A stretch of DNA of 64,000 nt, from NCBI GenBank assembly GCA_001281695.1, contig LJIE01000001.1, positions 1,378,586 through 1,442,585 of the forward strand. Reading direction: 5' to 3'. Position numbers and translations under genes: made by a program. The notes under the pieces were generated by a model that did no database searches, was not told where the DNA came from, and worked only from the letters and a program-made list of their open reading frames with translations. The stretch comes from a bacterium 336/3. GTDB lineage: Bacteria; Bacteroidota; Bacteroidia; Cytophagales; Thermonemataceae. Shown piece by piece: positions 1 through 64,000 of the stretch (the stretch's first letter is position 1; every line of letters starts with the position of its first letter).

Positions 1-2658
1 TTCGCTTTCTTCACCTCTTGAAATAGGTTTCATGGATTCCTCAAAACGATTGTTGCTTTTGGGATCAAAAACAGAAAGTAAAATCAACTGATTTGCTTTT
101 CTGTTGAGTAGAATACTGCAATCTTTTTCAGAAGTAATAGCTTCACCATCAATCTTTTCGATAATCATGCCTGCTTTAATCTTAGATTGAGCATTATCAA
201 GTGGGCTACGGGAAATGATTTCAGCAATTTTAACACCATTGCTTTTATAAGAGTGGTCAGGGAAAATACCCAAAGAGGCAGTTGCATCTGTACTAGTTGT
301 TTGTGGAGAATATCTGCATCCAGTATGTGAAGCATTTAACTCTCCCAAAAGCTCTGAAAGCATTTCAGAAAAATCGTGGTTGTTATTGATATGAGGAATA
401 AAACGTTTGTATTCTTTGTAGTAAAAATTCCAATCTACTTTATGTAAATCTTTTACATAAAATTTCTTAACAACTTGCCTCCAAGCATGATCAAAAATGT
501 ATGATTTCTCCGCTACATAATTCAAATTCATTTCGCCTCTGATGTTGATAGGCTCTTTTTTACCACTTTCTACATCAATTTTAGCAATATTTCCATTAGA
601 AAGAATAAAGAGGTGTTTTCCGTCCTGACTGATTTCCATATCAGTTCCTGCATTTTTAGCAAGTAGTTTTGTTTCTTTGGTACGTAAATCTGTTACCCAC
701 AAATCGTTATCTTTTTCAAAACGAGCTAAATAAAATAGTTTTTCACCATCTTTAGAAAGTACAGCATCTGAAAGGCGAGAGGAATGTATAGTAAGTTTTA
801 CTTTTCTATTTTCTAAATCTTCCAAATCAAGAACTAAAGCATTATTTTCTTTAGAAGGTGTTTCTGTTTGTTTGTTTTTCTTGTCTTTTTTACCTGTTTC
901 TGTACTTTCAGGCTCTTTTTTGTCTTTTTTATCTTTGTCTTCTCTTTCTTTGAGCAGAGCTAATTCTTCTTTGCTTAGTTTAAATTTATCAAATGCTTGT
1001 TTATCAAAAAACATAGCATAAACATCTGTTTCACCACCCCACGAACCATGATTTTTCATGCCATCTCTATCTGAAAACCACATCATCATTTTACCTGACA
1101 TTGCCCATTTTGGACTATTATCGCTATATCCACTTTGGGTTAAGTTGATAGGGTCACTTTTTCCATCAGCATGTATCAGAGCTATTTCATTCATAAAAAT
1201 TTGCCCACCTTTAGGTATAAAACTTGAAAGCAAGTATTTGCTATCAGGTGACCATGTAAAATACTGATCGCCATCTGAATACGAATAATTATACTGACTT
1301 GGTAAAACAGTACGAATGGCTTTGCTTGCTAAATTATAAACTCTTAGTGTTACTCTTTCTTCTAAATAGGCTACTTCTTTACCATCAGGGGAGAAAATAG
1401 GTTGAAACTCTTCAGCATCTGTGGCAATAATGGCATCCTCTTTGAGTACTGTAGAAGCATAAAAATAAGGTTCTTCTTTGCGTGTGATGCTTGTTTGGTA
1501 GATATTCCAATTGTTATTGCGTTCACCTGCATATACAAGGCTTCTTCCATCAGGGCTGAAACTCAAACTACGTTCTTGCTCAGGAGTATTGGTAATACGT
1601 TTGGTAACACTGCCATCAACAGAACTTACAAAAACTTCTCCACGAAAAATAAAAGCGATTTCTTTGCCATTAGGAGAGGTCGTAAACTCAGTTGCTCCAC
1701 CTGTAATCGATACAATTTTTTCAGTGTTCAAACGGCTATCAGTAGCAATCTGAATATTGAGTTTTTGAGGTTGAGCCCCTTCTTTTAAGGTGTAAACCTC
1801 TCCGTTCCAAGTAAAACAAAGTGTTCCATTATTAGCTTGTGAAAGAAAGCGAACAGGATGTTTTTCAAAATTCGTGACTTGTTTGGCTTGAGAATTTGGG
1901 GTAATACTTGTTTTCCAGATATTGAATATACCAGATTTTTCACTTAAAAAGAATACTTCCTGATTGCCTCCTGAGGCAAAAATAGGGTTTCTGTCTTCAC
2001 CTTCAAAATTAGAAATTTTATTATAAGACTGATTTTGTGTGTCATACACCCAGATGTCCCTTGTTACTGAAGAAGTATGGTGTTTTCTCCATTTATCTTC
2101 ATAACCTTTCCAGTCTTGATAAACAATTTTAGAGCCATCAGTATTGTATCTTGCACTTTCTGCATTCAAATCTAGAAGCATTTGGGCTTGTCCACCTGAA
2201 ACAGCAACACTATATAGTTGTTCTGTTCTTGGGAACTGCATATTCTCGGCTTTTTGTTGCCGAGCACTTTGAAAAATGATGTTTTTATTGTCTGTACTAA
2301 AATCTGTTGGAAAATCACTTGATGAGTGAAATGTCAAGCGTTTGGCTTCTCCACCCATTGCAGGCATTACAAATACATCAAAATTGCCATATCTGTCTGA
2401 TGCAAAAGCAATTTGTTTTCCATCTTTGCTCCATACAGGCATAAAATCGTGAGATTCGTGAAGGGTAAGAGGAACGGCAAGCCCTCCAGTAGCACCAACT
2501 CTGTATAAATCACCTTTATAACTGAAAACAACGGTTTGTCCATCAGGCGAAATAGCAGGATAACGCATCCAAAGAGGAGAGTCTTGAGCAAAAGCATTGA
2601 AACTTAGCCAAAAACTTGCTAAAAAAGCCCAAATTTGGGATTTGAAAAATTTAAACAT
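1..2658 (-). CDS. Tricorn-like S41 family peptidase with WD40-like propeller (3' end outside window)
   Basis: The reading frame opens at an ATG at 2658 and runs open for 886 codons to the left edge, so the protein is cut before its end. It starts with a signal peptide ending in AFAQD, so it is exported. The first ~550 residues are PD40/WD40-like blades (repeated SPDG, SKDG and FASD/FTWSPD motifs), as in the propellers of tricorn protease. A Lys/Glu/Asp-rich linker follows (about 566-603), then a second propeller and a helical C1-like region. His778, in a SHTGCRY context, sits where tricorn's catalytic His lies. A PDZ-like segment begins near residue 790. The S41 nucleophile Ser is expected beyond the edge and cannot be seen. 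Known family members degrade peptides; the substrate here is unknown. Confidence 0.85.
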   Translation of the reverse strand, partial: MFKFFKSQIWAFLASFWLSFNAFAQDSPLWMRYPAISPDGQTVVFSYKGDLYRVGATGGLAVPLTLHESHDFMPVWSKDGKQIAFASDRYGNFDVFVMPAMGGEAKRLTFHSSSDFPTDFSTDNKNIIFQSARQQKAENMQFPRTEQLYSVAVSGGQAQMLLDLNAESARYNTDGSKIVYQDWKGYEDKWRKHHTSSVTRDIWVYDTQNQSYNKISNFEGEDRNPIFASGGNQEVFFLSEKSGIFNIWKTSITPNSQAKQVTNFEKHPVRFLSQANNGTLCFTWNGEVYTLKEGAQPQKLNIQIATDSRLNTEKIVSITGGATEFTTSPNGKEIAFIFRGEVFVSSVDGSVTKRITNTPEQERSLSFSPDGRSLVYAGERNNNWNIYQTSITRKEEPYFYASTVLKEDAIIATDAEEFQPIFSPDGKEVAYLEERVTLRVYNLASKAIRTVLPSQYNYSYSDGDQYFTWSPDSKYLLSSFIPKGGQIFMNEIALIHADGKSDPINLTQSGYSDNSPKWAMSGKMMMWFSDRDGMKNHGSWGGETDVYAMFFDKQAFDKFKLSKEELALLKEREDKDKKDKKEPESTETGKKDKKNKQTETPSKENNALVLDLEDLENRKVKLTIHSSRLSDAVLSKDGEKLFYLARFEKDNDLWVTDLRTKETKLLAKNAGTDMEISQDGKHLFILSNGNIAKIDVESGKKEPINIRGEMNLNYVAEKSYIFDHAWRQVVKKFYVKDLHKVDWNFYYKEYKRFIPHINNNHDFSEMLSELLGELNASHTGCRYSPQTTSTDATASLGIFPDHSYKSNGVKIAEIISRSPLDNAQSKIKAGMIIEKIDGEAITSEKDCSILLNRKANQLILLSVFDPKSNNRFEESMKPISRGEESE

Positions 2659-2741
2659 ATAAGCACAAAAGTTTAAGAAATAAAAATATATCTCACTAGA
2701 ACGTTTTTGTGCTTGCTTTCAGTATATAAAGATTTGTTTTT

Positions 2742-3758
2742 TTAAGATAAATGTTTTTGAATAACCTTAGAAATGGCTTCAAATTCTAATAAAAAGCCAT
2801 CATGACCATAGAAAGAGTCTATTTCGTGATAAATTGCATTGGGGATATGTTTGGCTAGAAACTTCTGTTCATCAACAGGGAATAAAATATCAGAGCTGAT
2901 GCCTATAACAGTTGTTTTAGCTTTGATAGCCCCCAAAGCAATTTCAATAGTTTCTCTGTTTCTGGCTACTTGATGGCTATCCATAGCCTTTGAGAGTGTC
3001 CAATAGGCAAAAGCATTGAAACGCCTCATGAGTTTTTCACCTTGATATTGCTGATAAGAAGATGCTTTGAAGTCATCTGTTTTATCAAAATCTTCTTCTT
3101 TTTGCGTTTGGTTATACGTAAACTGATTACGATAAGAAATCAGGGCAATGGCTCTTGCTGCTTTTAGACCAAGCATCCCAGCTTGGATATGGCTGTATTT
3201 CCAAGAATAATCAGCTTCAATTGCCATTCTTTGAGCCTCGTTGAAGGCAATTCCCCAAGGCGAATGAAAGGCATTGGTAGCTAGTAAAACAAGATTCTCA
3301 AATATAGAATTTTGCATAATAGCCCATTCCATAGCAATTTGACCACCCAATGAGCCACCCAAAAGCAAATGAATTCTGGGCAAATCAAGGTGTTTACGAA
3401 GTAGCTCTAAGGAATTTGCTATATCTCTAATGGTAATAAGAGGGAAATCGTGAAAATAGGGACTTTTTGTATCTGAGTTGACAGATAAAGCATGTGTAGA
3501 ACCATAACAAGAACCCAGATTATTCGCACAAACAATGAAATAACGTTCAGGGTCTAAAATATTGCCTTTGCCAAACAAACCAGACCACCAATCCGAAACG
3601 TCAGAATTGGCTGTAAGAGCATGAATAACCCAAATGACATTGCTTTTTTCGGCATTCAGTGTACCAAAAGTATGATAGGCAACTTCTAATTCGGATAATA
3701 CTTGTTTATTTTCTAAAGTAAAAGGTTGTTTATAATGAAAAATAGCTGGCTCTGTCAT
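2742..3758 (-). CDS. metX: Homoserine O-acetyltransferase
   Basis: A 338-residue alpha/beta-hydrolase acyltransferase of usual MetX length, which would transfer the acetyl group of acetyl-CoA to L-homoserine in methionine synthesis. The nucleophile elbow is GGSLGG with Ser136. The other triad residues fit the Asp in SDILFPVDEQ and the His in YGHDGF near the C-terminus. The family segment NNLGSCYGST (residues 79-88) is present, although the following residues are HALS rather than the more usual GPAS/GP type. No signal peptide, so cytoplasmic. It stands alone, divergent from a small gene 59 bp away. Succinyl-CoA use instead of acetyl-CoA cannot be excluded from sequence alone. Confidence 0.9.
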   Translation of the reverse strand: MTEPAIFHYKQPFTLENKQVLSELEVAYHTFGTLNAEKSNVIWVIHALTANSDVSDWWSGLFGKGNILDPERYFIVCANNLGSCYGSTHALSVNSDTKSPYFHDFPLITIRDIANSLELLRKHLDLPRIHLLLGGSLGGQIAMEWAIMQNSIFENLVLLATNAFHSPWGIAFNEAQRMAIEADYSWKYSHIQAGMLGLKAARAIALISYRNQFTYNQTQKEEDFDKTDDFKASSYQQYQGEKLMRRFNAFAYWTLSKAMDSHQVARNRETIEIALGAIKAKTTVIGISSDILFPVDEQKFLAKHIPNAIYHEIDSFYGHDGFLLEFEAISKVIQKHLS

Positions 3759-3817
3759 ATCAGGATTAGGAATTTTGCGTAAAAATATGTTTTTTTAGGT
3801 TCATACTTGTTGAAAAA

Positions 3818-3967
3818 ATGAAGTTTTGGAAAAAAGTATTTAAAGGGACTATAGTATGTTTATTAATTCTACGGATAGTTTTTTTAGTTTTACTCTATGT
3901 ACAAAAGCATCGTTCATGGGCTGTTTATCAAGAAAGAATTAAATTATATCAAGATAATAAAAAGTAA
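3818..3967 (+). CDS. Small single-pass membrane protein, hypothetical
   Basis: A 49-codon frame with an ATG start: a basic N-terminus (MKFWKKVFKG), one strongly hydrophobic stretch of about 20 residues, then a charged polar tail ending in QDNKK. This inside-positive, single-pass layout is what a real small membrane protein looks like. It is divergent from metX and 33 bp upstream of the next gene on the same strand. I do not recognise a family. A different frame through the same DNA (3897-4097) has no such organisation. Confidence 0.45.
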   Translation: MKFWKKVFKGTIVCLLILRIVFLVLLYVQKHRSWAVYQERIKLYQDNKK

Positions 3968-4000
3968 TAAACTCATTATCAATCCTAAAATCTTACAATT

Positions 4001-4348
4001 ATGCAAATCCATTATGCTTTGTTTTTGGCTCATCCTGCTTCCAATCCACCATTCAATATTGAATTGGGTTTGGATGGAGGTAAAACGCATATTTTAGAAA
4101 ATTGTTTGCATATCCCTGATGGAGTAAGCAGGCTAGAAAGTTTCGTGAAAGAAAATCAGGCTATTTTGTTACCTCATTTTACACTTGTATATCCAATTTA
4201 TATGGATGCGATGAACACAAGTGCCGAAAATACTATGTTACAAATTGCATGGCTCATTAAAGATGAAGCAGATGCAAAAAAATGGGGTTTTGATAGAGTA
4301 GGAGGACTGACAGGCAAAAAGCCCCAAGATTTTATAATTGATAGATAA
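4001..4348 (+). CDS. Hypothetical cytoplasmic protein, 115 aa
   Basis: Opens with ATG at 4001, 33 bp after the small membrane protein, and has no signal peptide or membrane segment. It is mixed alpha/beta with motifs such as FNIELGLDGGKTHILENCLHI and WGFDRVGGLTGKKPQDF. I do not recognise the family. It lies between a small membrane gene and radA and is followed by a hairpin that could end its transcript. Confidence that it is coding is fair, because the composition is ordinary for this genome and the competing frames carry no better protein. Confidence 0.55.
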   Translation: MQIHYALFLAHPASNPPFNIELGLDGGKTHILENCLHIPDGVSRLESFVKENQAILLPHFTLVYPIYMDAMNTSAENTMLQIAWLIKDEADAKKWGFDRVGGLTGKKPQDFIIDR

Positions 4349-4397
4349 AAAAATACTCCTCCATAAAATTACGTAGTAAATACTGACTTTTACTTTT

Positions 4398-4430
4398 AAC
4401 TTTTGGAAAATTTTAGACCCTCCAAAAGTT
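4398..4430 (+). terminator. Hairpin between the 115-aa gene and radA
   Basis: Ten-base perfect arms AACTTTTGGA (4398-4407) and TCCAAAAGTT (4421-4430) enclose a 13-base loop, and the right arm runs directly into further T residues. It lies 50 bp after the upstream stop and 18 bp before radA. It could be a Rho-independent terminator or a leader hairpin for radA. The stem is AT-rich, so its strength is uncertain. Confidence 0.4.
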
Positions 4431-4448
4431 TTTCAAATAAAAAATATC

Positions 4449-5819
4449 ATGGCAAAAGCAAAAAGCACTTATTTCTGTCAGAGTTGTGGTTACCAATCAC
4501 CAAAATGGCTTGGTAAATGCCCTTCTTGTAGTCAGTGGAATACATTTGTAGAAGAATTAGTTCAGAAAGAGGAACCTACCAAAGGCAGTTGGAAAGTATC
4601 TTCTTCTACCAAAATAACAGCCAAACCACGAAAAATTGATGAAATCAATTTTGAAGAACAGCCTCGTTTAGTTACTCCAGACAAAGAATTGAACAGAGTA
4701 CTTGGTGGGGGCATTGTGGCAGGTTCGTTGGTGCTGATTGGTGGTGAGCCAGGAATTGGAAAATCTACACTGATGCTTCAAATTGCTTTGAGTTTGCATG
4801 GCTTAAAGGTATTATATGTATCTGGAGAGGAAAGCGAACAGCAAATCAAGATGAGGGCAGAGAGATTAGAACAAAAAGGTTCTGAGTGTTATCTGCTCAC
4901 AGAAACCTCTACACAAAATATATTCAAACAGATAGAAAATTTAGAGCCTGACATTGTAGTCATTGACTCTATTCAGACACTTCATTCTTCGTTTATCGAA
5001 TCTTCAGCAGGGAGTATCTCACAAGTACGAGAGTGTACAGCCGAACTCATGAAATTTGCTAAAGAAACAGGTACACCTGTATTCTTAATTGGGCATATTA
5101 CTAAAGAAGGAACGCTTGCTGGACCAAAAGTGCTTGAACACATGGTAGATACTGTTCTGCAATTTGAAGGTGATAGGCATTTGGTTTACAGGATTTTACG
5201 TACTACAAAAAATCGCTTTGGCTCTACCTCCGAACTTGGGATTTATGAAATGGTAGGAACAGGGTTGAGAGAAGTTAGCAACCCTTCAGAAATACTGATT
5301 TCACAACGTGAGGAAAGTTTGAGTGGTGTGAGTATTGGGGCAACTTTAGAAGGGAATAGACCGTTACTCATTGAAGTACAGTCACTTGTAAGTCCATCAA
5401 ACTATGGAACGCCCCAACGCAGTAGCACAGGTTTTGATGCCAAACGTTTGAATATGCTTTTGGCTGTTTTAGAAAAAAGGGGAGGTTTTAGACTGGGTAC
5501 GCAAGATGTATTTTTGAATATTGCAGGAGGTTTGAGAGTCGAAGACCCTGCCATAGACTTGGCTGTATGTTGTTCTATTGCTTCCTCCCATGAGGATATT
5601 CCCACAAATCCTAAAATATGCTTTGCAGCCGAAATAGGGCTTGGAGGAGAAATAAGAGCCGTTACCAAAATAGAAAACAGAATTACTGAAGCTGAAAAAC
5701 TGGGTTTTCAGACCATTTATATTTCAAAATATAATCTAAAAGGCTTGAATCTATCCAATTATAAAATACAAGTAAAGGCATTCAGCAAATTGGATGAAGT
5801 TTTTAGGGAGATATTTTAA
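4449..5819 (+). CDS. radA: DNA repair protein RadA
   Basis: 456 residues, typical of RadA/Sms, the RecA-like branch-migration helicase of recombinational repair. Domains in order: N-terminal four-cysteine zinc finger (Cys10, Cys13, Cys24, Cys27); RecA-like ATPase with Walker A GEPGIGKST at 99-107; Walker B around VVIDSIQ; the RadA signature KNRFG at 254-258; and a C-terminal Lon-protease-like domain including the segment AAEIGLGGEIRAV. The Lon-like domain is not expected to be proteolytic. The start is the only good ATG just before the zinc finger. Its stop overlaps by four bases the stop of the convergent FecCD gene. Confidence 0.97.
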   Translation: MAKAKSTYFCQSCGYQSPKWLGKCPSCSQWNTFVEELVQKEEPTKGSWKVSSSTKITAKPRKIDEINFEEQPRLVTPDKELNRVLGGGIVAGSLVLIGGEPGIGKSTLMLQIALSLHGLKVLYVSGEESEQQIKMRAERLEQKGSECYLLTETSTQNIFKQIENLEPDIVVIDSIQTLHSSFIESSAGSISQVRECTAELMKFAKETGTPVFLIGHITKEGTLAGPKVLEHMVDTVLQFEGDRHLVYRILRTTKNRFGSTSELGIYEMVGTGLREVSNPSEILISQREESLSGVSIGATLEGNRPLLIEVQSLVSPSNYGTPQRSSTGFDAKRLNMLLAVLEKRGGFRLGTQDVFLNIAGGLRVEDPAIDLAVCCSIASSHEDIPTNPKICFAAEIGLGGEIRAVTKIENRITEAEKLGFQTIYISKYNLKGLNLSNYKIQVKAFSKLDEVFREIF

Positions 5820-6820
5820 AAACTTTTTCGTTTCAAAATAATCCAAATAACCAAAGGAGAGCCTATCAGTGCTGTAATGGTGTTGATAGGTAAAGCAAAA
5901 TTGGGATAAATAATATTTGACAAAATATCGCAACCCAATAGTACAATAGCCCCCAAAAGAGCTGAAGAAGGTATAAGTATCCAATGATTTTGTGTTTTAA
6001 ATACGCTTCTTGCAATATGAGGAACGGCAATTCCAATAAACCCAATGGGTCCACAAAAGGCAGTCGTAATACCAGCCAGCGAACCAACTACCATAATTAA
6101 AAGCCAGCGAAGTTTCTTGGTATTGACTCCCATACTTTTTGCATATTTTTCTCCAAGCAAAAGAATATTGAATTTCTGAGCATTGAAAAGAACAAGAATA
6201 CTCATACCAAAAATGATTACAGTCATGATAATAATTTGACTATAATTGGTTGCTCCTAAACTGCCAAATGTCCACCACAAAAAATCTCGAATCTGTTCTG
6301 GGCTACTCATAAATTGCCACAAACCAATGAAAGAAACCACTAAGCTACTGAGCATTAAGCCTACAATAAGCAATATTACATTGTTCTGTACTCTTAAACC
6401 TATCAAAAGCATGAGAAACATTACACTCATAGCTCCTGCAATGGCTAAAAAGGCAATGAGCCAATAACCACCAATTCCTAAGTTTTGTAAACTTGCCCAA
6501 CTTAAACCAGAACTAAGTGTGATGGAAGCCACCCCTAAACTTGCACCAGCAGAAATACCTAATTCTGAAGGACTTGCAAGTGGGTTTGCAAAAAAAGTCT
6601 GCATCAAAAGTCCTGAAACAGATAGAGCTATGCCTACTAAAATGGCTGTAAGGGCTTTGGGTAAGCGAAAAGCTAAAATAATCTGATTCCAAACTTCGTT
6701 TTCTTGCTTACCAACAAAGGTTTTAAGAATTTCTAAAGGACTGATGGAAACTGAACCAATCAGTAAATTACCAATAAAAAGGCAAAAAAGTAAGGCAATC
6801 AGCAAACCAAAATACTTCAC
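5816..6820 (-). CDS. FecCD-family ABC transporter permease (iron/siderophore/cobalamin type)
   Basis: A 334-residue polytopic permease of the BtuC/FecD/FhuB family, which moves iron chelates or cobalamin across the inner membrane. Diagnostic segments are the repeated hydrophobic helices, RLPKALTAILVGIALSVSG, NPLASPSELGISAGASLG and the C-terminal FCGPIGFIGIAVPHIARS. I chose GTG at 6820, because it overlaps the upstream stop as GTGA and gives the normal family length; a longer ATG-led frame from 6892 would add 24 non-homologous residues inside the upstream gene. No ATPase or binding protein gene lies next to it, so its partners must be elsewhere. The stop overlaps that of radA tail to tail. Confidence 0.9.
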   Translation of the reverse strand: MKYFGLLIALLFCLFIGNLLIGSVSISPLEILKTFVGKQENEVWNQIILAFRLPKALTAILVGIALSVSGLLMQTFFANPLASPSELGISAGASLGVASITLSSGLSWASLQNLGIGGYWLIAFLAIAGAMSVMFLMLLIGLRVQNNVILLIVGLMLSSLVVSFIGLWQFMSSPEQIRDFLWWTFGSLGATNYSQIIIMTVIIFGMSILVLFNAQKFNILLLGEKYAKSMGVNTKKLRWLLIMVVGSLAGITTAFCGPIGFIGIAVPHIARSVFKTQNHWILIPSSALLGAIVLLGCDILSNIIYPNFALPINTITALIGSPLVIWIILKRKSF

Positions 6821-7599
6821 TTGGCATTTATTTTTAGATATGTTGAAAATCCGACATTGAAAAAATGATAGGTAGAAAGGGGCTGATTCCAATCTCCTCC
6901 AAAAGAGGCATCTAATTGATAACGTTTTTTGATAATATAAATCATCCCAATATTAGCATTATGTGAACTAGAAACAGAAATACTTTTTTGAAAAGGTTCA
7001 TATCCAAATGTTTCAAAATAAGTATAAAAACCATTGGTTATATTTGAACCGATGCCCAATGTATAGGCAAATTGTGTAATATTGGTCTGAATATTTAAGA
7101 ATTCTAAACCCATATTGGAAAATGCATACCATTTAGAAGCAAAATTATACTGCATCAGAGCTTTTCCATAATGCCTCAAAGCAGTTTTTTCAAGAGATGT
7201 AGGAATAGGTATTTTACTTGTCCATAAAACACTTAAGGCAAATTTTTCTTGTTCAGGGTTATTAATTCTATATTTAAGCCCAACCGAGATTGGTGAAAAG
7301 TTTGAAATAGTAAGAGGTATTGAAAAAATAGTTTGGGATAAATGTGAATATTCATCGCCCAAACGAGCTTCTACACGTTTACTGATTCCATAACGAAGAA
7401 AAATACTTGGTATATAAAATGTTCCTAATCGAAATTTATTTTGAAAATAACCAGTTTCAGCTATTAAAAAGCCTTTAGGAGTTGTAAAAGCCGAATTGCT
7501 TACACTGGGTCTGTCAGTAGCTATTTCGTAGGTGGTAGAATCTTGGCTAAAACTCCAAAAAGGTAAAAAGAAAAGAAAGAATAAAAGTCGTTTGTTCAT
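6817..7599 (-). CDS. Predicted outer-membrane beta-barrel protein (transporter-like, phenol-degradation MetA-like fold)
   Basis: 260 residues starting at MNKRLLFFLFFLPFWSFSQ, a clear signal peptide; an ATG 24 bases upstream would only lengthen the n-region. The mature protein opens with the motif TDRPSVSNSAFTTPKGFLIAETGYF, which I associate with a widespread Bacteroidota family of outer-membrane transporter-like barrels, followed by alternating amphipathic strands. Its stop overlaps the GTG start of the FecCD permease, so the two are translationally coupled, which hints at a shared job in metal or cofactor uptake (inference). A strong hairpin lies just upstream of its start. Confidence 0.7.
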   Translation of the reverse strand: MNKRLLFFLFFLPFWSFSQDSTTYEIATDRPSVSNSAFTTPKGFLIAETGYFQNKFRLGTFYIPSIFLRYGISKRVEARLGDEYSHLSQTIFSIPLTISNFSPISVGLKYRINNPEQEKFALSVLWTSKIPIPTSLEKTALRHYGKALMQYNFASKWYAFSNMGLEFLNIQTNITQFAYTLGIGSNITNGFYTYFETFGYEPFQKSISVSSSHNANIGMIYIIKKRYQLDASFGGDWNQPLSTYHFFNVGFSTYLKINAK

Positions 7600-7605
7600 A
7601 AATGA

Positions 7606-7633
7606 TTGTGGCGTTTTATACAAAACGCCACAA
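7606..7633. promoter_or_regulatory. Perfect 12-bp hairpin immediately upstream of the barrel gene
   Basis: Arms TTGTGGCGTTTT (7606-7617) and AAAACGCCACAA (7622-7633) are perfect complements around a 4-base loop. It lies between the 202-aa gene, which ends at 7638, and the start of the barrel gene at 7599. There is no U-run after it in the direction of transcription (leftward), so it could be a terminator with weak tail, an mRNA-stability element or an attenuator-like leader. It is GC-richer than its surroundings. Confidence 0.55.
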
Positions 7634-7637
7634 TTTA

Positions 7638-8246
7638 CTACAATTTTTTACCTAATTCAAAAACTCCTTTCTGAGGATTCCAAATCAGTTGAATCTGGGC
7701 ATATCTAAACTCTTTTGCATATTGCTGGAGTTTTACTTTATCCAAATTATCTTCAGGAAAGATAGGTTGTGGGCGTAGACGAACGACTATTACATTACCA
7801 TTACGAGGTAATACATAATCAATAGCGAACTTTTGTAAATATTCCTTGGGAGGAAGAGGTTTGGTTGAGCCCCAAAAAGTGTCGTAGCCTAATAACAATA
7901 AAATTTGAGGTAATTCAGTCCATTTGCCTTTTTGTTCATTGTAGAAGCGTGTTGAATACACACTTTCATATTCTCTTCCACCATTTTCATAATATCTATA
8001 ACCATAAATTTTTGAGCCATCAGCTTTTGTAAAAGCAATAAAAGATTGCTCTGTGGTCATGTCAGAGATGTTTTCAATATTGATGAAGGCATCGTTATTG
8101 CTGGCATACAAACGATTATTGGGCAAATCCTTGAATTGTGTGCCTGGCTGTTTGTATGGAAATTGTTTGAACAAATCAGAAATGTTTTGAGCTGTACAAA
8201 CCCAAACAGTTAAACAAAATATAGAGAGAAATACTAACCTCTTCAT
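7638..8246 (-). CDS. Secreted hypothetical protein, 202 aa
   Basis: Begins with MKRLVFLSIFCLTVWVCTAQ, a signal peptide with cleavage likely after CTAQ. The mature part is mixed, with aromatic-rich stretches (GYRYYENGGREYESVYSTRFYNEQ) and no recognisable enzymatic motif. It precedes the barrel gene on the same strand with only a 38-base gap containing a hairpin, so it may head a three-gene unit with the barrel and the FecCD permease. I do not recognise a family. Confidence 0.7.
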   Translation of the reverse strand: MKRLVFLSIFCLTVWVCTAQNISDLFKQFPYKQPGTQFKDLPNNRLYASNNDAFINIENISDMTTEQSFIAFTKADGSKIYGYRYYENGGREYESVYSTRFYNEQKGKWTELPQILLLLGYDTFWGSTKPLPPKEYLQKFAIDYVLPRNGNVIVVRLRPQPIFPEDNLDKVKLQQYAKEFRYAQIQLIWNPQKGVFELGKKL

Positions 8247-8410
8247 AACAATAAAATTTGAGAATTAAATTCTAATAGCTTATACGCAAAAAGAGATGGT
8301 AAGGTTCTCAAAAAATTTCAAGATTTTAGTAAAAAAATATTTTGTAATAGTTGTGATTTTTTTGATGGTTGTACGAATAATGGAGTAAAGTGAAATTTAT
8401 TGACAAAATT

Positions 8411-8430
8411 ATCAATAAATTTTTATTGAT
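8411..8430. promoter_or_regulatory. 20-bp palindrome overlapping the -33 element: candidate operator
   Basis: Arms ATCAATAAA (8411-8419) and TTTATTGAT (8422-8430) are perfect reverse complements separated by two bases. The right arm contains the TTG used as the -33 element of the promoter at 8426-8455. This is the usual geometry of a repressor site, although AT-rich DNA makes chance palindromes more likely. Confidence 0.4.
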
Positions 8431-8455
8431 AAGCAATAAATTTTAATTATTTTTG
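8426..8455 (+). promoter_or_regulatory. Bacteroidota-type promoter for the ankyrin lipoprotein gene
   Basis: TTG at 8426-8428 and TATTTTTG at 8448-8455 match the phylum's TTG / TAnnTTTG consensus with 19 bases between. The start codon follows 36 bases later at 8492, leaving a short leader. Confidence 0.55.
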
Positions 8456-8491
8456 TATCATTATCATGTTAAACCTTAAATTCTAAGAAAA

Positions 8492-9073
8492 ATGAGATTC
8501 AAATTAAGCCCCCAAATCTTTAGAGTAATCCAAATAATTTTTTGTTTTACATTCGTATCAGCATGTCAAGGGAAACAGAAAGACAGCAAATTAGAAAAAA
8601 CAGAAAACACTATTACGAAACCCAAAGTAGATTTGCATACAGCAGTTATTAAAAATGATATAGAATCTGTGAAGCAACACATTGCTTTTGGCTCAGACCT
8701 CAATGAAAAAGAGCCTTTTGGAGGTTCAAGTCCTTTGATAAGTGCTTGTGTTTTTGGGAGAACAGAAATTGCAAAATTACTTATCAATGCTAAAGCAGAC
8801 TTGAATTTACAGAATAATGATGGTTCAACAGCACTCATTGCTGCTGCTTTCTTTTGTCGCCCTGAAATTGTAAAAATGTTATTGGATAAGAATGCAAATA
8901 AAAATATCAAGAATAAATATGGACAAACTGCCTATGATTCTGTAAAAGCTCCTTTTAGTGAAGTAAAACAATTTTACGATATGATAGGTAAAAGTTTAGA
9001 ACCTATGGGTTTAAAACTAGACTATGTTTATATCGAAAAAACCAGACCTCAAATTGCACAAACCTTAAAATAA
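8492..9073 (+). CDS. Ankyrin-repeat lipoprotein
   Basis: 193 residues. The N-terminus ends in a lipobox-like FVSAC with Cys25, so the protein should be lipid-anchored in the cell envelope. After a charged linker there are about three ankyrin repeats (residues ~48-145), with recognisable cores such as SPLISACVFGRTEIAKLLINAKADLNLQ and GSTALIAAAFFCRPEIVKMLLDKNANKN split over two repeats. Ankyrin repeats are protein-protein interaction scaffolds. It is followed after 17 bp by an acyltransferase gene on the same strand, with which it probably shares a transcript. A palindrome-bearing promoter precedes it. Confidence 0.8.
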   Translation: MRFKLSPQIFRVIQIIFCFTFVSACQGKQKDSKLEKTENTITKPKVDLHTAVIKNDIESVKQHIAFGSDLNEKEPFGGSSPLISACVFGRTEIAKLLINAKADLNLQNNDGSTALIAAAFFCRPEIVKMLLDKNANKNIKNKYGQTAYDSVKAPFSEVKQFYDMIGKSLEPMGLKLDYVYIEKTRPQIAQTLK

Positions 9074-9090
9074 CATAAAAAATATAATTT

Positions 9091-10170
9091 ATGTCTCAAA
9101 TACACCAAAGAAGACACGATATAGATTGGCTTAGGGTAATTGCCATAGGATTGCTTTTAGTATATCATACATCTATTGTATTTCAGCCTTGGGGAACAAT
9201 GGTGGGTTTTATGACCAACATTCCATCGTGGGAAACCTTGTGGGTTCCTATGGCAATGCTCAATGTATGGAGGATACCTCTTTTATTTTTTGTGTCAGGA
9301 ATGGGTGTTTATTTTTCAATACAAAACCGAGATTTCAAACAACTACTTACAGAAAGAACCATTCGAATTTTGATACCTTTTGTATTTGGAGTGTTAGTTA
9401 TCGCACCCATATACATATTCCTTTTACAATACTATTATAAAAGAGAGCAAGAATATGTTCCTAATCCTGCCCATTTGTGGTTTTTAGGGAATATTTTTGT
9501 GTATGTAATCATATTATCTCCTTTATTCTTTTACTTAAAAAATAATGAAAGAGCAATCCAATTTGTAAAAAAAGCATTTGTACACCCATTGGGACTATTG
9601 AGTGTGTTTATCTTTTTTATTATAGAAGTTTTAATGGTAAAACCTGCTATCTATGAGCTATACGTAATGACATGGCATGGTTTTTTCTTGGGGCTGATAG
9701 CTTTTTTATTTGGTTTTTGTTTTGCCATGTGTGGAACTTCTTTTTGGGATACACTTGTGAAATGGAAATGGGTATGGATAATTTTGGCAACAGCTTTGTA
9801 CATTTATAGGATTTTTCAACCTTTTATGAAAGTGTCAGATGTACAGTTGGTTATAGAGTCAAATTTATGGATTTATACTGTTTTAGCTTTTAGTTATCAG
9901 TATCTAAACAAACCAAGTAAAAAATTGATTTATTTAAGTGAAGCTGTTTATCCCATGTATATCACTCACATGATTTTTCTTGGAGTAGGTTGTTTGCTGA
10001 TACTGCCACTAAATATGGTAGTTTATTTAAAATTCTTCTTTATTTTATTTTTTACAGTAGCAGGCAGCTTTATAAGTTATGAATTTTTGATAAAAAGATT
10101 GATTGTACTTCGTTTCTTATTTGGTTTAAGCATCAAAAAAGAAATGAGAAAAGAGAAAGTTGTACAATAA
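9091..10170 (+). CDS. Acyltransferase family 3 (AT3) membrane protein
   Basis: 359 residues with about ten hydrophobic helices. The start RRHDIDWLRVIAIGLLLVYH carries the AT3 signature (Asp-Trp-Leu-Arg followed by a helix ending in His), and the LWFLGNIFVYV and VYPMYITHMIFL segments are also typical. The family transfers acyl groups, mainly to sugars of cell-surface polymers, in the inner membrane; the nearest described relatives by pattern are OpgC/MdoC-like proteins. The substrate cannot be told. It is probably co-transcribed with the ankyrin lipoprotein 17 bp upstream. Confidence 0.87.
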   Translation: MSQIHQRRHDIDWLRVIAIGLLLVYHTSIVFQPWGTMVGFMTNIPSWETLWVPMAMLNVWRIPLLFFVSGMGVYFSIQNRDFKQLLTERTIRILIPFVFGVLVIAPIYIFLLQYYYKREQEYVPNPAHLWFLGNIFVYVIILSPLFFYLKNNERAIQFVKKAFVHPLGLLSVFIFFIIEVLMVKPAIYELYVMTWHGFFLGLIAFLFGFCFAMCGTSFWDTLVKWKWVWIILATALYIYRIFQPFMKVSDVQLVIESNLWIYTVLAFSYQYLNKPSKKLIYLSEAVYPMYITHMIFLGVGCLLILPLNMVVYLKFFFILFFTVAGSFISYEFLIKRLIVLRFLFGLSIKKEMRKEKVVQ

Positions 10171-10174
10171 AAGA

Positions 10175-10205
10175 AGAAGGAGATTATGGTAAACAATCTC
10201 CTTCT
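10175..10205. terminator. Hairpin between convergent genes
   Basis: Arms AGAAGGAGATT (10175-10185) and AATCTCCTTCT (10195-10205) are perfect over 11 bases with a 9-base loop. It follows the acyltransferase stop and overlaps the last codons of the convergent lipoprotein gene, so it could serve both transcripts. There is no long T-run on either side, so termination is an inference. Confidence 0.45.
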
Positions 10206-10867
10206 AATAATTGCATTTGAGCGTTAAAAAGTCCAACCCACTTACCTCCAGAAACATTACAATCGGCATCTGCTCCGATATTGGGTGTGAGTCTTCCATC
10301 GCCTTTGTCGTAAGCTTTGGTTGCTCTAAATTGTATATTGCCATTGGCTAAAATACTAATAGGGTTGGGGTTATTATCTTCAGGACGTAAAGTATTGGTT
10401 TTTCCATCATTGAGTTTGCAACCAATAAAAGTGGCAGCCTCTACATTACCATTTTGGGCATTGAGGCGAGCTAAAAAAGTGATTTTAGGTCCACCACCAG
10501 AGCCATAGCTATTTTGAAAACTACTTTGTGTAGCTGTAAGCTCTGTGTTGCCACCTGTACAACTAAAAGCAACCACCAAAGTATTGCCCTCAATGGCTAA
10601 GGCTTCTCCACGAGAATCGTCAGGAGATTTATCATAATATTTAGCCCAAATAGTTTTACCATTTGTTTCTTTAATTACATACGCATCTTGGTTGTTACTA
10701 CTTACTTGGGCATACCCTGTGGTGTAAGTGTCGTTGCCTACTGTAACAATTTTTTCTGATGCTGTATTTCTTTTAATACTTTCAACAGTAAATTGAGGCT
10801 CACTACTATCTTTTTTGCAAGCAAAAAGAGTAGCAAGAGAAAATCCGATGATAAATACTTTATACAT
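10184..10867 (-). CDS. Hypothetical lipoprotein, 227 aa
   Basis: Signal sequence MYKVFIIGFSLATLFAC with lipobox LFAC (Cys17), followed by a Lys/Asp/Ser tether. The mature part contains repeating strand-rich segments (TVGNDTYTTGYAQVSSNNQDAYVIKETNGKTIW and related phrasing), similar in style to beta-propeller SBBP/YncE-like repeats in which a value is reported as 'not written/known', but it is too short for a full propeller. It lies directly downstream of the parC gene on the same strand, with a 61-bp gap. I do not recognise a defined family. Confidence 0.65.
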   Translation of the reverse strand: MYKVFIIGFSLATLFACKKDSSEPQFTVESIKRNTASEKIVTVGNDTYTTGYAQVSSNNQDAYVIKETNGKTIWAKYYDKSPDDSRGEALAIEGNTLVVAFSCTGGNTELTATQSSFQNSYGSGGGPKITFLARLNAQNGNVEAATFIGCKLNDGKTNTLRPEDNNPNPISILANGNIQFRATKAYDKGDGRLTPNIGADADCNVSGGKWVGLFNAQMQLLEGDCLP

Positions 10868-10928
10868 ACAATAAAGGTTTCAGAGCTAATACGATTTAAT
10901 GAGTATTTTTGTTTAAAAAATTATCAAA

Positions 10929-13433
10929 TTACACAAACAAACTCATTTGTGCTTGAGCATCTTCTTTTTCTTTTGCAGGTTCAAAGTTTACAAGTTCCAC
11001 CTCTTTAAAACTTTGAATAGGCATTTTATTACCAATTGCTTTCCAGCCTTTTAACTCTGCCAAAATATCTAAATCATAAACAAACTCACTTAAAAGTTTT
11101 TCATTGGGTTTTTGGTAAGTAACTTTTACCTGAGGTTGTTCATTTGTAGTTACTAAGAGCATTTTAGACTTTTTGTCTTCATTGATAAAAGGAAACATCT
11201 TATCTTGGGTACTTGTTTCTATTTTAAATCTCTTAGCAAAATACTGTTGGTGCTCACCACTGTAATAAATGGCTGAAATCGTTTTTTGAGGGTTAAACTT
11301 CTCTATCAGAGCTATTTGTATAGGCTCAAAACGGCGAATATCATAATTTTTAATTTCGTACTGACCATCTTTGTAAATCAATAAAATCTTATCATCACCC
11401 TCAAAATGCCCTAAAGCAAGTCCTCTGTTTTGAGTATTGAGTTCACCTGTTACAGAATCGTAAGAGATTTTGAGTTTACCAAGTGTAGATACTCCATCAG
11501 AAATTTTTTCTACTTTTTTGATGGGATATTTTGTCAGAATATTTCCCATACTCGACCTGCCTTTGATATCAAGTTCAGCAAAATCGTAATCTAAAACTTT
11601 GTTTTTAGCACTGCAATTGGCTGAAAGTGTGATTCTTAGTTTTTCAGCTTCACCATTTGGATTTGCTGTAAAATATAAAACTTTCGATTTGGGTTCACCT
11701 TTGGTTAAATCGTATTCTTTATCTCTTGTAATACCTCCAATTGGAAAACGTTTGACATAATTTGTTCCTGCCAAACCGTCTCGATAAACCAAATTGTAAG
11801 TCATACGATTGTCATTTTTATCAAAAACCCCCACATGCAAAATTTCTTTGCCTACAAAAGTCTTTTCAGAAATTTTGGTAACCAAAAACTTTCCATCAGC
11901 CCTGAAAACGATAATATCGTCAATATCAGAGCAATCACAAACAAATTCGTCTTTTTTCAAGCCATAACCAATAAAACCATCAGCTTTATTGACATAAAGT
12001 TTTGTATTGTTTGCTACTACTTGTGTTGCTTGGATAGCCGAGAAAGTTGAAATAACAGTTTTACGTTCTCTACCTTTTCCATATTTCTTGAGTAAATTCT
12101 TGAAATAAGCAATGGCATAATTGGTAAGATTATTCAGATTGTTTTCAGTTTCATCCAAATCCGTTCTGAAAGCAATCATTTGTTCATCTGCTTTTTTCGC
12201 ATCAAATTTAGAAATACGTTTGATTTTAATTTCTGTGAGGCGTACAAGATCATCTTCAGTCAATTCTCTATAAAATTGAGATTTGTAAGGCTCTAAACCT
12301 GAGCTAATGGTCTGTAAGACAGCTTCCCAAGTTTCGGATTCTTCAATTCTTCTATAAATCTTATTTTCAATAAAAATCTTTTCTAAGGAAGCATATAGAA
12401 TTTTTTCTAATAAATCAGCTTTCTGTATTTCAAGTTCTTGGCGTAATAAATCTTTGGTATGCTCTGTGGAAACCTTTAAAATTTCATCAACAGTTGTAAA
12501 TATGGGCTTATTATTGACAATTACACAAGCATTGGGTGAGATGGAAACCTCACAATCTGTAAAAGCATACAAAGCATCAATGGTTACTTCTGGAGATATA
12601 CCATTTTGCAGATTGACTAAAATCTCAACATCTTTGGCTGTATTATCTACAATATTTTTAATCTTGATTTTTCCTTGTTCTACAGCTTTCAGAACCGAAT
12701 CTATAAGTGCTGTAGTAGTGGTAGAAAAAGGGATTTCTCTGATAGCAAGAGTTTTATTATCTAATTTTTCTATTTTAGCTCTTACTTTCACTTTTCCACC
12801 TCGTAAGCCCGCACGATAATCACTGATATCCATAATGCCACCCATTGCAAAATCAGGGAAGATTTGAGGTGTTTTACCTTTTAAGATATCAATGGAAGCT
12901 TCTATCAACTCACAAAAATTATGAGGTAAAATTTTAGTAGAAAGTCCTACTGCAATACCCTCTACACCTTGTGCAATCAATAAAGGGAACTTCATTGGTA
13001 AAGCTATAGGTTCTTTCTTTCTTCCATCATAAGAAAGTTGCCACTCTGTAGTATTGGGATTGAAGGCTACTTCAAGAGCAAATTTGGTCAGGCGAGCCTC
13101 AATATAACGAGATGCAGCAGCACTATCACCTGTACGTACATCACCCCAATTCCCTTGAGTATCAATGAGTAAATCCTTTTGTCCTAAGCCTACCATTGCT
13201 TCAGTAATAGCAGCATCTCCATGTGGATGATACTGCATGGCTTGCCCAATAATATTGGCTACTTTGTTGTATCTTCCATCATCTATCTGTTTCATAGAGT
13301 GCAAGATACGTCTTTGTACAGGTTTCAAACCATCATCTATGGCTGGAATAGCTCTTTCCAAAATAACATAAGATGCATAATCCAAAAACCAGTTTTCAAA
13401 AAGTCCATTTACAGGTATAAGCTCTTTACTCAT
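10929..13433 (-). CDS. parC: DNA topoisomerase IV subunit A (ParC; GyrA/ParC family)
   Basis: 834 residues. The breakage-reunion domain starts almost at the N-terminus (LERAIPAIDDGLKPVQRRILHSM), with the active-site Tyr110 in SAAASRYIEARLT. The HPHGD segment is at 69-73; the position corresponding to E. coli GyrA Ser83 is Ala74 and that of Asp87 is Glu78. The C-terminal part is a beta-pinwheel-like DNA-wrapping region without a clear GyrA box. This architecture is the ParC type found in Bacteroidota, which with ParE decatenates daughter chromosomes. parE is not in the window. GyrA is the alternative, but the start and short pinwheel favour ParC. Confidence 0.88.
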   Translation of the reverse strand: MSKELIPVNGLFENWFLDYASYVILERAIPAIDDGLKPVQRRILHSMKQIDDGRYNKVANIIGQAMQYHPHGDAAITEAMVGLGQKDLLIDTQGNWGDVRTGDSAAASRYIEARLTKFALEVAFNPNTTEWQLSYDGRKKEPIALPMKFPLLIAQGVEGIAVGLSTKILPHNFCELIEASIDILKGKTPQIFPDFAMGGIMDISDYRAGLRGGKVKVRAKIEKLDNKTLAIREIPFSTTTTALIDSVLKAVEQGKIKIKNIVDNTAKDVEILVNLQNGISPEVTIDALYAFTDCEVSISPNACVIVNNKPIFTTVDEILKVSTEHTKDLLRQELEIQKADLLEKILYASLEKIFIENKIYRRIEESETWEAVLQTISSGLEPYKSQFYRELTEDDLVRLTEIKIKRISKFDAKKADEQMIAFRTDLDETENNLNNLTNYAIAYFKNLLKKYGKGRERKTVISTFSAIQATQVVANNTKLYVNKADGFIGYGLKKDEFVCDCSDIDDIIVFRADGKFLVTKISEKTFVGKEILHVGVFDKNDNRMTYNLVYRDGLAGTNYVKRFPIGGITRDKEYDLTKGEPKSKVLYFTANPNGEAEKLRITLSANCSAKNKVLDYDFAELDIKGRSSMGNILTKYPIKKVEKISDGVSTLGKLKISYDSVTGELNTQNRGLALGHFEGDDKILLIYKDGQYEIKNYDIRRFEPIQIALIEKFNPQKTISAIYYSGEHQQYFAKRFKIETSTQDKMFPFINEDKKSKMLLVTTNEQPQVKVTYQKPNEKLLSEFVYDLDILAELKGWKAIGNKMPIQSFKEVELVNFEPAKEKEDAQAQMSLFV

Positions 13434-13735
13434 AATATATATAATGTATTAAATTTCAGGGAATTAATTATGTTTCATAGCTCTGATGAGAGAGCTTAGA
13501 GAGTGCAAAGATATAAAAAACAGTCCGTAAAAATGAGGTGGTAGGGAAAAGAAAATATTTTCTTAACAACATGAAGGCTTCGAATAAATTACTAAAAGAT
13601 TTACTTATATTTGATAATCAGTGTTTTGTTTGAGATTGTTGGATTATGATATGTTTATATGTTATGTGTGTAAGGCAACATTATTTTTATAATTACAACA
13701 TTTTCTGATAAAAAGTATTTTAAATAATTTTCAAA
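13434..13735. other. Divergent intergenic region between parC and the TPR kinase
   Basis: About 300 bp without a supported gene. It must hold the promoter of parC (leftward) and of the kinase gene (rightward). A TATATTTG box at 13606-13613 fits a -7 element for the kinase with a leader of ~115 bases, but no convincing TTG lies at the right distance. No RNA gene or repeat is seen. Confidence 0.4.
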
Positions 13736-15838
13736 ATGAATCAAAAGTGCTTATTAATTTACCTTTTCGTTTGTTGCATTACCTTTGTTAATGCTCAAAA
13801 TACCAAATTAGATTCACTTTTAGATGTTTTAAAAACATCTAAAGAAGACACCAATCAAGTGAAGGTGCTTTATCGTATTTCAGATATTTTTAGAGGCAAA
13901 TCTCAAAACGAAAGAGCTCTTGAATACACCAAAAAATCATTAGAGCTTTCTAAAAAGCTTCGTTTTGAAAAATTTGAGGCTAATAATTATGGGATTTTGG
14001 GTATTATTTATACAAATTTAGGGAATTATCAAGAAGCATTAACATACCACAAAAAAAGTCTGTTCATCAAAGCAAAAATCACAGACAAACAAGGTGTTGG
14101 TAATTCTTACAATAACATAGGTGATGTGTATTATCAATTGGGAAATTATGCAGAAGCACTAGTTTATCATTTTAAAGCCTTAAAAATAAGGGAAGAATTA
14201 GGTAATAAAATAAGCATTGCTAACTCATATAATAATATTGGTAGCACTTATAATCTCCAAAAAAACTATGAAGAAAGCCTAAAATATCATTTTTTGAGTT
14301 TAAAAATAATGGAAGAACTCAAAGAAAAAGCAAGTATTGCAAGGTCTTATAACAATATTGCCATCAATTATAATGCACTCAAAAAACACCAAGAAGCACT
14401 TATTTATCAACAAAAAGCCATTTTATTGCAAGAAGAAACAAATAATAAAAAAGGACGTGGTATTACATTAGGCAACATAGGAAGTACTTATCATTATTTA
14501 GAAAACTATGAAAAAGCGAATGAATATTATGAGAAAAGCTTAAAACTACGTGAAGAAATCAAAGATAAATATGGCATAGCAGTAATGTGGCGTAATATTG
14601 CAAATGTTTGTATAAAACAAAAAAAATACAAAGAAGCAAAAGCGTATTTGGATAAAAGTATGGTTTTTAGCAAAGAGATGAATAGTTTAGAAGACTTTAA
14701 ACATACCTATTTTATATATTCTACACTTTATAAAGAAGAAAGTAATTATGAAGCATCTTTGGATAATTATAAAAAGTATATTGTGTATAGAGATAGTATT
14801 TTTAATGTAGAAAACGACAAAAAAAGTATGAAGGCACAAATTCAATATGAATTTGAAAAGCAACAAGCCATCACAGAGGCTCAATACGAAAAACAACAAG
14901 CTATCAAACAAGCAGAATTTGAAAAACAAAATATATTAAATCACTCAAAATTAGAGCAACAGCAATATATTTTAGAAAAGCAACAACAATCATATTTGAT
15001 TTTGGAACAGGCAGATAAATTGAAATCTTTAAATCTTACAAAATCCAACTTAGAGCTTAAACAAAGTCAGACCGAAAAAGAAAAAATGCAATTATCTGCT
15101 AAAAAAGATGCTGAACAAAGCAGACTTATCATTATTTTTGTAAGTAGTATAGCCTTTTTGATGTTTCTTATTCTATTTGTGATTATACAAAGTTTAATTA
15201 CAAACAAAAAGAAGAATGCAATCATTGCCCAAAATCTTATTGAAAAAGAAACATTATTAAAAGAAATACACCACAGAGTTAAAAATAACTTACAAATTAT
15301 TTCCAGCTTATTAAATTTACAAAGTCGTTATATTGATGATTCCAAAGCTATTGAAGCTATCAATGAAAGTAAAGAAAGAATAAATGCTATATCTTTATTG
15401 CATAAAGAAATTTATCAAACTGAAGCATTGAGTATTGTAAATGCAAATACTTACTTTACTAATCTTTCTAAAAACCTTCAAAATACATTTGATTCTGATA
15501 ATTCTCGTCAACTTATTTTAAAAATTGAAGAACTATATTTAGATATTGATGTTCTAATTCCACTTGGTTTGATAGCCAATGAATTGGTAACAAACGCTTT
15601 TAAATATGGTATAAATCATAACAATAGTATCATCGAATTTATGCTTGAAACAATAGATAATCAAGTTTCTCTAACCATAAAAGATAATGGACAGGGATTT
15701 CCCAATAATTTTGAACCATCAAAACAAAATTCTCTTGGAGTAAAACTAATATCATTGTTTGCAAAAAAACTAAATGCAAGTGTTGAATACTTTAATAATA
15801 GTGGTGCTTGTGTACAATTGAAGTTTATAAAAATATGA
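13736..15838 (+). CDS. TPR-repeat sensor histidine kinase (HisKA_2 type)
   Basis: 700 residues. Signal peptide-like start ending in FVNAQ; then about seven tetratricopeptide repeats (~residues 45-345, recurring SYNNIGxxYxxLxNYxEAL); a long coiled coil (360-460) with the repeated unit EKQQAI; a single membrane helix (464-487); then the HisKA_2 dimerisation segment [11 protein letters not shown] (510-520, phosphoacceptor His512/His513); and an HATPase_c domain with N-box [12 protein letters not shown] (614-625) and G-box DNGQGF (650-655). The TPRs are thus outside the cytoplasm and the kinase inside. Its stop overlaps the start of the response regulator as ATGA, so the two form a two-component pair. 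The signal sensed is unknown. Confidence 0.93.
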
Positions 15839-16452
15839 AAATAATAAAAATATTAATTGTAGAAGATGAACCCTTAATTGCAGAAGATATATCGTATTAT
15901 CTTTCATTAGCAGAATACACTGATACATCAGTAGCTCATACTTATTTAGAGGCTGTTGATTCCTTAAATAATCATGATTTTGATTTTGTTTTCTTAGATT
16001 ATAATTTAGGAACTTCAAAAACTGGGGTAGATTTAGCAAGAGAAATCAATCTTAATTTTCATCTACCTTTTGCATTTATTACTTCTTATGCTGATAAAGA
16101 TTCTATTCAGCAGATTAAAGTTTTGCATCCTGTGGGCTATATTGTAAAACCTTTTAATGGAAAAGATATTGTGGCTGTTTTAGAGCTTGGTTTGGAGCTT
16201 TTTTATACATACATGGACAATCAAACTTCCTTTGATTTTAAAAAACTAAGTAAATTTTCTCATACTGAACTTACCTCTCAAGAAAAGAATATTATACTAA
16301 AACTTATAGAAGGAAAAAGAAATCAAAATATTGCAGATGAACTCTTTGTATCTGTTAATACTATAAAAACCCACCTGAAAAATATCTTTTTAAAATTAGA
16401 AGTAGGTTCACGTATGGAGGCTATGACCCTCTTTAGTAGATGTAAAATTTAA
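15835..16452 (+). CDS. LuxR/NarL-type response regulator
   Basis: 205 residues from the ATG that overlaps the kinase stop. The receiver domain (1-~120) has the acidic pair Glu10-Asp11, phosphoacceptor Asp55 in FVFLDYN and the conserved Lys in GYIVKPFN. The C-terminal LuxR-type helix-turn-helix is [39 protein letters not shown], split here only in description. It should bind DNA once phosphorylated by the neighbouring kinase. An upstream start at 15808 would add nine residues inside the kinase and is less likely. No target site was identified. Confidence 0.93.
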
Positions 16453-16527
16453 AATCACTCTAAAGGGTGATAAAGATGCTGTATAGAGTGTTTAGTTTTG
16501 TATTAAAACGAAAACCTCATAAATATT

Positions 16528-17703
16528 ATGAAAAGAAGTATTTATTTCAGCATTTTCCTTGTCTTAATAACATCGAAAATATACGCACAAGATTGGCAAA
16601 CCTACGACTTTTCGGCGGATGGAGTTGGAGCTAAAGTGAATTTTCCTGCTCCACCCACCAAAACTGTGGCTCAAAACGGAAATGTAACCAATTATACTTA
16701 TAGAAGTACTGTAGGTACAGATGTTTATATGCTTGTGGCAAGTACTTCTACGGGAGTTTTTCCGAAAGGAAATGCAAAACAATCTTTTGAAAATTCTTCT
16801 AAAAATCTGAAAAAAATACAAAAACAAGAAGCCTTTTCTTATCAGAAGTATGAGGCTTACAAAGCTCAAGCAGAAATGAACAATGGTAATTTTATGAACG
16901 CTCAGTATGTAGCTCATTCAAAGATAAATATCCAAATGTTGATTATTTCAAAGACAAATACTTTTGCCAATAGTGATAAGTTTTTTGGTAGTTTATTGAT
17001 TACAGCTTTACCTGCTGATGAAACAGGTGTAAAAGCCTCTTATGCAGTGGGTGATAGAGTAGAAGTTTTCTATAAAGACCCAGTACGTGGCGACTCTTGG
17101 CTTCCTGCTATTATTCTTAAAGTACAAACGGACGGAAAATATTTTGTGAATTATGATGCTTATGCAGAAACGTATGATGAAGCTGTAGAAGCCAAAAATG
17201 TACGCCCTATGAATCTAAATATCCAAGGGAAAGTTCAATATGTTCCAGCTAAAAGAGGACAAGTATTATCTGTAAATGGTAATCTTTCAAAAGGTAGTAT
17301 TATGGAAGACTTGGAGTGGGCAGAAAGTAGTGCCAATGCGTGTTGGGTGGGTATCAGAAATGTAGAATTTCAAGGTAATCATGTTTTTTATTGGTTTGAT
17401 TTGCCCAAAAAGTCAACTGTAAAAATCACAGTTGTGCCCAAAGGAAACAAGCCAAGAGTAAATGTATATGGTTTTATAAGTTTTGATTTCAAATTTATTC
17501 CTCCCGATTTACCTCGCTGTATCAGTTGTGAAGCAGGTTTTCAGCAATGGGTTGCTAACAATCCTCCAGATTTTACCAAAAGTGCAGGAGAACAGAGCAT
17601 TGAATTTAATGCAATTAGCTCAAGAATGAAAGTTTTTGTAGGTGTGGCAGGTGCAAAAGGCTTCACATCAGGAGATTACGAATTAAAAATTGAAATAAAA
17701 TAA
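16528..17703 (+). CDS. Secreted protein with Tudor/Agenet-like module
   Basis: 391 residues with a signal peptide ending in KIYAQ. Three parts: residues 21-165 form a domain shared with the next gene (both begin W-Q-[ST]-Y-[DN]-F-S-x-D-G, then FPxxPTK); residues 172-228 (YAVGDRVEVFYKDP, WLPAIILKVQ, KYFVNYDAYAETYDEAV) look like a Tudor/Agenet SH3-type barrel; and the last ~150 residues are a beta-rich domain with a CISC pair. Tudor/Agenet folds are known mainly as intracellular methyl-ligand or nucleic-acid readers, so an exported copy is odd. It opens a long same-strand run of genes that contains a pLGIC. Function unknown. Confidence 0.75.
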   Translation: MKRSIYFSIFLVLITSKIYAQDWQTYDFSADGVGAKVNFPAPPTKTVAQNGNVTNYTYRSTVGTDVYMLVASTSTGVFPKGNAKQSFENSSKNLKKIQKQEAFSYQKYEAYKAQAEMNNGNFMNAQYVAHSKINIQMLIISKTNTFANSDKFFGSLLITALPADETGVKASYAVGDRVEVFYKDPVRGDSWLPAIILKVQTDGKYFVNYDAYAETYDEAVEAKNVRPMNLNIQGKVQYVPAKRGQVLSVNGNLSKGSIMEDLEWAESSANACWVGIRNVEFQGNHVFYWFDLPKKSTVKITVVPKGNKPRVNVYGFISFDFKFIPPDLPRCISCEAGFQQWVANNPPDFTKSAGEQSIEFNAISSRMKVFVGVAGAKGFTSGDYELKIEIK

Positions 17704-17722
17704 TGTCTAAAGCTCTAAAAAT

Positions 17723-18208
17723 ATGAAAAATAAAATATTGATTATCAGTGTATTGTTTTTGTTTGTGGCAACGATGAATGTGTTTTCTCAAACATGGCAG
17801 AGTTACAATTTTTCGACAGATGGATTGCCTTTGTCAATCAGTTTCCCCAAACAACCCACCAAGAAAATAACAGAGAAAACAACAAAAAACTACAATTACA
17901 CAAGTGTTCAAGATGGTGTTATTTATGTAGCACAAGCAACACAAGCTAAGAAAAATCTACCTTTTAGTGTAGTAGAAAAATCTCTAACAAAAATTACAAC
18001 TAAGGCAAAAGAAGTTCAGAGTCAAGGAGATTATACCCTTAATGGTTACAAAGGCAAACAAGCTCGTTATCAAACACCTAAAGGAGTTTATACAGAACTT
18101 CGTTTGGTAGTGGTGGATAATGTAGTGTATCAGTTAATGGTGCTTTCTGAAACAGCATATCCACAAAATGCAGAAGAATTTTTCAAAACAGCAAATTTTG
18201 GAAAATAA
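17723..18208 (+). CDS. Secreted hypothetical protein, paralogue of the N-terminal domain of the preceding gene
   Basis: 161 residues with a signal peptide ending in VFSQ. The mature sequence starts TWQSYNFSTDGLPLSISFPKQPTK, matching the first domain of the upstream protein in order and spacing, then continues with a similar alternating strand pattern (YVAQATQAKK, GYKGKQARYQTP, LVVVDNVVYQLMVLSE). It lacks the Tudor-like and C-terminal modules. The gap to the upstream gene is 19 bp, so a shared transcript is likely. I read it as a domain duplication; the function is unknown. Confidence 0.75.
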   Translation: MKNKILIISVLFLFVATMNVFSQTWQSYNFSTDGLPLSISFPKQPTKKITEKTTKNYNYTSVQDGVIYVAQATQAKKNLPFSVVEKSLTKITTKAKEVQSQGDYTLNGYKGKQARYQTPKGVYTELRLVVVDNVVYQLMVLSETAYPQNAEEFFKTANFGK

Positions 18209-18219
18209 ATTATAACGAT

Positions 18220-18744
18220 ATGAACAAACTAAAAATTGAGGGTTTTCTTTCTGTAAAAGAAAGCCCTCAACAAATAATCCTTAGACGTAAGTACAGGGGT
18301 TTTTTGTGGTACGTCATTCCAATGCTTTTGGGAGGTTTTTTATGTGGAGTCCTTTTTGTATCTGAATATTTTTTCTATGCATCTATTGCATTCCTTGTTT
18401 TCTATATAGGTCTGCGTGGTGTTTTCAATGTGATTACTATCACCATCAATCAAGAGTTTTTTCATGCCAAGCATGGTATTTTTCCAATGATTTGGAGTGA
18501 TGATAAGTTTGCTATGAAAGATTTTGATAGCGTTTTTCTTGAAAAAACATATTCAAAAACAGGTAATCGTAAATACAGCCAACAAAAAGGTTTTTTCGAT
18601 GAAAAAACACAGGATGGTTATGATTTTATGGTGTATTTAAAAGATGGAAGCCGAAAAAATATACTTTCTTTTGGTGTAGGAGCAGTTGGGGCTGATTTTT
18701 TAAAACAGAAAACAGAGGAATTTGCTTCAAAAACACAACTTTAA
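18220..18744 (+). CDS. Two-helix membrane protein with PH-like cytoplasmic part, hypothetical
   Basis: 174 residues, no signal peptide. A short N-terminal segment (NKLKIEGFLSVKESPQQIILRRKYRG) is followed by two adjacent hydrophobic helices (about 28-65), and then by a strand-rich soluble part with ITINQEFFHAKHGIF and SVFLEKTYSKTG, in the layout of bacterial PH-like membrane proteins. It is 11 bp downstream of the previous gene and 10 bp upstream of the ion-channel gene, so it likely belongs to the same transcript. Family not recognised. Confidence 0.65.
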   Translation: MNKLKIEGFLSVKESPQQIILRRKYRGFLWYVIPMLLGGFLCGVLFVSEYFFYASIAFLVFYIGLRGVFNVITITINQEFFHAKHGIFPMIWSDDKFAMKDFDSVFLEKTYSKTGNRKYSQQKGFFDEKTQDGYDFMVYLKDGSRKNILSFGVGAVGADFLKQKTEEFASKTQL

Positions 18745-18754
18745 AACGAAAATC

Positions 18755-19690
18755 ATGAAAAAATATTTTATTATAATATGCTTGCTGATGATTTTGGGAA
18801 GCAAATGTGTTGCTCAAGATACTTGCAAAGTAGGTATCTTTATAACAGATATTTATGATTTGAACTTAGCTGAAAAATCGTTCAACGCCAAATTTTGGCT
18901 TTGGGGTTTGTACCAAAAAGATAGTCTCAAAATTCTTGAAAATTTAGAACTCATCGAAGCCAAAGAACACGAATATCTTTTGCCTACGATTGAAAAGCGT
19001 GAAAAGTTGAACTATGCAGCCCAAAAAGCAAAAGCTACACTTAAAAAAGATTGGAATATTACTGATTTCCCTTTTGACGAACAAAAGCTAAATATTATTA
19101 TAGAAAGTGGAGACGCAGAAACTAACGAACTCATTTTTATCCCTGATATAAAAAATAGTAGTTACGACAGCTCCAATATCAAGATTGAAGGCTGGAAAAT
19201 AGATGAATTTAAGGTAATAACAAAAACAAGAACTTACAATAGCAATTATGGTGACCCTGAGATCAAAGGTAAAGCCTCATATAGCAATTTTATAACTTCT
19301 ATTACACTCAAAAGGGATAGTGGAGGGCTATTTTTTAAATTGTTTACAGGTTTGTATGTGGCATTTGTTATTTCTCTTTTGCCTTATTTTATGGGTCCTG
19401 AGAATGCAGAAAGATTTGGGTTGCTGGTAGGTTCGTTATTTGCCGCAGTAGCAAATAAATATGTGGTGGATTCTATTTTGCCCGAAACGAATAATTATAC
19501 TTTGGTAGATAAAATTCATGTGATTACATTCATTTATATCTTAATTAGTCTTATTATGACTGTCATAGCTTATAGACTTTTTGCTTCTGAGAGAAACCCA
19601 TTGGCAAAGAAAGTAGATAAATGGGCTTTTGTGGTTACAATTATATCTTTTATTCTGATAAACTTTTATTTAATTTGGCAGGCAATGTAA
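18755..19690 (+). CDS. Prokaryotic pentameric ligand-gated ion channel (Cys-loop receptor superfamily) homologue
   Basis: 311 residues from ATG at 18755. A signal peptide (1-20, ending VAQ) leads into an extracytoplasmic domain (~21-190) with VGIFITDIYDLN and FNAKFWLW, the expected beta1/beta2 pattern, and the superfamily hallmark FPFDEQ at 105-110 without the loop cysteines, as in known bacterial channels. Four helices follow: M1 ~193-212, M2 ~220-240 starting AERFGLLVGSLFAAV, then the LPETNNYTLVDKIHVITF link into M3 (~253-275), and M4 ~288-308. Length and topology match bacterial pLGICs such as GLIC and ELIC. It should form a ligand-gated pore in the inner membrane with a periplasmic sensor; ligand and ion selectivity are unknown. 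Confidence 0.85.
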   Translation: MKKYFIIICLLMILGSKCVAQDTCKVGIFITDIYDLNLAEKSFNAKFWLWGLYQKDSLKILENLELIEAKEHEYLLPTIEKREKLNYAAQKAKATLKKDWNITDFPFDEQKLNIIIESGDAETNELIFIPDIKNSSYDSSNIKIEGWKIDEFKVITKTRTYNSNYGDPEIKGKASYSNFITSITLKRDSGGLFFKLFTGLYVAFVISLLPYFMGPENAERFGLLVGSLFAAVANKYVVDSILPETNNYTLVDKIHVITFIYILISLIMTVIAYRLFASERNPLAKKVDKWAFVVTIISFILINFYLIWQAM

Positions 19691-19738
19691 TTGTATCAAA
19701 AAGTAATTATTTTTGAAGAATAGGCAATATTGGCTGAT

Positions 19739-20794
19739 ATGGAAAATAAAAAACACACTCAAGAGGAACTCAATGAAATTCTCAAATTGGCTTTTGAGCG
19801 AGAAAACAATATTCAATTGGAAAATGATTTGAAAGAGTCAGCCAAGGAATTGGGTATCAGTGAAGAAGAATTTAAGACTGCACAAGAGCTTTACTACATT
19901 GATAAAAAAATTGCTGAACGTGAAGTTTTCAAAAAACAAGAAAAACGCAAAAAACTCATTATTTGGGCAAGTATTTTAGCAGTTTTATCAATCGTTATCA
20001 TTTACTTTTCCCTTCCTCGTGGGGCATATCAAGGTAAATTTGAAGTATATCTGACTACCAACGAGAAAAACTTTTTGTATTATGGTGGTACAGAAAATAT
20101 ACAAGAATTTTATGCTTTAGAAAACAAAAGTTTGACTTGTCAATTACAGCTTTTAGAGCCTCAATATAGGACTTATAAAATTGATTATAAGTTGTTTACA
20201 CCAAAAGGTAAATTGCATGAAGAAAGAAATAATGTTGCTTATCGCTATGATAAGAAGGATTTGAATTTTGCTATCAGCAGTTTTGGATTCTATGGCTTTG
20301 AAATTAAATCTGAAAATTTAGGTGACTGGAGAGTAGAAGTTTGGGTTGATAAAAAGCTATTGCATACGCAAAAAATTTCTTTCAAACTGGCTAATCCTCA
20401 TCTAAGTATAGGATTGTTACCTCTTTTGGAATGGGATAAAAAAAATCCTCCCATTATTAAAAATCAATTTAGCCTAAGTCAAGATTTTACTAACAAAAGT
20501 TATAGACTCACTGCTAAAGCTGAGTTTTTACTGCGTCAAACAGGGATATTTACTTTGGAATGTACCAACCCTGAAGGTAAAATAATTGCATCTAAAGAAC
20601 ACAGACTTCATGAAAGAAGTGGCTATCGAGCAGAATACAACAATAATTTTATCATTGACATAGATTTACATTCTCTTTTGGAAAAAAATACAACCTTGGG
20701 TAAGTATAAATTGAGTGTCTATGGTCAAGATTTTGGAAAAGCTGAAGACCAACGTATCAAAATAGAAGAATATGCTTTTGAAATTACAAAATAG
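19739..20794 (+). CDS. Single-pass membrane protein with coiled N-terminus and large extracytoplasmic domain
   Basis: 351 residues from ATG at 19739 (a TTG three codons earlier is possible). Residues 1-65 are charged and helical (TQEELNEILKLAFERE, ELGISEEEFKTAQELYYIDKK); a membrane helix follows at ~70-90; the remaining ~255 residues are strand-rich and soluble, presumably periplasmic. It follows the pLGIC by 48 bp. A cytoplasmic helical module linked through the membrane to a periplasmic beta domain suggests a sensor or adaptor, but no family is recognised. Confidence 0.6.
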   Translation: MENKKHTQEELNEILKLAFERENNIQLENDLKESAKELGISEEEFKTAQELYYIDKKIAEREVFKKQEKRKKLIIWASILAVLSIVIIYFSLPRGAYQGKFEVYLTTNEKNFLYYGGTENIQEFYALENKSLTCQLQLLEPQYRTYKIDYKLFTPKGKLHEERNNVAYRYDKKDLNFAISSFGFYGFEIKSENLGDWRVEVWVDKKLLHTQKISFKLANPHLSIGLLPLLEWDKKNPPIIKNQFSLSQDFTNKSYRLTAKAEFLLRQTGIFTLECTNPEGKIIASKEHRLHERSGYRAEYNNNFIIDIDLHSLLEKNTTLGKYKLSVYGQDFGKAEDQRIKIEEYAFEITK

Positions 20795-20852
20795 AAATCT
20801 TGAAAGTCTAAACAAAAATTTAGATATTGATTATCTAACTGAAAAAATATAA

Positions 20853-21131
20853 ATGCTCACACTTGCTGAAATTGAAGATTTTATTCAAAGAATGAAAATT
20901 GGCGAAACACTTAGAATAAGTGGAGAATATGACCCTGACCCTTATGGTGGAGGTGCAAATTGGAATTATGAAATACAATATAATTCTGAAACGCAAGAGT
21001 TTATTCTAAAAACAAACTTTTATGCCTCCCAATACAATACTGAACCTGAAGTTTCTTATGAATATTTAGATGAAGAGCAAACTATAAAGTATCTTCTGAA
21101 TCAAATTAAGCATAAAATATCTTGTTGGTAA
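20853..21131 (+). CDS. Small hypothetical protein, member A of a local paralogous family
   Basis: 92 residues, no signal peptide. An N-terminal helix (LAEIEDFIQRMKIGE) is followed by a GGG-containing turn and the strand pair NWNYEIQYNSET, and it ends in a helix (TIKYLLNQIKHK). The order helix / glycine-rich turn / Y-x-[IV]-x-Y-x-x-x-T strand / C-terminal helix is shared with the genes at 24100 and 24364. Family unknown. Small single-domain proteins found in several diverged copies are often immunity or adaptor proteins, but no toxin gene is visible. Confidence 0.55.
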   Translation: MLTLAEIEDFIQRMKIGETLRISGEYDPDPYGGGANWNYEIQYNSETQEFILKTNFYASQYNTEPEVSYEYLDEEQTIKYLLNQIKHKISCW

Positions 21132-21142
21132 AATAAAAAAAT

Positions 21143-21781
21143 ATGAAAACTTACCTTTTAGGTCTTTGGTGTCTAATAACTACTTTTCTGTTCCAATATG
21201 CTGCTTCGTGGGGGCTTATTTTGATAAGCTATTTTAGTGGTTGGATATATCCAATGGGTGGATTTATTGTATGGATAGCAATGTTTGGATTGTTATATAT
21301 GTATTTGGCAAAATGGCTCATAGAATCTAAGCTAACCCCTTACCCTAAATATATATCAGAAATAGAAATTAAAAAAATGCCCATATCAGAGTACAAAGCA
21401 TACACGCAATTAAGGTCTAAGTATAATACCGAAAGCTTACAATATTCGCGTGAAACAAGCACCACAATGAAAATAGGCGTAGTTTTATTGTTGTTAGGAA
21501 GTTTTCTTCTGAATTTACATCTGAAAGATGAAAGCGAAAAATACGAATTTCAGCACTTTGGTAGGCAAGTAAAAGGTATTGTTATCAAAAAATATAGAAC
21601 AATAACAGGGAAAGGGGCTAAAATTCCTTATCTTTCTTGTAGTTTTTTGGAAAATCATGTTATTAAAAAAATAGATATGTTGATTGAAAATGATACCATC
21701 TATGCTAGAAAAAAAGTAGGCGATACACTTGAATTTATCTACTCCACTCGTAATCATTATTTTTTTAAAATAATCAAATGA
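21143..21781 (+). CDS. Multi-pass membrane protein with C-terminal soluble domain, hypothetical
   Basis: 212 residues. Three predicted helices (about 5-25, 35-55 and 112-128) surround a cytoplasmic-looking charged stretch. The C-terminal ~80 residues (QVKGIVIKKYRTITGKG, DTIYARKKVGDTLEFIYS) have the strand pattern of DUF3592-like proteins, in which a small barrel follows two membrane helices. It starts 11 bp after the preceding gene, and its stop overlaps the ATG of a 25-codon remnant. Function unknown. Confidence 0.55.
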   Translation: MKTYLLGLWCLITTFLFQYAASWGLILISYFSGWIYPMGGFIVWIAMFGLLYMYLAKWLIESKLTPYPKYISEIEIKKMPISEYKAYTQLRSKYNTESLQYSRETSTTMKIGVVLLLLGSFLLNLHLKDESEKYEFQHFGRQVKGIVIKKYRTITGKGAKIPYLSCSFLENHVIKKIDMLIENDTIYARKKVGDTLEFIYSTRNHYFFKIIK

Positions 21782-21855
21782 AAGAACAACTTATCCAAGA
21801 AATTTTAGAGTGTTTGCAAAAAAATGGACAACCTAAAAAATACTTTCAAAGATAA
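21778..21855 (+). pseudogene. 25-codon remnant of the local small-protein family
   Basis: An ATG overlapping the upstream stop (ATGA) opens MKEQLIQEILECLQKNGQPKKYF and stops after 25 codons. This resembles only the first helix of the genes at 24100 (MTEESIKYTLEYLKKNPQEK) and 24364 (MTEEQIQQILEQLHHSEDHT); the conserved glycine-turn and strand part is missing. The simplest reading is a deletion remnant of a fourth family member. It is short, so chance similarity is possible. Confidence 0.4.
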
Positions 21856-21869
21856 AAAAAACTAAAATA

Positions 21870-22145
21870 ATGCGATACCTCATTGTTGTGTTTTGCTTTG
21901 TTTTTGCCTTGACTGTGCAATATTTTTTATCAATTTTATTGATAAAACTTGGTTATTTCCATAATCACCTACACACATTTGGTGGTTTTTTACTGATTAT
22001 GATGATTTATGCGAAATTAGTCAATTTTGTATTAGATTCTTTGAAGGTAAAATTGAATTACCAAGAAGCTATAATATTCAAATACAGTATATTAGTTTTG
22101 TTGATAGCTTCTTTTTTCCTCAACTATAAAATGATGCTCCCATGA
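21870..22145 (+). CDS. Small membrane protein, 91 aa, hypothetical
   Basis: Three hydrophobic segments make up most of the 91 residues (MRYLIVVFCFVFALTVQYF, GGFLLIMMIYAKLVNFVL, SILVLLIASFFLNYKM). The arrangement recalls the membrane half of the 212-aa protein two genes upstream (both carry a first helix, an HTFGGF/YPMGGF-like glycine turn, a second helix and a late third helix), so it may be a shortened paralogue lacking the soluble domain. Its stop overlaps the next ATG (ATGA), which indicates translational coupling. Confidence 0.5.
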   Translation: MRYLIVVFCFVFALTVQYFLSILLIKLGYFHNHLHTFGGFLLIMMIYAKLVNFVLDSLKVKLNYQEAIIFKYSILVLLIASFFLNYKMMLP

Positions 22146-23257
22146 TTTTAGAAGCAGCTATCAAAGAATTAGGCAATGATTTATACGAGATTAGTGTTCC
22201 TTTTGCTCCTGATACCTTGTTTCAGATGATAGAATATTTGCCTGTAGGTGAAGTTGTAGGGAGCAAAGAGGAGATAGTAAGTTTTGTAACAGAATCTCAA
22301 ATGTTGGGGATTTCTGTAGATTTTACTTGTAAAATAGTAGAAATTAATCAGCTTTTTATAGATAGTTTGCGAGCAACATGGGGTTTTTCTTCGCCAACAG
22401 ATTGGATTTGCAGAGTTCAAAAAGTAGGTTATGAAGAAAATCAATTTTCTTATTTTGGCGAACACAAACAATATGACGAATTACCACCAACCATTTTCCC
22501 AAATACTTGGCTCAAATACATCAAACCATATTCATCTGAATTAGGTTTTTTTGATAAATATTTGCCTTTGGAGTATTACATAAGAAATTTTAAAGTTTTA
22601 GGTGAAAATATCAAAAGAAAGGAAAGGATTTGCAGTTTTGAATACTGCCCCAATTATACTGGTTTGGGTGAAGAAAAATGGGGTTTTATAGAAAAAAATA
22701 AGAAAACTGCTTATCTGTATGCTCCTTACGATCTTGAAAAGATAAGTTTTAATGAAAAATTATTATTAGAAGCTCAATACAATCCACAGCCTAACAGTTG
22801 GATCTTGATGAATATCAAAAAGGATTTTATTTTAAAAGTAGAAAGAAAAGTAAATTATTATAGAGATTATTTTTGTTGGTATAAACCAGAAGGAGATTTG
22901 ATACGCATAGGTTTAGATACAAAAGGTGATGAATATATACAAATTCATCAACCTATTTATCCTATACGTTGTGCGGAAGTCGGCAAGATTTTTAAGGTTA
23001 AAGATATTGCTACGAGTGAATATATTTTTGAAATTGATTTAAATGGACCTATGGGAAGATGGTTTACTGCAGAATTTGATATGGAAATAGTAGAAATAAA
23101 CCCAATAATTTGGAATGATTTACAACTTAATAACGCTTGTGAAATTTTGATAAAAGATTCTTATAATAAAGGTTGGATAATGTTAGTAAAACCACTCAAC
23201 CCCGAAAAAACAAAGAAAATGTTTGCAGAATGGTATGAAATGGGACGATTTGATTAA
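22142..23257 (+). CDS. Hypothetical protein with internal duplication; long member of a paralogous pair
   Basis: 371 residues, soluble, no signal peptide, starting in an ATGA overlap with the upstream gene. The N-terminus carries KELGNDLYEIS and LPVGEVVG; a segment DFTCKIVEINQLFIDSL (60-76) recurs in diverged form as EFDMEIVEINPIIWNDL (311-327), so the two ends of the protein look like copies of one domain. The middle has NWxx/aromatic-rich motifs (LPLEYYIRNFKVL, ICSFEYCP, YLYAPYDLEK). The next gene is a clear paralogue lacking the C-terminal part. Family not recognised. Confidence 0.65.
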   Translation: MILEAAIKELGNDLYEISVPFAPDTLFQMIEYLPVGEVVGSKEEIVSFVTESQMLGISVDFTCKIVEINQLFIDSLRATWGFSSPTDWICRVQKVGYEENQFSYFGEHKQYDELPPTIFPNTWLKYIKPYSSELGFFDKYLPLEYYIRNFKVLGENIKRKERICSFEYCPNYTGLGEEKWGFIEKNKKTAYLYAPYDLEKISFNEKLLLEAQYNPQPNSWILMNIKKDFILKVERKVNYYRDYFCWYKPEGDLIRIGLDTKGDEYIQIHQPIYPIRCAEVGKIFKVKDIATSEYIFEIDLNGPMGRWFTAEFDMEIVEINPIIWNDLQLNNACEILIKDSYNKGWIMLVKPLNPEKTKKMFAEWYEMGRFD

Positions 23258-23265
23258 GTATAAAT

Positions 23266-24027
23266 ATGGAATATTATCATAACCAAACCAATATCAGAGA
23301 ATTAGGCAATGATTTGTATGAAATTAGTTGCTGTCCTGTCCATTGTTTTATGTTTGGGATTGATGAACACTTGCCTGTTGGCAGAGTGGTGGGTGTAGGA
23401 GAGCCTATGGCACATTGGAGTACAGAAAACCAACTTTTAAACCTTGAGACAGATTTTACTTGTAAAATAGTAGAAATCAATCAGCCTCTTATAGATTATT
23501 TTCGAGAAACTAATGATGGACATTTGAAGGATTTGACAACTAATGGATTTTCACCAACAGATTGGGTTTATGTGGTGCAAAAGATGGATGAGAATGAAAA
23601 TACAAATCCATATTTTCGTCCTCATAAAAGTTACTCTTACAATATTAAGATTTTACCTTGTTGGAGTAAGCCTATAGATATTTATACGCTTGAATTAGGT
23701 TATTTTAATTATTTTTTACCTTTGGAATATTACATACGCAATATTGTGATTTTAAATGAAAACTGTAAGGAAGGTGAAAAAATATGCAGTTTTGAATACT
23801 ATCCTATTGGTTATCAAAATATAAAAAAATCAGAAAGGTGGGAATATGCCAATAAATACAAGAAAATAGAATACTTGTATGCACCCTGCGACTTAGAAAA
23901 AGTGATAGACTATAACCCTATTTTTAACCCTATGTTGCATGAACAACCAATCCACAACGGTTGGATTTTGATAAATATCAAAGATGATTATATTTTGAAA
24001 GTAAAAAAGGAAAGGTCTGTAGAATAG
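23266..24027 (+). CDS. Hypothetical protein, C-terminally shortened paralogue of the preceding gene
   Basis: 253 residues that align end to end with the first ~240 residues of the upstream protein: RELGNDLYEIS, LPVGRVVG, DFTCKIVEINQ, SPTDWVYVVQK, LPLEYYIRNIVIL, ICSFEYYP, YLYAPCDLEK and NGWILINIKDDYILKV all have counterparts in the same order. It stops where the relative continues for another ~110 residues. The gap is 8 bp, so this is a tandem duplicate in one transcript. The shortening may be loss of a domain or an ancestral single-domain state. Confidence 0.65.
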   Translation: MEYYHNQTNIRELGNDLYEISCCPVHCFMFGIDEHLPVGRVVGVGEPMAHWSTENQLLNLETDFTCKIVEINQPLIDYFRETNDGHLKDLTTNGFSPTDWVYVVQKMDENENTNPYFRPHKSYSYNIKILPCWSKPIDIYTLELGYFNYFLPLEYYIRNIVILNENCKEGEKICSFEYYPIGYQNIKKSERWEYANKYKKIEYLYAPCDLEKVIDYNPIFNPMLHEQPIHNGWILINIKDDYILKVKKERSVE

Positions 24028-24099
24028 TAATAGTACGAGAAAAGGTAATTTGAGTAAAAAGGCCCCTAACCCAAAAAAATTACGTTTATTTCAAAGAAT

Positions 24100-24357
24100 A
24101 TGACAGAAGAAAGTATAAAATACACTTTGGAGTACCTCAAAAAGAACCCACAGGAAAAGAGTTGGGGCATTTTTGGTGGCTCTGCTGATGTGTGGGGAGG
24201 TAGCCTTTCTTGGGGCTATACTGTTCAATACAATCCTAAAACAGGTTTTTATGATTGGGACGACACAGAAACGGCAGAAGGTTGTAGTTATAGTGTTGCC
24301 TCTTTTCAACTTACAGAAGCAGAGTTAATGGAAAAATTGAAGGCAATAAAGGAATAA
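24100..24357 (+). CDS. Small hypothetical protein, member B of the local paralogous family
   Basis: 85 residues: N-terminal helix (MTEESIKYTLEYLKKN), glycine/tryptophan-rich turn (WGIFGGSADVWGG), the strand YTVQYNPKTGFYDWDD and a C-terminal helix (LTEAELMEKLKAIKE). It is closest to the next gene downstream, which starts six bases after its stop. No signal peptide or known motif. Multiple diverged copies within 4 kb, with an intervening remnant, point to repeated local duplication. Confidence 0.6.
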   Translation: MTEESIKYTLEYLKKNPQEKSWGIFGGSADVWGGSLSWGYTVQYNPKTGFYDWDDTETAEGCSYSVASFQLTEAELMEKLKAIKE

Positions 24358-24363
24358 AAAAAC

Positions 24364-24630
24364 ATGACAGAAGAACAGATACAACAGATTTTGGAACAAC
24401 TCCATCATAGCGAAGACCATACACATTGGGATTTTGATGTGGCTTATGGTAGTTCGTGGAGTGGTTATACACGAAATGGTTATGAAGTTATATATTATCC
24501 ACAAACTAATTCATACACTTGGGAAGATGTTTCTGACTTAGATTATGCTGATAAAAAGTATTTTGGTGCTTTTGAGATTTCTAAGGCGGATTTGATAAAA
24601 AAATTAAGAGAAACTAATTATACTGTTTAA
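24364..24630 (+). CDS. Small hypothetical protein, member C of the local paralogous family
   Basis: 88 residues: helix (MTEEQIQQILEQLHH), aromatic/glycine turn (WDFDVAYGSSWSGY), strand YEVIYYPQTNSYTWEDV and a C-terminal helix (ISKADLIKKLRETNY). It follows member B by 6 bp and precedes the next gene by 4 bp, so all three are probably one transcript. It is soluble and acidic. Function unknown. Confidence 0.6.
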   Translation: MTEEQIQQILEQLHHSEDHTHWDFDVAYGSSWSGYTRNGYEVIYYPQTNSYTWEDVSDLDYADKKYFGAFEISKADLIKKLRETNYTV

Positions 24631-24634
24631 ACTC

Positions 24635-25120
24635 ATGAAACAAAAATTTATTGATTACGAATTACATCTGCAAATGTTTATAGATTATGGTGCAGATGAA
24701 CATGCAAAGCATTTAGTAGGTGAGCCTATTAAGCCTGAAGGCTATGATGAATACAAAGCATTACAAAACAACCAAAATCAGATTATTGAAAATAAAAAAG
24801 ATACTTTCTCATATACCAAATTTACCGAAAAGTTGGAAGAACACTTTACTGAAAAGGACTCAACAGAAGGCATTAATTATGATGAAGAGGGTATTCCACA
24901 ATATTTAACAACGGATGATCATTACAAAGGAATAGAAAATCCTGTATGGGTAAAAAAATATACTAAGAAAGACCCAAAACCTACTACTCATAAAGATATT
25001 CCGAATGAAAAATTGGGAATTAACTATGATGAAGATGGCATACCCGAATATCTCACAACAGAAGCATATCATTTTGGCGAGGTAAACCCTGAATGGCTGA
25101 AAAAACATAAGAAAAAATAA
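24635..25120 (+). CDS. Hypothetical protein with two 31-residue internal repeats
   Basis: 161 residues. Residues 79-109 and 128-158 are near copies: both read GINYDE[ED]GIP[QE]YLTT, then a six-residue variable stretch, then [EN]NPxWxKK. The first 75 residues are charged and partly helical. It is soluble and lacks a signal peptide. The repeats may be small Trp/Tyr-containing binding motifs. It is the last gene of the same-strand run. Family not recognised. Confidence 0.6.
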   Translation: MKQKFIDYELHLQMFIDYGADEHAKHLVGEPIKPEGYDEYKALQNNQNQIIENKKDTFSYTKFTEKLEEHFTEKDSTEGINYDEEGIPQYLTTDDHYKGIENPVWVKKYTKKDPKPTTHKDIPNEKLGINYDEDGIPEYLTTEAYHFGEVNPEWLKKHKKK

Positions 25121-25198
25121 TCTCCTAAAAACAGTGCAGAAAGCTGTTTGAAATGATAGAGAAAATAAAAGATTATCTTAAAAGGCAAAAAATAGAAG

Positions 25199-26176
25199 TT
25201 ACTTCTTGAGTTCAGTAATCTTAAAATCAATTCTTCTGTTTTTGGCTCTGTTCAAATCGCTGGTATTGGGTACAAAAGGTTTAGAGCTACCAAAGCCCAC
25301 ATATTTAATACGATTAGAACTTATTCCCTTAGAAATCAGGTAGTCATAAGCCATTTTGGCACGAGTGTTAGAGAGTTGAATATTTTGGTTTGCATCTCCA
25401 ATATCGTCTGTATGTCCTTCTAAAATACCCAATACATTCGGATATTTATTCAAAAATGCAACCAAATGGTCCAATTGCTCTTTGGCTGTGTTATTTAATT
25501 GCAAACTACCTAAATCAAAAACTACTTCTTTCAATATAAACTCTTCACCTTGGTAAGGGTCAATTTTTTCCCAATTATCATTGACTTCAGCCTTGTTATG
25601 TTCGTTAGGGGTGTTTTTCTTGGTGAAAAATTTATTCATCAATTCATCTTTATGTCTATAAATAAAGAAACCAAGAGTTGATAAAATGGCTACAAATAAT
25701 ACAAATTTAAGAAACTTAAAAACGCCACTATAATCTCTTGGAGGTTTATTGTTTTCTGCTTCTTGAATTTGGGATATGATACTAGCAGCCTTGTTTTGTT
25801 TCGGATTTATCTCCAAAGACTTTTCAGCAAATTCTAAGGCTTTATTTTTATGTTGTTTACTTTTATGTTGTTTCCAAAGCTGATGATGACATTGGGCACA
25901 ATAATACAAACTCTCTGAATCGTTGGGATTCAATGAAATGGCATGCCCAAATTCTTCTAAAGCATCTGTTGGGTTGTTATGATTCAAATAAGTTTCACCA
26001 CGAGCAAAGAAATCATTGAATTCTTCAATTAAAGCATTCCATTCTTCATCAGTAATACTGATTTCAAGAGCTTTTTGTCTAATTACTTCATCTGTAATGA
26101 GTGGTTTAGTCTCATCATGTGAAAGTTTAAAAACTGTATGAACGTACTCGAGATGTATGGATTTGGGCTGCCCCAT
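25199..26176 (-). CDS. TPR-transmembrane-OmpA-like protein
   Basis: 325 residues without a signal peptide. Residues ~50-135 form two to three TPR-like helices (ARGETYLNHNNPTDALEEFGHAISLNPNDSESLYY). A single membrane helix lies at ~155-173 (FLKFVLFVAILSTLGFFIY). Residues ~205-325 are an OmpA/MotB C-terminal domain with EGHTDDIGDANQNIQLSNTRAKMAYDYL and NRAKNRRIDF, which binds peptidoglycan. By topology the TPRs are cytoplasmic and the OmpA domain periplasmic, so the protein may anchor a cytoplasmic partner to the wall. It stands 26 bp before the Fur-family gene. Confidence 0.82.
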   Translation of the reverse strand: MGQPKSIHLEYVHTVFKLSHDETKPLITDEVIRQKALEISITDEEWNALIEEFNDFFARGETYLNHNNPTDALEEFGHAISLNPNDSESLYYCAQCHHQLWKQHKSKQHKNKALEFAEKSLEINPKQNKAASIISQIQEAENNKPPRDYSGVFKFLKFVLFVAILSTLGFFIYRHKDELMNKFFTKKNTPNEHNKAEVNDNWEKIDPYQGEEFILKEVVFDLGSLQLNNTAKEQLDHLVAFLNKYPNVLGILEGHTDDIGDANQNIQLSNTRAKMAYDYLISKGISSNRIKYVGFGSSKPFVPNTSDLNRAKNRRIDFKITELKK

Positions 26177-26202
26177 ATAGATAAAAACAAAAATTAAAAA
26201 TA

Positions 26203-26703
26203 TTAATCCTCTATTTCATATTTGCGTTTTTGAGTAGATTTTGGTTCTTTTTTCCCATCACAAGTAGGGTTGGTACACTGTCCATAGAAGACTAATGAAT
26301 GATGCAGGATATCAAACTTCATCAATTCGCCTACCATATCTTGGATTTGTTGCAAACGAGGGTCGCAGAATTCAAGAACTCTGTGACACTCTACACAAAG
26401 TAAATGGTCATGTTGTTTGAAACCATACGATTTTTCATATTGAGCTAAATTTTTCCCAAATTGATGTTTCGTAACCAAGTCGCAATCCACTAATAAATCG
26501 AGGGTGTTGTAAACAGTAGCTCGGCTTACTCGGTAATTTTTATTTTTCATGCTGATATACAGCTCCTCTACATCAAAATGGTCTTTTCGAGAATAAATTT
26601 CTTCTAAGATAGCAAAACGTTCAGGTGTTTTACGAAGCTCTTTTTTCTCTAAATAAGCAACGAAAATTTTCTTTACTTCTTCAAAAAGTTTGTTATCAAG
26701 CAT
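26203..26703 (-). CDS. Fur-family transcriptional regulator
   Basis: 166 residues with the Fur winged helix (RKTPERFAILEEIYSRKDHFDVEELY, then SRATVYNTLDLL) and the His/Cys metal-binding half (HDHLLCVECHRVLEF; a second Cys pair in CTNPTC). Family members sense iron, zinc, manganese or peroxide; the sequence does not decide which, although two Cys pairs fit a structural zinc. It is 24 bp downstream of the ObgE start on the same strand. It ends in a lysine-rich tail. Confidence 0.92.
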   Translation of the reverse strand: MLDNKLFEEVKKIFVAYLEKKELRKTPERFAILEEIYSRKDHFDVEELYISMKNKNYRVSRATVYNTLDLLVDCDLVTKHQFGKNLAQYEKSYGFKQHDHLLCVECHRVLEFCDPRLQQIQDMVGELMKFDILHHSLVFYGQCTNPTCDGKKEPKSTQKRKYEIED

Positions 26704-26749
26704 AAAAAATTAAAAATCAAGATTGTGAATAATCTAACAGCAATAAAAA

Positions 26750-27766
26750 TTAATCTTCCTCTTTTACCAAATTTTCTTCTTCCAGAGTCTTCCAAATCAT
26801 ATCTTTGAGTGTATCAATATTCTGGTTGGCAAGTGCTGAAATAAAGATGGCAGAAACATTTTTAGGAAGTGTTCTTTTCAGTTTTTTCATTTGGTCTTCA
26901 TCTATCAAATCACATTTACTTACAGCCAACAGGTGTTTTTTATCCAAAAGCTCTGGATTATACTCTTTGAGCTCATTCAATAAAATTCTATATTCTTTAC
27001 TGAGACTCTCTACTTCTGCTGAAACAAGAAATAACAAAATAGAGTTTCGTTCGATATGTCTTAAAAATCTCAAGCCTAATCCTTTACCTTCAGAAGCACC
27101 TTCAATAATACCAGGGATATCAGCCATGATAAAAGATTGGTATTCTCTATACTTTACCACGCCCAAATTTGGAGTGATAGTTGTAAACGGATAATCTGCA
27201 ATTTCGGGCTTGGCAGCCGAAACCACAGAAAGAAGTGTAGATTTGCCTGCATTTGGGAAGCCTACCAAACCTACGTCTGCAAGAACTTTTAATTCTAAAA
27301 TTACCCATTGTTCAATGCCTTCTTCACCAGGTTGGGCATAATGAGGAGCTTGTTTTGTAGGGGTTTTAAAATGCCAATTTCCCATACCACCACGTCCACC
27401 AGAAAATAGAATTTTTTCTTCGCCATCTGTGGTAATTTCAAGTAAAATTTCTTCAGTTTCAGGGTCTTTTACGACTGTACCAAGAGGAACTTCTAAAATA
27501 ACATCCTCACCATCAGCACCTTTTTTGTTGGCACTTTGCCCATTGACACCATCTTTGGCTTTTACATGCTTTCTATATTTTAGGTGCAGAAGCGTCCAAA
27601 GTTGAGCATTGCCTTTTAAAATGATATGTCCACCACGTCCGCCATCACCACCATCGGGGCCACCATTGGGAATATATTTCTCTCTTCTGAAATGAATCGA
27701 ACCAGCTCCACCTTTTCCTGAGCGACAATTTATTTTTACGTAATCTATGAAATTCGGAGAACCCAT
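26750..27766 (-). CDS. obg: GTPase ObgE
   Basis: 338 residues: the glycine-rich Obg fold ([42 protein letters not shown], described as a long Gly-rich run at the N-terminus), then a G domain with Walker [20 protein letters not shown], switch [18 protein letters not shown] and the SKCDLID specificity motif. Obg proteins act in 50S ribosome maturation and stress control. It is normal in length without the C-terminal OCT extension of Gram-positive homologues. Start ATG is unambiguous. Confidence 0.97.
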
Positions 27767-27884
27767 ACTTTTTAGATAAATTAGATATTACACACAAGAT
27801 ATAAGAAATTATACTGTGTTTACTATGATTTTAAGGGAAAATCTTTGCAAAATTAACAATTTTAAAATTTAGAATGATTAGAAA

Positions 27885-28469
27885 TTATATTTCCTTTTCA
27901 AAATCTTTAGAGAAACTAATCAGTTCAGGGAAAAACAATGTAAAATCTTGCTCAAAATCTGCATAATGCGTGAGTAAATCCTGAGGAGCTTGTAAAAAAT
28001 TAGACTGAAAACTTGTCCTTTGATTCATTCCCTCAAAAACTCTTTCAATTCCCTTCATTTTCTGATAGTTATAAAGCCAATTTTGGCGTATCATATAGGG
28101 GAGCATATACTGAATTTCGGAAGGCAAAATATCATGATATTGCTGTATATTCTCATAGAAATTATTTACAAAACTTTCCAAAGGTTCTTGATGATAATTT
28201 TCCCAATTCTTAGCTAAAAAATGGTCATAAAATATATCTACAGCTACAGGAGCATATCTTTTTTGCGTTTCTTTGAGTCTTTCGGTACTTTGTTGTACAA
28301 TAGGGTGTTGGTCTGTGTAGGCATCAATGGCTCTATGCAAACGAATCCCTTTTTGGATTTCATCATCAAAACTTTCAAATTGTTTACCTTTGATAGAATC
28401 AGCAATGAAATTTCCGATTTGGATTTTAAGCGAATCGCCTGAAAGATAAATATGAGCTAAAAAATTCAA
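27885..28469 (-). CDS. acpH: Acyl carrier protein phosphodiesterase (AcpH-like)
   Basis: 194 residues. The family N-terminus MNFLAHIYLSGDSLKIQIGNF is intact, followed by DSIKGKQFESFDDEIQKGIRLHRAIDAYTDQHP, which contains the His/Asp residues typical of this HD-like fold. The family removes the 4'-phosphopantetheine group from acyl carrier protein. The start codon is TTG at 28469; no in-frame ATG is available upstream, and the conserved N-terminus begins exactly here. It is divergent from the FucP-type gene. The in vivo role of this family is debated, so the product name carries that uncertainty. Confidence 0.83.
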   Translation of the reverse strand: MNFLAHIYLSGDSLKIQIGNFIADSIKGKQFESFDDEIQKGIRLHRAIDAYTDQHPIVQQSTERLKETQKRYAPVAVDIFYDHFLAKNWENYHQEPLESFVNNFYENIQQYHDILPSEIQYMLPYMIRQNWLYNYQKMKGIERVFEGMNQRTSFQSNFLQAPQDLLTHYADFEQDFTLFFPELISFSKDFEKEI

Positions 28470-28482
28470 GGTGTAAAAGGTT

Positions 28483-28500
28483 GTTTGTGTTATAACAAAC
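28483..28500. promoter_or_regulatory. Imperfect palindrome between acpH and the sugar transporter
   Basis: GTTTGTGTTATAACAAAC is an inverted repeat with one mismatched position. It lies upstream of both divergent genes, 13 bp from the acpH TTG and 74 bp from the transporter ATG. A regulator site is possible but AT-rich chance is not excluded. Confidence 0.3.
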
Positions 28501-28534
28501 TTAATTTATTTTTAGGTCAAAACAAAGGCTTTTT

Positions 28535-28542
28535 TATCTTTG
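28535..28542 (+). promoter_or_regulatory. Possible -7 promoter element for the FucP-type transporter
   Basis: TATCTTTG fits TAnnTTTG and lies 32 bases before the ATG at 28575. No clear TTG is seen 17-23 bases upstream, so only half of the promoter is supported. Confidence 0.35.
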
Positions 28543-28574
28543 CATCTTGACATCAAAATCCTGACAGATATTTT

Positions 28575-29819
28575 ATGAACCGTTCTTATACGTTCCCGCT
28601 TATTATTATTGGCATCTTCTTTTTTATTTTTGGCTTTGTTACATGGCTGAATGGTATTCTGATTCCCTATTTAAAAATAGCCTGCGAACTCAAAACAGAT
28701 GTACAAGCTTATTTGGTAACTTTTGCTTTTTATATTTCATATTTTGTGATGGCATTGCCCTCTGCTGGAATTCTTAATAAAATAGGTTTTAAAAATGGAA
28801 TGTCTTTGGGGCTTGGAGTCATGGCATTAGGGGCTATTATTTTTATACCTGCTGCCAATACTCGTACTTACGAGCTTTTTTTATTGGGTTTGTTTGTGCA
28901 GGGAACAGGTTTAGCCATTCTCCAAACGGCAGCCAATCCGTATGTAGCTGTTTTGGGTAACCCAGAAAGTGCTGCTCAACGCATCAGTATTATGGGAATT
29001 GCCAACAAAGTGGCAGGAATTATCAGCCCTGTGATAGTGGGAACAATTATTTTGTCTGATGCAGGTGATGTAGAAAAAACACTCAAAACTTTGGAGGGTA
29101 ATGTTCGTATTGAGTATTTAAGTACTTTGTCTTCTAAAGTAATAATACCTTATGCTATTATGTCATCAGTATTGGTATTATTAGCTCTGATGCTCAGATT
29201 TGCCAAACTACCTCAAATAGAAGAATCTAAAACAGATACAACAGACGAAAAAACACCACATACCAATATTTTAGAGTATCCGCAACTCGTTTTGGGGGTA
29301 ATCGCTTTGTTTTTGTATGTAGGGGTGGAGGTAATGGCTGGAGATACCATTGCAGGTTATGGTAAATTTTGGGGTTTTACGGATGTAAAGTATTTTACAT
29401 CTTATACACTTGTAGGAATGCTCGTGGGTTATGTAATAGCTATTTTTACAATTCCCAAATATATTTCTCAGCAAAAAATATTGACTATCTGTGCTATGTT
29501 GGGTGTACTGTTTAGTCTGGTGGCTGTTTTTACAGAAAAAGAAACTTCTATCATGGCGATTGCCTTATTGGGTCTTGCAAATTCTGTGATGTGGCCTGCT
29601 ATTTTCCCGCTTGCCATTGCCGATTTGGGCAAACTGACTAAAACAGGCTCTGCTATGCTGATTATGGCTATTGCAGGAGGGGCTGTTTTACCACTTTTGT
29701 ATGGAGCTTTGGCAGATAATAAAAGTATTGGTCTGCAAAATGCCTATTGGCTTCTTGTACCAGCATACTTATTTATCGCTTATTATGGCTACAAGGGTTA
29801 TCAGAAAAGGAAATGGTAG
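28575..29819 (+). CDS. Sugar:proton symporter, FucP/GlcP/NagP-type MFS transporter
   Basis: 414 residues with about 12 membrane helices. The N-terminal motif FFFIFGFVTWLNGILIPYLK and the segments GTGLAILQTAANPYVAVLG and NKVAGIISPVIVG are characteristic of the FucP subfamily (fucose, glucose/galactose or N-acetylglucosamine symport). The specific sugar is not decided by the sequence. No sugar-catabolic gene adjoins it: acpH is divergent and an accessory island follows. Confidence 0.9.
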   Translation: MNRSYTFPLIIIGIFFFIFGFVTWLNGILIPYLKIACELKTDVQAYLVTFAFYISYFVMALPSAGILNKIGFKNGMSLGLGVMALGAIIFIPAANTRTYELFLLGLFVQGTGLAILQTAANPYVAVLGNPESAAQRISIMGIANKVAGIISPVIVGTIILSDAGDVEKTLKTLEGNVRIEYLSTLSSKVIIPYAIMSSVLVLLALMLRFAKLPQIEESKTDTTDEKTPHTNILEYPQLVLGVIALFLYVGVEVMAGDTIAGYGKFWGFTDVKYFTSYTLVGMLVGYVIAIFTIPKYISQQKILTICAMLGVLFSLVAVFTEKETSIMAIALLGLANSVMWPAIFPLAIADLGKLTKTGSAMLIMAIAGGAVLPLLYGALADNKSIGLQNAYWLLVPAYLFIAYYGYKGYQKRKW

Positions 29820-29940
29820 TTTTTTGGGATGTAAGACATGAGAAAAAAGATATTGAAGAAAAGAAAAAGGAATTTATTTTTAGTCAGATTTGAATACTTT
29901 GGCTTTGTCTGACTATCGTCTGACATAAAGCCAAAATCAG

Positions 29941-29994
29941 CTTCCTGCTTCACTTTGTTCGCAGTCGCAAAGACGTACAGCGTCATTACGAGCC
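29941..29994. repeat. Dispersed repeat, copy 1
   Basis: Fifty-four bases containing TGCTTCACTTTGTTCG and CGTCATTACGAGCC, about 80% alike (one base indel) to the copy at 31998-32052 in the same orientation. The two copies bracket the OLD-nuclease gene. The sequence resembles short noncoding repeats scattered in many Bacteroidota genomes and contains no gene. Confidence 0.65.
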
Positions 29995-30078
29995 ACGAAG
30001 TGGTGAAGTAATCTTTATAAAACTTACAAACTTTGAAATTTTAAATAGTAGTGATACTATTATTTTTGTTAAAATATT

Positions 30079-30119
30079 AAAAAACACCTAAAATATTACA
30101 CGATTTTTAGGTGTTTTTT
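30079..30119. terminator. Strong bidirectional terminator upstream of the OLD gene
   Basis: A 15-bp perfect stem (left arm 30079-30093, containing AACACCTAAAA; right arm 30105-30119, TTTTAGGTGTTTTTT) with an A-tract on one side and a T-tract on the other, so it can act on both strands. It isolates the sugar-transporter gene from the OLD island. Confidence 0.7.
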
Positions 30120-30278
30120 GTTTTTAAATACACCTTAATTTTCTTATAATTCACTTTTTATTAAAAATATTCATGTTTTTCTTACACACCCCAAAAATCA
30201 GGGATTCCCTGATGCGTGGGAGTTTTTTATTGTTTAGATTGGCTTAGTAAAAGCTGGAGATAATAATTTTAAAGTATT

Positions 30279-31967
30279 ATGATAGACAAAATAACACTAA
30301 AATCTGGTTCTTGTGTTGGAAAACCTAATTTAGAAGTAGATTTAACACCTGTTACTATATTTGTTGGTCCCAATAATTCAGGAAAAAGCAAGGTTCTTCA
30401 AGAAATAGAGAGTAATTGTTATTCTTCAAAATCATATCAGAATAATCTTGTATTAGATCATATAGTTTTTTCGTCTCTCACCAAAGAAGAAATAGAATAT
30501 GAAATTTCACTTATAGAAATCCCTATTCAAGATGTTTCAATATTAGGGAGTGGATTCATTAGGTTAAGTAAAATTCATGCAATAAATAATTTAGTACGTC
30601 ATAATATATCTAGGAATAACTTAATTCATAACGCCCAAAACCCTAATAGTACTCAAAATGATGATTCTTATCTTAAGTTTTTACAAATGTATGTACTCGG
30701 TTTACGAGGTGATAACAGATTAAATTTATTGAGAGAAGCTGAAACCAGTGATTTACAAAACTTCCCCCAAAATTTACTCACTTATTTATTTAAAAATAAT
30801 GAATTGAGGGCTAAAATAAGACAAAAAATTTATGATGCTTTTGGTAAATATTTTGTGATAGATTTAACTAATGTAAGATCTTTAAGAGTCAGATTATCAG
30901 ATGTGCCTCCTGTTGATGAAGAAGAGGAAAGAGGATGGACAGAAAAGTCTATTTTGTTTCATAGTAATGCAAAGTTAATTGATGATATGAGTGATGGGAT
31001 AAAGGCTTTTTGTGGAATTATTACTAGTATAATGGCTGGAGATTCTAAAATAACATTGATTGATGAGCCTGAAGCATTCTTACATCCTTCATTAGCAAGT
31101 AGGCTGGGTAAAGAAATATGTAAGACTTTGGTAGGCACTAAAAAACGCTTTTTTGCTTCTACTCATAGTGCCTCATTTCTTATGGGATGCATTCAATCTG
31201 GAACGCCTCTCAATATAGTTAGATTGACTTATAAAAATGGTTTAGCAACCTCACGATTGTTGCCACAAGATAAAATATTGCATTTAATGAGGCACCCCTT
31301 ATTACGTTCTACAGGTGTTTTAAATGGAGTATTTTATGAATCAGTTATTGTTACAGAAGCTGATTCTGATAGAGCTTTTTACCAAGAAATTAATGAGAGA
31401 TTATTATCTGAAAATGATTCAAGAGGTATTAATAATTGTTTATTTATTAATGCTCAGAATAAACAAACAGTTTGGAGTATAGTTGCTCCTTTACGTGAAT
31501 TAGGTATACCTACAGTTGGAGTGGTTGACATTGATGTTTTAAAAGAAGGAGGAAGAACATTTGGAAAATTACTTGATGGAGCTTTTATTCCTGAACTTAG
31601 CCATAAAGGCTTGGAAAGTCAAAGAAAGTCATTTTATGATGCTTTAAATGCAACAGAGAGAAATTGGAAAATAGATGGTGGAATACAAATACTAAATACA
31701 AATGAACAAGAAGCATGTAATAGTTTTTTTGACCAATTAGAAAACTATGGCGTATTTGTAGTTAGAAATGGCGAGCTTGAATCTTGGATGAAATACATTA
31801 ATCCAACACGTGATAAGTCTAATTGGTTAATTGATGTATTTGAGAAAATGGGCGAAAATCCCGAACAATCAAACTATGTGAAACCATCAAATGGTGATGT
31901 GTGGGATTTTATAGGTTCAATAAAAAAATGGTTAGATAATAATAATAGAAAAGGAATACCTGAGTAA
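30279..31967 (+). CDS. OLD-family ATPase/TOPRIM nuclease (candidate phage-defence protein)
   Basis: 562 residues. N-terminal ABC-type ATPase: Walker A GPNNSGKS at 30-37, Walker B ITLIDEPEAFLHP (258-270) and the H-loop STHSASF (294-300). C-terminal TOPRIM: VIVTEADSDRAFY with Glu360, Asp362 and Asp364, then VVDIDV with Asp417 and Asp419, and the late ELESW motif (499-503). This order is that of OLD (overcoming lysogenisation defect) nucleases. No UvrD-like helicase follows, so a stand-alone (class 1) type rather than Gabija is indicated. Defence is an inference from the family, the isolated position and the flanking repeats. It is cytoplasmic. Confidence 0.85.
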   Translation: MIDKITLKSGSCVGKPNLEVDLTPVTIFVGPNNSGKSKVLQEIESNCYSSKSYQNNLVLDHIVFSSLTKEEIEYEISLIEIPIQDVSILGSGFIRLSKIHAINNLVRHNISRNNLIHNAQNPNSTQNDDSYLKFLQMYVLGLRGDNRLNLLREAETSDLQNFPQNLLTYLFKNNELRAKIRQKIYDAFGKYFVIDLTNVRSLRVRLSDVPPVDEEEERGWTEKSILFHSNAKLIDDMSDGIKAFCGIITSIMAGDSKITLIDEPEAFLHPSLASRLGKEICKTLVGTKKRFFASTHSASFLMGCIQSGTPLNIVRLTYKNGLATSRLLPQDKILHLMRHPLLRSTGVLNGVFYESVIVTEADSDRAFYQEINERLLSENDSRGINNCLFINAQNKQTVWSIVAPLRELGIPTVGVVDIDVLKEGGRTFGKLLDGAFIPELSHKGLESQRKSFYDALNATERNWKIDGGIQILNTNEQEACNSFFDQLENYGVFVVRNGELESWMKYINPTRDKSNWLIDVFEKMGENPEQSNYVKPSNGDVWDFIGSIKKWLDNNNRKGIPE

Positions 31968-31997
31968 TTTTTACTGCTATTAGGTTTTTTTGGATCG

Positions 31998-32052
31998 CTT
32001 TCTGCTTCACTTTGTTCGTAGTCGCAATGATGTACAATGTTTATTACAAGCC
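31998..32052. repeat. Dispersed repeat, copy 2
   Basis: Fifty-five bases containing TGCTTCACTTTGTTCG and TTATTACAAGCC, aligned with copy 1 at 29941-29994 at about 80% identity and in the same orientation. It begins 30 bp after the OLD stop. The upstream flank of the pair differs, so this is not a simple target-site duplication. Confidence 0.6.
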
Positions 32053-32142
32053 AAAGGCGAACTTGAACGGTCTCAACGAAGCTAATCTATATGAGATTTC
32101 CAATGATAAGATTAAAGTTAGTATAATCTGATAAGTTTTTTG

Positions 32143-32150
32143 TACTTTTG
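32143..32150 (+). promoter_or_regulatory. Possible -7 element for the Xre regulator gene
   Basis: TACTTTTG matches TAnnTTTG and lies 28 bases before the ATG at 32179. The overlapping GTACTTTTGTAC is itself a 12-bp near-palindrome, which could be an autoregulatory site for the Xre protein. No clear -33 TTG was found. Confidence 0.35.
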
Positions 32151-32178
32151 TACATAAATCACTTACTATCTTACGAAT

Positions 32179-32595
32179 ATGGAAAATATTGGGAAAAAGC
32201 TACAAATTGTGAGAGATTTGTATAAATATACACAAGAGCAAGTAGCCTCCAAAATAGGCTTTACAAGCTCAGAATATGCCCAACTCGAGCAAGAAAATGA
32301 GATACAAATGCCTATTTTAGAAAAAATAGCCCAAGACGTGTACCAATTAGACCCACAAAAAATTATCAGCCTGCTCACAGACCCCAGAACACTCATTGAT
32401 AATATTTATGAAAATCAATTTGATGGTAAGAATAGCCAAAATGGTCAGAATGTAAATATTGGTACAACAAATATTACTTATAATCAAGAGAATACGAAAG
32501 ATAGTAATAAAGAAGCTTTTGAGAAAGATTTAGAAAAAATAAAGGCTCAATTGGAGTTTCTACTTGCTATTTTTGATAACAAAGATAAAAAGTAG
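32179..32595 (+). CDS. Xre-family helix-turn-helix protein
   Basis: 138 residues. An HTH_3 domain occupies residues 5-65 (GKKLQIVRDLYKYTQEQVASKIGFTSSEYAQLEQEN), followed by an Asn-rich stretch with a repeated strand pattern (NVNIGTTNITYNQ) and a C-terminal coiled coil (EKDLEKIKAQLEFLLAIF), probably for oligomerisation. Such proteins with a poly-Asn link are common in Bacteroidota and rarely characterised. It lies 212 bp after the OLD nuclease on the same strand and ends at a strong terminator, so it may be its regulator or an independent passenger. Confidence 0.82.
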   Translation: MENIGKKLQIVRDLYKYTQEQVASKIGFTSSEYAQLEQENEIQMPILEKIAQDVYQLDPQKIISLLTDPRTLIDNIYENQFDGKNSQNGQNVNIGTTNITYNQENTKDSNKEAFEKDLEKIKAQLEFLLAIFDNKDKK

Positions 32596-32713
32596 ATTTA
32601 GACATGAGACAAGAGAGATTAGTTTTTTCTTACTGTTCGTGATTAAAATATGTTTTATAAACTAAAATCACATAGCTTCACTAGCGTTATTTATTATGAA
32701 TTTAATCCAAACA

Positions 32714-32750
32714 AAAAAGGAAAAAAGATATTGTATCTTTTTTCCTTTTT
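32714..32750. terminator. Strong bidirectional terminator after the Xre gene
   Basis: A perfect 17-bp stem around a TTG loop: left arm 32714-32730 ends in AAAAGATA, right arm 32734-32750 begins TATCTTTT, with A- and T-tracts flanking. It lies between convergent genes (Xre and the ABC exporter) and can end both. Confidence 0.75.
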
Positions 32751-32775
32751 CTATACTCCTTTGTCTCAAAAAAAT

Positions 32776-34539
32776 CTAAGCCAATTCTTTATACTGCATT
32801 TGGTGAAGTTGGGTATAATAACCGTTTTGTTTGAGTAGTTCCTCATGGTTACCTACTTCTTTGATTTCCCCTTTATCCAAAACAATAATTTTATGAGCAT
32901 GCTGAATGGTAGAAAGTCTATGGGCAATCACGATGGCTGTTCTGCCTTTCATGAGTTTATTGATAGCATTTTGTATCATTTCTTCGGTTTCGGAGTCCAC
33001 AGAAGAGGTCGCTTCGTCCAAAATAATGATTTCAGGTTCGTAAACCATCGCCCTGACAAACGAAATAAGCTGGCGTTGCCCTACCGAAAGGGTAGCTCCA
33101 CGTTCCATCACCTGATAGTCGAGTCCGCCGTTCAGGCGTTCAATAAAATCTTTAGCACCAACTAGTTCGGCTGCTCTCCAAATGGTTTTATCAGAAATTT
33201 CGGAATCACCCAAAGTAATATTTTCTCTGATAGAACCTGAAAACAAAAATACATCTTGTAAAACGACACCAATATGAGAGCGAAGCGTCTGTAAATCGTA
33301 CTCTTTGATGTCTTTTTTATCAATCAGTATTTTACCTTTGTTGATTTCATAAAAACGATTAATCAAATTGATGATAGAGGATTTTCCTGCACCCGTAGCA
33401 CCCACAAATGCAAGGGTTTCACCTTTTTGAGCTTCAAAAGAAACATTTTTGAGTACGTAATCTTCGTCATTATAAGCAAACCATACGTTTTCAAATTGGA
33501 TATAGCCTTCTAAACTTTCAGGTTTATGAGAACCATTTTCAACAGTATCTTCTTGGTTATCCAATAAATTAAGGATACGTTCAGAACTTACAATTGCCAT
33601 TTGGAGTGTATTGAATCTATCAGCAATCATTCGGATGGGTCTAAAAAACAGAGATATATACATCATGAAGGCAATCAGGACACCCAAAGTAGTTTGTTCT
33701 TCAATAACTTCTTTTGCTCCATACCATACAATCAAACCTGTACCTGCTGCACTAATAATCTCTGCCACAGGGAAATATACTGAGTAATATAAAACAGATT
33801 TTAAGTTAGACCTTCTATGTTCTTTGTTGATATCATTAAATTTTTCTACTTCTCTTTTTTCTGCTCCAAATATCTGAACAATATTCATTCCCGAAATATG
33901 CTCTTGTACAAAAGTATTGAGATTTGCAACGGCATTTCTTACTTCTGCAAAAGCTACTTTTACTTTTTCTTTGAAAATATAAGTGGTAATAAGTAAAAAA
34001 GGCAACATAGAAAGACTCACCAGTGTGAGTTTCCAGTTGGTATAAAACATCATAAACAAAATAGCGATAATTTGCAAAATATCTGCTACAATGGCTGCTA
34101 TTCCATCTCCAAATACAGTAGAAAGTGTTTCAATATCTGAAATATTTCGTGTTACAAGTCTTCCAACAGGAGTTTTATCATAAAATTTAAGTCTCAAACT
34201 CAACATTTTATCATAAAGGCGTACTCGTATATCTTTTACAATGGTTTGCCCTATCCAACCAGACCAAAATGTGTGAGCATATTGTACCACAGACTGTAAG
34301 GCAAGCAGGGCAATCATCCACATAGTCAAAGTGAGTAACATACCTTCTTGCCCTTCGTTCATGTAGTTATCTACACTATATTGAACTAAATAAGGGCGTA
34401 TTGGACCTAATAAAGCTAAAAATAAGGTAAGAAATATAACGGAATAAAAAGTAAGTTTATAAGGTTTTGTAAAGCTATAAAGCCTTTTAAGTATTTGGCT
34501 ATCAATGATTCTGCCTTTTTTTTTCTGTTCTGGTTCCAA
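32776..34539 (-). CDS. ABC-type exporter, MsbA/MdlB-like half transporter
   Basis: 587 residues: an ABC_membrane domain with six helices (~20-310) and a nucleotide-binding domain with Walker A GATGAGKSS, signature LSVGQRQL, Walker B IIILDEATSS and the H-loop AHRLST. Homodimers or heterodimers of this family export lipids, drugs or peptides across the inner membrane. The start codon is TTG at 34539; no ATG is in frame between it and the upstream stop, and the next Met lies inside helix 2's loop. It is bounded by a terminator and an intergenic region, so it is probably monocistronic. Confidence 0.92.
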   Translation of the reverse strand: MEPEQKKKGRIIDSQILKRLYSFTKPYKLTFYSVIFLTLFLALLGPIRPYLVQYSVDNYMNEGQEGMLLTLTMWMIALLALQSVVQYAHTFWSGWIGQTIVKDIRVRLYDKMLSLRLKFYDKTPVGRLVTRNISDIETLSTVFGDGIAAIVADILQIIAILFMMFYTNWKLTLVSLSMLPFLLITTYIFKEKVKVAFAEVRNAVANLNTFVQEHISGMNIVQIFGAEKREVEKFNDINKEHRRSNLKSVLYYSVYFPVAEIISAAGTGLIVWYGAKEVIEEQTTLGVLIAFMMYISLFFRPIRMIADRFNTLQMAIVSSERILNLLDNQEDTVENGSHKPESLEGYIQFENVWFAYNDEDYVLKNVSFEAQKGETLAFVGATGAGKSSIINLINRFYEINKGKILIDKKDIKEYDLQTLRSHIGVVLQDVFLFSGSIRENITLGDSEISDKTIWRAAELVGAKDFIERLNGGLDYQVMERGATLSVGQRQLISFVRAMVYEPEIIILDEATSSVDSETEEMIQNAINKLMKGRTAIVIAHRLSTIQHAHKIIVLDKGEIKEVGNHEELLKQNGYYTQLHQMQYKELA

Positions 34540-34810
34540 AGTATTAACTGAAAATTATAATCGTGAAAACTCTACCAAATTTAACGAAAAAAGTCGTTGA
34601 AGTGATATGTATTTTTGGTCTTTTTTTAAAACTAAAAAAAGCTTGTTTTGGTTCAAACTATTGAAAATACAACCCTGATATTAGTTAAGTGCAATTTTAC
34701 TTGTATTTATAGTATTGATAATGAGTTATTTGGTAATTATAATAAAAAAAGCTTTTATGATAAATGCAAATGACGTAATTTTGCAAGCTGTAACCAACAT
34801 ATTTTTGACT
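34540..34810. other. Intergenic region before the pyrophosphatase-like gene
   Basis: About 270 bp between two divergent genes, AT-rich and without a supported gene. A TAATTTTG at 34776-34783 could be the -7 element for the gene starting at 34811; if so, the ATGs at 34721 and 34757 would lie upstream of the transcript. No RNA gene or repeat is seen. Confidence 0.4.
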
Positions 34811-35947
34811 ATGGAACAAGTTTGGAACAATGTCTCGTTATGGGGCGTTCTGACAGTTTTAATTACAAGTTTTAGAGTGATTAGACAATTTTTGAAATTT
34901 GATTCAGGGATTAAAATAGCACAGTTTTGGCGTATTTTGCGTTATCAGGCTGTTTATTTTATTCGATATGAATACAAAATTTGGGTAGTACCTGTACTTT
35001 GTCTTACTGTACTTGCATGGGTAGGAGGGAGTGTAAATGCAAGTGTTTTATCTGTGTTTTTTTGGGCAAATGTTGTATGGTGGATTGTAAATGTGGGAAT
35101 TTCTCATCTTTTCAAAACCAATCATGCTCTTTTAAAACAGATTAAAAATACTCCTTTTAGTATTCTCTCTTTGGGAGGAAGCTTGTTTTTAAATGCTTAT
35201 TTACTTGATAATCATTTTTTTGCTATTCTAGGAACAAAGACATTACTGGCTATTTTGGCAAGTAGTTTTTTGGGAATAAGTTTTGTGATTGGCAGTTTTC
35301 GTTTGTGGCAATACAATGATAGTCTACATCCTAAAAATATAGAAAGCTCTTTTATTAGTAACGAAAGATTAGATGCTTTGATGATTACTCTGATATGCAG
35401 TATTTTACTGGCTCAAGTTTATGGAAATCATATCAATTTTTCTCTTTTACCACTTGTTTTATCTGCCTCATTCTTAATGTTGTTTGGAATTGGTAAAGCA
35501 ATGATAACTGGACAATTGTGGAATAAATATCATAAATACGCCGAAGGAGGAATGTTACTTGTTAGTATAGGACTTACATTTGGAATCTTGTACTACTACT
35601 TACCTGCTTCATGGCTTAAAGGTGGAATGAGCTACCAAAGAAATGATTTACTTTATACGATACTTGTTGGACTGCTAGTAAGTTTCTTCTCTGATAAATT
35701 AATAGCTTTTTATCGTTATCTACAAAATACTTATACCTACTATTTTTTAGATCAACCCATATTTCATAAAATACTAACCTATATTGTGAGGGGAGCTATT
35801 ACTATTTCAATTATTTCTGTGATATCATGGGGATTTTTATACGCTTATCAGCATTTAGAATTGTATGGACTGACATTGGTGCTTATCAGTATTCTGACCA
35901 ATATAAACTCTAAAATTAGTTTTGATATTCCTGCAAGGTGGCAATAA
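34811..35947 (+). CDS. Polytopic membrane protein resembling the N-terminal half of membrane pyrophosphatase (degenerate)
   Basis: 378 residues from ATG at 34811 (34721 and 34757 are alternative starts), about ten helices. Several stretches follow the order of K+-type membrane pyrophosphatases: IAQFWRILRYQAVYFIRYEYK resembles the family's IAEAI.EGAMAYL.RQYK helix; NDSLHPKNIESSF.SNERLDAL sits where the catalytic DDPRNPAxIADNVGDNVGD loop lies; and ILVGLLVSFFSDKLIAFYRYLQNTYTYYF with ELYGLTLVLISILT match GLxxGxxIGxxTEYYTS and GLYGIAxAAxGMLS. The catalytic aspartates are mostly replaced and the second half of the enzyme is missing, so it cannot be an active proton or sodium pump alone. This assignment is by eye and tentative. 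Confidence 0.4.
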   Translation: MEQVWNNVSLWGVLTVLITSFRVIRQFLKFDSGIKIAQFWRILRYQAVYFIRYEYKIWVVPVLCLTVLAWVGGSVNASVLSVFFWANVVWWIVNVGISHLFKTNHALLKQIKNTPFSILSLGGSLFLNAYLLDNHFFAILGTKTLLAILASSFLGISFVIGSFRLWQYNDSLHPKNIESSFISNERLDALMITLICSILLAQVYGNHINFSLLPLVLSASFLMLFGIGKAMITGQLWNKYHKYAEGGMLLVSIGLTFGILYYYLPASWLKGGMSYQRNDLLYTILVGLLVSFFSDKLIAFYRYLQNTYTYYFLDQPIFHKILTYIVRGAITISIISVISWGFLYAYQHLELYGLTLVLISILTNINSKISFDIPARWQ

Positions 35948-35950
35948 CGT

Positions 35951-36754
35951 TTATCGTCTGCCACCAAAGAAAAATGAAATATACATGGCTGCAAAAGTGC
36001 CATAGTTTTTCATTTTTTCGGGAACACTGTTTACATTCATAATAGGCATTTTCTTGGCGAAAGTTTCAAAAGTAAAACCAGCCTCTACACCTGTAAGGTT
36101 GGTTTTGAAAGCACCAACCTCGAAAGATAAGCCTATTTTGGCATTAAAACCTGGGACAACTTGTAAACCATCAAAACCTCCAAAAAAAGAACCTCTGCCA
36201 ATGATACGGTCTTCTGACAAAGGTACACCATACAAACTTTGAAATTTGTTAGCATCTTCAAAATTATAACTATAAAAAGGAATATCTTCGATTTGCTCAC
36301 CCACACCTGTTGCTGTCGATACATCATATCGAATCATATAAGGTTTCAAAAAACCTAAACTTAAACCTCCTGCAACTACAGCATTCACTTGTACACCTTC
36401 TTGAGCGGCTTTCCTGAATAAAATACCATCTTTTCCAAATTGTAAACGTAAACTATGCAAATAGTTTTGTTTAGCTCTAACAAACGATTGAGAATTTATA
36501 TAAGTAACGCCTGAAAATTTGTACTCTTGTGGATGCCTAATACCCACTAATTCAATGGCATAGGTAGTGTTGACACGAGCATTGTCTGTAATTTTGCCAT
36601 ACTTAAAACTTACACCTGAAGGGAAACCTCCATTGGTATTGAGATTGATACCAAAAGTGTATTCTTTTGTAAAATCATCTTCAAATACACTTTGAGCATT
36701 TGTTGTGAAAGCAATGAAGATAAAAAGGCAGAAAGCAAATAGTTTATTAAACAT
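35951..36754 (-). CDS. Predicted outer-membrane beta-barrel protein, 267 aa
   Basis: Signal peptide ending in TTNAQ, then a chain of amphipathic strands (TKEYTFGINLNTNGGFPSG, RQNYLHSLRLQFGKDG and similar) closing with YISFFFGGRR, where a terminal aromatic-rich strand fits an outer-membrane barrel. The N-terminus follows the Bacteroidota 'outer membrane beta-barrel' pattern. Next to it on the same strand, four bases upstream of its start, ends a flavoprotein gene; co-transcription with hisD and the flavoprotein is possible. No specific function is inferred. Confidence 0.65.
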   Translation of the reverse strand: MFNKLFAFCLFIFIAFTTNAQSVFEDDFTKEYTFGINLNTNGGFPSGVSFKYGKITDNARVNTTYAIELVGIRHPQEYKFSGVTYINSQSFVRAKQNYLHSLRLQFGKDGILFRKAAQEGVQVNAVVAGGLSLGFLKPYMIRYDVSTATGVGEQIEDIPFYSYNFEDANKFQSLYGVPLSEDRIIGRGSFFGGFDGLQVVPGFNAKIGLSFEVGAFKTNLTGVEAGFTFETFAKKMPIMNVNSVPEKMKNYGTFAAMYISFFFGGRR

Positions 36755-36757
36755 AGT

Positions 36758-38167
36758 TTATGAAAGGTCTTTATCTATAGTTTCAAGCATAAATTGTGCT
36801 AAATTTTTGGCTTGTACTCTTAATTCTGGTACAGCTGTACTTTCCCACAACATACCTTTTAGCAAACTTCCTAAAGTAAAAAAACGATGATTAATTTCAT
36901 TATTATCTTGATAAATAGCACCATGTATATCTGTTCGAATACCAAGCTTTAAATCATCAGTTTGGATTATTTTCTTTTGATACAAATTTTGAATCAAAAG
37001 ATTATTGGATTGACTAATATCAGTATTGGGTCCAGTACAGTTAATAACTCTATTTACCCAAATATAGTTTTCTTTTTTCTTTTTTCTATCCCAATAACTT
37101 ACTTTTATTTTTTGAGGAGATTCTTCCTCCAAATTTAGCAACTTACCTTTCAATATCTGTAAATATTGATTTCGTTGTAAATCTTGTATTTTATCATGAA
37201 TGTAAGTAGGTAATCGGTGCCTAGCCACTCCCCACAAATGCCTTGCATGCCTGATAAAAATTTGCTTATCAAATAAACTTAACTCTTGCCATATTTTTTG
37301 TGAAATACTTCTTACAGAATCAATTACTGGCTCTGCCGAAATACCAAATTGGCGAACAAATGTGATATGCTTCCTGAAAATACTGAATAATTTTGTGATG
37401 GAATAAGGAGGCTGTATTTCAGGAAGCATTTGGTGATAAGGAACACCATTATGCCTATGAGGTAAAATTTGAAAACCGTTAGGAGATAAAGAATAAATTT
37501 TTCCCTGAAAATTATTTTCTTGTAATCCTAATACAGCATCTACCATTGTTAATCCATTGCCTATTAGTAAAATACTTTCTAATTTTTCAACACCCTCAAC
37601 ACTTTCATAAGCCCAAGGATTTTGAAAATAGTGATTGTTTTTGAAAAAATGATGATTTAAAATAGTAGGATTTTTGGGAAGCTCATTGCCCGTTGCTAAA
37701 ACTATATAGTCTGTTGTAAAACTCTGGTTATCAGTAGTAAAAAAATGGTATTGTTGTTTTTCTGGCAAATACGAAATATCTGAAACTTTTTGATGTATAA
37801 TTTTCAGATTATCAGGTTTGTAATTTTTGATTGTATTATGCCACGTTTCTTCCAAGTATTTTCCATAGAGTTCTCTTGGAGCAAAAACAGTAGCCAAAAG
37901 ACTTTTATCTAATTGATGATAAGGTTCTTTTTGACTTAACCATTCCAAAAAATGTTCAGGCTGTTCAGGAAAACAACTCATTTTTCCCACCACCACATTA
38001 AGCAAATGATGTTTACTATAAGTATTGTAAGCAATACCTTTTGTAAAACACTCTTGAGGGCTCACTACAACTATTTCAATATCTTTTCTTTTTGAAATAA
38101 TTAGATGAATGGCTGTCATGAGCCCACTAAAACCAGCCCCAATGATAGTGATGGTCTTTTTTGACAT
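36758..38167 (-). CDS. FAD/NAD(P)-binding protein (HpnW/AidA-like flavoprotein)
   Basis: 469 residues beginning TITIIGAGFSGLMTAIHL, a Rossmann GxGxxG dinucleotide motif (GAGFSG), with a later ATGNELPKNP segment and a second LLIGNGLTMVDAVLGL motif typical of FAD-NAD(P)-binding proteins of the PF13454 type. Its ATG overlaps the hisD stop (TAATG), so it is translationally coupled to it. Family members occur in redox modification of small molecules, but the substrate is unknown; the link to histidine synthesis is by position only. Confidence 0.78.
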   Translation of the reverse strand: MSKKTITIIGAGFSGLMTAIHLIISKRKDIEIVVVSPQECFTKGIAYNTYSKHHLLNVVVGKMSCFPEQPEHFLEWLSQKEPYHQLDKSLLATVFAPRELYGKYLEETWHNTIKNYKPDNLKIIHQKVSDISYLPEKQQYHFFTTDNQSFTTDYIVLATGNELPKNPTILNHHFFKNNHYFQNPWAYESVEGVEKLESILLIGNGLTMVDAVLGLQENNFQGKIYSLSPNGFQILPHRHNGVPYHQMLPEIQPPYSITKLFSIFRKHITFVRQFGISAEPVIDSVRSISQKIWQELSLFDKQIFIRHARHLWGVARHRLPTYIHDKIQDLQRNQYLQILKGKLLNLEEESPQKIKVSYWDRKKKKENYIWVNRVINCTGPNTDISQSNNLLIQNLYQKKIIQTDDLKLGIRTDIHGAIYQDNNEINHRFFTLGSLLKGMLWESTAVPELRVQAKNLAQFMLETIDKDLS

Positions 38168-39447
38168 TATTTTTTGTGCTTTAAACGAATAGACACTGCA
38201 TTTTTGTGAGCAAATAGCTCTTCAGCTTCTGCCATCAATTCAATAGTCGAACCGATATTTGCTAAACCTTTTTTAGAAATTTTTTGGAAAGTTACTTTCT
38301 TCACAAAACTATCTACAGAAACACCACTATAAGCAACTGCATAGCCATTAGTAGGCAAAGTATGGTTTGTACCTGAAGCATAATCACCAGCACTTTCAGG
38401 AGTATAATTACCGATAAATACAGAACCTGCATTGATAATTTTTTCAGCTATTTTTTCAGCATTTTTAATAGCTAAAATGAGATGTTCAGGAGCATACAAG
38501 TTGCTAATTTTTAAGGCTGTATCTTCATCTTCAACAATGATGATTTTGCTATTATCCAAAGCTTTTTTTGCAATTTCTTGTCTGGGAAGTTGTCTTAACT
38601 GTTTTTCAACAGCTTTTTTAGCTTTTTCGGCAAATTTTTCTGAAGTTGTCAATAAAATTACCTGACTATCTACACCATGTTCAGCTTGTGAAAGTAAGTC
38701 AGCAGCCACGAAATCAGCTACAGCTGAATCATCCGCCCAAACCATTACTTCCGAAGGTCCTGCTGGCATATCGATGGCTACACTCTCTTGTAATACATAC
38801 TGTTTGGCAGCAGTTACATATTGATTACCTGGTCCAAAAATTTTATAAACTTTAGGAATACTTTCTGTTCCATAAGCCATTGCTCCAATAGCTTGTACGC
38901 CTCCTATTTTAAATATTTTCTTGATACCTACCAATTTAGCTGCAAATAAAATAGCAGGGTGTAAGTGTTCACCTTTAGGAGGGCTACATAAAATAACCTC
39001 TTGACAACCTGCAATCTGAGCAGGAACACCCAGCATTAAAACTGTAGAGAACAAAGGAGCAGTACCTCCAGGGATGTATAAACCTACTTTTTCAATACCA
39101 ATGCTTTTTCTCCAACAGACCACACCATCCATTGTTTCTATTTTAGAAACTTTTTTAGAAAATTGAGGCTTGTGGAATGTATAAATATTCTGATAGGCTT
39201 GTTCAATGGCTTGTTTGAGCTCTTTAGGGAGTTTCTTTTCAGCATTTTTCATTTCTTCTTCTGATACAAGCAAACTACCTACATATTTATCAAATTTTAA
39301 ATTATACTTGCGAGCTGCTTTATCACCATTTTCTTTTATTTCTTCCAAAATAGGCTTAATTTGTTCTATGATGTCAATATTGCTCTGAACGGGGCGTTTC
39401 AAGATATTAGCCCACGTATTATGAGATGGATTTTTAATAACTTTCAT
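38167..39447 (-). CDS. hisD: Histidinol dehydrogenase
   Basis: 426 residues from ATG at 39447 (a TTG four codons upstream is less likely). It catalyses the last two oxidation steps of histidine synthesis, histidinol to histidine, using NAD+. Family motifs include the IGGVQAIGAMAYGTESI segment, IFGPGNQYVTAAKQYV, the zinc ligand stretch SQAEHGVDSQ, GDYASGTNHTLPTNG and the late His in LFAHKNA. Length is normal. It is the only his gene seen in the window and is followed at once by the flavoprotein gene, which is not a known his enzyme. Confidence 0.95.
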   Translation of the reverse strand: MKVIKNPSHNTWANILKRPVQSNIDIIEQIKPILEEIKENGDKAARKYNLKFDKYVGSLLVSEEEMKNAEKKLPKELKQAIEQAYQNIYTFHKPQFSKKVSKIETMDGVVCWRKSIGIEKVGLYIPGGTAPLFSTVLMLGVPAQIAGCQEVILCSPPKGEHLHPAILFAAKLVGIKKIFKIGGVQAIGAMAYGTESIPKVYKIFGPGNQYVTAAKQYVLQESVAIDMPAGPSEVMVWADDSAVADFVAADLLSQAEHGVDSQVILLTTSEKFAEKAKKAVEKQLRQLPRQEIAKKALDNSKIIIVEDEDTALKISNLYAPEHLILAIKNAEKIAEKIINAGSVFIGNYTPESAGDYASGTNHTLPTNGYAVAYSGVSVDSFVKKVTFQKISKKGLANIGSTIELMAEAEELFAHKNAVSIRLKHKK

Positions 39448-39794
39448 AACGAATTTCAAAATTGAGAGGCAAATCTAATGATTTTATAATAATTCTTTGG
39501 ATTTTATTTCGTCTTATAATAAATGTTATATCACCAATTGATAAAGATTTGTAAGAATCTATGTATTGTAAAATAATATATTTTCGTTTAATGATTACAC
39601 AAAATTTTATAGAATAAAATGCTTATAAAACTACATTTTATCGATCTGAATAAATTTTGTTTGAAATTAGAAAAATACAATTTTTTTATTGAAAAAATCA
39701 AACCAAAGGTTTTTTTTTATAAAAAAACACAAAAAATAACTTGCGTGTTAGCCTTTTTGTTTATACCTTTGTGTCATCAAAATCAGATAAGATT
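39448..39794. other. Intergenic region between hisD and the phasin-like gene
   Basis: About 347 bp with no supported gene. It holds the leftward promoter region of hisD and the rightward promoter at 39741-39771. Long A/T tracts are present; no histidine-rich leader peptide or convincing T-box was recognised. Confidence 0.5.
39741..39771 (+). promoter_or_regulatory. Bacteroidota-type promoter for the phasin-like gene
   Basis: TTG at 39741-39743 and TACCTTTG at 39764-39771 with 20 bases between match the TTG / TAnnTTTG consensus very well. The ATG at 39795 is 23 bases downstream of the -7 element. This supports placing the start at 39795 rather than further upstream. Confidence 0.65.
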
Positions 39795-40277
39795 ATGAAT
39801 CAGGGCAAGGAAATACTGGAGATATTGAGTAAAACTCAAATAAGACAGATGGAGATTTTCCTAGAAACTATCCAGAAAATATCTGAGTCTTGGGGAAAAG
39901 ATAACTTTGTGGAGGTTTTTTCAGAAGCTTATAAAACATGGCTTGAAGAGCAATCCAAACTGATCCAAGAAATGAACTTGCAAATGCAAAAGCATGCAGG
40001 TGTGAATATGCCAAACCATTTACTCGATTTGCAAAAAATGCAAACAAAATGGGATGACTACCTGAAAAACAACAACAATCAGTTTTTCAATCCAGAAAGT
40101 TTCAATGTAAATAACATTGAACAACTCAATGAAGTTTGGAATAAACTTTATACAAGTTGGTTTGAGCCGTTTATGCGTCCTTTAAAAGAGTTTTCGGCAT
40201 CGGGTGTAGGTTATAATATGATGGTAGAAACTGTGAAAGACTACATCAAAGCATTTTCTGGTTATAAAAAGAAATAA
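39795..40277 (+). CDS. Phasin-like helical protein
   Basis: 160 residues, entirely helical and amphipathic (ILEILSKTQIRQMEIFLETIQKISESW, VFSEAYKTWLEEQSKLIQEMNLQMQK, NELWNKLYTSWFEPFMRPLKEF). The composition and length suit a phasin or the PhaE-type subunit of polyhydroxyalkanoate synthase, which coat or build storage granules. No PHA synthase or ketoacyl reductase is in the window, so the role is tentative. It has its own promoter and is followed by a Rho-independent terminator, so it is probably monocistronic. Confidence 0.55.
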   Translation: MNQGKEILEILSKTQIRQMEIFLETIQKISESWGKDNFVEVFSEAYKTWLEEQSKLIQEMNLQMQKHAGVNMPNHLLDLQKMQTKWDDYLKNNNNQFFNPESFNVNNIEQLNEVWNKLYTSWFEPFMRPLKEFSASGVGYNMMVETVKDYIKAFSGYKKK

Positions 40278-40324
40278 GAAGCAATTAAGAATAGTAAATT
40301 AAGTTGATTTTAATAAGCATACGT

Positions 40325-40357
40325 AAAAAGGCTGTCGTTTTTGATGACAGTTTTTTT
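40325..40357 (+). terminator. Rho-independent terminator after the phasin-like gene
   Basis: A stem with CTGTC (40332-40336) pairing with GACAG (40346-40350), flanked by an A-tract on the left and seven Ts on the right (40351-40357), lies 54 bp after the stop. Confidence 0.65.
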
Positions 40358-40423
40358 CTTTTATATGGATTTTAAAAAATAAAAACTTATATTGCTCTGA
40401 TACACAAATAAAAATAGATAGAT

Positions 40424-41527
40424 ATGCATCGCTTAACTATTTTTCTACTATGCTTTGTTTCCCTAAACCTTTGGGCTCAGCCATCCAAAGATTTTGAAAT
40501 GGAAATACTAATTCAATGTACTCCAGTGGAGAATCAGCAAATGTCTGGTACTTGTTGGAGCTTTGGTTCTACATCTTTCCTTGAAAGCGAACTACTTAGG
40601 ATGGGAAAGGGGAAAATGAACTTCTCAGAAATGTATTTAGCATATTATTCCTATTTATTTAAAATAGAACAGCATCTGGCTACCCAAGGACAAAGTTTTT
40701 TTACAGCAGGAGGGCAATTTCATGATGTAATGCGAGTAGTGAAAAAATATGGTATTTTGCCACAATCTGCCTACAAAGGTCAAAGTCTTTTTGAAGGACA
40801 TTATCACCCACCTTTGGATAGTATTATGCAAGCTTATACCATTAATCTACTAAAAAATAATAAAAAAGAATTATCCTCCTCAGACGAAAACTTTGCTAAA
40901 ACAGTCTTGAATACTTTTTTGGGGACGCCACCCAATACTTTTTCTTATCAAGGAAAACAATATACACCTCAAAATTTCTTAAAAAATGCTTTTGGATTCA
41001 ATCCAGACGATTATATCGAAATAACCTCAATTACAACACAACCTTTCTACACAAAATTTATATTAGAAGATAAATATAATTGGACAAAAGATATGTACTA
41101 TAATGTCCCTTTGGAGGATTTTGTAAATATCACTAATGAAGCCCTTAAAAAAGGCTATACAGTTCTTTGGGATGGAGATGCAGTAGAACCTACTTTCAAA
41201 GCAGAAGAGGGTTATGCCTACTTATCTGATACAACCATAGTAAATCAAAAAACAAGACAAAGAGATATTGATAATAAAACAACTCAAATAGAGCATGTCA
41301 TGCATATTGTGGGGCTTGCTAAAGACAAAGTCAATATTTCTAAAAAGAATAAAAAAGCCAAAGAACAACCTAAACATTGGTATTATATCAAGAATTCATG
41401 GGGTGAGATTAGCGACTTCAAAGGATTTTTATACATGAGTGAAGAATATTTCAAAATGAAAACCGTTGCTATTGTAGTACACAAAGATGCAATACCTCTT
41501 ACTGTTCGTAAAAAAATGAAACTTTAA
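40424..41527 (+). CDS. Secreted C1 (papain-like) cysteine peptidase, bleomycin hydrolase/PepC type
   Basis: 367 residues with a signal peptide ending in LWAQ, so it leaves the cytoplasm, unlike most bleomycin hydrolases. The active-site block is VENQQMSGTCWSFGSTSFLESELLR with Gln38/39 and nucleophile Cys44; the catalytic His lies in QIEHVMHIVG and the Asn in YIKNSWGE near the C-terminus, giving a complete Cys-His-Asn triad. It may cleave envelope or environmental peptides. It stands 90 bp upstream of a PorP/SprF-SPOR gene on the same strand. Confidence 0.9.
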   Translation: MHRLTIFLLCFVSLNLWAQPSKDFEMEILIQCTPVENQQMSGTCWSFGSTSFLESELLRMGKGKMNFSEMYLAYYSYLFKIEQHLATQGQSFFTAGGQFHDVMRVVKKYGILPQSAYKGQSLFEGHYHPPLDSIMQAYTINLLKNNKKELSSSDENFAKTVLNTFLGTPPNTFSYQGKQYTPQNFLKNAFGFNPDDYIEITSITTQPFYTKFILEDKYNWTKDMYYNVPLEDFVNITNEALKKGYTVLWDGDAVEPTFKAEEGYAYLSDTTIVNQKTRQRDIDNKTTQIEHVMHIVGLAKDKVNISKKNKKAKEQPKHWYYIKNSWGEISDFKGFLYMSEEYFKMKTVAIVVHKDAIPLTVRKKMKL

Positions 41528-41617
41528 AACTTTTTTATAGAAACTTACGTACATTAAAGATAATTTTGCATGCTATTTGTTTTTTTTCTATCATTGCACA
41601 TTATCAATATTTAAACA

Positions 41618-43048
41618 GTGCTAACTATCAAGAAGATACAAAAAATATTTTTTTTTATATTCTTTTATGGGCTACTAACCAATCAGTTATTGGCACAAGG
41701 GATTCCAAATACCCCTTTCCATTTACATAATTTTAACAACTATCCTCTACTCAATCCTGCTGCTACTGGTTTACCCCCTTTATTTGGTATTCCTGAAGAT
41801 CCTTTGTTCTTTTTTACGCATCATAGGCAACAAATAGGGGCTTTTGACAACGTTCCAATATATACATCTTTAAGTTTTAATAAAAACTTCAATGCTGAGT
41901 CACCTACACCAAATTCGTGGGGTGGTAATCTCTATAATTTTAGAAGAAGCATTTGGCAAACAACAGGTGGCTGGCTGGCGTATGCTCGTGAACTCAAAGT
42001 AAATGCTTTTGGATTACCTGTCAATAATTTGCGTTTGGGACTTTCAATGGGTATTGAAGCAGATGGTTTTAATATTGATGACGATCAATTACTTACAGAC
42101 CCTGCTATTGTCAATAGAAGAGATAAGCCTGTTCGTCCTGTGGGGCAATTTGGCTTTTTATATGTTTTTGGTGGTAAATCAGGAACAAGTGTTTGGGAAT
42201 TGGGTGGTGGTTTGCCTCGTTTATTCAAAACCTCAAAACTGGACAACACAGTTTCTGGATTTTATCCTATATCCAATTGGTTTTTGTCCATTTCTCGTCA
42301 AATACAAACCCAAAAGTTGCAAAACTGGTACATGAAGCCTCTGGCTATTTTCAGAACCTTTGATAACAAAGAAAAAGTTTTGGAAATCAATAATATGATT
42401 AATTATTATGAAGGTTTAAGACATCATTGGGTTGGAGGAAGCTGGATTCAAAATTATGGTTTTGCAGCCATTGTGGGTACTAAGTTTTATAAAAGTAAAT
42501 TAGGAATTAGTTACTCTTACAAATTTAATGGACAAAAAGCTGGTTTTAATAAAAATCCTGTTCATGAGATTCAACTTATTTATAACTTAAGAAGACTCTC
42601 AAAAATTGAAGAAAGAGGTTTAGATATTCAAGATAAAGCAGTGGATTCTACCATTTATGATGATGAAGTTGCCATGGATTCAGTACTTATAGAAGACACG
42701 TTGGTATTGGCAAAACAAGATACTGTTAGAGAAGTCATGGTAAACCCTGATACACTTTCAGATGCACAAAGAAAAGAACTAAAAAGTCAGGATTATAGAA
42801 ATTATGTGATTGTAGGTTCCTTTATAGTAAAAGGGAATGCAGATAGAATGCTCAGAAATTTAAAGGCTCGTTATGCTGTAAATGGAAGAGTAAGGTTTAA
42901 TAAAGCCAATAAGTTTTATAATGTATACATCCTTGAAACAGATGATTTTGATGAGGCTGAAAAGATGGAACAACGAGCTGAAACAGAAATGGGAATAGGA
43001 GATGCATGGCTCTTGCGAGTCCCGAAAAGCCCTCCACCCGATAAATAA
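41618..43048 (+). CDS. PorP/SprF-family outer-membrane protein fused to a SPOR domain
   Basis: 476 residues from a GTG start at 41618 (no ATG fits the signal peptide, which ends TNQLLAQ). Residues ~28-330 match the PorP/SprF type IX secretion membrane-protein family (NYPLLNPAATG, GAFDNVPIYTSLSFNKNF and strand repeats). Residues ~393-470 (RNYVIVGSFIVKGNADRMLRNLKARYA, KFYNVYILETDDFDEAE, GIGDAWLLRV) form a SPOR domain, which binds peptidoglycan. PorP/SprF proteins normally stop after the barrel, so the added SPOR domain may tether the barrel to the wall. A hairpin terminator follows. Confidence 0.82.
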   Translation: MLTIKKIQKIFFFIFFYGLLTNQLLAQGIPNTPFHLHNFNNYPLLNPAATGLPPLFGIPEDPLFFFTHHRQQIGAFDNVPIYTSLSFNKNFNAESPTPNSWGGNLYNFRRSIWQTTGGWLAYARELKVNAFGLPVNNLRLGLSMGIEADGFNIDDDQLLTDPAIVNRRDKPVRPVGQFGFLYVFGGKSGTSVWELGGGLPRLFKTSKLDNTVSGFYPISNWFLSISRQIQTQKLQNWYMKPLAIFRTFDNKEKVLEINNMINYYEGLRHHWVGGSWIQNYGFAAIVGTKFYKSKLGISYSYKFNGQKAGFNKNPVHEIQLIYNLRRLSKIEERGLDIQDKAVDSTIYDDEVAMDSVLIEDTLVLAKQDTVREVMVNPDTLSDAQRKELKSQDYRNYVIVGSFIVKGNADRMLRNLKARYAVNGRVRFNKANKFYNVYILETDDFDEAEKMEQRAETEMGIGDAWLLRVPKSPPPDK

Positions 43049-43049
43049 A

Positions 43050-43079
43050 TAAAGCCTTCTAAGAAATTAGAAGGCTTTA
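43050..43079 (+). terminator. Terminator after the PorP/SprF-SPOR gene
   Basis: A perfect 13-bp stem (left arm 43050-43062, containing AAAGCCTTCTAA; right arm 43067-43079) with a GAAA tetraloop, right after the stop codon. The downstream side is T/A-rich. Confidence 0.7.
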
Positions 43080-43228
43080 TTATATATGCTAATTTTTTTG
43101 GTGATTGGATTCATCAAATCATTTGAAACTTACAATTTAGTTTCAAAAACTTAAAACTCGATTTTGCTTTCCTGCAATGGAGTTTTACTTATCTAATATT
43201 TGATTTTGTTTATCTATAATCAATGTTT

Positions 43229-46200
43229 TTATTCACCAATTAAGATAAATGCTCCCCAATAATAAGGATGAGGGAATTTGGTTCGGAGTTTGGCTTGAGC
43301 CAATTTAAAAGCTTGTTTTTTGTTATTGGTTTTAAGCCAGTTATCATAAAAACTAACCATCAATTCTTTCGTAGCTTCATCATCTACTTTCCACAAACTC
43401 ATCAAAATAGCTTTAGCTCCTGCCACTTTAAAAGCTCTCTGTAAGCCATAAACCCCTTCGCCTGTCTTAATCTCACCTAAGCCAGTTTCGCAAGCAGATA
43501 GCACAACCAATTCAGTTTCTCCAAGGTTCAAATTCATGGCTTCTTGAGCCGTTAAAATTCCATTTTCGGTATTGGATGATGTTGCTTTCAAATTGCTTTC
43601 TGCACCTGCAAGCATAAGCCCCGAACGCATCAAAACATTTTTTGCAAGTACAGACTGCTTGATACCCATGAGCTTATCTTGGTCATTTTTGCTTTGAACA
43701 TCAGAAAGAAAATAACCATGTGTAGCAATATGCAATACTTTAGGATTCTTGATACTCTTAATAGATTCTTCCAAAGCATTTTCAGCCATAAATGTTTGAG
43801 TCTTGATACCTTTTTTCTTAAACATTTCTTCAATAGCTTCTACTTCTGCTTTTGTGCCAGGAAGGGTAGTAAGAGTAAGCGAACTAAAATCCCTTGTGTT
43901 GCTATAAGCCAATGCCAAATCTACATTATCTATTTCAGAAAGAGTATTTTGATTGTTCTTGACACGATTGAGAGCTTGTAAATACTCTTGTTTATCAAGC
44001 TGGTAGTTTGGGTATCCAAAAAATATGGCATCTGTAGCTTTATTAGCATTATTTTTTGAAGTAAATAATTCCTTTAAATTGTTAAACAAAACAATTTCAA
44101 CTTCTTCATTGAGATACTTGTTGGTAGTAGTATTTTTAAGGGTATTCAAACTTATCTGTGTATAAACATGGTCAGGTGATAAATAAACAGTTTTAATACC
44201 CTTAATATTTTCAGCGATTTTAGCCCAATATAAGTTATAAGAAAACTTATCTTCTTTCTTATACTTAATGGAATTCAGGAAGTATTTTAAGCCACTTTCT
44301 TCCAATTCAAGACCATTATCTAATCTAATAACCTCTGGAGAGCCTTTGGATTTAAGAATCAGAAATGCATAAAAAACTTGATATTTATTTTTCTCATCAA
44401 CTCCTACCAGTTTTACTACTTCAATAGCTGCTTCATTGGGCAATAACTTTTTCTGTACATCTTTCCAAGAAATATTTTGTAATGTAGTATCTTTTTTGAT
44501 GTTTAAATGTGTACTTAAAACAGATTCCATCTGCTCTACACGAGCAACTTGCTTTTGAATATTTGCTTCGGCTTCAAATTGAGTACTAATTTGAATTTTA
44601 TATAGTATGTCTTTTTCTTGTAAATATAAATTGTAGTAATCAGTAATTTTAGAATCAGTGGTATTTTGAATTTTTTTATAAAAATCAGTTTCAGTATTTA
44701 GAAGAATAGCTTTGGTAGCCAATCGAAGATTATACAAATCACCCAAAATAGAAATATCCTGTTTGCTGTATTCCAATGCAAAATCAGTAAAAATAGCATA
44801 TTGACTTTGAAACTTTTCTACAAATTCAGTTCTACCTTTTTCTGACATATAAGGCAGATTTTTACGAATAAGATACATCAACAATTCATTACTTTCTTTG
44901 AATAGTTTATTGGCTTCTTTCATATTGCCTGTATCAAAATAGAATTTAGCCAAACCAAATACAGAGTGATAATACAACAAATGTTTATCTCCTAATACTT
45001 TTTTTCTAATAGAATGAGCTTCTCGCAAATAATTTTCTGCTAAACTATATTTCTTAATGTGGGTATAAAAAGTACCAGTATTATAAACATAAGAGGCATA
45101 TTCATTTTGTCTTACATCTTTGTCATTTTTAGAAAGCTCTAAAAGCTTTAAATACATACTTTCAGCTTCGTTATTTCTGGAGGTTTCAGAGTATAATTCT
45201 GCTAAACTATTGAGTGTATTGAGATAGAGAGCATTTTTCTCAGAGAGCGTTTTTTTTGTTTGTTTTAAAATCTGCTTATATATTTTTTCTGCTTTGGCAT
45301 ATTCTTTTTTCATGAGATATAAATTTGCCAAATAACTCAACGTACTTAAATATTTTGGATGATTTTCTCCTAGAGATTTTCTTTTTAAATCAAGAGATCC
45401 TTTTAAATAGTATTCAGCACCATCTAATCTATTGGTTTGTAAATGTAGAACACCTAAATTGTTTAATACGCTAGCTCTGTTACTAAATTCTTTATTACTG
45501 GGAATAGCATCAAGAACTCTTTCTTTTAAAAAAAGTTCAGCCATATTATAGTCACCTATCGCTACAAATACATCTGCATAGTTACTCATAACTGTTAGAT
45601 GTTGAAGAATATCATATTCAGGTTTTTTGTGATGAGTATCAAAAATATTCAAACTCTGACGATAAACAGATTTAGCTTCGTTATAACGAGCCATGTCTTG
45701 TAATAAATTACCCAAATTGCTCAGTGTGATAGCGTAATCGAAAGTTTCTTCTTTCCCTAGTTTTTTTAAAATATCAAGACTCTTTTTATAGGCTTCTTCA
45801 GATTCTTTGAAAGAGGTATTCAAATAATACATATTCCCAACCAAATCGAGTGTAGAAGCATACTCAAAGCTGTTTTCTGGTTGGATTTTCAATGATTTTA
45901 AGTAATATTCTAAGGCTTTTGGATAATTGCCTTTTTCATAAAAATTACCAGCAAGTTCATTGAGCGAAGAACTCTGATTTTTAGAATTGTTTTTCTCCCT
46001 TATTTTTAAACTTTTTAAAAATAAAGTCTCAGCTAATTGATAATTACCTGTACTTTTTTTGAGTCTTGCAAAATTATGAAGAGCTGTTGCATAATCTTCA
46101 CTTTCTTCTCCATTCTTTTGAGCAACATAAAAACAAGCTTTTTCCATAGCTTCAGAAGCTTTGTCTATTTTGCCTTGATTATAATATCGAACAGCATCCT

Positions 46201-47308
46201 GATTGAGACTGTGCCAAGTATCAGGTTCTTTGTAAGTCCCTTTTTCTAAAAAGTCTATAGACTCTGTTAGATTACGCATTTTAGCAAAATCTAAAGCTGT
46301 TTGTCCTTGACTGTTTTTAATCTCTTTGTCAATTCCTTTTTCTACTAAAATCTTACAAATTTTTGTTTGGTTATTGTATGCTGCATACATCAGGGCTGTA
46401 TTTCCTGTCTTATCAACCTGATTAACTGGAAATTTTTTACTTAAGAGCAATTGGACAATATCTGTGTAACCATTTTTTGCAGCTTGGTGTAGAGCAAATG
46501 TTCCATCTTTAAAGGCTTGATCTAAAGGGATTTTCTTTTTCACCAACATTTCAAAAATCTCTAAATTACCTCTCTCTAGGGCTACTTCTAATAAATTTGT
46601 GTCAGAAATTTCATAACCCTTTTTGTTTGTAATAGCTTTTACAATTTCTTTTAAATCATAAAAAGTTGCTAAATAAAGAGGTGTATTTCCATAACTATCT
46701 TTCTGATTTACATCTGCTCCATTTTGTATGAGAGAGAGAGCTGTTTCTTCTCTTTTATTGGTTAAAGCATAATACAAAGGACTTTCGTTGAAAAGATGGT
46801 CATTGATATTGGCTTTGCTTTTAATAAGATAATTTGTAATATTAGTATGTCCTTTATAAGCAGCCCATTGTAAGGCTGTCCAACCAATGTATTTATTTTC
46901 GTAAGGAGAAAATTCTTTACTATCAACAGGTACTTTGTGTTCTTCTACAAAATATTTTAATACATCTAACTTGTTTTCAGCTGTTGCAGTAGCTATGAGA
47001 CTCCCATAATAACTATCCTTTTTATCGTTTAACCAGATAAATCCATCATCTTTTAAAACTTTAGCACCTTTATTTATTAAAAATTTGATGGTTGTTAAAT
47101 CCATTTTATAAGTTGCCCACAAAAGTACAGATGCATTGTTCTCGTCTCTGAAATTTACATCTGCTCCTTTAGCAACATAATCTTGTACTTTTGCTAGATT
47201 ATTTGCTTCAATAGCTTCTAAAAGGTTTTCATTGATTTCTTGTGCTTGCAAACGAGTAGAAATGCAAGTTAATAAAATACATAAGAAAACAAGTTTTATA
47301 AAGTGCAT
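43229..47308 (-). CDS. Secreted ankyrin-TPR-CHAT protease-like protein, 1,359 aa
   Basis: Signal peptide ending in RLQAQE. Residues ~30-350 are about ten ankyrin repeats (NKREETALSLIQNGADVNQKDSYGNTPLYLA and alike); ~370-880 are tetratricopeptide repeats (ALEYYLKSLKIQPENSFEYA, ALHNFARLKKSTGNYQLAETLFLKSLKI and more); a coiled stretch follows; and the last ~300 residues are a CHAT domain with His1197 in IATHGYFL and Cys1273 in LSACETGLGE. CHAT proteins are caspase-fold peptidases. The ankyrin-plus-TPR combination in one exported protein is unusual. It lies 18 bp downstream of the SpoIIE-type gene, so they are likely one operon. Confidence 0.9.
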   Translation of the reverse strand: MHFIKLVFLCILLTCISTRLQAQEINENLLEAIEANNLAKVQDYVAKGADVNFRDENNASVLLWATYKMDLTTIKFLINKGAKVLKDDGFIWLNDKKDSYYGSLIATATAENKLDVLKYFVEEHKVPVDSKEFSPYENKYIGWTALQWAAYKGHTNITNYLIKSKANINDHLFNESPLYYALTNKREETALSLIQNGADVNQKDSYGNTPLYLATFYDLKEIVKAITNKKGYEISDTNLLEVALERGNLEIFEMLVKKKIPLDQAFKDGTFALHQAAKNGYTDIVQLLLSKKFPVNQVDKTGNTALMYAAYNNQTKICKILVEKGIDKEIKNSQGQTALDFAKMRNLTESIDFLEKGTYKEPDTWHSLNQDAVRYYNQGKIDKASEAMEKACFYVAQKNGEESEDYATALHNFARLKKSTGNYQLAETLFLKSLKIREKNNSKNQSSSLNELAGNFYEKGNYPKALEYYLKSLKIQPENSFEYASTLDLVGNMYYLNTSFKESEEAYKKSLDILKKLGKEETFDYAITLSNLGNLLQDMARYNEAKSVYRQSLNIFDTHHKKPEYDILQHLTVMSNYADVFVAIGDYNMAELFLKERVLDAIPSNKEFSNRASVLNNLGVLHLQTNRLDGAEYYLKGSLDLKRKSLGENHPKYLSTLSYLANLYLMKKEYAKAEKIYKQILKQTKKTLSEKNALYLNTLNSLAELYSETSRNNEAESMYLKLLELSKNDKDVRQNEYASYVYNTGTFYTHIKKYSLAENYLREAHSIRKKVLGDKHLLYYHSVFGLAKFYFDTGNMKEANKLFKESNELLMYLIRKNLPYMSEKGRTEFVEKFQSQYAIFTDFALEYSKQDISILGDLYNLRLATKAILLNTETDFYKKIQNTTDSKITDYYNLYLQEKDILYKIQISTQFEAEANIQKQVARVEQMESVLSTHLNIKKDTTLQNISWKDVQKKLLPNEAAIEVVKLVGVDEKNKYQVFYAFLILKSKGSPEVIRLDNGLELEESGLKYFLNSIKYKKEDKFSYNLYWAKIAENIKGIKTVYLSPDHVYTQISLNTLKNTTTNKYLNEEVEIVLFNNLKELFTSKNNANKATDAIFFGYPNYQLDKQEYLQALNRVKNNQNTLSEIDNVDLALAYSNTRDFSSLTLTTLPGTKAEVEAIEEMFKKKGIKTQTFMAENALEESIKSIKNPKVLHIATHGYFLSDVQSKNDQDKLMGIKQSVLAKNVLMRSGLMLAGAESNLKATSSNTENGILTAQEAMNLNLGETELVVLSACETGLGEIKTGEGVYGLQRAFKVAGAKAILMSLWKVDDEATKELMVSFYDNWLKTNNKKQAFKLAQAKLRTKFPHPYYWGAFILIGE

Positions 47309-47326
47309 AAGATAATCTATTATATT

Positions 47327-49336
47327 TTAAAGTTGGAATCCTAAAACTGTAATATCATCAATTTGGTCATAATAACTATCTTTTTTCCATAAATATAAGG
47401 TTCTTAACATTGTATCATGTTGCATTTGGATATTAAATGTTTGAATATCTACTAGCATTTGTTTAAACTGTTTAGTTCCAAATTTTTTATTATGTGTTCC
47501 TCCAAACTGATCTTTATAACCATCAGAAGCCATATAGAAAGTCATATTCTTCTGAACAGAAACATTATGTAGGAGAAATTCTTCATCATTTTTATGTGGA
47601 TTTCCTACAGATGTTTTAGCAGACTCCAAAGTGTATAATTGGTTCTCATGTGTATAATATAATGGAATACCAGCACCTGCAAATTGTAACATAGATGTGT
47701 TTTTATCATAAACACATATTCCTATATCCATTCCATTAATGATTTTAGTTTCCTCTGTATGCAAATTAGTAAGCAAATCTTGATGAACATGCTGTAAAAT
47801 TATATTAGGCTGATGAATTTCTTTATCATGAATAACACTGTTAAGTAGGTTATTACCCATCATACTCATCAGAGCACCAGGCACACCATGTCCAGTACAA
47901 TCTGCAACTACCACAATTATTTTAGAGCCTTTGTCAGCTACCCAATAAAAATCTCCACTGATAACGTCCTTTGGCTCCCAAATGATAAAATGCTCTTTTA
48001 CAAGTTTATTCAATTGTTCTGGTGTAGGTAAAATAGCCTGTTGAATAGTCAAAGCATAGTCGATACTATGCAATAAATCTCTTGTTTTAAGTTCTATTTC
48101 CTGATTTTTTTGAGAAATAGCCTTGTTGGCTTGCCCTAAACTTTCAAGTGTGGTATTAATTTCCTCATTTTTCCTTTCAAGCTCTTCATTTGCCTTTTTG
48201 AGTTTGATACTATTTCTATATATCCAAAAACCACCAAAAGCTACAATAATCAAAAACAAAATACCAATTACTCGGATAAACTGCTCTTTTTCTAATTGAA
48301 CTTGTAAAGCTTTGTTTTGCAAATCCTTGTCTTTTAAGTCGGAACGGACACGCATTTGCGAAATTTGCAACATACGTTGATTACTAAAAACACTATCTCT
48401 AATTTCTTGTCTTTTTTTGTAAAAAAAATAAGCTTGTTCTGTAATATTCTGTTTTTCATAAAGTTCAGTAAAAAACTCATATATATTACTTTCCTGCTCT
48501 CTATTTCCTATTTGTTTGGCAATATTTAAAGCTATTCTCAAAACACTATCAGCGTCACTAAATCTTTTAGTTCGGATATAAACTTTACCTATATCCTGTA
48601 AAGAAGCAACTTTTCCAGTAGCATCATTATTATTCATAGCCAAGGATAAAGCTTCTTTATAATATTTGATAGCATCTGGATATTTTTTTTCAATAGTAAG
48701 AATATCTCCAATCCTATTTAATGAGGCAGAAATATCTGTTTGAGATTGTAAATTTTTACGAATAGTTAAAGATTTTTCTGCATAATCATAAGATGTTTTA
48801 TATTCTTCTAACTTTTGATAAGCTTCACTCAAACGAATATAGGTATAAGCTTCTCCTTTTTTATCTTTCAAAGAAATAAATATATCTTTGGCTCTTTGCA
48901 TGAACTTGATACCCTCAGTAGGATAGTTAGTCAGCCTCAATAAATCACCTAAATTATTATTGGCATAAGCCATTTCGAGTTTATTATTATATTTTTCGGC
49001 AATTTGTAAAGCTTCCGAAAATCTGCGTTCTGCTTCAGGATAATCACTAATATTTCTGTAATAAACTCCACGATGATTGTTGAGCTTGGCTAAAATGGCT
49101 TCATTTTTGAGTTCTTTTGCCAAATACAATGCTTTTTGGCTGTATTCAAAGGATTGACTAATATTGGAGTTACGTACTAACCAAGCATACTCAACAAGAG
49201 CATAGAGTTGAACACTATCCTTCTCTGGATGAGTATTTAATAAATTACTGAGACTGTCCAAAGCTTTTTTGCTTTGGGCAAAATGATGGAGGGGTAAAAG
49301 AATAAATATATATAATATGAATGCTAGACGCATCAT
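47327..49336 (-). CDS. TPR-SpoIIE family protein phosphatase
   Basis: 669 residues. Signal peptide ending HHFAQS; TPR repeats (~40-310, ALYLAKELKNEAILAKLNNHRGVYYRNISDY and alike); a membrane helix (~348-372, IGILFLIIVAFGGFWIY); a coiled coil (~373-420); then a PP2C-type SpoIIE domain with WEPKDVISGDFYWVADKG, VVADCTGHGVPGALMSMMG and the metal-binding Asp pattern. The sensor TPRs are outside the cytoplasm and the phosphatase inside. SpoIIE phosphatases act on anti-anti-sigma factors; no such partner is in the window. The next gene downstream is the CHAT protein, 18 bp away. Confidence 0.9.
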   Translation of the reverse strand: MMRLAFILYIFILLPLHHFAQSKKALDSLSNLLNTHPEKDSVQLYALVEYAWLVRNSNISQSFEYSQKALYLAKELKNEAILAKLNNHRGVYYRNISDYPEAERRFSEALQIAEKYNNKLEMAYANNNLGDLLRLTNYPTEGIKFMQRAKDIFISLKDKKGEAYTYIRLSEAYQKLEEYKTSYDYAEKSLTIRKNLQSQTDISASLNRIGDILTIEKKYPDAIKYYKEALSLAMNNNDATGKVASLQDIGKVYIRTKRFSDADSVLRIALNIAKQIGNREQESNIYEFFTELYEKQNITEQAYFFYKKRQEIRDSVFSNQRMLQISQMRVRSDLKDKDLQNKALQVQLEKEQFIRVIGILFLIIVAFGGFWIYRNSIKLKKANEELERKNEEINTTLESLGQANKAISQKNQEIELKTRDLLHSIDYALTIQQAILPTPEQLNKLVKEHFIIWEPKDVISGDFYWVADKGSKIIVVVADCTGHGVPGALMSMMGNNLLNSVIHDKEIHQPNIILQHVHQDLLTNLHTEETKIINGMDIGICVYDKNTSMLQFAGAGIPLYYTHENQLYTLESAKTSVGNPHKNDEEFLLHNVSVQKNMTFYMASDGYKDQFGGTHNKKFGTKQFKQMLVDIQTFNIQMQHDTMLRTLYLWKKDSYYDQIDDITVLGFQL

Positions 49337-49406
49337 CAAAAATGATTGTAGTTTTTACAAAAAAAGTAATAAAAATCTAATCAAAATTATTATTTAGACG
49401 AAATAT

Positions 49407-51128
49407 ATGAAAAAAACGTTGAAATACCTAAATTTACACCTTAAAATACCCAATCATTATATCAAACTATTAAAGTTAGTGAAAAAAATGTCTTTCCCTG
49501 CAATTTTATTAAACAGTATAGCTATATTCTTAATGTTTTTTTTGTGGGGTTGTGCAAATCCAAAAGGAATAACAGGAGGAGCAAAAGATACATTAGCCCC
49601 AAAAGTTACTAAAATCCTTCCAGCCAATAAAACCACCAACTATACAGGTAAAGTAATAATTCTTGAATTCAGCGAATGGGTGAAAATAAACAATCTTCAA
49701 AAAGAGTTAATCATAACTCCTTCTATTACGGGTAATTACAAAGTGATAGATTCTAAAAAAACAATTGTATTGGAGTTTGAAAAACCTTTTAACCCTAACA
49801 CTACTTACACACTAAACTTTGGAAAGGGGATAGGTGATGTAACAGAAAATAATACTGTAAAAGATTTAAAAGTAGTTTTTAGTACAGGTGATAAATTGGA
49901 TTCATTACAAATCGCAGGAAATGCTGTTTACCCATTAGAAAACACACCAGCATCAGAGTGTACAGTATGGCTTGCCCTTGCTGATGATACTCTTAAGGTA
50001 GATAAGCATCGCCCTTATTATACTACCCAAACAGATAAAAATGGTAACTTTAAACTGCAAAACCTAAAGGCAGGTAAATACTCACTTTATGTGTTTAAAG
50101 ATAATAATAACAATAATATCTTAAACCCAGAGCAAGAGGCTATAGGATTTTTAACAACTGATGTGGAGCTTTCTTCAAAAAATATAGATTCTTTAAAGCT
50201 TTTGCTCTCTGTTTCTGATAAAAAAGCCAGCAAACTGCTCAGAATTCGACCATCTAATTCGCAGGTAGATAGAGCTTTTATAGATTTTAATAAAGGTATT
50301 TCTAACATTAAAATAGAAAGTGAACCTAAAATCGCTTATCAAGTCTCGAATAATGGTAAAGAAGTGGTTTTGTTCAATACACCTAAAGTATATGATTCGT
50401 TGAGCCTTAAAATAATAGCTACGGATTCTTTAGACAATATTACAGAAATAGAGAAAAAAGTATTGTTTCCAAAGGAAATTAAAAGTTCTAAACCCAAAAA
50501 GGAACAACTGAAAGTTCAAATATTCAATAAAAGTGAGGGTGAGGGTGTAAACAATACATTTATTTTGGAACTTCTTTTCTCAAAACCTATTGCTAATGAA
50601 GATCTTAAGAAAATACGCTTCCAAAAAGATAAAGATAGTATTACATTTATCGAATTACAAGCAAATGAATATCGTTGGGATGAATATAAAACCAAGTTAA
50701 GTATCGAAAAAACAATTAAATTTAAAGAAGAATTAAGAGTGTTTGTAGATTCTATGGCTTTTGAGAGTGTGGAAAAGGATTTTTCAGGCAAATTACTGCA
50801 AAAATATCCAATCAAAAACCCAATTCGTTTTGGTACCATCAAACTCGATTTGGAAACCAAAGAACCCAACATAATTGTGGAACTTTTAGATGATAAAAGT
50901 AAAATAGTAAGGCAATTGAAGTCTCCTTTAAAATCAAAAAGTATTGTTTGGGACTACTTAATGGCTAATACTTATGTAGTTCGAGTAATTGTAGATAGTA
51001 ATAAAAATGGAAAATGGGATGCAGGAGATTTTGAAAAACGCCAACAACCTGAAAAAGTAATTTATTACACCAAAAAAATTCCACTTCGTGAAAACTGGGA
51101 GATTACAGAGAAATTTATAGTAGAATAA
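49407..51128 (+). CDS. Ig-like (Big_5) domain lipoprotein
   Basis: 573 residues from ATG at 49407; an ATG at 49488 gives 546 residues with a more normal signal peptide and may be the true start. The lipobox is FFLWGC, so the protein is lipidated. Residues ~55-150 form a Big_5 Ig-like domain (KVTKILPANKTTNYTGKVIILEFSEWV, NPNTTYTLNFGKGIGD), followed by a longer strand-rich part with a calcium-dockerin-like DNNNNNIL motif (KDNNNNNILNPEQEA) and a second DSNKNGKWDAGDF. Both resemble SD/EF-like loops. Such proteins are common, uncharacterised envelope lipoproteins in Bacteroidota. Confidence 0.75.
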   Translation: MKKTLKYLNLHLKIPNHYIKLLKLVKKMSFPAILLNSIAIFLMFFLWGCANPKGITGGAKDTLAPKVTKILPANKTTNYTGKVIILEFSEWVKINNLQKELIITPSITGNYKVIDSKKTIVLEFEKPFNPNTTYTLNFGKGIGDVTENNTVKDLKVVFSTGDKLDSLQIAGNAVYPLENTPASECTVWLALADDTLKVDKHRPYYTTQTDKNGNFKLQNLKAGKYSLYVFKDNNNNNILNPEQEAIGFLTTDVELSSKNIDSLKLLLSVSDKKASKLLRIRPSNSQVDRAFIDFNKGISNIKIESEPKIAYQVSNNGKEVVLFNTPKVYDSLSLKIIATDSLDNITEIEKKVLFPKEIKSSKPKKEQLKVQIFNKSEGEGVNNTFILELLFSKPIANEDLKKIRFQKDKDSITFIELQANEYRWDEYKTKLSIEKTIKFKEELRVFVDSMAFESVEKDFSGKLLQKYPIKNPIRFGTIKLDLETKEPNIIVELLDDKSKIVRQLKSPLKSKSIVWDYLMANTYVVRVIVDSNKNGKWDAGDFEKRQQPEKVIYYTKKIPLRENWEITEKFIVE

Positions 51129-51148
51129 AATAACCTAAAAATAATTAT

Positions 51149-51946
51149 ATGAACTTTACACTGCCCGATGGCAATAATTTGTACTACGAAGTACATGGCA
51201 ACTCAGAAGCCGAAACAAGTTTACTATTTTTAGGTGGGCTTTCGCAAACAACCATAGCTTGGCATGCTTATATCCCTGCTTTTAAAGATAACTATCAAAT
51301 CCTATTAGTAGATTTGATGTTCCAAGGGCAGTCTGATAACCCCGCCAATTTTAGGAGTTTCCAAGAACATGCTCAAGATATAGAACACCTCTTGAATCAT
51401 CTTGCTATTAAAAAATTGATTCCTATAGGAATTTCTTATGGTGGGGCTGTCATCATGCGTTTGATGCATTATTTTCCTCAAAAAATACAAAAAGCAGTTT
51501 TAATGGCTACTTTTGCTCATAAAACACCATTTTTTGATGCTATAGGAACATCTTGGCAAAGAGCTTTGGATACAGGAGGCTATTCTTTGATGTTGGATGT
51601 CATGCTTCCATTTGTATTGGGTAGGCATTACTTTCAAAATCCTCTCATTCCAATAGAAATGCTCAAACATATGCGAGTTTCTAACGATTTGAGTGTTGAT
51701 AGATTAAGTAAACTCATGATGGCTACTGCTATGAGTGATGATTTTCGAAAAGAGTTAGAAAATATTCACATTCCTACATTGGTTGTGTGTGGTTCAGAAG
51801 ACTTATTATGCACTCCCGAGATGCATCATAATATTGTAGAATCTCTACCTAACGCTTCTTATGTTGAAATTGAAGATATAGGGCATACACTTAATTTGGA
51901 AGCTATCCCACAAACTATTTCCTTGATAAAAGATTTTATACAATAA
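51149..51946 (+). CDS. Alpha/beta hydrolase
   Basis: 265 residues with the alpha/beta-hydrolase fold: oxyanion segment FLGGLSQTTIAWHAY, nucleophile elbow GISYGGAV with Ser96, acid in VVCGSEDLLCTPEM, and catalytic His in IEDIGHTLNLE. The triad is complete. The substrate is unknown; similar proteins include esterases, lactonases and MenH/BioH-like enzymes. It starts 20 bp after the Ig-like lipoprotein gene and ends 19 bp before murE, so the three are likely co-transcribed. Confidence 0.85.
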   Translation: MNFTLPDGNNLYYEVHGNSEAETSLLFLGGLSQTTIAWHAYIPAFKDNYQILLVDLMFQGQSDNPANFRSFQEHAQDIEHLLNHLAIKKLIPIGISYGGAVIMRLMHYFPQKIQKAVLMATFAHKTPFFDAIGTSWQRALDTGGYSLMLDVMLPFVLGRHYFQNPLIPIEMLKHMRVSNDLSVDRLSKLMMATAMSDDFRKELENIHIPTLVVCGSEDLLCTPEMHHNIVESLPNASYVEIEDIGHTLNLEAIPQTISLIKDFIQ

Positions 51947-51965
51947 TTAAATCATAAGTTCTTTT

Positions 51966-53420
51966 ATGAATCTTCAGAACATTCTTTACAAAGTAAACAT
52001 TACAGCTACATCTGGCTCTACAAACTTAGAAATTGAGGCTTTACACTTCGATTCTCGCCAAATAAAGCCAGATTATTTATTTATTGCTACTAAAGGTACA
52101 CAAACAGATGGACATGCCTACATCCAAAAAGCAATTGAGAATGGTGCTTTGGCTGTTCTCTGTGAAGATATGCCTGATATAATACAAGAAGGTATCACAT
52201 ACATCCAAACCCCTGATAGTTCTGAGGCTTTGGGAATTGCATCAACCAATTTCTATGAAAATCCTTCTCAAAAACTTAAATTAGTGGGTGTAACAGGCAC
52301 AAATGGAAAAACTACCAATGTTACACTTTTGTATAATTTGTTTCGTGGTTTGGGTTATTCAGCAGGAATGCTCTCAACTGTAGAGAATTATATCAATGAT
52401 AAAGTTGTTCCAGCTTCGCATACCACGCCAGATGCCATTCAGCTTAACGCATTACTTGCTGAAATGGTGAAAGCTGGCTGTCAATATTGTTTTATGGAAG
52501 CCAGTTCCCATGCAATCGTACAACGCCGAATAGCTGGTTTGGAGTTTGCAGGGGCTGTTTTTACAAATATTACTCATGACCACCTCGATTTTCATGGCAC
52601 TTTTGATAATTATATCAAAGCAAAAAAAAGATTGTTTGATGATTTGCCTAAAACAGCTTTTGCCCTTGCCAATTTTGATGACAAACGTGGTGCTGTGATG
52701 CTACAAAATACCAAAGCCAAACGCCAAAGTTTTGCTCTCAAACAACCCGCTGATTTCAAAGGAAAAGTTCTAGACAATACTTTACAAGGTTTATTGATAG
52801 ATTTTGATGGTGAACAAGTCTGGTGTAAACTGACAGGGATGTTCAATGCTTACAATCTCTTGGGTGTTTATGGTTCAGCCATTCTCTTAGGAGAGGAAAA
52901 AGAACGTATTTTGCCAATTTTATCAGCTCTTTCAGCGGCAAGAGGCAGATTTGAGCAAATTATGGATACCAAAGAAAGAGTAGGGATTGTAGATTATGCA
53001 CATACCCCAGATGCTCTTGAAAATGTGCTACAAACCATTCAAGATTTAAGAAATCCACATCAACAAATTATTACAATTGTTGGAGCAGGAGGTAACAGAG
53101 ATGCTACCAAACGTCCTATCATGGCTGAAATAGCCTGTAAGTATTCAGATAAAATAATTTTAACATCTGATAATCCTCGTAACGAAGATCCTATGCAAAT
53201 TCTTGCTGATATGCAAAAAGGAGTGAGCATTACACAACGTAAAAAGGTTTTAGTAATTGAGAACAGAAAAGAAGCGATTGAAAAAGCTTGCGAACTTGCT
53301 CAAAACGAAGATATTATCTTGCTTGCAGGAAAAGGGCATGAAACCTACCAAGAAATACAAGGTGTAAAATACGATTTTGATGATAAAAAAGTATTGGGAG
53401 AAGCTATGAATAAAGATTAG
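51966..53420 (+). CDS. murE: UDP-N-acetylmuramoyl-tripeptide synthetase (MurE)
   Basis: 484 residues, three Mur-ligase domains. The ATP loop is GVTGTNGKTT; the conserved His of the middle domain lies in NITHDHLDFHGTFDNYIKAK; and the C-terminal DNPRNEDP motif marks specificity for meso-diaminopimelate. It adds the third residue to the peptidoglycan stem. It is normal in length. It sits away from other mur/fts genes, between a hydrolase and a methyltransferase, so it may be outside the usual dcw cluster or a second copy; the window cannot decide. Confidence 0.95.
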   Translation: MNLQNILYKVNITATSGSTNLEIEALHFDSRQIKPDYLFIATKGTQTDGHAYIQKAIENGALAVLCEDMPDIIQEGITYIQTPDSSEALGIASTNFYENPSQKLKLVGVTGTNGKTTNVTLLYNLFRGLGYSAGMLSTVENYINDKVVPASHTTPDAIQLNALLAEMVKAGCQYCFMEASSHAIVQRRIAGLEFAGAVFTNITHDHLDFHGTFDNYIKAKKRLFDDLPKTAFALANFDDKRGAVMLQNTKAKRQSFALKQPADFKGKVLDNTLQGLLIDFDGEQVWCKLTGMFNAYNLLGVYGSAILLGEEKERILPILSALSAARGRFEQIMDTKERVGIVDYAHTPDALENVLQTIQDLRNPHQQIITIVGAGGNRDATKRPIMAEIACKYSDKIILTSDNPRNEDPMQILADMQKGVSITQRKKVLVIENRKEAIEKACELAQNEDIILLAGKGHETYQEIQGVKYDFDDKKVLGEAMNKD

Positions 53421-53461
53421 TTTCTATCCAATCAACTTCTAAATTTTTGAAAATAAAGAAT

Positions 53462-54130
53462 ATGAAAAAGATTTATCAAGCTATTAAGTCCCAAAATATA
53501 CAAGTAAATCATGTATGTGAGGTGGGCGTGTATTTGCCTGAAACGTCCAATGTGATAGATTTTATAAAAGATAATGTAAAAACCACCTTAGTAGAAGCTG
53601 ATCCCATTATTATAGAAAAAATAAAAAAGTACTTTGCTGATAGAAATAATATTGAATTGGTACCTGTAGCAGTTTGGGATACCAATGGTACTCTACAATT
53701 CTCAAAAGCTCAATCTTCTACATTTGCTACAGAAATTGGAAACAGCCCTGCTGTAGTAAATGATAAATTTAAAGTAGAAGAACACGAAACTTTTGAAGTA
53801 CCTTGTAAAGTTTTCTCGGAAATAGATGCAGGAAATATAGATTTGCTGAGTGTAGATACAGAGGGTTGTGAGTGGTATGTGATAAAACACCTTAAAAGCA
53901 AGCCCAAAGTTATCTCCATAGAAACACATGGAAAGTTTTATGTCAATCCATTTATCAAAGAAATAGAAGAATGGGCAAAAACGAACGGTTATGTTGTTTG
54001 GTATAAAGATGGCTCAGATACAGTTTTTGTGCAAAATAGTATTTATACTCCTTCCGTTTTAGATAAGCTTTCTTTATGGTGGAGAGAGTTTAGATTAGTA
54101 GCAAGAAGGCTGAAAAAGTACTTTAGATAA
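53462..54130 (+). CDS. FkbM-family methyltransferase
   Basis: 222 residues from ATG at 53462 (a TTG five codons earlier is less likely). The SAM-binding beginning HVCEVGVYLPETSN and the acidic strand end TTLVEADP are followed by the family's DLLSVDTEGCEWYVIKHL and VISIETHG motifs. FkbM-type enzymes methylate sugar or polyketide hydroxyls. The C-terminal tail is basic. It follows murE by 41 bp and precedes a lipoprotein gene by 4 bp; the acceptor is not known. Confidence 0.8.
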   Translation: MKKIYQAIKSQNIQVNHVCEVGVYLPETSNVIDFIKDNVKTTLVEADPIIIEKIKKYFADRNNIELVPVAVWDTNGTLQFSKAQSSTFATEIGNSPAVVNDKFKVEEHETFEVPCKVFSEIDAGNIDLLSVDTEGCEWYVIKHLKSKPKVISIETHGKFYVNPFIKEIEEWAKTNGYVVWYKDGSDTVFVQNSIYTPSVLDKLSLWWREFRLVARRLKKYFR

Positions 54131-54134
54131 AATT

Positions 54135-54587
54135 ATGAAAAATGTTTTTTATGTATTGATGATAGCATTATTGCTATCATCTTGCTATGGTGTCAATGAA
54201 AGAACAAGCCATATAGGGGCCCTATCAAGTCTATGTTTGCCTGACTCCATAGAATTCTTCTTACAAAAAGAATATTCGGTAAATATTTTACCAGATAAAA
54301 ATTGGATAGATGAGTGTAATAATTTCAAGAATCAACCTTTTCCATCAATAGTTATTTATTTTGATGAACCCCCAAAAGAATTAGTGGGTATAGCAGAAGA
54401 TTTTTATTCTGTTAGATATGTTTATAATCCCAACATTAGAAATCAAATTTTAGACGGTTTGGATAGTGATTTAAGTGATAAGGAAAAAAAAAGAATACTA
54501 AAACGTGTTCAGTTAGCTTTAATTAAGTATCAATGTGAGAAAGGTAAAAAGAACGCTATGGATTATATAAAAAACGAATTGGAATAA
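54135..54587 (+). CDS. Hypothetical lipoprotein, 150 aa
   Basis: Signal sequence MKNVFYVLMIALLLSSC with lipobox LLSSC (Cys17), followed by a mixed soluble domain (IGALSSLCLPDSIEFFLQKEYSVNILPD, DYIKNELE at the end). No motif is recognised. It begins 4 bp after the FkbM-type gene and is probably translated from the same message. Confidence 0.65.
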   Translation: MKNVFYVLMIALLLSSCYGVNERTSHIGALSSLCLPDSIEFFLQKEYSVNILPDKNWIDECNNFKNQPFPSIVIYFDEPPKELVGIAEDFYSVRYVYNPNIRNQILDGLDSDLSDKEKKRILKRVQLALIKYQCEKGKKNAMDYIKNELE

Positions 54588-54597
54588 ATGGCAAAAT

Positions 54598-55209
54598 TTA
54601 AAACACCCACCTCACCCAAACGCCATTAGCACTGATGCTTACTTTTTCAAGAACTTTCTGAATTTGAGAGCCATTTTTTTGGTGAGCAAATACCATTCCT
54701 ACATCAAATACCAATAAAAAAGCACCCTGTAATACCAAAGATTTCCCAAAACCCGAAAGCCTTTCAGGGAGTTTTTGTGTGTTTTTAGCTTTCTCCATCA
54801 AGAAAAGGCCCGTCATGATGTAGCCTGTATCCAATCCAGCATTGATAAGTAAGATTTTCTGTATTTTGTGGTGCTGATTGATAGTTTCTTGCCAGCCCGT
54901 ATATTCAGGATGGTAAGCATCATACAAACTAAAGCCAGCCAAACCCAAGTTTACTACATTCCAAGCCACATTCATTTGATGAAAGTATTTACTTTCGCCT
55001 TGAGCATTGGTAAGTGCTATCCCACTAAAAATCATGTTGCCGCCTGCCCAACTACCCAAAATCCACATACCTGTTTTATTGGTTTGGATATATTGTTTAT
55101 AGATATTCTGAAAATCAGTGTTGTTATCAATATTTTGAGCCAACAATAGAGATGAAACAAACATCAGAACAAAAACCAAAAAAGACCTGACTTGGAAAGA
55201 AAAATTCAT
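54598..55209 (-). CDS. Membrane protein of a conserved Bacteroidota family, hypothetical
   Basis: 203 residues with a signal peptide-like start ending in LLLAQ, then four hydrophobic segments. The motifs TNKTGMWILGSWAGGNMIFSGIAL and KYFHQMNVAWNVVNLGLAGFSLYDA look like a conserved membrane family seen in this phylum, but I cannot name it. It is convergent with the preceding lipoprotein, with a 10-bp gap, and divergent from glyS. Confidence 0.65.
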   Translation of the reverse strand: MNFSFQVRSFLVFVLMFVSSLLLAQNIDNNTDFQNIYKQYIQTNKTGMWILGSWAGGNMIFSGIALTNAQGESKYFHQMNVAWNVVNLGLAGFSLYDAYHPEYTGWQETINQHHKIQKILLINAGLDTGYIMTGLFLMEKAKNTQKLPERLSGFGKSLVLQGAFLLVFDVGMVFAHQKNGSQIQKVLEKVSISANGVWVRWVF

Positions 55210-55262
55210 AGAGATAAGAGTTTTATTTTTGAATGAACATTTAAAAAGAGAGCATTGTTTAT

Positions 55263-55291
55263 TTGTTTTTTTTAAGAAAGCGTTAATTTTG
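55263..55291 (+). promoter_or_regulatory. Bacteroidota-type promoter for glyS
   Basis: TTG at 55263-55265 and TAATTTTG at 55284-55291 with 18 bases between match the phylum's consensus. The ATG at 55329 lies 37 bases downstream of the -7 element, which supports that start over an upstream TTG at 55296. Confidence 0.55.
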
Positions 55292-55328
55292 CCACTTGAT
55301 ATTGCTGTACTTTCAAATTTTGAAGAAA

Positions 55329-56828
55329 ATGTCTGATAAAAACAAGAAAATAACGCCAGAAGAAGCTAATTTGCAAAAAATTATTTCTCATGCCAAAGAA
55401 TATGGTTTTGTATTTCCAAGTTCTGAAATTTATGATGGTTTACAAGCCGTTTATGATTATGGGCAAAATGGTGTAGAACTGAAAAATAATCTCAAGCAAG
55501 TATGGTGGAAAGCCATGACGATGCTCAACGATAATGTAGTAGGGATTGATGCAGCCATTTTCATGCACTCAACTACTTGGAAAGCTTCAGGGCATGTAGA
55601 TAGTTTCAATGACCCAATGGTTGATAACAAAGATTCTAAAAAAAGATATAGAGTAGATCACCTTGTTGAAGCAAAAGCTTATCAGTATGAGGAGCAAGGT
55701 TTTCCTGATAAAGCTCTTGCTGTTATTTCAAGCATGAACCAAATGCTTGAAAAAGAAGATTTTGAAGGTTTAAGACAATTGCTCATAGATGAAAAAATAG
55801 TTTGCCCTATTTCTGGTACATCCAATTGGACAGAAGTACGTCAATTCAATTTGATGTTCTCTACTCAAATGGGTTCGGTTGCTGAAGAATCTGATAAAAT
55901 TTATTTACGCCCTGAAACTGCACAAGGAATTTTTGTAAACTTCCAAAACGTTCAGCAGACAGGCAGAATGAAAATACCTTTTGGAATTGCTCAAATTGGA
56001 AAGGCTTTCAGAAATGAAATTGTAGCAAGACAGTTCATTTTCCGTATGCGTGAGTTTGAGCAAATGGAAATGCAATTTTTCTGTCGCCCAGGTACAGAAA
56101 TGGAATGGTATAACTTCTGGAAAGAAAAACGCCGTAATTTCTTGTTAGCCATTGGTTTGCCTGCTGAAAAACTTCGTTTCCACAACCACGAAAAATTGGC
56201 TCATTACGCCAATGCAGCTTTGGATATTGAATATGAATTCCCTTTTGGTTTCAAAGAATTGGAAGGTATTCATTCTCGTTCTGATTTTGATTTAAAACAA
56301 CATCAGGAGTTTTCTAAAAAGAAACAACAATATTTTGATGAAGAAATTGAAGACAAAGAAAAACAACGCTATATTCCTTATGTAGTAGAAACTTCGATAG
56401 GAGCTGATCGTTTGTTTTTGGCTATACTTTCTAATGCTTACACCGAAGAGGTTAAAATCAATGCCAAAGGTGAAGAAGCAAAACGTATTTTACTCAAATT
56501 GCACCCTGCTATCGCTCCAGTGAAAGTAGCTGTGTTTCCTTTGGTTCGTAAAGAAGGTTTACCAGAATTAGCAAGAGAAGTTTTTGAAAGTTTACGTTAC
56601 GACTTTAATACAATTTATGAAGAAAGAGGAGCTATTGGAAGAAACTACACTCGTATGGATTTAATCGGAACACCTTTCTGTGTAACCATTGATCACCAAA
56701 CACTTGAAGACCAAACTGTAACCCTTCGTTATAGAGATACAGCAGAGCAAATTCGTATTCCAATATCGGAACTTCATGCTAAAATAGCTCATGAGGTTTC
56801 TTTGAAAAGAGTTTGGGAAAAAATGTAA
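55329..56828 (+). CDS. glyS: Glycyl-tRNA synthetase, dimeric class II type
   Basis: 499 residues from ATG at 55329. It has the class II core: RPETAQGIFVNFQNVQ and FRMREFEQMEMQFFCRPG for motif 2, ETSIGADRLFLAIL for motif 3, and a C-terminal anticodon-binding domain (APVKVAVFPLVRKEGLPELAREVFESLR). The single-polypeptide alpha2 type charges tRNA-Gly. A short insertion with the SDFDLKQHQEFSKKKQQYFDEE segment is as in the family. It is divergent from the 203-aa membrane gene, is followed by a terminator and is likely monocistronic. Confidence 0.97.
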   Translation: MSDKNKKITPEEANLQKIISHAKEYGFVFPSSEIYDGLQAVYDYGQNGVELKNNLKQVWWKAMTMLNDNVVGIDAAIFMHSTTWKASGHVDSFNDPMVDNKDSKKRYRVDHLVEAKAYQYEEQGFPDKALAVISSMNQMLEKEDFEGLRQLLIDEKIVCPISGTSNWTEVRQFNLMFSTQMGSVAEESDKIYLRPETAQGIFVNFQNVQQTGRMKIPFGIAQIGKAFRNEIVARQFIFRMREFEQMEMQFFCRPGTEMEWYNFWKEKRRNFLLAIGLPAEKLRFHNHEKLAHYANAALDIEYEFPFGFKELEGIHSRSDFDLKQHQEFSKKKQQYFDEEIEDKEKQRYIPYVVETSIGADRLFLAILSNAYTEEVKINAKGEEAKRILLKLHPAIAPVKVAVFPLVRKEGLPELAREVFESLRYDFNTIYEERGAIGRNYTRMDLIGTPFCVTIDHQTLEDQTVTLRYRDTAEQIRIPISELHAKIAHEVSLKRVWEKM

Positions 56829-56841
56829 AAGAAACAAAGCC

Positions 56842-56871
56842 AAAAAGCCATTCTATTCAGAATGGCTTTTT
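56842..56871. terminator. Bidirectional terminator after glyS
   Basis: A perfect 13-bp stem (left arm AAAAAGCCATTCT 56842-56854, right arm AGAATGGCTTTTT 56859-56871) with an ATTC loop and A/T tracts at its ends. It lies between convergent genes and can serve both. Confidence 0.75.
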
Positions 56872-57199
56872 AGTTTAAATAATCTTCATCCAATTCATTT
56901 TTTATAATTCTAAAATACCAAACAGGTAATAAAATATTTGCTAAAATCAGAGCAAACATCAATATAGAAGGATAGAAAGAATTAAAAAGCCATAAAGCAG
57001 ATAGAATGGCAAGAAAAATGGCATATTTCTTTTTGGCAGGTGTAAAAATTCCTAAGAGTTTACTTAAAATCAGGCTGATAACTTGCCAAATAAATATAAT
57101 ACTAAAGATAACAAGAAGAGTAGTAGGATAGATGGCTGCTACAATAAAACAGCTAAGAAGCACTACATGCACCCAATAATCAATAACTCTAAAATTCAC
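56870..57199 (-). CDS. Small membrane protein, 109 aa, hypothetical
   Basis: 109 residues, four hydrophobic helices (YWVHVVLLSCFIVAAIYP, LVIFSIIFIWQVISLIL, FLAILSALWLFNSF, ILMFALILANILLPVWYF) and an acidic tail. The start is GTG at 57199, one base after the upstream stop, which fits translational coupling. It recalls the four paralogous small membrane proteins near 59.4-60.8 kb in size and in having a WQ..S pattern, but the similarity is weaker. Confidence 0.55.
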   Translation of the reverse strand: MNFRVIDYWVHVVLLSCFIVAAIYPTTLLVIFSIIFIWQVISLILSKLLGIFTPAKKKYAIFLAILSALWLFNSFYPSILMFALILANILLPVWYFRIIKNELDEDYLN

Positions 57200-57200
57200 G

Positions 57201-57494
57201 TTAATTCAAAGAAATAGGAATGATTGGTAAACCGTGTGAATGGAACATTAGAGGCTGGATGTCATATTTCATCCAATCATACAAGGGAAAACCCTGCATC
57301 ATTTCAATAATTTCTCTTTCTTCTTCAGCTGCTGCAATAATCCAAAGTTGTGTACGGTCTAAAGAAAGGGAATAGCTAAAAATTGTGTTATCAGCCATGA
57401 GTCTATCTACATGCGAACGTTGCTTAGGAATGAGTTTCACAAATTCATTGTCTAAGTATTCCGGCAAACGTACAACAATCATAAATTGACTCAT
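57201..57494 (-). CDS. YCII/muconolactone-isomerase-like small protein
   Basis: 97 residues from ATG at 57494. The alternating pattern (MIVVRLPEYLDNEFVKLIPKQRSHVDRLMADNTIFSYSLS, LWIIAAAEEEREIIEMMQGFPLYDWMKYDIQPL) is a ferredoxin-like alpha/beta barrel half of the YciI or muconolactone isomerase kind. The family includes enzymes of aromatic compound breakdown and proteins with no known reaction. It is co-directional with the small membrane protein gene. The exact function is open. Confidence 0.6.
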   Translation of the reverse strand: MSQFMIVVRLPEYLDNEFVKLIPKQRSHVDRLMADNTIFSYSLSLDRTQLWIIAAAEEEREIIEMMQGFPLYDWMKYDIQPLMFHSHGLPIIPISLN

Positions 57495-57581
57495 AGTTGT
57501 ATTCTTTTTTGAAAGGTAAAATATAAACCCCATAAATCCAAATTTTTTAATTTATTTTGTCTTCTATTATGCCCTATAATT

Positions 57582-58877
57582 ATGTTTAATCATTGGATCC
57601 AAAAAATTCAAGAACCCACACCCATTGCTCCATTACTTGTTTTTAGAATATTCTTTGGAGCAATGATGATCTTTGGAACACTTCGTTTTATGTGGTTGGG
57701 TTGGATAGAAGACCATTACATAGAACCAATATTTCATTTTAAATATTGGGGTTTTGAATGGATAGAGCCACTTTCTAAAACAGGCTTGTATGTGGTTCAT
57801 ATACTGATGATTTTAGGAGCTTTGGGAGTAATGTTTGCAAGTAAATTACTTTATAGAATTTCAGCTATTACACTTTTTATTACATTCACTTATACAGAAC
57901 TCATAGACCTCACTTATTATCTAAACCATTATTATTTTGTAAGTTGTGTATGTTTGCTTTTAGCCATATTGCCACATCAGGTAGCCCAAAGTCTTCATGA
58001 TTTTAAAACAGGAGTTGTACCAAGATGGGTAATTCTGATTTTTAAACTACAAATTGCTTTTGTATATGTATATGCAGGTCTTGCTAAAATCAATTATGAT
58101 TGGCTTATTTTGGCGTTACCTCTTAAAATATGGCTACCAGCCAATAGTTCTATGCCTGTCATTGGTGAAATATTCACATGGAAAATTACACCATACATAT
58201 TTTCTTGGTTTGGAATGCTGTATGATTGTTTGATAGTGTTTTTTTTAGCTTATCGAAAAACAAGAGTGTGGGCATACATTACAGTCATTATTTTTCATTC
58301 GCTTACAGGTTTGTTATTTCAGATAGGTATATTTCCTTTGGTTATGATGGGAGGAACACTTATATTTTTTGACTGGAGCAAATGGACTCAAAAACAAAAC
58401 TTTCAACCCATAGAAAAGCTTAAAACTTTAACTTTTTATAAAGCTTTTTTAGGTGTATATTTTCTTTTTCAGATATTATTTCCTTGGCGGTTTTTATTGT
58501 ATGATGAAAAATTATTTTGGACTGAACAAGGCTATCGGTTTGGATGGCGAGTAATGCTGATGGAAAAAGCGGGAACAGCTACTTTCTATGTAAAAAACAT
58601 CCAAACAGGTAAAGAAACTATGGTGGATAACCGAGAGTTTTTAAATGCTCATCAAGAAAAACAGATGGCTATGCAACCAGATATGATTCTCCAGTTTGCT
58701 CACTTTTTGGGAAAATATTATGAGAAACAAGGTTTAGGGACACCACAGGTAAGAGTAGAAGCTTATGTAACACTCAATGCTCGACCAAGTGCTTTACTCA
58801 TAGACCCCAAAATAGATTTGATGAAAGAAAAAGATACTTTCAAAACTAAAAAATGGATTATGCCTTATCCTTATTAA
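57582..58877 (+). CDS. HTTM-domain membrane protein (vitamin K-dependent gamma-carboxylase-like)
   Basis: 431 residues. The N-terminal ~280 residues form a horizontally transferred transmembrane (HTTM) domain with about seven helices (LLVFRIFFGAMMIFGTLRFM, LYRISAITLFITFTYTELIDLTYYLNHYYF, LQIAFVYVYAGLAKINYDWL). The last ~130 residues are soluble and strand-rich (YRFGWRVMLMEKAGTATFYVKNIQTGK). The animal relative carboxylates Glu; bacterial HTTM proteins are uncharacterised in most cases. The last 20 bases overlap the convergent GbsR gene. Confidence 0.82.
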   Translation: MFNHWIQKIQEPTPIAPLLVFRIFFGAMMIFGTLRFMWLGWIEDHYIEPIFHFKYWGFEWIEPLSKTGLYVVHILMILGALGVMFASKLLYRISAITLFITFTYTELIDLTYYLNHYYFVSCVCLLLAILPHQVAQSLHDFKTGVVPRWVILIFKLQIAFVYVYAGLAKINYDWLILALPLKIWLPANSSMPVIGEIFTWKITPYIFSWFGMLYDCLIVFFLAYRKTRVWAYITVIIFHSLTGLLFQIGIFPLVMMGGTLIFFDWSKWTQKQNFQPIEKLKTLTFYKAFLGVYFLFQILFPWRFLLYDEKLFWTEQGYRFGWRVMLMEKAGTATFYVKNIQTGKETMVDNREFLNAHQEKQMAMQPDMILQFAHFLGKYYEKQGLGTPQVRVEAYVTLNARPSALLIDPKIDLMKEKDTFKTKKWIMPYPY

Positions 58878-59394
58878 CTTTCTTTTTTTTGCCAAACAAC
58901 TTTAGAAAAGATTCTAAAAACCAATTCCTTTCTACTTTAATCAATTTGCTAATGACTGTATCTGCTCCCTCTGAAAGTATTTGAATATCTTTGATGAGTT
59001 TTGTGAAATCTTGATGCTCTTTTGTTTGAGAACTATTTTGCATTTGAGCTAGATTGTCAAATACTCTTTTAAGTGGGTCTAATTCTCTTTTTTTGCGTTC
59101 TCTCAAAATACATTTACTGACTATCCATATATCTTTTTCTGCCACAAAAAACTCCCTTCTTTCACCCACAATAATTTCTTTATAAACCAAACCCCAATCA
59201 ATGAGTTCACGAACAGTCATGTTTGTATTACCTCTTGAAATTTGGAGTTTTTCCATAATATCTTCTGTGGACAATGGCTCAGAAGATACCAATAATAATG
59301 CGTGTATCTGAGCCATTGTCCTACTGATTCCCCACGAAGAGCCCAATGTCCCCCAAGCTTGTATAAATTGCTCTTTTGCTTCTAAAATCTCCAT
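58858..59394 (-). CDS. GbsR/MarR-family transcriptional regulator
   Basis: 178 residues with a winged helix (QAWGTLGSSWGISRTMAQIHALLLVSSEPLSTEDIMEKLQISRGNTNMTVRELIDWGLVYKEIIVGERREFFVAE) in the GbsR pattern, followed by helices that may dimerise. GbsR in Bacillus represses choline/glycine betaine genes; a different ligand is possible here. It is the last gene of a six-gene run with four paralogous membrane proteins and an SDR epimerase, and probably regulates that unit. Confidence 0.83.
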   Translation of the reverse strand: MEILEAKEQFIQAWGTLGSSWGISRTMAQIHALLLVSSEPLSTEDIMEKLQISRGNTNMTVRELIDWGLVYKEIIVGERREFFVAEKDIWIVSKCILRERKKRELDPLKRVFDNLAQMQNSSQTKEHQDFTKLIKDIQILSEGADTVISKLIKVERNWFLESFLKLFGKKKKVNKDKA

Positions 59395-59398
59395 AAAT

Positions 59399-59701
59399 TT
59401 ATTTATTCAAAGTTTGATAGCTAATGATATAGTAAAATATTCCTAATACATATCCAAAAAAAATCAAAAGACTTAAAGTATCAGTACGTTTGGAAAGAGA
59501 ATCATATATGATAATTATAATAGTAGCAATCAATAATGTAACTAAGTATATTTTATGTAAAAATGTTAATTTCTTTGTAAAAATATGAGTTGCCAAACTA
59601 ATGATTTGCCATGCACCTAAAAGGGGAAGTAAAATGACTGTCAAGGATATAATCATCAAAATAGATTGCACAATACAATCTATTTTCTTAAAACGATTCA
59701 T
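59399..59701 (-). CDS. Small membrane protein, paralogue 1 of a tandem array
   Basis: 100 residues, about three helices. It shares FKKID at the start, the block LLPLLGAWQIISLATH, the LHKIYL motif and the closing FYYIISYQTLNK with the three genes upstream of it, but lacks ~12 residues of the first loop. Its start overlaps the stop of paralogue 2 (ATGA, 59698-59701). It lies 4 bp before the GbsR gene. Function unknown. Confidence 0.7.
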   Translation of the reverse strand: MNRFKKIDCIVQSILMIISLTVILLPLLGAWQIISLATHIFTKKLTFLHKIYLVTLLIATIIIIIYDSLSKRTDTLSLLIFFGYVLGIFYYIISYQTLNK

Positions 59702-60039
59702 ACATCATTTAAAGTTTTATAACTAACATAAGCATAAAAAATACCCATTACATATCCTGATATAATCCATACAGTAAAGAAATGTTCTCCAGCACTAAAT
59801 AAATAAATCGATGAAATCATGAATAAAATAATAGGAGCAAGTATCATTAAATAAATTTTATGCCATTTACTCAGTTCTTTTTTGTAAGCATGTACACCCA
59901 AACTACTCAATTGCCATAGACCTAAAGCAGGTAGAAGAACCATCATATAGGCTATAAAATAAAATGTAAGAGGTGCTAAAATGCATAATACCAGCAATAC
60001 AATCTGTATAATGAAATCTATTTTCTTAAAATCTTTCAT
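59698..60039 (-). CDS. Small membrane protein, paralogue 2 of a tandem array
   Basis: 113 residues, four helices. Shared motifs: FKKIDFIIQIVLLVLC, LLPALGLWQLSSLGVHAY, WHKIYL and FYAYVSYKTL. It overlaps both neighbours (ATGA at each end). The four copies differ by more than half of their residues outside the motifs, so the array is old. No similarity to a characterised membrane family was recognised. Confidence 0.7.
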   Translation of the reverse strand: MKDFKKIDFIIQIVLLVLCILAPLTFYFIAYMMVLLPALGLWQLSSLGVHAYKKELSKWHKIYLMILAPIILFMISSIYLFSAGEHFFTVWIISGYVMGIFYAYVSYKTLNDV

Positions 60040-60386
60040 GCTTGTTGAGGTGTAGTTTTAAGGGTTTTATAGCTAACAAACATATAAAATAATGCCATTG
60101 AAAAACCTAATACAACACCAGCTTGCATTAAAGTTTCAGCAGAAAAAAATGCAATGATAATACTTGTAATAACAGCAATCATAAGTACTACTAAGTAAAT
60201 TTTGTGTAATGAAGTGAGTTGTTTGTTGTAAGCATACATACTCACACTAATAATTTGCCATAAACCCAATATAGGCATGGTTATCATCCAGTAAATTATA
60301 AACCAAGGACTAATTGCCAACGGTAACCAACAGATGAGCAATAAAATAACTTGAATGGGTAAATCTATTTTTTTGAAACGAGTCAT
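60036..60386 (-). CDS. Small membrane protein, paralogue 3 of a tandem array
   Basis: 116 residues, four helices, with FKKIDLPIQVILLLICWLPLAISP, MPILGLWQIISVSMYAY, LHKIYL and FYMFVSYKTL. It is closest to paralogue 4 (shared LPLAISP and QIISV). A 14-bp gap separates it from paralogue 4, while its end overlaps the start of paralogue 2. Soluble C-terminal tail of about ten residues. Confidence 0.7.
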   Translation of the reverse strand: MTRFKKIDLPIQVILLLICWLPLAISPWFIIYWMITMPILGLWQIISVSMYAYNKQLTSLHKIYLVVLMIAVITSIIIAFFSAETLMQAGVVLGFSMALFYMFVSYKTLKTTPQQA

Positions 60387-60400
60387 AATTTTGTTGAAAT

Positions 60401-60754
60401 TTATAATTTCCTTGTTTTAAAAGTAATATATAAATAAAATAAGGCTAAAACAAAAGCTGTGAATATACCTGTCCAAAAGATTGGTGCAGTAACATTTTTA
60501 TTGAGTATAACAATCACAAGAGTATAAATACTAACCAATCCCAACATAACTTTAATATATAATCTGTGTAATCGTGTTAGTACGTTATTTCGATTGTGCA
60601 TAATAACACTAATAATTTGCCATAATCCTAATAAAGGCAAGGTGTACATCCAAAGCATCATCATCATAGGGCTGATGGCTAAAGGCAGTAAGCATAGTAG
60701 TAACAGAACAATCTGAACTGGAAAATCGATTTTTTTGAAAGATTCCATAAGCAT
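60401..60754 (-). CDS. Small membrane protein, paralogue 4 of a tandem array
   Basis: 117 residues, four helices, with FKKIDFPVQIVLLLLCLLPLAISP, LPLLGLWQIISVIMH, LHRLYIKV and FYLYITFKTRKL. The ATG at 60754 abuts the stop of the SDR epimerase; a second ATG two codons on (60748) is equally possible. It is the first of the four-gene array and likely the founding or best-preserved copy. Confidence 0.7.
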   Translation of the reverse strand: MLMESFKKIDFPVQIVLLLLCLLPLAISPMMMMLWMYTLPLLGLWQIISVIMHNRNNVLTRLHRLYIKVMLGLVSIYTLVIVILNKNVTAPIFWTGIFTAFVLALFYLYITFKTRKL

Positions 60755-61681
60755 TTAAGATTTAGAGATAAGAGTATGTATAATTTCGGTTGGAGTATTG
60801 GAAATAAACTTAAAGCCTGCATCTAAAAGCCTTTTAGGATAGACCCAACGACTTTTTAAAACAAGTTCGGTTTCCGTACCCAAAAGCCAAGAACCTATTT
60901 TGAGCATCCAATGAGCAGTTGGCAAGCCAAAAGGTATTTTGTAGGCTTTTCTGAGTAGTGTCATAAAATCTGCATTGCTGATAGCTTCTGGAGAAGCTAA
61001 ATTAAATACTCCATCAAGATGAGTATTTTCAATCAAAAAGTCAATAGCTCTACAAACATCTTGGTCATCAATCCAACTGATTTTTTGTTTTCCAGTTCCC
61101 ATTTTACCACCCAAACCCCATTTTGCTAAATTGGCATAATAAGGAAAAGCTCCACCTGAATCCCCAAATACAATAGACATACGTAAGGCAATTCTTCTGA
61201 TATTAGAAGGAATAACAGGTTCAAAAAAAGCCTTCTCCCAACTGGTAGCCACACTTACAGAGAAACCAGAACCAATTTCTCCTCCAAACTCATCCATAGG
61301 TTTGTCTTCTGCATGCCTGTAAATAGTGCCTGTACTCGAATTGAGCCAAATACTTGGAGGGGTCTTACATTTTGAAATGGCTTCAGCTACAATTTTTGTA
61401 GAATCTAAACGAGAGGCAAAAATCTCAGCCTTATTGGTTTCATTGTATCTGCAATTCACAGATTTGCCAGCCAAATTGATAACAGCAGTAGCATTTTCTA
61501 AAGTATTCGCCCAATCACCTAAGTTTTTACTGTCCCAATGAGAAAATGAAGCTCCTTGTGGTAAATTTTTAGGGCGATTTCTTGAAACTATGTGTACTTC
61601 ATCTTTTTTGTCAAGAAAATATTTTGCTAAAACTATTCCAATATAGCCACTTCCACCAGTAATAACGATTTTTCGATTCAT
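60755..61681 (-). CDS. SDR-family epimerase, TIGR01777 type
   Basis: 308 residues from ATG at 61681. The N-terminus KIVITGGSGYIGIVLAKYFLD is a GxxGxxG Rossmann motif. NLAGKSVNCRYNETNK and the later GGKMGTGKQKISWIDDQDVCRAIDFLIENTHLDGVFNLASPEAISNADFM block are characteristic of the YfcH/TIGR01777 proteins, whose C-terminal domain (KSRWVYPKRLLDAGFKF) is the DUF1731 type. Their substrates are unknown. It leads a probable operon with the four small membrane proteins and GbsR. Confidence 0.87.
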   Translation of the reverse strand: MNRKIVITGGSGYIGIVLAKYFLDKKDEVHIVSRNRPKNLPQGASFSHWDSKNLGDWANTLENATAVINLAGKSVNCRYNETNKAEIFASRLDSTKIVAEAISKCKTPPSIWLNSSTGTIYRHAEDKPMDEFGGEIGSGFSVSVATSWEKAFFEPVIPSNIRRIALRMSIVFGDSGGAFPYYANLAKWGLGGKMGTGKQKISWIDDQDVCRAIDFLIENTHLDGVFNLASPEAISNADFMTLLRKAYKIPFGLPTAHWMLKIGSWLLGTETELVLKSRWVYPKRLLDAGFKFISNTPTEIIHTLISKS

Positions 61682-61752
61682 AGTATTCAATTTTTTATAC
61701 AAGTATAAAAAATCTTTCTAAACTTTCAAAAAAAAATGAAACATATTTTCAT

Positions 61753-61785
61753 AAAAAAGGCACTTAATAATCTTAAGTGCTTTTT
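61753..61785 (-). terminator. Rho-independent terminator after the MacA-like gene
   Basis: Arms GCACTTAA (61760-61767) and TTAAGTGC (61773-61780) pair around a five-base loop. Read on the minus strand, the stem is followed by a T-run (complement of the A-tract 61753-61758), and it lies 28 bp after the stop at 61813. Confidence 0.65.
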
Positions 61786-61812
61786 CAGATGTGTTAAACT
61801 TAAACGCTTATA

Positions 61813-62961
61813 TTAACTTTGTTTTTTCTCTTTCTCTTTTTCTTCAGGCTTAGGTTCGTTTTTCTTTTCCTGCCCTCTGATTTTGGCACTTTTTTCTACA
61901 CCGCTTACTATTTCGATATTGATACCATCCGAAATACCTGTTTTTACTATTTTCTTAGTAAATACTTGAGGCTCTTTTTCTATATATACGTAAGCAGTAT
62001 CACCTTTAAATTCTACCCAGCTTTCTTTCAAGGCTAAAATATTTTCTTTTTTCTCCAGCACAATATCAGCATTGGCACTATAACCAGCTCTTAAATAATC
62101 ACCTTCTTTTAAAAGAATTTTAGCTCTAATATTAAATTTGATAGCTCCTTCTTCATTTACGCCTTTAGGTGAGATATATTCTAATTCAGCTTTAAAAGTT
62201 TTGCCTTCTACAGCACCTACTTGCAAATCTAAAACCATTCCTTCTTTAAGCTTTCCTACTTCTGATTCGTCAATTTTACCTTCAAAAACAAGACTGTTCA
62301 TATCAGCAATAGCAGCAATGGTTGTACCTTCATTGAAATTACTTCTTTCAATAACAGAACTACCCACTTTTACAGGTACATCCAAAATAATACCATCTAC
62401 AGTAGAATAGACATCATTAGAAACACCTCCTGAGCGTTGTACAGCTCCTTGCTGGGTAAGTCCTAAGTTTCTTTGAGCAGCATTCAAGGCTTCTTTACGA
62501 ACATTTAAGTCTGTTTCGAAGCGTACAAATTCCTGATGAGAAATTACTTTCTGGTCATATAATTTTTTATTTCGTTCAAACTCTATCAACGAATTTTGAT
62601 AGTTGATGCGAGCAGTTTCCAAATTGTTTTGAGCTGTATTGAGCGTAAGCTGATCTCTATTTAAACCATCTAAATTGGGTACAAGTTTTACTTTGGCAAT
62701 CAATTGTCCTGCTTTTACAGGTTGCCCAGCTTCTACATACAGAGCCTCAATAACGCCTGAAACAGAGGGTTTTACTTGTACTTCTTTACGTGGTGTAATA
62801 GAGCCCGTGGCAACTGTTTTTTTGATAATAGTAGTACTAAAAGGTTTTTCTACAACATAAATTGTAGGGTTTTTCTTAGATTTTTGATAGAAATAATTGA
62901 TGAGCCAGCCAGAAATAGCTACAAATAAAACAGCTGACGCAATATACATTACCTTCTTCAT
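61813..62961 (-). CDS. Periplasmic adaptor of a MacA/HlyD-type efflux system
   Basis: 382 residues. An N-terminal membrane helix (SAVLFVAISGWLINYFYQ) anchors it; the lipoyl/barrel-sandwich motif VSGVIEALYVEAGQPVKAGQLIAKV (68-92) leads into a coiled-coil hairpin (~95-165) and returns to the second half (VDGIILDVPVKVGSSVIE), then a beta-barrel. The C-terminal tail is a Lys/Glu-rich run. It should bridge an inner-membrane pump and an outer-membrane TolC-like channel. It is 56 bp downstream of a MacB-like permease, so an export pair is likely. Confidence 0.88.
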   Translation of the reverse strand: MKKVMYIASAVLFVAISGWLINYFYQKSKKNPTIYVVEKPFSTTIIKKTVATGSITPRKEVQVKPSVSGVIEALYVEAGQPVKAGQLIAKVKLVPNLDGLNRDQLTLNTAQNNLETARINYQNSLIEFERNKKLYDQKVISHQEFVRFETDLNVRKEALNAAQRNLGLTQQGAVQRSGGVSNDVYSTVDGIILDVPVKVGSSVIERSNFNEGTTIAAIADMNSLVFEGKIDESEVGKLKEGMVLDLQVGAVEGKTFKAELEYISPKGVNEEGAIKFNIRAKILLKEGDYLRAGYSANADIVLEKKENILALKESWVEFKGDTAYVYIEKEPQVFTKKIVKTGISDGINIEIVSGVEKSAKIRGQEKKNEPKPEEKEKEKKQS

Positions 62962-63017
62962 GGTTGTAAATTTTATGCTTAAGTTAGAAAATGATATAAT
63001 CTTTAATTTTTACTTGA

Positions 63018-64000
63018 TTATTCTTCACTGAGAGCCACTACAGGTCTAACACTGGCTGCTCGTTTGGCAGGAATTAAACCTGCAAGTGTACCTGAAACAA
63101 CCAATGTAACAGTTGCAGCAATAGCTGCTTGTAAATCTACTTCTGGATTGCTGAAAAATGGTCCTTCTGCTCCAGTACTGTTGACAAGTTCCAAAACACC
63201 AATTCCCCCAATAAGTCCTACATAACCTGCTAAACTCGTAATGACGATAGATTCTTGTAATATAAGTGAGATAATGGACATAGGTGTTGCACCTAAAGCT
63301 TTTCGGATACCTATTTCTTTGGTTCTTTCTTTTACGACTATGAGCATAATGTTACTTACACCAACCACACCTGCTACAATTGTCAGGATACCGACAAACC
63401 AACTAAATGCTCCAATGATGAAAAACAAACCTTGTACTCTCTGAAATTCTTCTTCTACATTGGCAGAACCAAATGCTTTTACATCATCAGGATGGACATA
63501 ATGCCTTTTGGCTAATAAACTTTTTACTTTTGTTTCTATAATTTTTGCAGGAACGCCATCTTTGGGGGTAAGAGCAAAAAAATGTACTGTATTCAGCTGA
63601 TTGAAGGTATATTGTAATGTTGTACTAGGCAAGAAAATAGTCTCTGCTTCTTGTTGGGCATCATCTCCTTTAGCAACACCTTTAAAAACACCTACGACTT
63701 TAAACGAAACGCCTTTGACTTTAATATATTGCCCCATTGGATTTTCACCATCTTTGAATAACAATTCCTGAACACGTTTTCCAATCACACAAACTTTTCT
63801 TCTGTCTTTGATGTCCAAATCGTTGATAAAACGACCATCTGTGATAATAGTAGGTCTTACTTTGGTATAGTCAGGGTATTCGCCAAACACACTAAAAGAA
63901 GCACTTTTTGTATCTCGGTTCACTGTAAAAGAACCAAATAATTGGTTTCTGGGAGCTACCACGCCCATTTCAGGAATTTCATTTCGGATGGCAAAAACAT
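63018..64000 (-). CDS. MacB-like ABC transporter permease (start outside window)
   Basis: The frame is open through the right edge, so the N-terminus is missing; at least 327 codons are visible. The visible part has the MacB periplasmic domain (IRNEIPEMGVVAPRNQLFGSFTVNRDTKSASFSVFGEYPDY), then helix FFIIGAFSWFVGILTIVAGVVGVSNIML, the FtsX motif VKERTKEIGIRKALGATP and two C-terminal helices. It has no ATPase domain in view. The family couples ATP use to export of lipoproteins, peptides or macrolides. It sits upstream of a MacA-like adaptor. Confidence 0.88.
   Translation of the reverse strand, partial: VFAIRNEIPEMGVVAPRNQLFGSFTVNRDTKSASFSVFGEYPDYTKVRPTIITDGRFINDLDIKDRRKVCVIGKRVQELLFKDGENPMGQYIKVKGVSFKVVGVFKGVAKGDDAQQEAETIFLPSTTLQYTFNQLNTVHFFALTPKDGVPAKIIETKVKSLLAKRHYVHPDDVKAFGSANVEEEFQRVQGLFFIIGAFSWFVGILTIVAGVVGVSNIMLIVVKERTKEIGIRKALGATPMSIISLILQESIVITSLAGYVGLIGGIGVLELVNSTGAEGPFFSNPEVDLQAAIAATVTLVVSGTLAGLIPAKRAASVRPVVALSEE

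Follow-up and report, generated by a model that had tools for sequence, protein, structure and literature searches.

A probable bacterial pentameric ligand-gated ion channel subunit from a member of the Cytophagales, and the sporadic subfamily around it

The gene at positions 18755-19690 of the window (by which we mean the whole stretch of 64,000 nucleotides analysed, from bacterium 336/3) very probably encodes a subunit of a bacterial pentameric ligand-gated ion channel (pLGIC), to judge from its sequence and modelled fold. The bacterial pLGICs are relatives of the nicotinic, GABA and glycine receptors, which are channels for nerve signals, and two of them serve here as points of reference: GLIC, the proton-gated channel of Gloeobacter violaceus (PDB 3eam/4hfi family), and ELIC, an amine-gated cation channel from Dickeya/Erwinia. 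Taken singly, the gene is an unremarkable addition to a superfamily already known; the interest lies in its subfamily, which joins a pocket signature without loop A to an unusual pore and is found in three phyla. We tentatively propose that this is a distinct and mostly unannotated group (in Bacteroidota, Azospirillum and Streptomyces) with a ligand pocket that lacks the loop-A WxP motif, a pore that in Bacteroidota is unlike those of the solved members, and one common small metabolite sensed across phyla.

On translation, 18755-19690 (+) is a stop-free frame of 311 aa. The mechanical open reading frame call begins at a TTG at 18722, which would add 11 residues, and the ATG at 18755 opens straight into the signal peptide (MKKYFIIICLLMILGSKCVAQ). 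The first mature residue, D22, is invariant in the 78 homologues that were aligned. The parts of the gene are as follows.

18755..19690, + strand: pLGIC subunit gene, signal peptide included (translation, NCBIfam, PDB search, AlphaFold, Foldseek)
18755..18817, + strand: signal peptide, residues 1-21, cleavage at about VAQ/D, without a lipobox (sequence; helix 2-14 in the model)
18818..19315, + strand: extracytoplasmic beta-sandwich domain, residues 22-187, 166 aa (model strands E22-37 to E174-187; partial Neur_chan_LBD match, 100-188)
18896..18904, + strand: loop D, W48-L-W50 on beta2, W48 corresponding to ELIC Tyr38 (alignment; both Trp invariant in 78 homologues)
18941..18949, + strand: residues 63-65, site of about 20 absent residues (beta3/beta4 of GLIC plus the loop-A WIPE) (alignments; position 65 acidic in 78/78)
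19067..19084, + strand: FPFDEQ Pro-loop (beta6-beta7), residues 105-110 (sequence, superfamily hallmarks)
19103..19105, + strand: loop B E117, equivalent of ELIC Glu131 (alignment; invariant in 78 homologues)
19235..19282, + strand: loop C, Y161-x-[TS]-x-[FY]-G-D ... Y176 (Y161 and G166 invariant; 176 Tyr or Phe in 78/78)
19313..19315, + strand: pre-M1 arginine R187, expected partner of the Pro-loop Asp (hallmark mapping)
19319..19393, + strand: M1, about residues 189-213, with Gly199 at the usual proline-kink position (AlphaFold model, in which the helix spans 189-208; hallmark mapping)
19412..19477, + strand: M2 pore helix, 220-241 (R0', G2', G6', F9', A13', K15', Y16', D19'), with E219 immediately before it (AlphaFold model, alignment)
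19502..19585, + strand: M3 helix, 250-277 (AlphaFold model)
19595..19684, + strand: M4 helix, 281-310 (AlphaFold model)

An earlier note on this DNA had read the product as a bacterial pLGIC homologue of the Cys-less kind, and profile matches, fold and hallmark residues all bear out that core claim. Its landmarks were for the most part well placed: a signal peptide, an extracytoplasmic domain of ~170 residues (166 aa as delimited here), FPFDEQ at 105-110, the stretch LPETNNYTLVDK running into M3 (residues 242-253 of the 311-aa protein) and a fourth helix, which AlphaFold likewise predicts. AERFGLLVG, which it took for the link between M1 and M2, is rather the start of M2 itself (residues 218-226, -2' to 6').

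Superfamily membership is secure, since profile matches, the predicted fold and seven hallmark positions agree. Among NCBIfam models, LGIC_1 matches at E=1.1e-15 and LIC at 4.7e-9, both below the curated cut-offs. The Pfam search that the earlier note had suggested gave a divided answer: Neur_chan_LBD matched the single sequence over residues 100-188 (20.2 bits, E 4e-4) but fell below its cut-off of 26 bits, and Neur_chan_memb gave no match to the single sequence; across the family, at E<=0.01, the former was found in 74 of 78 members and the latter in 9 of 78. When the protein was compared by phmmer with PDB sequences, the best single-sequence match was DeCLIC, the calcium-sensitive pLGIC of Desulfofustis (6v4a/9ftg), at 4e-10 over residues 97-308, with GLIC at 3e-5, and a profile of the 78 sequences matched GLIC at 4.6e-20 across residues 22-310. 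The AlphaFold model (mean pLDDT 94.8, pTM 0.84) is a beta-sandwich followed by four helices, the architecture that the earlier note had made its structural test. All 50 PDB folds listed by Foldseek are pLGICs, GLIC being the closest among the matches listed (7e-20; TM up to 0.80) and GABA-A subunits giving TM values of 0.76-0.80.

Jaiteh 2016 (PMC4795631) gives seven positions as the best conserved across the superfamily, and they correspond here to F105, P106, D108, W147, R187, G199 and P243, which are conserved in the 78 homologues. The first three fit the Pro-loop pattern [F/Y]PxD (its P and D being invariant), and the beta9 Trp (W147) and the pre-M1 Arg (R187) are also invariant. At the kink of M1, Gly199 (Gly in 77/78) stands in place of Pro, a minority form found in 5% of sequences (Table 1 of PMC4795631); R220 is the basic residue at 0' of M2, and P243 is the proline of the M2-M3 loop. 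The disulphide pair of the animal Cys-loop has no counterpart, as the protein sequence contains no cysteines near FPFDEQ.

A phage or defence origin for the gene was considered and set aside (there was no match in 50,697 phage records, and no PADLOC model). As a separate observation, two viral proteins in BFVD, A0A5J6VL22 (Megaviridae environmental) and A0A7S9SUV3 (Virus NIOZ-UU159), are predicted to have a pLGIC-like fold, and these were the sole strong viral structure matches.

The subfamily is sporadic, sometimes multi-copy, and broad, extending across three phyla. The genome of bacterium 336/3 itself has three copies, the paralogues being 73% and 39% identical to the window protein. In a quick tree, the window protein clusters with the 73% paralogue and with an 81% identical homologue from the Cytophagales, and the third (39%) copy clusters with a protein of Raineya orbicola; we claim no deep phylogeny, because GLIC, ELIC and the fused forms are attached at depth by long branches. 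Matches occur in 27/98 genomes of the order and, at E<=1e-20, in 17/296 genomes of the phylum. A collection of genomes from 84,980 species yielded 301 loci with relatives, and the best 80 of these 301 are labelled as Bacteroidota groups, except for one labelled Chlorobiota. The homologues in Azospirillum and Streptomyces (28-33% identity over 79-98% of the protein) are on plasmids or secondary replicons and, where annotated, are recorded as 'hypothetical protein'. The subfamily appears to be uncharacterised in the open-licence literature searched.

Two kinds of relative deserve mention in their own right. Several genomes of the same order, as at L027:271-2370 and L032:262-2403, encode proteins of ~700 residues in which a long N-terminal extension, of periplasmic-binding type by eye, precedes a pLGIC module whose loop C carries a similar GDP motif; L027 was assigned no Pfam family. 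Fusions to PBP-I domains are reported for alphaproteobacteria by Tasneem et al. (PMC549065). A related group from small genomes of 1.3-1.6 Mb (L025, L026 and L024) has a longer ligand domain and keeps N-R-Y-x-V-D in M2, with the M2-M3 proline absent; L025 had no Pfam match.

The pore helix is highly conserved and rich in glycine: G222 (2'), G226 (6'), F229 (9'), A/G233 (13'), N234, K235 (15'), Y236 (16'), D239 (19') and, beyond it, P243. In the Bacteroidota, 13' is mostly Gly and Lys 15' is invariant; D239 is invariant, and position 219 is Glu or Asp in 74/78 homologues. In known cation-selective pLGICs there are acidic residues at the cytoplasmic mouth of the pore (PMC9897478), and by analogy with these the acid at 219 suggests that the channel is probably cation selective. 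It could be objected that the product is a degenerate, non-conducting binding protein or scaffold, or works only as the heteromeric partner of the two paralogues, and the sporadic occurrence in the order, the three copies in one genome and a Gly-rich M2 unlike those of GLIC and ELIC would all suit such an interpretation. Against this, of the family's 29 invariant positions 12 fall within M2 and the M2-M3 region, a share that argues for selection on the pore, and the frame is intact with its hallmarks kept. We therefore regard a non-channel role as improbable and retain the reading of the product as a channel subunit, a heteromer with the two paralogues being possible.

The ligand domain differs from the classical one in the absence, between residues 63 and 64 in the alignments, of about 20 residues whose GLIC counterpart holds the loop-A WIPE; the Azospirillum and Streptomyces proteins have the same short form, with ~20 residues fewer. 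In ELIC, the agonist pocket consists of Glu131 and Phe133 (loop B), Tyr174 and Phe187 (loop C), Tyr38 (loop D) and Asn103, and the amine of the ligand is near Glu77 and Glu131 (PMC3119659); the loop-C numbering of ELIC is shifted by one between sources. For residue mapping, MAFFT and HHalign alignments were compared and positions at which they disagreed were flagged; the GLIC and ELIC sequences came from PDB alignments as far as these print them, and beyond these stretches only the landmark positions of ELIC, which were checked, are reliable. By mapping from motif anchors, Tyr38 corresponds to W48 and Glu131 to E117, both without gaps and both invariant in the 78 homologues, and Phe187/188 to Y176, which is Tyr or Phe in 78/78. 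Y161, also invariant, is on the same strand as Tyr174/175, displaced by one or two residues according to the anchor, and the pairing depends on the aligner. The acidic residue at position 65 (Glu in Azospirillum and Streptomyces) is paired with Glu77 by some aligners and not by others. Phe133 corresponds to G119 and is not conserved, its place being taken in relatives mostly by Ser or Thr, and also by Ala or Gly. Overall, the positions mapped to contacts exceed the domain average in conservation, if marginally (p about 0.05).

The Streptomyces homologues are instructive here, in that they keep WLW, VE and Y-x-T-x-F-G-D-P (loops D, B and C) and have lost the M2-M3 proline and K15'; retention of the pocket signature while the pore helix diverged suggests that the ligand site is under selection. 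The pocket of the window protein cannot equal the one in ELIC, because Phe133 is not kept and the loop-A segment is absent. The pattern of an acid with aromatics, partly as in ELIC, nevertheless makes a small amine or other cationic metabolite the most likely class of ligand, and we offer this, from sequence comparison, as a tentative hypothesis. Gating of some other kind is a serious contender: the channel might respond to protons (like GLIC), to removal of divalent cations (like DeCLIC) or to a carboxylate or peptide, with the conserved acids and aromatics having a structural role. Such gating would sit well with DeCLIC being the closest PDB sequence and GLIC the closest fold, and with the absence of loop A and of a conserved counterpart of Phe133; on the other hand, the invariance of W48, E117 and Y161 and the retention of the loop-C motif over three phyla are better suited to a ligand pocket.

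The surroundings of the gene might be expected to indicate what it senses, and the earlier note had looked to them for the ligand. Between 16528 and 19690 the genes share a strand and are spaced 10-20 nt apart, which makes cotranscription plausible. The immediate neighbours are these.

18220..18744, + strand: upstream neighbour, coding for a membrane protein of 174 aa and separated from the channel gene by 10 nt (without relatives in 58 related genomes)
19739..20794, + strand: downstream neighbour, 351 aa (no link to channels elsewhere)

That hope was disappointed: when the genes within +/-6 of 77 homologues (the 81% one included) were clustered, none of the window neighbours recurred in place. 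The window and the homologue surroundings share TPR/kinase-type and regulator proteins, which are common and differ in distance and strand from case to case; the other adjacent genes have few and weak relatives in the 58 related genomes, being nearly confined to their own genome, and the paralogues in the same genome lie in different settings. With neighbours that do not recur and have few or no relatives, the neighbourhood names no ligand. It is conceivable that the channel belongs to a signalling cassette in which the sensor kinase at 13736-15838, a regulator, the Agenet protein and the membrane protein at 18220-18744 supply or read its signal, as the single strand and short gaps of 16528 to 19690 would allow. 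We consider such a cassette very unlikely, however, in view of the lack of any fixed place for these genes beside the 77 homologues, the near-absence of the adjacent genes from the 58 related genomes and the other settings of the paralogues.

Elsewhere, recurrent neighbours of the homologues include a gene for a small membrane protein that points away from the channel, a gene for an OmpA/PD40 protein, and CinA-like and D-Tyr-tRNA deacylase-like genes (named by eye from sequence); they look like lineage synteny. Two distant homologues (in Azospirillum sp. B510 and at L037) have solute-binding proteins adjacent or within three genes, an arrangement that is not general and that recalls the PBP-channel operons predicted by Tasneem et al. 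(PMC549065). On the Azospirillum sp. B510 plasmid (L124:558-7315), the subfamily channel is near an SBP_bac_5 peptide-binding protein and a TPR protein, with alanine racemase and an ABC_sub_bind protein downstream; a hint in these surroundings of an amino-acid or peptide ligand is possible.

Some other features of the window may be recorded. The secreted protein encoded at 16528-17703 significantly matches the Agenet domain (E=1.1e-8), which is Tudor-like and known chiefly from eukaryotes; the gene that follows, 17723-18208, repeats the N-terminal part of this protein. Genes 22142-23257 and 23266-24027 are a paralogous pair; towards its C-terminus the first matches the glycine cleavage H-protein above cut-off (E=4.7e-6). 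There was no Rfam match to a non-coding RNA within the window, and promoter and terminator scans gave counts near those of shuffles.

If these strands are drawn together, the product would be one subunit of an inner-membrane homopentamer; its ligand domain would lie in the periplasm, and five copies would assemble around M2. A small molecule would bind between subunits, held by W48/W50 of loop D, E117 of loop B and Y161/Y176 of loop C; the Pro-loop, through a D108-R187 contact, would couple binding to M2; and the bulky rings at 9' and 16' (F229, Y236) would then open and let cations pass, because acidic rings (E219, D239) flank the pore. To our knowledge, little has been learnt of what pLGICs do in bacteria, and a ligand has been identified for only a few of the bacterial members. 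A subfamily of hundreds, with a near-invariant pore and a pocket signature that crosses phyla, offers a manageable set in which to seek a natural bacterial signal, and it also reveals what the classical neurotransmitter pocket can do without. With one pocket loop absent and other pocket residues kept, the trigger is now open to experimental search.

Among described channels, the pLGIC of Cytophaga hutchinsonii comes from the same phylum and, in the available portion of Tasneem et al. (PMC549065), is alike in its signal peptide, ligand domain and four helices; it may belong to the same subfamily, though the likeness is one of domain layout only, and that portion of the source has no description of a missing loop A or an M1 Gly. 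DeCLIC, the best single-sequence match in the PDB, opens on calcium depletion and bears at its N-terminus an additional domain, made up of two jelly-roll lobes (PMC9897478), that is absent from the window protein. ELIC shares the loop-B acid of Glu131 type, an aromatic loop D and loop C, E-R before and at 0' of M2 and an aromatic residue at 16', but identity is 17% (in an alignment whose ELIC sequence is fully reliable at its landmark positions only), Phe133 is replaced by Gly, Ser or Thr, and the loop-A segment is absent; since Phe133 is not kept, we do not file the window protein as ELIC-type and compare the two in mechanism only. GLIC is alike in its whole-length fold, Cys-less Pro-loop, four helices and acid before M2, and in the beta9 Trp, pre-M1 Arg and M2-M3 Pro, whereas at ~14% identity the window protein is without the ~20 residues of beta3 and the loop-A WIPE, and has Gly for Pro in M1, a longer loop C and a pore of its own, marked by G2', G6', F9', K15' and Y16'.
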